Below the pieces are notes generated by a model. That model ran no database searches and was not told the origin of the DNA. It was given only the letters and a program-made list of their open reading frames with translations. A stretch of DNA of 5,505 nt, from the NCBI GenBank assembly GCA_003164475.1, contig PLTL01000361.1, positions 23,453 through 28,957 of the forward strand, given 5' to 3'. The translations under genes were made by a program, and so were the position numbers. The stretch comes from Candidatus Dormiibacterota bacterium (GTDB lineage Bacteria > Chloroflexota > Dormibacteria > UBA8260 > Bog-877). Below are positions 1 through 5,505 of this stretch, in pieces (the first letter of the stretch is position 1; each line of letters begins with the position of its first letter).

Positions 1-205
1 GTCGCATGCTGCCCGACAGGATCGGCGTCACCATCCAGTTCCCACTGTGCACCGAAAACACCGCGAACCCCAGTGCACCAAGGACCACCACGACCAGCAC
101 TGACCAGATTCCGGTCCGGACACGCCGTGCGACCGTGGCCCTCCGCGGGCGTCCACGACTCCCGCGCTTTGGGGCGGGGTTCTCACCCTCGGGGATCGTC
201 GCCAT
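1..205 (-). CDS. Signal peptidase I, SipW-like, N-terminal part (runs off left edge)
   Basis: This is the first 68 codons of a membrane-bound type I signal peptidase, which cuts signal peptides from exported proteins on the outer face of the membrane. Residues 1-32 form a basic, Arg/Pro-rich cytoplasmic tail. Residues 33-52 are one hydrophobic membrane segment (IWSVLVVVVLGALGFAVFSV). They are followed by WMVTPILSGSM, the family's catalytic box, in which Ser66 (the serine before Met) would be the nucleophile. The general-base residue (Lys, or His in the ER/SipW type) lies outside the window, so the subtype is inferred from the neighbours: two upstream genes on the same strand encode proteins with SipW-cognate signal peptides. 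The ATG is the only usual start after an in-frame TGA. Its ribosome site is weak (GGAGAGG about 14 nt upstream, or AGGA 2 nt upstream). The family call is firm; the SipW subtype is probable. Confidence 0.85.
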   Translation of the reverse strand, partial: MATIPEGENPAPKRGSRGRPRRATVARRVRTGIWSVLVVVVLGALGFAVFSVHSGNWMVTPILSGSMR

Positions 206-423
206 GGTCCTATTGTCTGCCTCTCCGTAACGCGGCTGATCGGAGACCAGGAAGAGCCAATCCGGTCGCCTTCAAAAAGACTCGGTCAAGTCGCAGGCCC
301 ACGCCCATCCTGAGTGTAGAACCCATTGAGACGTTCCCCCCCGGGACAGAATGTTGCCAAGCTCCACTTCCTACCGCGGTCAGATGAATGGGATTCAGGT
401 CAGCCCCCCGCCCCAATGGAGAA

Positions 424-458
424 GCGGCGGCGGGCGACCACGAGGGCCGCGCCGCCGC
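424..458 (-). terminator. Strong GC hairpin 3' of the second TasA-like gene
   Basis: A 9-bp perfect stem (424-432 with 450-458) is followed by a 2-nt bulge and a 5-bp inner stem (435-439 with 445-449) closing a 5-nt loop. On the minus-strand transcript the inner stem contains one G-U wobble. It begins 8 nt after the TAA of the upstream gene and precedes the signal peptidase gene by about 220 nt. There is no clear U-run (the following bases are TTCTCC), so it may be a partial terminator or a 3' stabilising structure that lowers peptidase expression relative to the secreted subunits. Its core, CCACGAGGGCCG, recurs downstream of the other paralogue. Confidence 0.45.
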
Positions 459-466
459 CGAGGCGC

Positions 467-1114
467 TTAGCTTGAGTAGGTCAGCGTCACGTTCACCGTG
501 TCAACGCCGTTCTCAGCGTCAGTGCCGAGTTCAGGGGCGTTGCTAATGACGTCTGTTGGAGGTGAGCCTGCCTGCACGGGGAAGTGCACAGCGGGATAGA
601 TGTAGCCCGACAGGTTGCCGCACCCAGTGTCCTCGTTCCCCGCGTAGAACACAACAGTGTAGGTGTCAGTCGCGGTCGGTGCGATCGAACCACCGACGGG
701 CATGTTGCCTAGCCCCTCGTCCGCTGACATGAGGCCATTGAATACAACGGTGCCGTCGCTGTAGAAGCACATTGACATTTCGCTGGCCAACGCGCTGCCC
801 GGCGTGTTGCCGGAGATGTCCTTCACCTGGAGGTTAATCTCGTTCGCTGTGACCGTACCGTTGTTGGTGATGGTGATGAGTTGGGGCGTACTGATGAACG
901 ACGATCCGACCGGTCCGATGTTCGGGAGGGTCAGGTCGGTCGTGTTTTGGCCACCGCTTGCGTTCGGTGAAGAGAGGACCACGCTGAGATTCCCAGCCGT
1001 GATCGTTTGGCTGCTTGTGGTTTGGGTGGTCCATTGCGCCGCTGCGCCAGCCCCGATCAGGGCGAGAGCCGCAACGCAGAGCCCCCCAAGTATCGCCATT
1101 GTCCGTAGTTTCAT
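467..1114 (-). CDS. TasA/camelysin-like secreted protein with SipW-type signal peptide (paralogue 2)
   Basis: This is a 215-residue exported protein, probably a surface or extracellular-fibre subunit. Residues 1-26 are a signal peptide: basic MKLR, hydrophobic core, then GAGAAA with likely cleavage after Ala26, leaving QWTT. The pattern hydrophobic-GxG-xA-aromatic followed by TITAGNLSV resembles the SipW-cognate signal and first strand of TasA/camelysin proteins. A later block (STPQLITITNNGTVTANEI, residues 75-93) matches the family's beta-sandwich strand with its NNG turn. The mature part is Thr/Ser/Gly/Asn-rich and acidic, with two cysteines (C116 in MCFYS, C165 in TGCG) that could form a disulfide. 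There is no sortase motif or C-terminal anchor. The start has a good ribosome site (AAGGAAGGG) ahead of CTAG-ATG. The upstream paralogue shares its first 30 residues exactly. Fibre formation is inferred from the family and was not observed; another secreted beta-sandwich role is possible. Confidence 0.85.
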   Translation of the reverse strand: MKLRTMAILGGLCVAALALIGAGAAAQWTTQTTSSQTITAGNLSVVLSSPNASGGQNTTDLTLPNIGPVGSSFISTPQLITITNNGTVTANEINLQVKDISGNTPGSALASEMSMCFYSDGTVVFNGLMSADEGLGNMPVGGSIAPTATDTYTVVFYAGNEDTGCGNLSGYIYPAVHFPVQAGSPPTDVISNAPELGTDAENGVDTVNVTLTYSS

Positions 1115-1135
1115 CTAGTCCCTTCCTTCTTTGAT

Positions 1136-1151
1136 GCCTCTGGTTCGAGGC
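1136..1151 (-). promoter_or_regulatory. Leader hairpin with GAACCA loop, upstream of paralogue 2
   Basis: On the minus strand a 5-bp perfect stem (GCCTC/GAGGC) closes the six-base loop GAACCA, ending 21 nt before the ATG and just ahead of the ribosome site. The same loop on a changed stem precedes the other paralogue. Sixteen bases starting at TATCT (5' end of the element) align without gaps at 12 of 16 positions between the two leaders. It may be a 5'-UTR structure affecting mRNA stability or translation; this is inference. Confidence 0.5.
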
Positions 1152-1173
1152 TGCTAGAGATAGAGACGGTGCG

Positions 1174-1188
1174 CGGCCACGAGGGCCG
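1174..1188 (-). other. Small hairpin 3' of paralogue 1, in the intergenic spacer
   Basis: A 5-bp perfect stem (CGGCC/GGCCG) with a 5-nt loop sits 26 nt after the stop of the upstream paralogue. It shares the core CCACGAGGGCCG with the larger hairpin after the downstream paralogue. It is too short and lacks a U-run, so efficient termination is unlikely. The two paralogues are only 100 bp apart and may be cotranscribed, with this element modulating read-through or RNA decay. Confidence 0.35.
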
Positions 1189-1214
1189 GACCGCTACATA
1201 GGCGTGTTCCATGG

Positions 1215-1859
1215 CTAGCCTGAGTACTCCACGGTGATGAACGGAGTGTCACTGCCGTTCTCAGCCGCGGTGAGCAGTTCTGGCGCAGTGCTAGTGCTGC
1301 CTGCCACCAATGGCGTACCGGTACCATACTGCCAGCCCGAATAGCTGCCGCAGCCTGTGACCTGGTCCGCCCCGGCGTAGAACACAGCCGTGTAGTTGTC
1401 GGTACCCAGCGGCGCGAGCGTGGTGGGGTAGAGCCCGATGCTGCCCTCGGCTCCTGACAAGGGACCGTTGTACACAACCCAGCTCTGGCTGTACAGGCAC
1501 ATGTACACTTCGCTGGCCAACGCGGGTCCAGCAGGAGCTGTGCCAGGGGTATCACCCACCGTGAGCGTGATCTCGGTCGCTGTGACCGTGCCGTTGTTGG
1601 TGATGGTGATGAGTTGGGGCGTGCTGGCGAACGAAGATCCGACCAGTCCGACCGCCGGCAATGCAAGGCTGGTGCAGCTACCGTAGGCATCGGTTGCCGT
1701 GCAGCTGCCGGGGCCTGACAACCCCACGCTGAGATAGCCAGATGCTATCTGCTGACTGCTGGTAGTTGTGGTGGTCCATTGCGCCGCTGCGCCAGCCCCG
1801 ATCAAGGCTAGGGCGGCAACGCAGAGCCCACCAAGGATCGCCATTGTCCGTAGTTTCAT
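1215..1859 (-). CDS. TasA/camelysin-like secreted protein with SipW-type signal peptide (paralogue 1)
   Basis: This 214-residue exported protein is first of the tandem pair. Its signal peptide (residues 1-26, likely cleaved after GAGAAA) and first mature residues QWTT are identical to the downstream paralogue, and the DNA is nearly identical there, pointing to a recent duplication or ongoing conversion. IASGYLSV at 38-45 is the family's first strand and STPQLITITNNGTVTA at 79-94 the conserved central strand-turn. The C-terminal APEL-TAAENG-DT block (192-205) is also shared. The middle has diverged: it carries an extra insert with Cys53 and Cys62 besides the shared pair C121 and C170, so perhaps two disulfides. 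There is no cell-wall anchor. The start is fixed by GAGGA 4 nt before ATG. It is likely secreted and processed by the SipW-like peptidase encoded downstream, then assembled or retained at the surface. The family assignment rests on signal and strand motifs and is good; the exact function is open. Confidence 0.85.
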   Translation of the reverse strand: MKLRTMAILGGLCVAALALIGAGAAAQWTTTTTSSQQIASGYLSVGLSGPGSCTATDAYGSCTSLALPAVGLVGSSFASTPQLITITNNGTVTATEITLTVGDTPGTAPAGPALASEVYMCLYSQSWVVYNGPLSGAEGSIGLYPTTLAPLGTDNYTAVFYAGADQVTGCGSYSGWQYGTGTPLVAGSTSTAPELLTAAENGSDTPFITVEYSG

Positions 1860-1877
1860 CTAGTCCTCAATCTATGA

Positions 1878-1895
1878 GGCCCCTGGTTCGGGGCC
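1878..1895 (-). promoter_or_regulatory. Leader hairpin with GAACCA loop, upstream of paralogue 1
   Basis: On the minus strand a 6-bp perfect stem (GGCCCC/GGGGCC) closes the loop GAACCA and ends 18 nt before the ATG. Compared with the leader of paralogue 2 the loop is unchanged, the second pair from the loop changes from C-G to U-A, and one extra outer pair is present. This is consistent with selection on an RNA structure, though one covarying pair is limited evidence. Confidence 0.5.
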
Positions 1896-2327
1896 GCTGC
1901 AGATAACGAACCCAGTCGCTGCTCATGCTGCGGGGTTCCGCTGTGATCGAGGACTCAGCCCGATTGGGCCTCAGTCACGGTTTTCGCCTCACGGGTGGGT
2001 ACGACTGCGGGCTCGTTGTCGTTGAGCACCGCCGGTCGCTCCGCTACAAATCCAGACGCACCCTCCTCCCAACAAACGCTGGCTCACAGGGTTGGGTGGA
2101 CCACTCCCCAGATCTTTGCTCTCTCTGGCCTACCCAGCCCTACGCCGACTGTGTTCCACTCAAGAAACACGTACTCCGAGTGGCAATCGGTTGCCAGCCC
2201 CTCCTTTCCAGATTGACGAGACTGTAGCACGTTTGACGGGCTGGTAACGCTGTTATGTTCAAAAGAACAGGAGCGTTACACCGTCTTCAGATCAGCACTG
2301 GCGGGGTTCGAGGGGTCCAGAGGCATT
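1896..2327. other. Intergenic region upstream of the TasA-like genes, no convincing gene
   Basis: No frame on either strand shows recognisable motifs or the strong third-position GC bias of the neighbours; the longest plus-strand frame (1925-2227) reads like random sequence. The promoter of the secreted-protein genes should lie near the left end, but no clear -35/-10 pair was found. TTATCT just upstream of the leader hairpin is only a weak candidate. The right part is rich in inverted repeats: TGGCAA-TCGG-TTGCCA (2181-2196), CCACTC/GAGTGG (around 2156-2183) and the large palindrome at 2244-2279. TTGACG occurs twice, 20 bp apart (2213 and 2233). Confidence 0.5.
2244..2279. repeat. 36-bp nested inverted repeat (possible operator or recombination site)
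   Basis: The outer arms GTAACGCT (2244-2251) and AGCGTTAC (2272-2279) are perfect 8-bp complements. Inside, TGTTC-AAAA-GAACA (2256-2269) is a second perfect 5-bp inverted repeat with a 4-nt centre. The site is AT-rich compared with its surroundings. It lies between the secreted-protein genes and the broken small reading frame. There is no U-run for termination in either direction, so a protein-binding or recombination site is at least as likely as a terminator. Confidence 0.5.
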
Positions 2328-2372
2328 GGCTGAGATCAGTGGTAGGCGGCGTAGGTGCCGATCAGGGAGACC
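2328..2372. repeat. Distal copy of a 45-bp direct repeat of the CPBP gene 3' end
   Basis: This segment matches 3410-3454 at 38 of 45 positions, in the same orientation, 1,082 bp apart. In the other copy it spans the last codons, stop and first bases after the CPBP protease gene. Here it ends a small minus-strand frame in the same phase (GTYAAYH-stop against GTHAACH-stop). A duplicated gene 3' end is what integration at the end of a gene leaves behind, but no integrase is visible. Confidence 0.5.
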
Positions 2373-2530
2373 GTCTCACCCTCGATAGGAGAAGGGCTGA
2401 ACTCGAGGTGCATGAGGCTACCCCAGAAGGGTTCCGTTCCTGGCGGCCAGTCGCCGCTGACCTAGACGTCACGGCCGGGGGCAACCTTGGAAAGGAGTTT
2501 CGAGCGTGTCAGCAGCACTGACTCACTCAT
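2336..2530 (-). pseudogene. Small reading frame interrupted by in-frame TAG (possible gene remnant)
   Basis: From an ATG at 2530 the frame reads MSESVLLTRSKLLSKVAPGRDV, then TAG (2464-2462), and continues in the same frame for 42 more codons (VSGDWPPGTEPFWGSLMHLE... to ...SLIGTYAAYH) before TGA. The part after the amber codon looks protein-like, alternating hydrophobic and polar residues as in a beta hairpin. There is no good ribosome site. I do not recognise a family. It could be a small gene killed by a nonsense mutation, the end of an older gene, or a chance frame. Amber read-through is a remote alternative. Confidence 0.3.
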
Positions 2531-2632
2531 GCCCCCAGCCGCTTATGGTAAGGATAACATCGATCGTCACCAGTTAACACCGGCGACGGACTTCAGTTCA
2601 ACAGAGTGACCGGCTGGCACGGCTCGGGGCGC

Positions 2633-3343
2633 CTATCCGTGGTCCCCCGTAGTCGGCACAGGACCCACCTGGGCGGCACCCCCTTCAGGACCGTCCGGAG
2701 CGGCGCGTCCGCGGCGGCACATCGCCCGCCATCGTGCAGGGAGGTTAGCGTCGCGCGTTCGTGCCCGCGTGGGCGCGCCGGAGGGCAACCGGCCAGTGGC
2801 GCACGCGACCCGTGACGGTGATCTCCGGCCGATCCCCAGCGCCCGGCTCTGCGCCGTGGCCGGCGCCGTTACTACACCACCTCTGGCCTTCCTTTCCTCA
2901 GCGATGGCCTCACCACGCATGCGCCGCCACCCGGCCCTGGCCCGGTAGGGAAGCAAACGGCTGTCAGCCGGCCCTCCCACGCCAAAGCCCACGCACCCCA
3001 GCGCATCTGGACTCGTTGGCAGCGCCGCCAGGAGGACCGCCGCGCCTCCGAGCCAGGTAGGTAGCTCGACCAGCGGAGCGCCGAGATACAAGGGGACCCG
3101 GGCCTCCCGGCTCACGAGGCGAGGGTCACAGCTCCAGCCAAGTTCCAGCGACAGCAGCACCATTGACTTCGGGGTGAGGACTGCCTGGCGGATGGGTGCA
3201 CCGCTCGTTGGCACGATCAACCAGTGGGTGGTCTCATCGGCCCGTAACGCCAGCACCAGGACACCCAGCAGCGTCCCTACCCTCCGCTGAGCGCATCCTT
3301 GGTGGTCGGTCGTGGCGGGCGACTGACGGGTCCGTGCCACCAA
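2633..3343 (-). CDS. Doubtful hypothetical protein (possibly decayed gene)
   Basis: A 236-codon open frame begins with TTG. Over its first 120 or so codons, base composition by codon position is mildly coding-like (third above first above second position GC), but weaker than in the genes to its right. This part has two short hydrophobic stretches (VGTLLGVLVLAL at 22-33, GGAAVLLAALP at 99-109). The last 100 residues are Arg/Pro/Gly-rich and look like translated noncoding high-GC DNA. No domain or motif is recognised and no clear ribosome site is seen. It lies between the two copies of the 45-bp direct repeat. It may be a lineage-specific gene, a decayed one, or no gene at all. Confidence 0.25.
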   Translation of the reverse strand: MVARTRQSPATTDHQGCAQRRVGTLLGVLVLALRADETTHWLIVPTSGAPIRQAVLTPKSMVLLSLELGWSCDPRLVSREARVPLYLGAPLVELPTWLGGAAVLLAALPTSPDALGCVGFGVGGPADSRLLPYRARAGWRRMRGEAIAEERKARGGVVTAPATAQSRALGIGRRSPSRVACATGRLPSGAPTRARTRDANLPARWRAMCRRGRAAPDGPEGGAAQVGPVPTTGDHG

Positions 3344-3351
3344 ACTGACGG
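3322..3351. repeat. Pair of 8-bp direct repeats with 22-bp period
   Basis: ACTGACGG occurs at 3322-3329 and again at 3344-3351, about two helical turns apart. The pair lies between the CPBP gene's stop and the doubtful downstream frame. The spacing would suit a dimeric regulator, but an 8-bp match may be chance. Confidence 0.25.
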
Positions 3352-3409
3352 ACTTGTTACGCCGCCATCAGAGGAGCCACGGCTGGGTCCGATCGGCGCC
3401 GAGGAGGGG

Positions 3410-3454
3410 GGCCGAGATCAGTGGCAGGCGGCGTGGGTGCCCATCACGAAGATC
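3410..3454. repeat. Proximal copy of the 45-bp direct repeat, at the CPBP gene 3' end
   Basis: This is the partner of 2328-2372 (38 of 45 identical). It covers the last 11 codons and the stop of the intramembrane protease gene plus 8 bp beyond. All differences inside the coding part change the amino acid, so the similarity was not kept by protein selection alone. Confidence 0.5.
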
Positions 3455-4191
3455 GCCACCACCGCGATCAGGTTGAAGCATGCGTGCAGCACCATTCCCG
3501 GCACCAGCGATCGGGATCGCTCGTAGACGAGGGCCAGGGCCAATCCAGCGATGAACAGTGACGGGCCCAGGAGCAGGATCGAGCCGCCCACGGACAGGGT
3601 GTGAGCCAGGGCGAAGACGGCGGCGCTGATGAGCACCGACAGGGTCACCCCCAGGCGGGGCCGCAGGCCCCCGTATATGAATCCCCGGAAGACGATCTCC
3701 TCCACGATGGGGGCGATGATGGCGATGGAGATCACCGCCAGGTAGGGATCGCCCCCGAAGGCCTGGGAAATGGTGCAGTCCTGGGGGTTCTTTATCCCTC
3801 CCAGGAGGGGGGAGAGGAACTCCGAGATGAGCCCGGTCAGGATCTGGAGCGCCAGCGCTGCGGGCGGCATCAGGATCACCAGCCAGAGCGGAGCCCGGTG
3901 AATGCCCAGCCGGGCCCAGGCGCGCCCGGACCGGCGGCTGGCGAAGAAGACCACGATCGCCAGCAGCGCTCCGTAGAAGGCGAGGGTGGTCGCGAAGTTG
4001 TAGTAAGGCAGGATCACCTTGAAGGGGTGCCCGGTCAGCGACCGGATCACCCCCACCTGGTGTAGCCCGAGCACCACGATCGCGGGCACGACGAGTGCCA
4101 CCACCAGGGCCGGGACCGCCACCACCGTGGCCAGGAGGATCTGACGCAGGCCCCAGGTGACCTCGGCGCTCGCTGGGTCCGTCGGCTCCAC
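3418..4191 (-). CDS. CPBP family intramembrane glutamic endopeptidase
   Basis: This 257-residue polytopic membrane protein belongs to the CPBP (CAAX protease/bacteriocin-processing, Rce1-like) family. About seven hydrophobic segments are visible, roughly at 17-43, 63-84, 100-122, 150-172, 183-199, 203-222 and 229-250. All three family motifs are present: EEIVFR (E164, E165, R169), FALAH (F193, H197) and HACFN (H236, N240). The glutamate/histidine site should therefore be competent for peptide-bond cleavage inside the membrane. The length is normal for the family. The start is GTG with GAGG 8 nt upstream, and this choice leaves 14 bp after the preceding gene's stop, so the two are probably one operon. 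The substrate is unknown. Bacterial members act in bacteriocin maturation or self-immunity, or on unknown membrane proteins. The 3' end coincides with a direct repeat found again 1,082 bp away. Confidence 0.93.
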   Translation of the reverse strand: MEPTDPASAEVTWGLRQILLATVVAVPALVVALVVPAIVVLGLHQVGVIRSLTGHPFKVILPYYNFATTLAFYGALLAIVVFFASRRSGRAWARLGIHRAPLWLVILMPPAALALQILTGLISEFLSPLLGGIKNPQDCTISQAFGGDPYLAVISIAIIAPIVEEIVFRGFIYGGLRPRLGVTLSVLISAAVFALAHTLSVGGSILLLGPSLFIAGLALALVYERSRSLVPGMVLHACFNLIAVVAIFVMGTHAACH

Positions 4192-4205
4192 GCCTGGCGC
4201 CTCGA

Positions 4206-4874
4206 TCAGAGGTCGGGTCCCCGCCCTGAGCGGGGACGAGCCGGTCCCCCGGCGTCGGGTCCGGCCGGCTCAACCCAGCCCGGCGAGGACGCCGAGGGCG
4301 GCGGCGGCGCGGAACCGATCCAGGGGATCGGCTGCCGGTCCAGCGGCAGAGCCTCCCCCGCGGCCCCCTCCACCTGTTCCGGCACCGCGTGCCTGGCCAC
4401 GGGCCGGGGCTGGGTTGGCGGGCCGGTGCGCACCCAGAGGAACGCCAGCCCGGCGGTGATGAGGAGGTAGATGACGGCGAAGAGCCAGGAGCTCTGGAGC
4501 ACCCCGACCGCTACGGCAGCGGGCAGCTGCAGGACCAGCCCGACGGTCACCGCGGCCGGCCTTCGCGCCAGGCGGGACCAGGGCCGCAGCACCGCCAGCG
4601 AACCGCTCAGGATGAGGGCGTCCCCGACCAGGCCCAGGAGAGCCCCCGCGAACACCAGGGCGAACTCCGGCGGTCCCTGCGGGGCCCCCAGGTGGGCTAT
4701 CGCGCCGCCGAGCGCCAGCAGCGCCAGCAGATTGGCGACCACCGAGACCGCCGAGACCGCCAGCAGCGCCAGGGCCAGCCGAACCTGCCACTCGCCGGCC
4801 GGCCCCAGGGACGTCTCCGCTGGCGGGGGAATCGACGCCGGCCGGCTGCGGCGCTGACGGCGCGGCTGGTTCAC
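4206..4874 (-). CDS. Four-helix membrane protein with proline-rich C-terminal tail
   Basis: From the GTG at 4874 this is a 222-residue membrane protein. A basic N-terminal tail ([10 protein letters not shown]) precedes four hydrophobic segments, at about residues 31-59, 70-95, 107-127 and 129-149. A cytoplasmic-looking, Pro/Ala/Gly-rich C-terminal tail of some 70 residues contains [13 protein letters not shown] and GWVEPAG. No catalytic motif or named family is recognised. Codon use is strongly GC-rich at third positions across the helices and tail. An upstream in-frame GTG at 4973 would add 33 residues, but that stretch has A/T-ending codons unlike the rest, so I prefer the shorter form. Neither start has a convincing ribosome site. 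It is followed 14 bp later by the CPBP protease gene, so it could be a partner or substrate of that protease; this is inference. Confidence 0.75.
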
Positions 4875-5170
4875 GATCGGGCGCCGGCGCCGCCCGTCGA
4901 TTCCCTTGCGGCTCCTGGTCGCGGTGCGGGCACGGGCACATGATGCACGATGCTCCCCGCCAGGCCAGCGCACGTCGGCCCCCGAGGTGCCGGCTCGCCA
5001 TCCGCGCCGATCTCGATCCCGACGATGCGGCCGCCGACTGGCCGTACCGTCCGAGGAGCTCCGGTCCCCGACCGCGACGCCGGGGAGCTCTCGAAAAAGT
5101 CGTACGCGAGGCCCGCAGGCCCACGTTCCCGCGCCCGGTCCGAATTCGAGCCCAGCCTATAATCGCCGTC
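4875..5170. other. Divergent intergenic region between the membrane operon and dxs
   Basis: This spacer should hold promoters for both directions. The plus-strand side has a consensus -10 box directly before dxs. On the minus strand no clear promoter was found. Long antisense frames cross this region, as expected in high-GC DNA, but none has recognisable motifs. If the longer GTG start of the membrane protein is used, the spacer shrinks to 4974-5170. Confidence 0.5.
5158..5163 (+). promoter_or_regulatory. Consensus -10 box (TATAAT) of dxs
   Basis: TATAAT stands 7 nt before the ATG of dxs, which would place transcription start at or within a base or two of the A of the start codon. No Shine-Dalgarno sequence lies between them, so a leaderless mRNA is likely. 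The -35 region (around CCGGTC with a 17-bp spacer) is poor. Confidence 0.65.
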
Positions 5171-5505
5171 ATGCCAGCCCCAAGTGGGGATTCCGAACAG
5201 GTGCCACGGCCGGTGCTCCCGCGAATCCGGTGCCCTGCGGACTGCCGGGAGCTCTCCTTGGAGGAGTGCCGTCAGCTGGCGTCGGAGATCAGGGAATTCC
5301 TGGTCCAGAACGTCTCCCGCACCGGAGGCCACCTCGGCCCCAACCTGGGGGTGGTCGAGCTGACCCTGGCGCTCCACCGGGTCTACGACAGCCCCACCGA
5401 CCAGATCGTCTTCGACACTGGCCACCAGGCGTACGTCCACAAGATCCTGACCGGCCGCGGCGACCAGTTCGCAACCCTGCGCCAGGCCGGCGGCCTCTCC
5501 GGCTA
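5171..5505 (+). CDS. dxs: 1-deoxy-D-xylulose-5-phosphate synthase, N-terminal part (runs off right edge)
   Basis: These are the first 111 codons of the cytoplasmic, thiamine-diphosphate-dependent enzyme that condenses pyruvate and glyceraldehyde 3-phosphate into DXP, the entry step of the MEP isoprenoid pathway. The diagnostic N-terminal blocks are all present: [10 protein letters not shown] (36-45), [21 protein letters not shown] (49-69), [20 protein letters not shown] (77-96) and [10 protein letters not shown] (103-112, its last residue completed from the partial final codon). H54 and H85 are the conserved active-site histidines. The ThDP-binding GDG motif and the rest of the protein lie beyond the window. 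About 17 residues precede the usual family N-terminus, but no other start has better support and a TATAAT box directly precedes this ATG. The gene is transcribed away from the membrane-protein operon. Confidence 0.95.

Follow-up and report, generated by a model that had tools for sequence, protein, structure and literature searches.

In Bacillus subtilis, where the fibre genes are arranged as tapA-sipW-tasA, each TasA subunit donates the strand at its N-terminus to the following one, and TapA has been proposed to give the first, according to the available text of PMC9674648. The parts of two reports that are available on Bacillus cereus (PMC10151520, PMC13082335) describe two TasA-like subunits and sipW, with no TapA. 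SipW-linked matrix proteins also occur outside Bacillus, as with the BsaA/SipW proteins of Clostridium perfringens (PMC7395162, in excerpt), which resemble the present case by description. Two archaeal assemblies, the bundling pili (7ueg) and the Sulfolobus thread (7pnb, Saci_0406), share the fold and are also donor-strand filaments. In the open-licence literature we found no paper on a SipW module in Acidimicrobiia, and none that paired SipW-dependent with Actinobacteria.

The window analysed here, a stretch of 5,505 nucleotides with a G+C content of 66.6%, carries a set of genes on the minus strand that resembles these systems. The first gene (1859-1215, ORF list) encodes subunit A, a secreted TasA-like protein of 214 aa that scored 231 bits against the family profile. 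The second (1114-467, ORF list) encodes subunit B, a similar secreted protein of 215 aa. They are followed by the N-terminal 68 aa of a SipW/ER-type signal peptidase (205-2, ORF list), which starts at 205, is open at the window edge and ends with TPILSGSMR; 261 bases separate its start from the end of the subunit B gene. The layout thus bore out an earlier note on this DNA, which had described two adjacent genes for secreted proteins with the same signal peptide, a type I signal peptidase gene after them on the same strand and cut at SGSM, and a high-GC host. On the same strand, each subunit gene is preceded by a leader hairpin seen in the sequence, GGCCCC-GAACCA-GGGGCC (1878..1895) before A and GCCTC-GAACCA-GAGGC (1136..1151) before B. 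The two hairpins, the only copies, have identical GAACCA loops and one compensatory stem pair. No sigma-70 promoter was found within positions 1-3300.

The locus shares with the B. subtilis genes a SipW-type signal, a TasA-like fold, a donor-strand segment and an aromatic residue (F or W) at mature position 2, present in 38 of 40 family rows, as well as a linked peptidase, which is of the His type in relatives of the window. It differs in having two near-equal subunits with no TapA seen in the window, a Cys pair that is kept in 39 of 40 family rows, the peptidase downstream of the subunits, and scores that miss the curated TasA cut-off. In the available text, the nearest known genetic arrangement is that of B. 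cereus, sipW-tasA/calY with CapP, which likewise has two TasA-like subunits and sipW. As TapA is missing there too, its absence from the window is not unusual. Unlike B. cereus, the window has no recognised CapP-like gene, and its subunits are distant in sequence.

The two subunits are 60% identical (E 7e-59), and their residues 1-30 are the same. Within these first 30 codons there are six synonymous and no amino-acid changes, while the remainder has a dN of 0.38 and a dS of 0.72, so the identity of the signals reflects constraint and not chance. At the sequence level, the export signal is kept constant while the exported part of A and B diverges. The signal peptides cover residues 1-26 of A (1782..1859, minus strand, dN 0) and of B (1037..1114, minus strand), and both are presumably cleaved after AAA. 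The 15 residues that follow (27-41; 1737..1781 in A and 992..1036 in B, minus strand) contain the aromatic residue at mature position 2 and form the putative donor strand.

The mature part of B (467-1114) was modelled with a pLDDT of 89, and in the model its roughly 190 residues fold into a β-sandwich of the TasA type. Its best match among solved structures was the TasA fibre, followed by the archaeal bundling pili and the Sulfolobus thread, so that the closest solved matches were all filaments. Residues 1-18 of mature B had no regular structure in the model, and the putative donor segment is placed equivalently to residues 28-38 of TasA. A search by sequence alone did not retrieve solved TasA, the only matches being two to actinidin (E 0.14 and 0.29). 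The earlier note had staked its reading on a jelly roll like that of TasA, and the model of B, the one subunit modelled, came closest to TasA. Both the sequences and the predicted fold appear compatible with a donor-strand-exchange fibre. Strand exchange, co-polymerisation of A and B, and a role in matrix or adhesion would then follow the known filaments.

A and B might instead be SipW-processed surface proteins that remain self-complemented monomers, in a coat or as secreted binding proteins, and form no polymer. A stable self-complemented monomer is known for TasA itself (PMC9674648, available text), no starter protein was seen, and the 40% sequence difference between A and B could reflect separate binding roles. 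We consider this unlikely in view of the filaments among the solved matches and of the donor-like segment, which a monomer would not need. By profile alignment, and with identical or near-identical pairs such as P0090 and the L051 protein included in the count, the aromatic donor residue is present in 95 of 102 short members of the family; P0051, P0122, P0115, P0129, P0131, P0134 and P0138 do not have it.

The fibre reading also depends on the peptidase, for which the relatives of the window were informative. A genome scan recovered six loci, from five Acidimicrobiaceae/Acidimicrobiales MAGs and one 'Candidatus Dormiibacterota' MAG, whose isolate names (palsa, bog, fen) suggest an origin in peat. 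An initial scan, with just the two window proteins as queries, had returned no relatives. Strong matches (E 1e-40 or better) were present in 9 of 172 genomes in the family of genome G001 and in 2 of 32 in the family of G006. In samples of the class (395) and of the phylum (251), each taken from a larger group, the query genome itself was the sole strong match. The peptidase gene comes next after the last subunit gene, on the same strand and some 7 to 314 bases further on, in all 11 close loci whose sequence extends to this point (L001-L006 and L050-L054, L060 stopping at a contig edge). Thirteen further genomes had weak matches; among the eight that were fetched, the peptidase adjoins the weak subunit in seven, the exception being L063, where it lies 3 kb away.

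In the window, the Ser of an SGSM-type nucleophile box is present at the edge, in SGSMR. The 68-residue stub on its own fell below every curated family cut-off. Over its full length, it is 74% and 69% identical to the N-terminal parts of the complete peptidases of L054 and L006. Across the 19 complete aligned peptidases of related loci, the general base is always His, where LepB has Lys, and the nucleophile box is SGSM in 17, the two most distant ones having TGSM and GGSM. Since the stub is this close to the His-type enzymes of L054 and L006, a His base is expected in the window peptidase beyond the edge. Three peptidases of relatives were tested against curated profiles; all passed TIGR02228 (65-72 against 51.85) and all stayed under the cut-off of NF046067, the Bacillus SipW profile (52-64 against 190). 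Members of the LepB family (TIGR02227) above its cut-off are located elsewhere in 11 of 11 genomes, which makes the module peptidase a second enzyme. It would be this linked Ser-His enzyme that cleaves the signals of A and B.

These observations bear on the possibility that A and B are secreted paralogues with unrelated functions which lie by chance beside a general signal peptidase LepB. The incomplete window peptidase, with its unmatched stub, leaves some room for this. Nevertheless, the unbroken adjacency in the close loci, the His base in every complete relative, the closeness of the stub to a His-type enzyme and the LepB-family members placed elsewhere make it very improbable. The earlier note had named a Lys-type LepB among unrelated genes as the outcome that would overturn its reading, and the relatives gave the opposite picture.

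By family profiles, A and B are harder to place. The earlier note had connected them with the SipW-dependent signal and TasA/camelysin families, and this held in part. B reached 14.1 bits both for TIGR04088, the SipW-dependent signal (cut-off 19), and for PF12389, camelysin (cut-off 22.5), and A matched neither, so that both subunits lie below the two cut-offs; against NF046066 (TasA), neither had a match at E<=1. They are therefore called TasA-like and not TasA. When 7982 candidates were scored with a profile built from A and B, 78 relatives emerged, and several of these are named 'predicted ribosomally synthesized peptide with SipW-like signal peptide' by their source. In an 84-row family alignment, whose first row was entered without its signal peptide, matches at E<=0.01 were seen to TIGR04088 in 45 rows, to camelysin/M73 in 29 and to TasA in 10. 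These partial matches make the family a distant relative of TasA and camelysin by sequence. Such source names and the sub-threshold PF12389 match might mark A and B as ribosomal peptide precursors or camelysin-type metalloproteases, but a fold that spans some 190 residues and has filaments as its neighbours, and nearly invariant residues (N, G, C and Y-A-G) that by inspection do not resemble a metal site, leave this reading hardly credible. A viral origin was also considered and rejected; viral-contig scans held no relative, and a tblastn search of phages with the relative P0025 was empty.

Taken together, the fold of B, the His-type relatives and the conserved adjacency support the SipW-TasA-like module of the earlier note, with polymerisation as the part that goes beyond them. 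We consider it likely that the module makes a TasA-like extracellular fibre, from whose subunits the signals are removed by the linked SipW/ER-type peptidase. A and B would be exported with a near-invariant SipW-type signal peptide, the Ser-His peptidase would remove it, and both proteins could then give and accept a donor strand as shaft subunits.

The genomic position of the module was compared among relatives as well. In the window, it lies beyond a gene for a CPBP intramembrane protease (3418..4191, minus strand, PF02517 76.9 bits), a membrane protein and dxs; the CPBP gene serves as a marker of the slot and stands outside the fibre set. A 59-base direct repeat (2328-2386 and 3410-3468, 80% identical) was seen, apparently a second copy of the CPBP gene end about 1.1 kb downstream of the gene itself and perhaps a gene remnant. 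The order dxs-membrane protein-CPBP was found in all four genomes fetched from the phylum of G006, which were picked as the best dxs matches in that phylum. The window dxs reached a best identity of 70-71% in both the phylum of G006 and the class of G001, so that dxs identity by itself does not settle the lineage, but the best bit scores favour the phylum of G006 (163 versus 144 bits). As far as the sequence goes, the window is Dormibacterota-like by gene order and peptidase. In L109 and L112, a transketolase-like gene comes next after CPBP and the module is missing, and L110 ends inside CPBP. In L111, the gap between the CPBP and transketolase-like genes (6780-9643), which corresponds to the slot of the window module, contains a SipW-like peptidase with 90 bits for TIGR02228, a protein of the camelysin family that passes both cut-offs (Pfam 31.5 versus 22.5, TIGR04088 22.4 versus 19) and a protein of 269 aa that, by inspection, has a membrane segment at its C-terminus. 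The family profile aligned to the L111 camelysin over 41 columns only, covering the signal peptide and donor region, with a probability of 50. The CPBP/transketolase slot seems to accept SipW modules with differing subunits. A class A bacterial RNase P RNA gene (288 bits) was also observed upstream of the subunit gene in L006 (1873-2245).

Some relatives of A and B are longer. A C-terminal extension of more than 60 residues was present in 41 of the 146 proteins with the domain, a count that again includes identical or near-identical pairs, and in 32 of the 33 extended proteins with an alignable N-terminus, the aromatic donor residue was missing by the same profile alignment. P0105 is the exception, and among the eight extended proteins with no alignable N-terminus, P0158 is perhaps a second one that bears the aromatic; these extended proteins with an aromatic aligned at the donor position are neutral or count against the pattern. 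The seven short proteins that miss the aromatic sit within the extended clade of a tree of 139 of the 146 domains. In that tree, 40 of 42 rows labelled as extended, six of them by hand (P0051, P0122, P0115, P0129, P0131 and P0134), fell in one clade with support of 100/97, and P0108 and P0158 fell outside. This argues for an essentially single loss of the donor strand that was kept through divergence, and not for repeated independent losses.

The extended gene lies immediately before the peptidase gene in all six loci with a neighbourhood (L001, L002, L004, L005, L050 and L051). Cadherin-like C-terminal repeats together with an N-terminus that is not donor-like were found in this position in L001 (3746-4954), L002 (10001-11197), L004 (4595-5920), L050 (1596-2795) and L051 (4037-5353), and the L005 protein has a low-complexity tail in place of the repeats. 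The extended-subunit model had a mean pLDDT of 61, so the C-terminal repeats, with blocks of ten residues mostly at 72-83 and one at 60, were used alone; they were similar to many cadherins and to the cadherin-like region of SraP, an adhesin (4m03, TM 0.60 by target). An extended subunit could accept a strand and not donate one, and it would end the chain at the side opposite to a TapA-type starter. The tip adhesin FimH of chaperone-usher pili accepts a strand, cannot donate one, and carries an adhesive domain. The likeness is one of logic and concerns the extended subunits of relatives, not the window; the assembly of FimH is unrelated, and its adhesive domain stands at the opposite chain end from theirs. 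The reverse case is the archaeal cap Saci_0405, in which, by the available text, the donor is retained and the acceptor is missing (PMC9715654). By this accept-but-not-donate logic, A and B would be shaft subunits, and the extended class of the Acidimicrobiia would be a candidate tip adhesin or terminator.

A second feature of the relatives lies upstream of their subunit genes. Aptamers of the c-di-GMP-II-GAG/GCG families (Rfam, gathering score) were found there in eight of the nine acidimicrobial genomes with strong matches (G001-G005, G732, G733 and G735), the ninth, G685, having none. They lie directly upstream of subunit genes in L001 (2754-2837 and 1189-1288), L002 (8256-8339), L004 (3664-3744), L005 (1611-1694), L050 (6381-6464 and 4490-4573), L051 (2959-3042 and 1366-1465), L053 (2130-2213) and L060 (977-1061 and 1583-1665), and those that precede the first subunit gene in L001 (61 bits) and in L051 (50 bits) were found with a model built from 11 of the Rfam hits. 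In L003, a c-di-GMP-II-GAG aptamer (2025-2107) lies downstream of the peptidase gene, with no recognised subunit after it. The module is not the sole setting of this aptamer, which passed the cut-off in 38 of the 172 genomes in the family of G001. Of 30 aptamer loci fetched, some of them incomplete, 11 had a subunit-like or peptidase gene (12 when a 16-bit match in L092 is counted), seven of these 11 being from genomes already counted. No such aptamer was found in the window, L006, L052 or L054; two sub-gathering matches in the window were taken as chance, and a riboswitch there was rejected. Judging by the family name, c-di-GMP would be the ligand, and the riboswitch in relatives suggests how such fibre genes may be switched on. 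Among open-licence papers pairing a c-di-GMP riboswitch with TasA, or a riboswitch with SipW, none concerned such an operon by its title.

More tentatively, and with somewhat less than even confidence, we propose that, in Acidimicrobiia and Dormibacterota, these loci form a branch of donor-strand fibres of their own. In this branch, fibre production would be gated directly by c-di-GMP through a class-II-type riboswitch, and a donor-less cap with cadherin-like repeats would act as a FimH-like tip adhesin, although neither a chaperone nor an usher would take part. The window would show a reduced form of this arrangement, in which the two shaft subunits have no neighbouring cap. Its novelty as a variant of the known fibre systems is drawn mainly from the relatives, as the window itself has neither an extended subunit nor the riboswitch. 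If the proposal is true, a lineage that has been sparsely studied would possess a defined surface fibre controlled directly by a second messenger, and the way in which donor-strand fibres end would become directly testable through the subunits that lack a donor.
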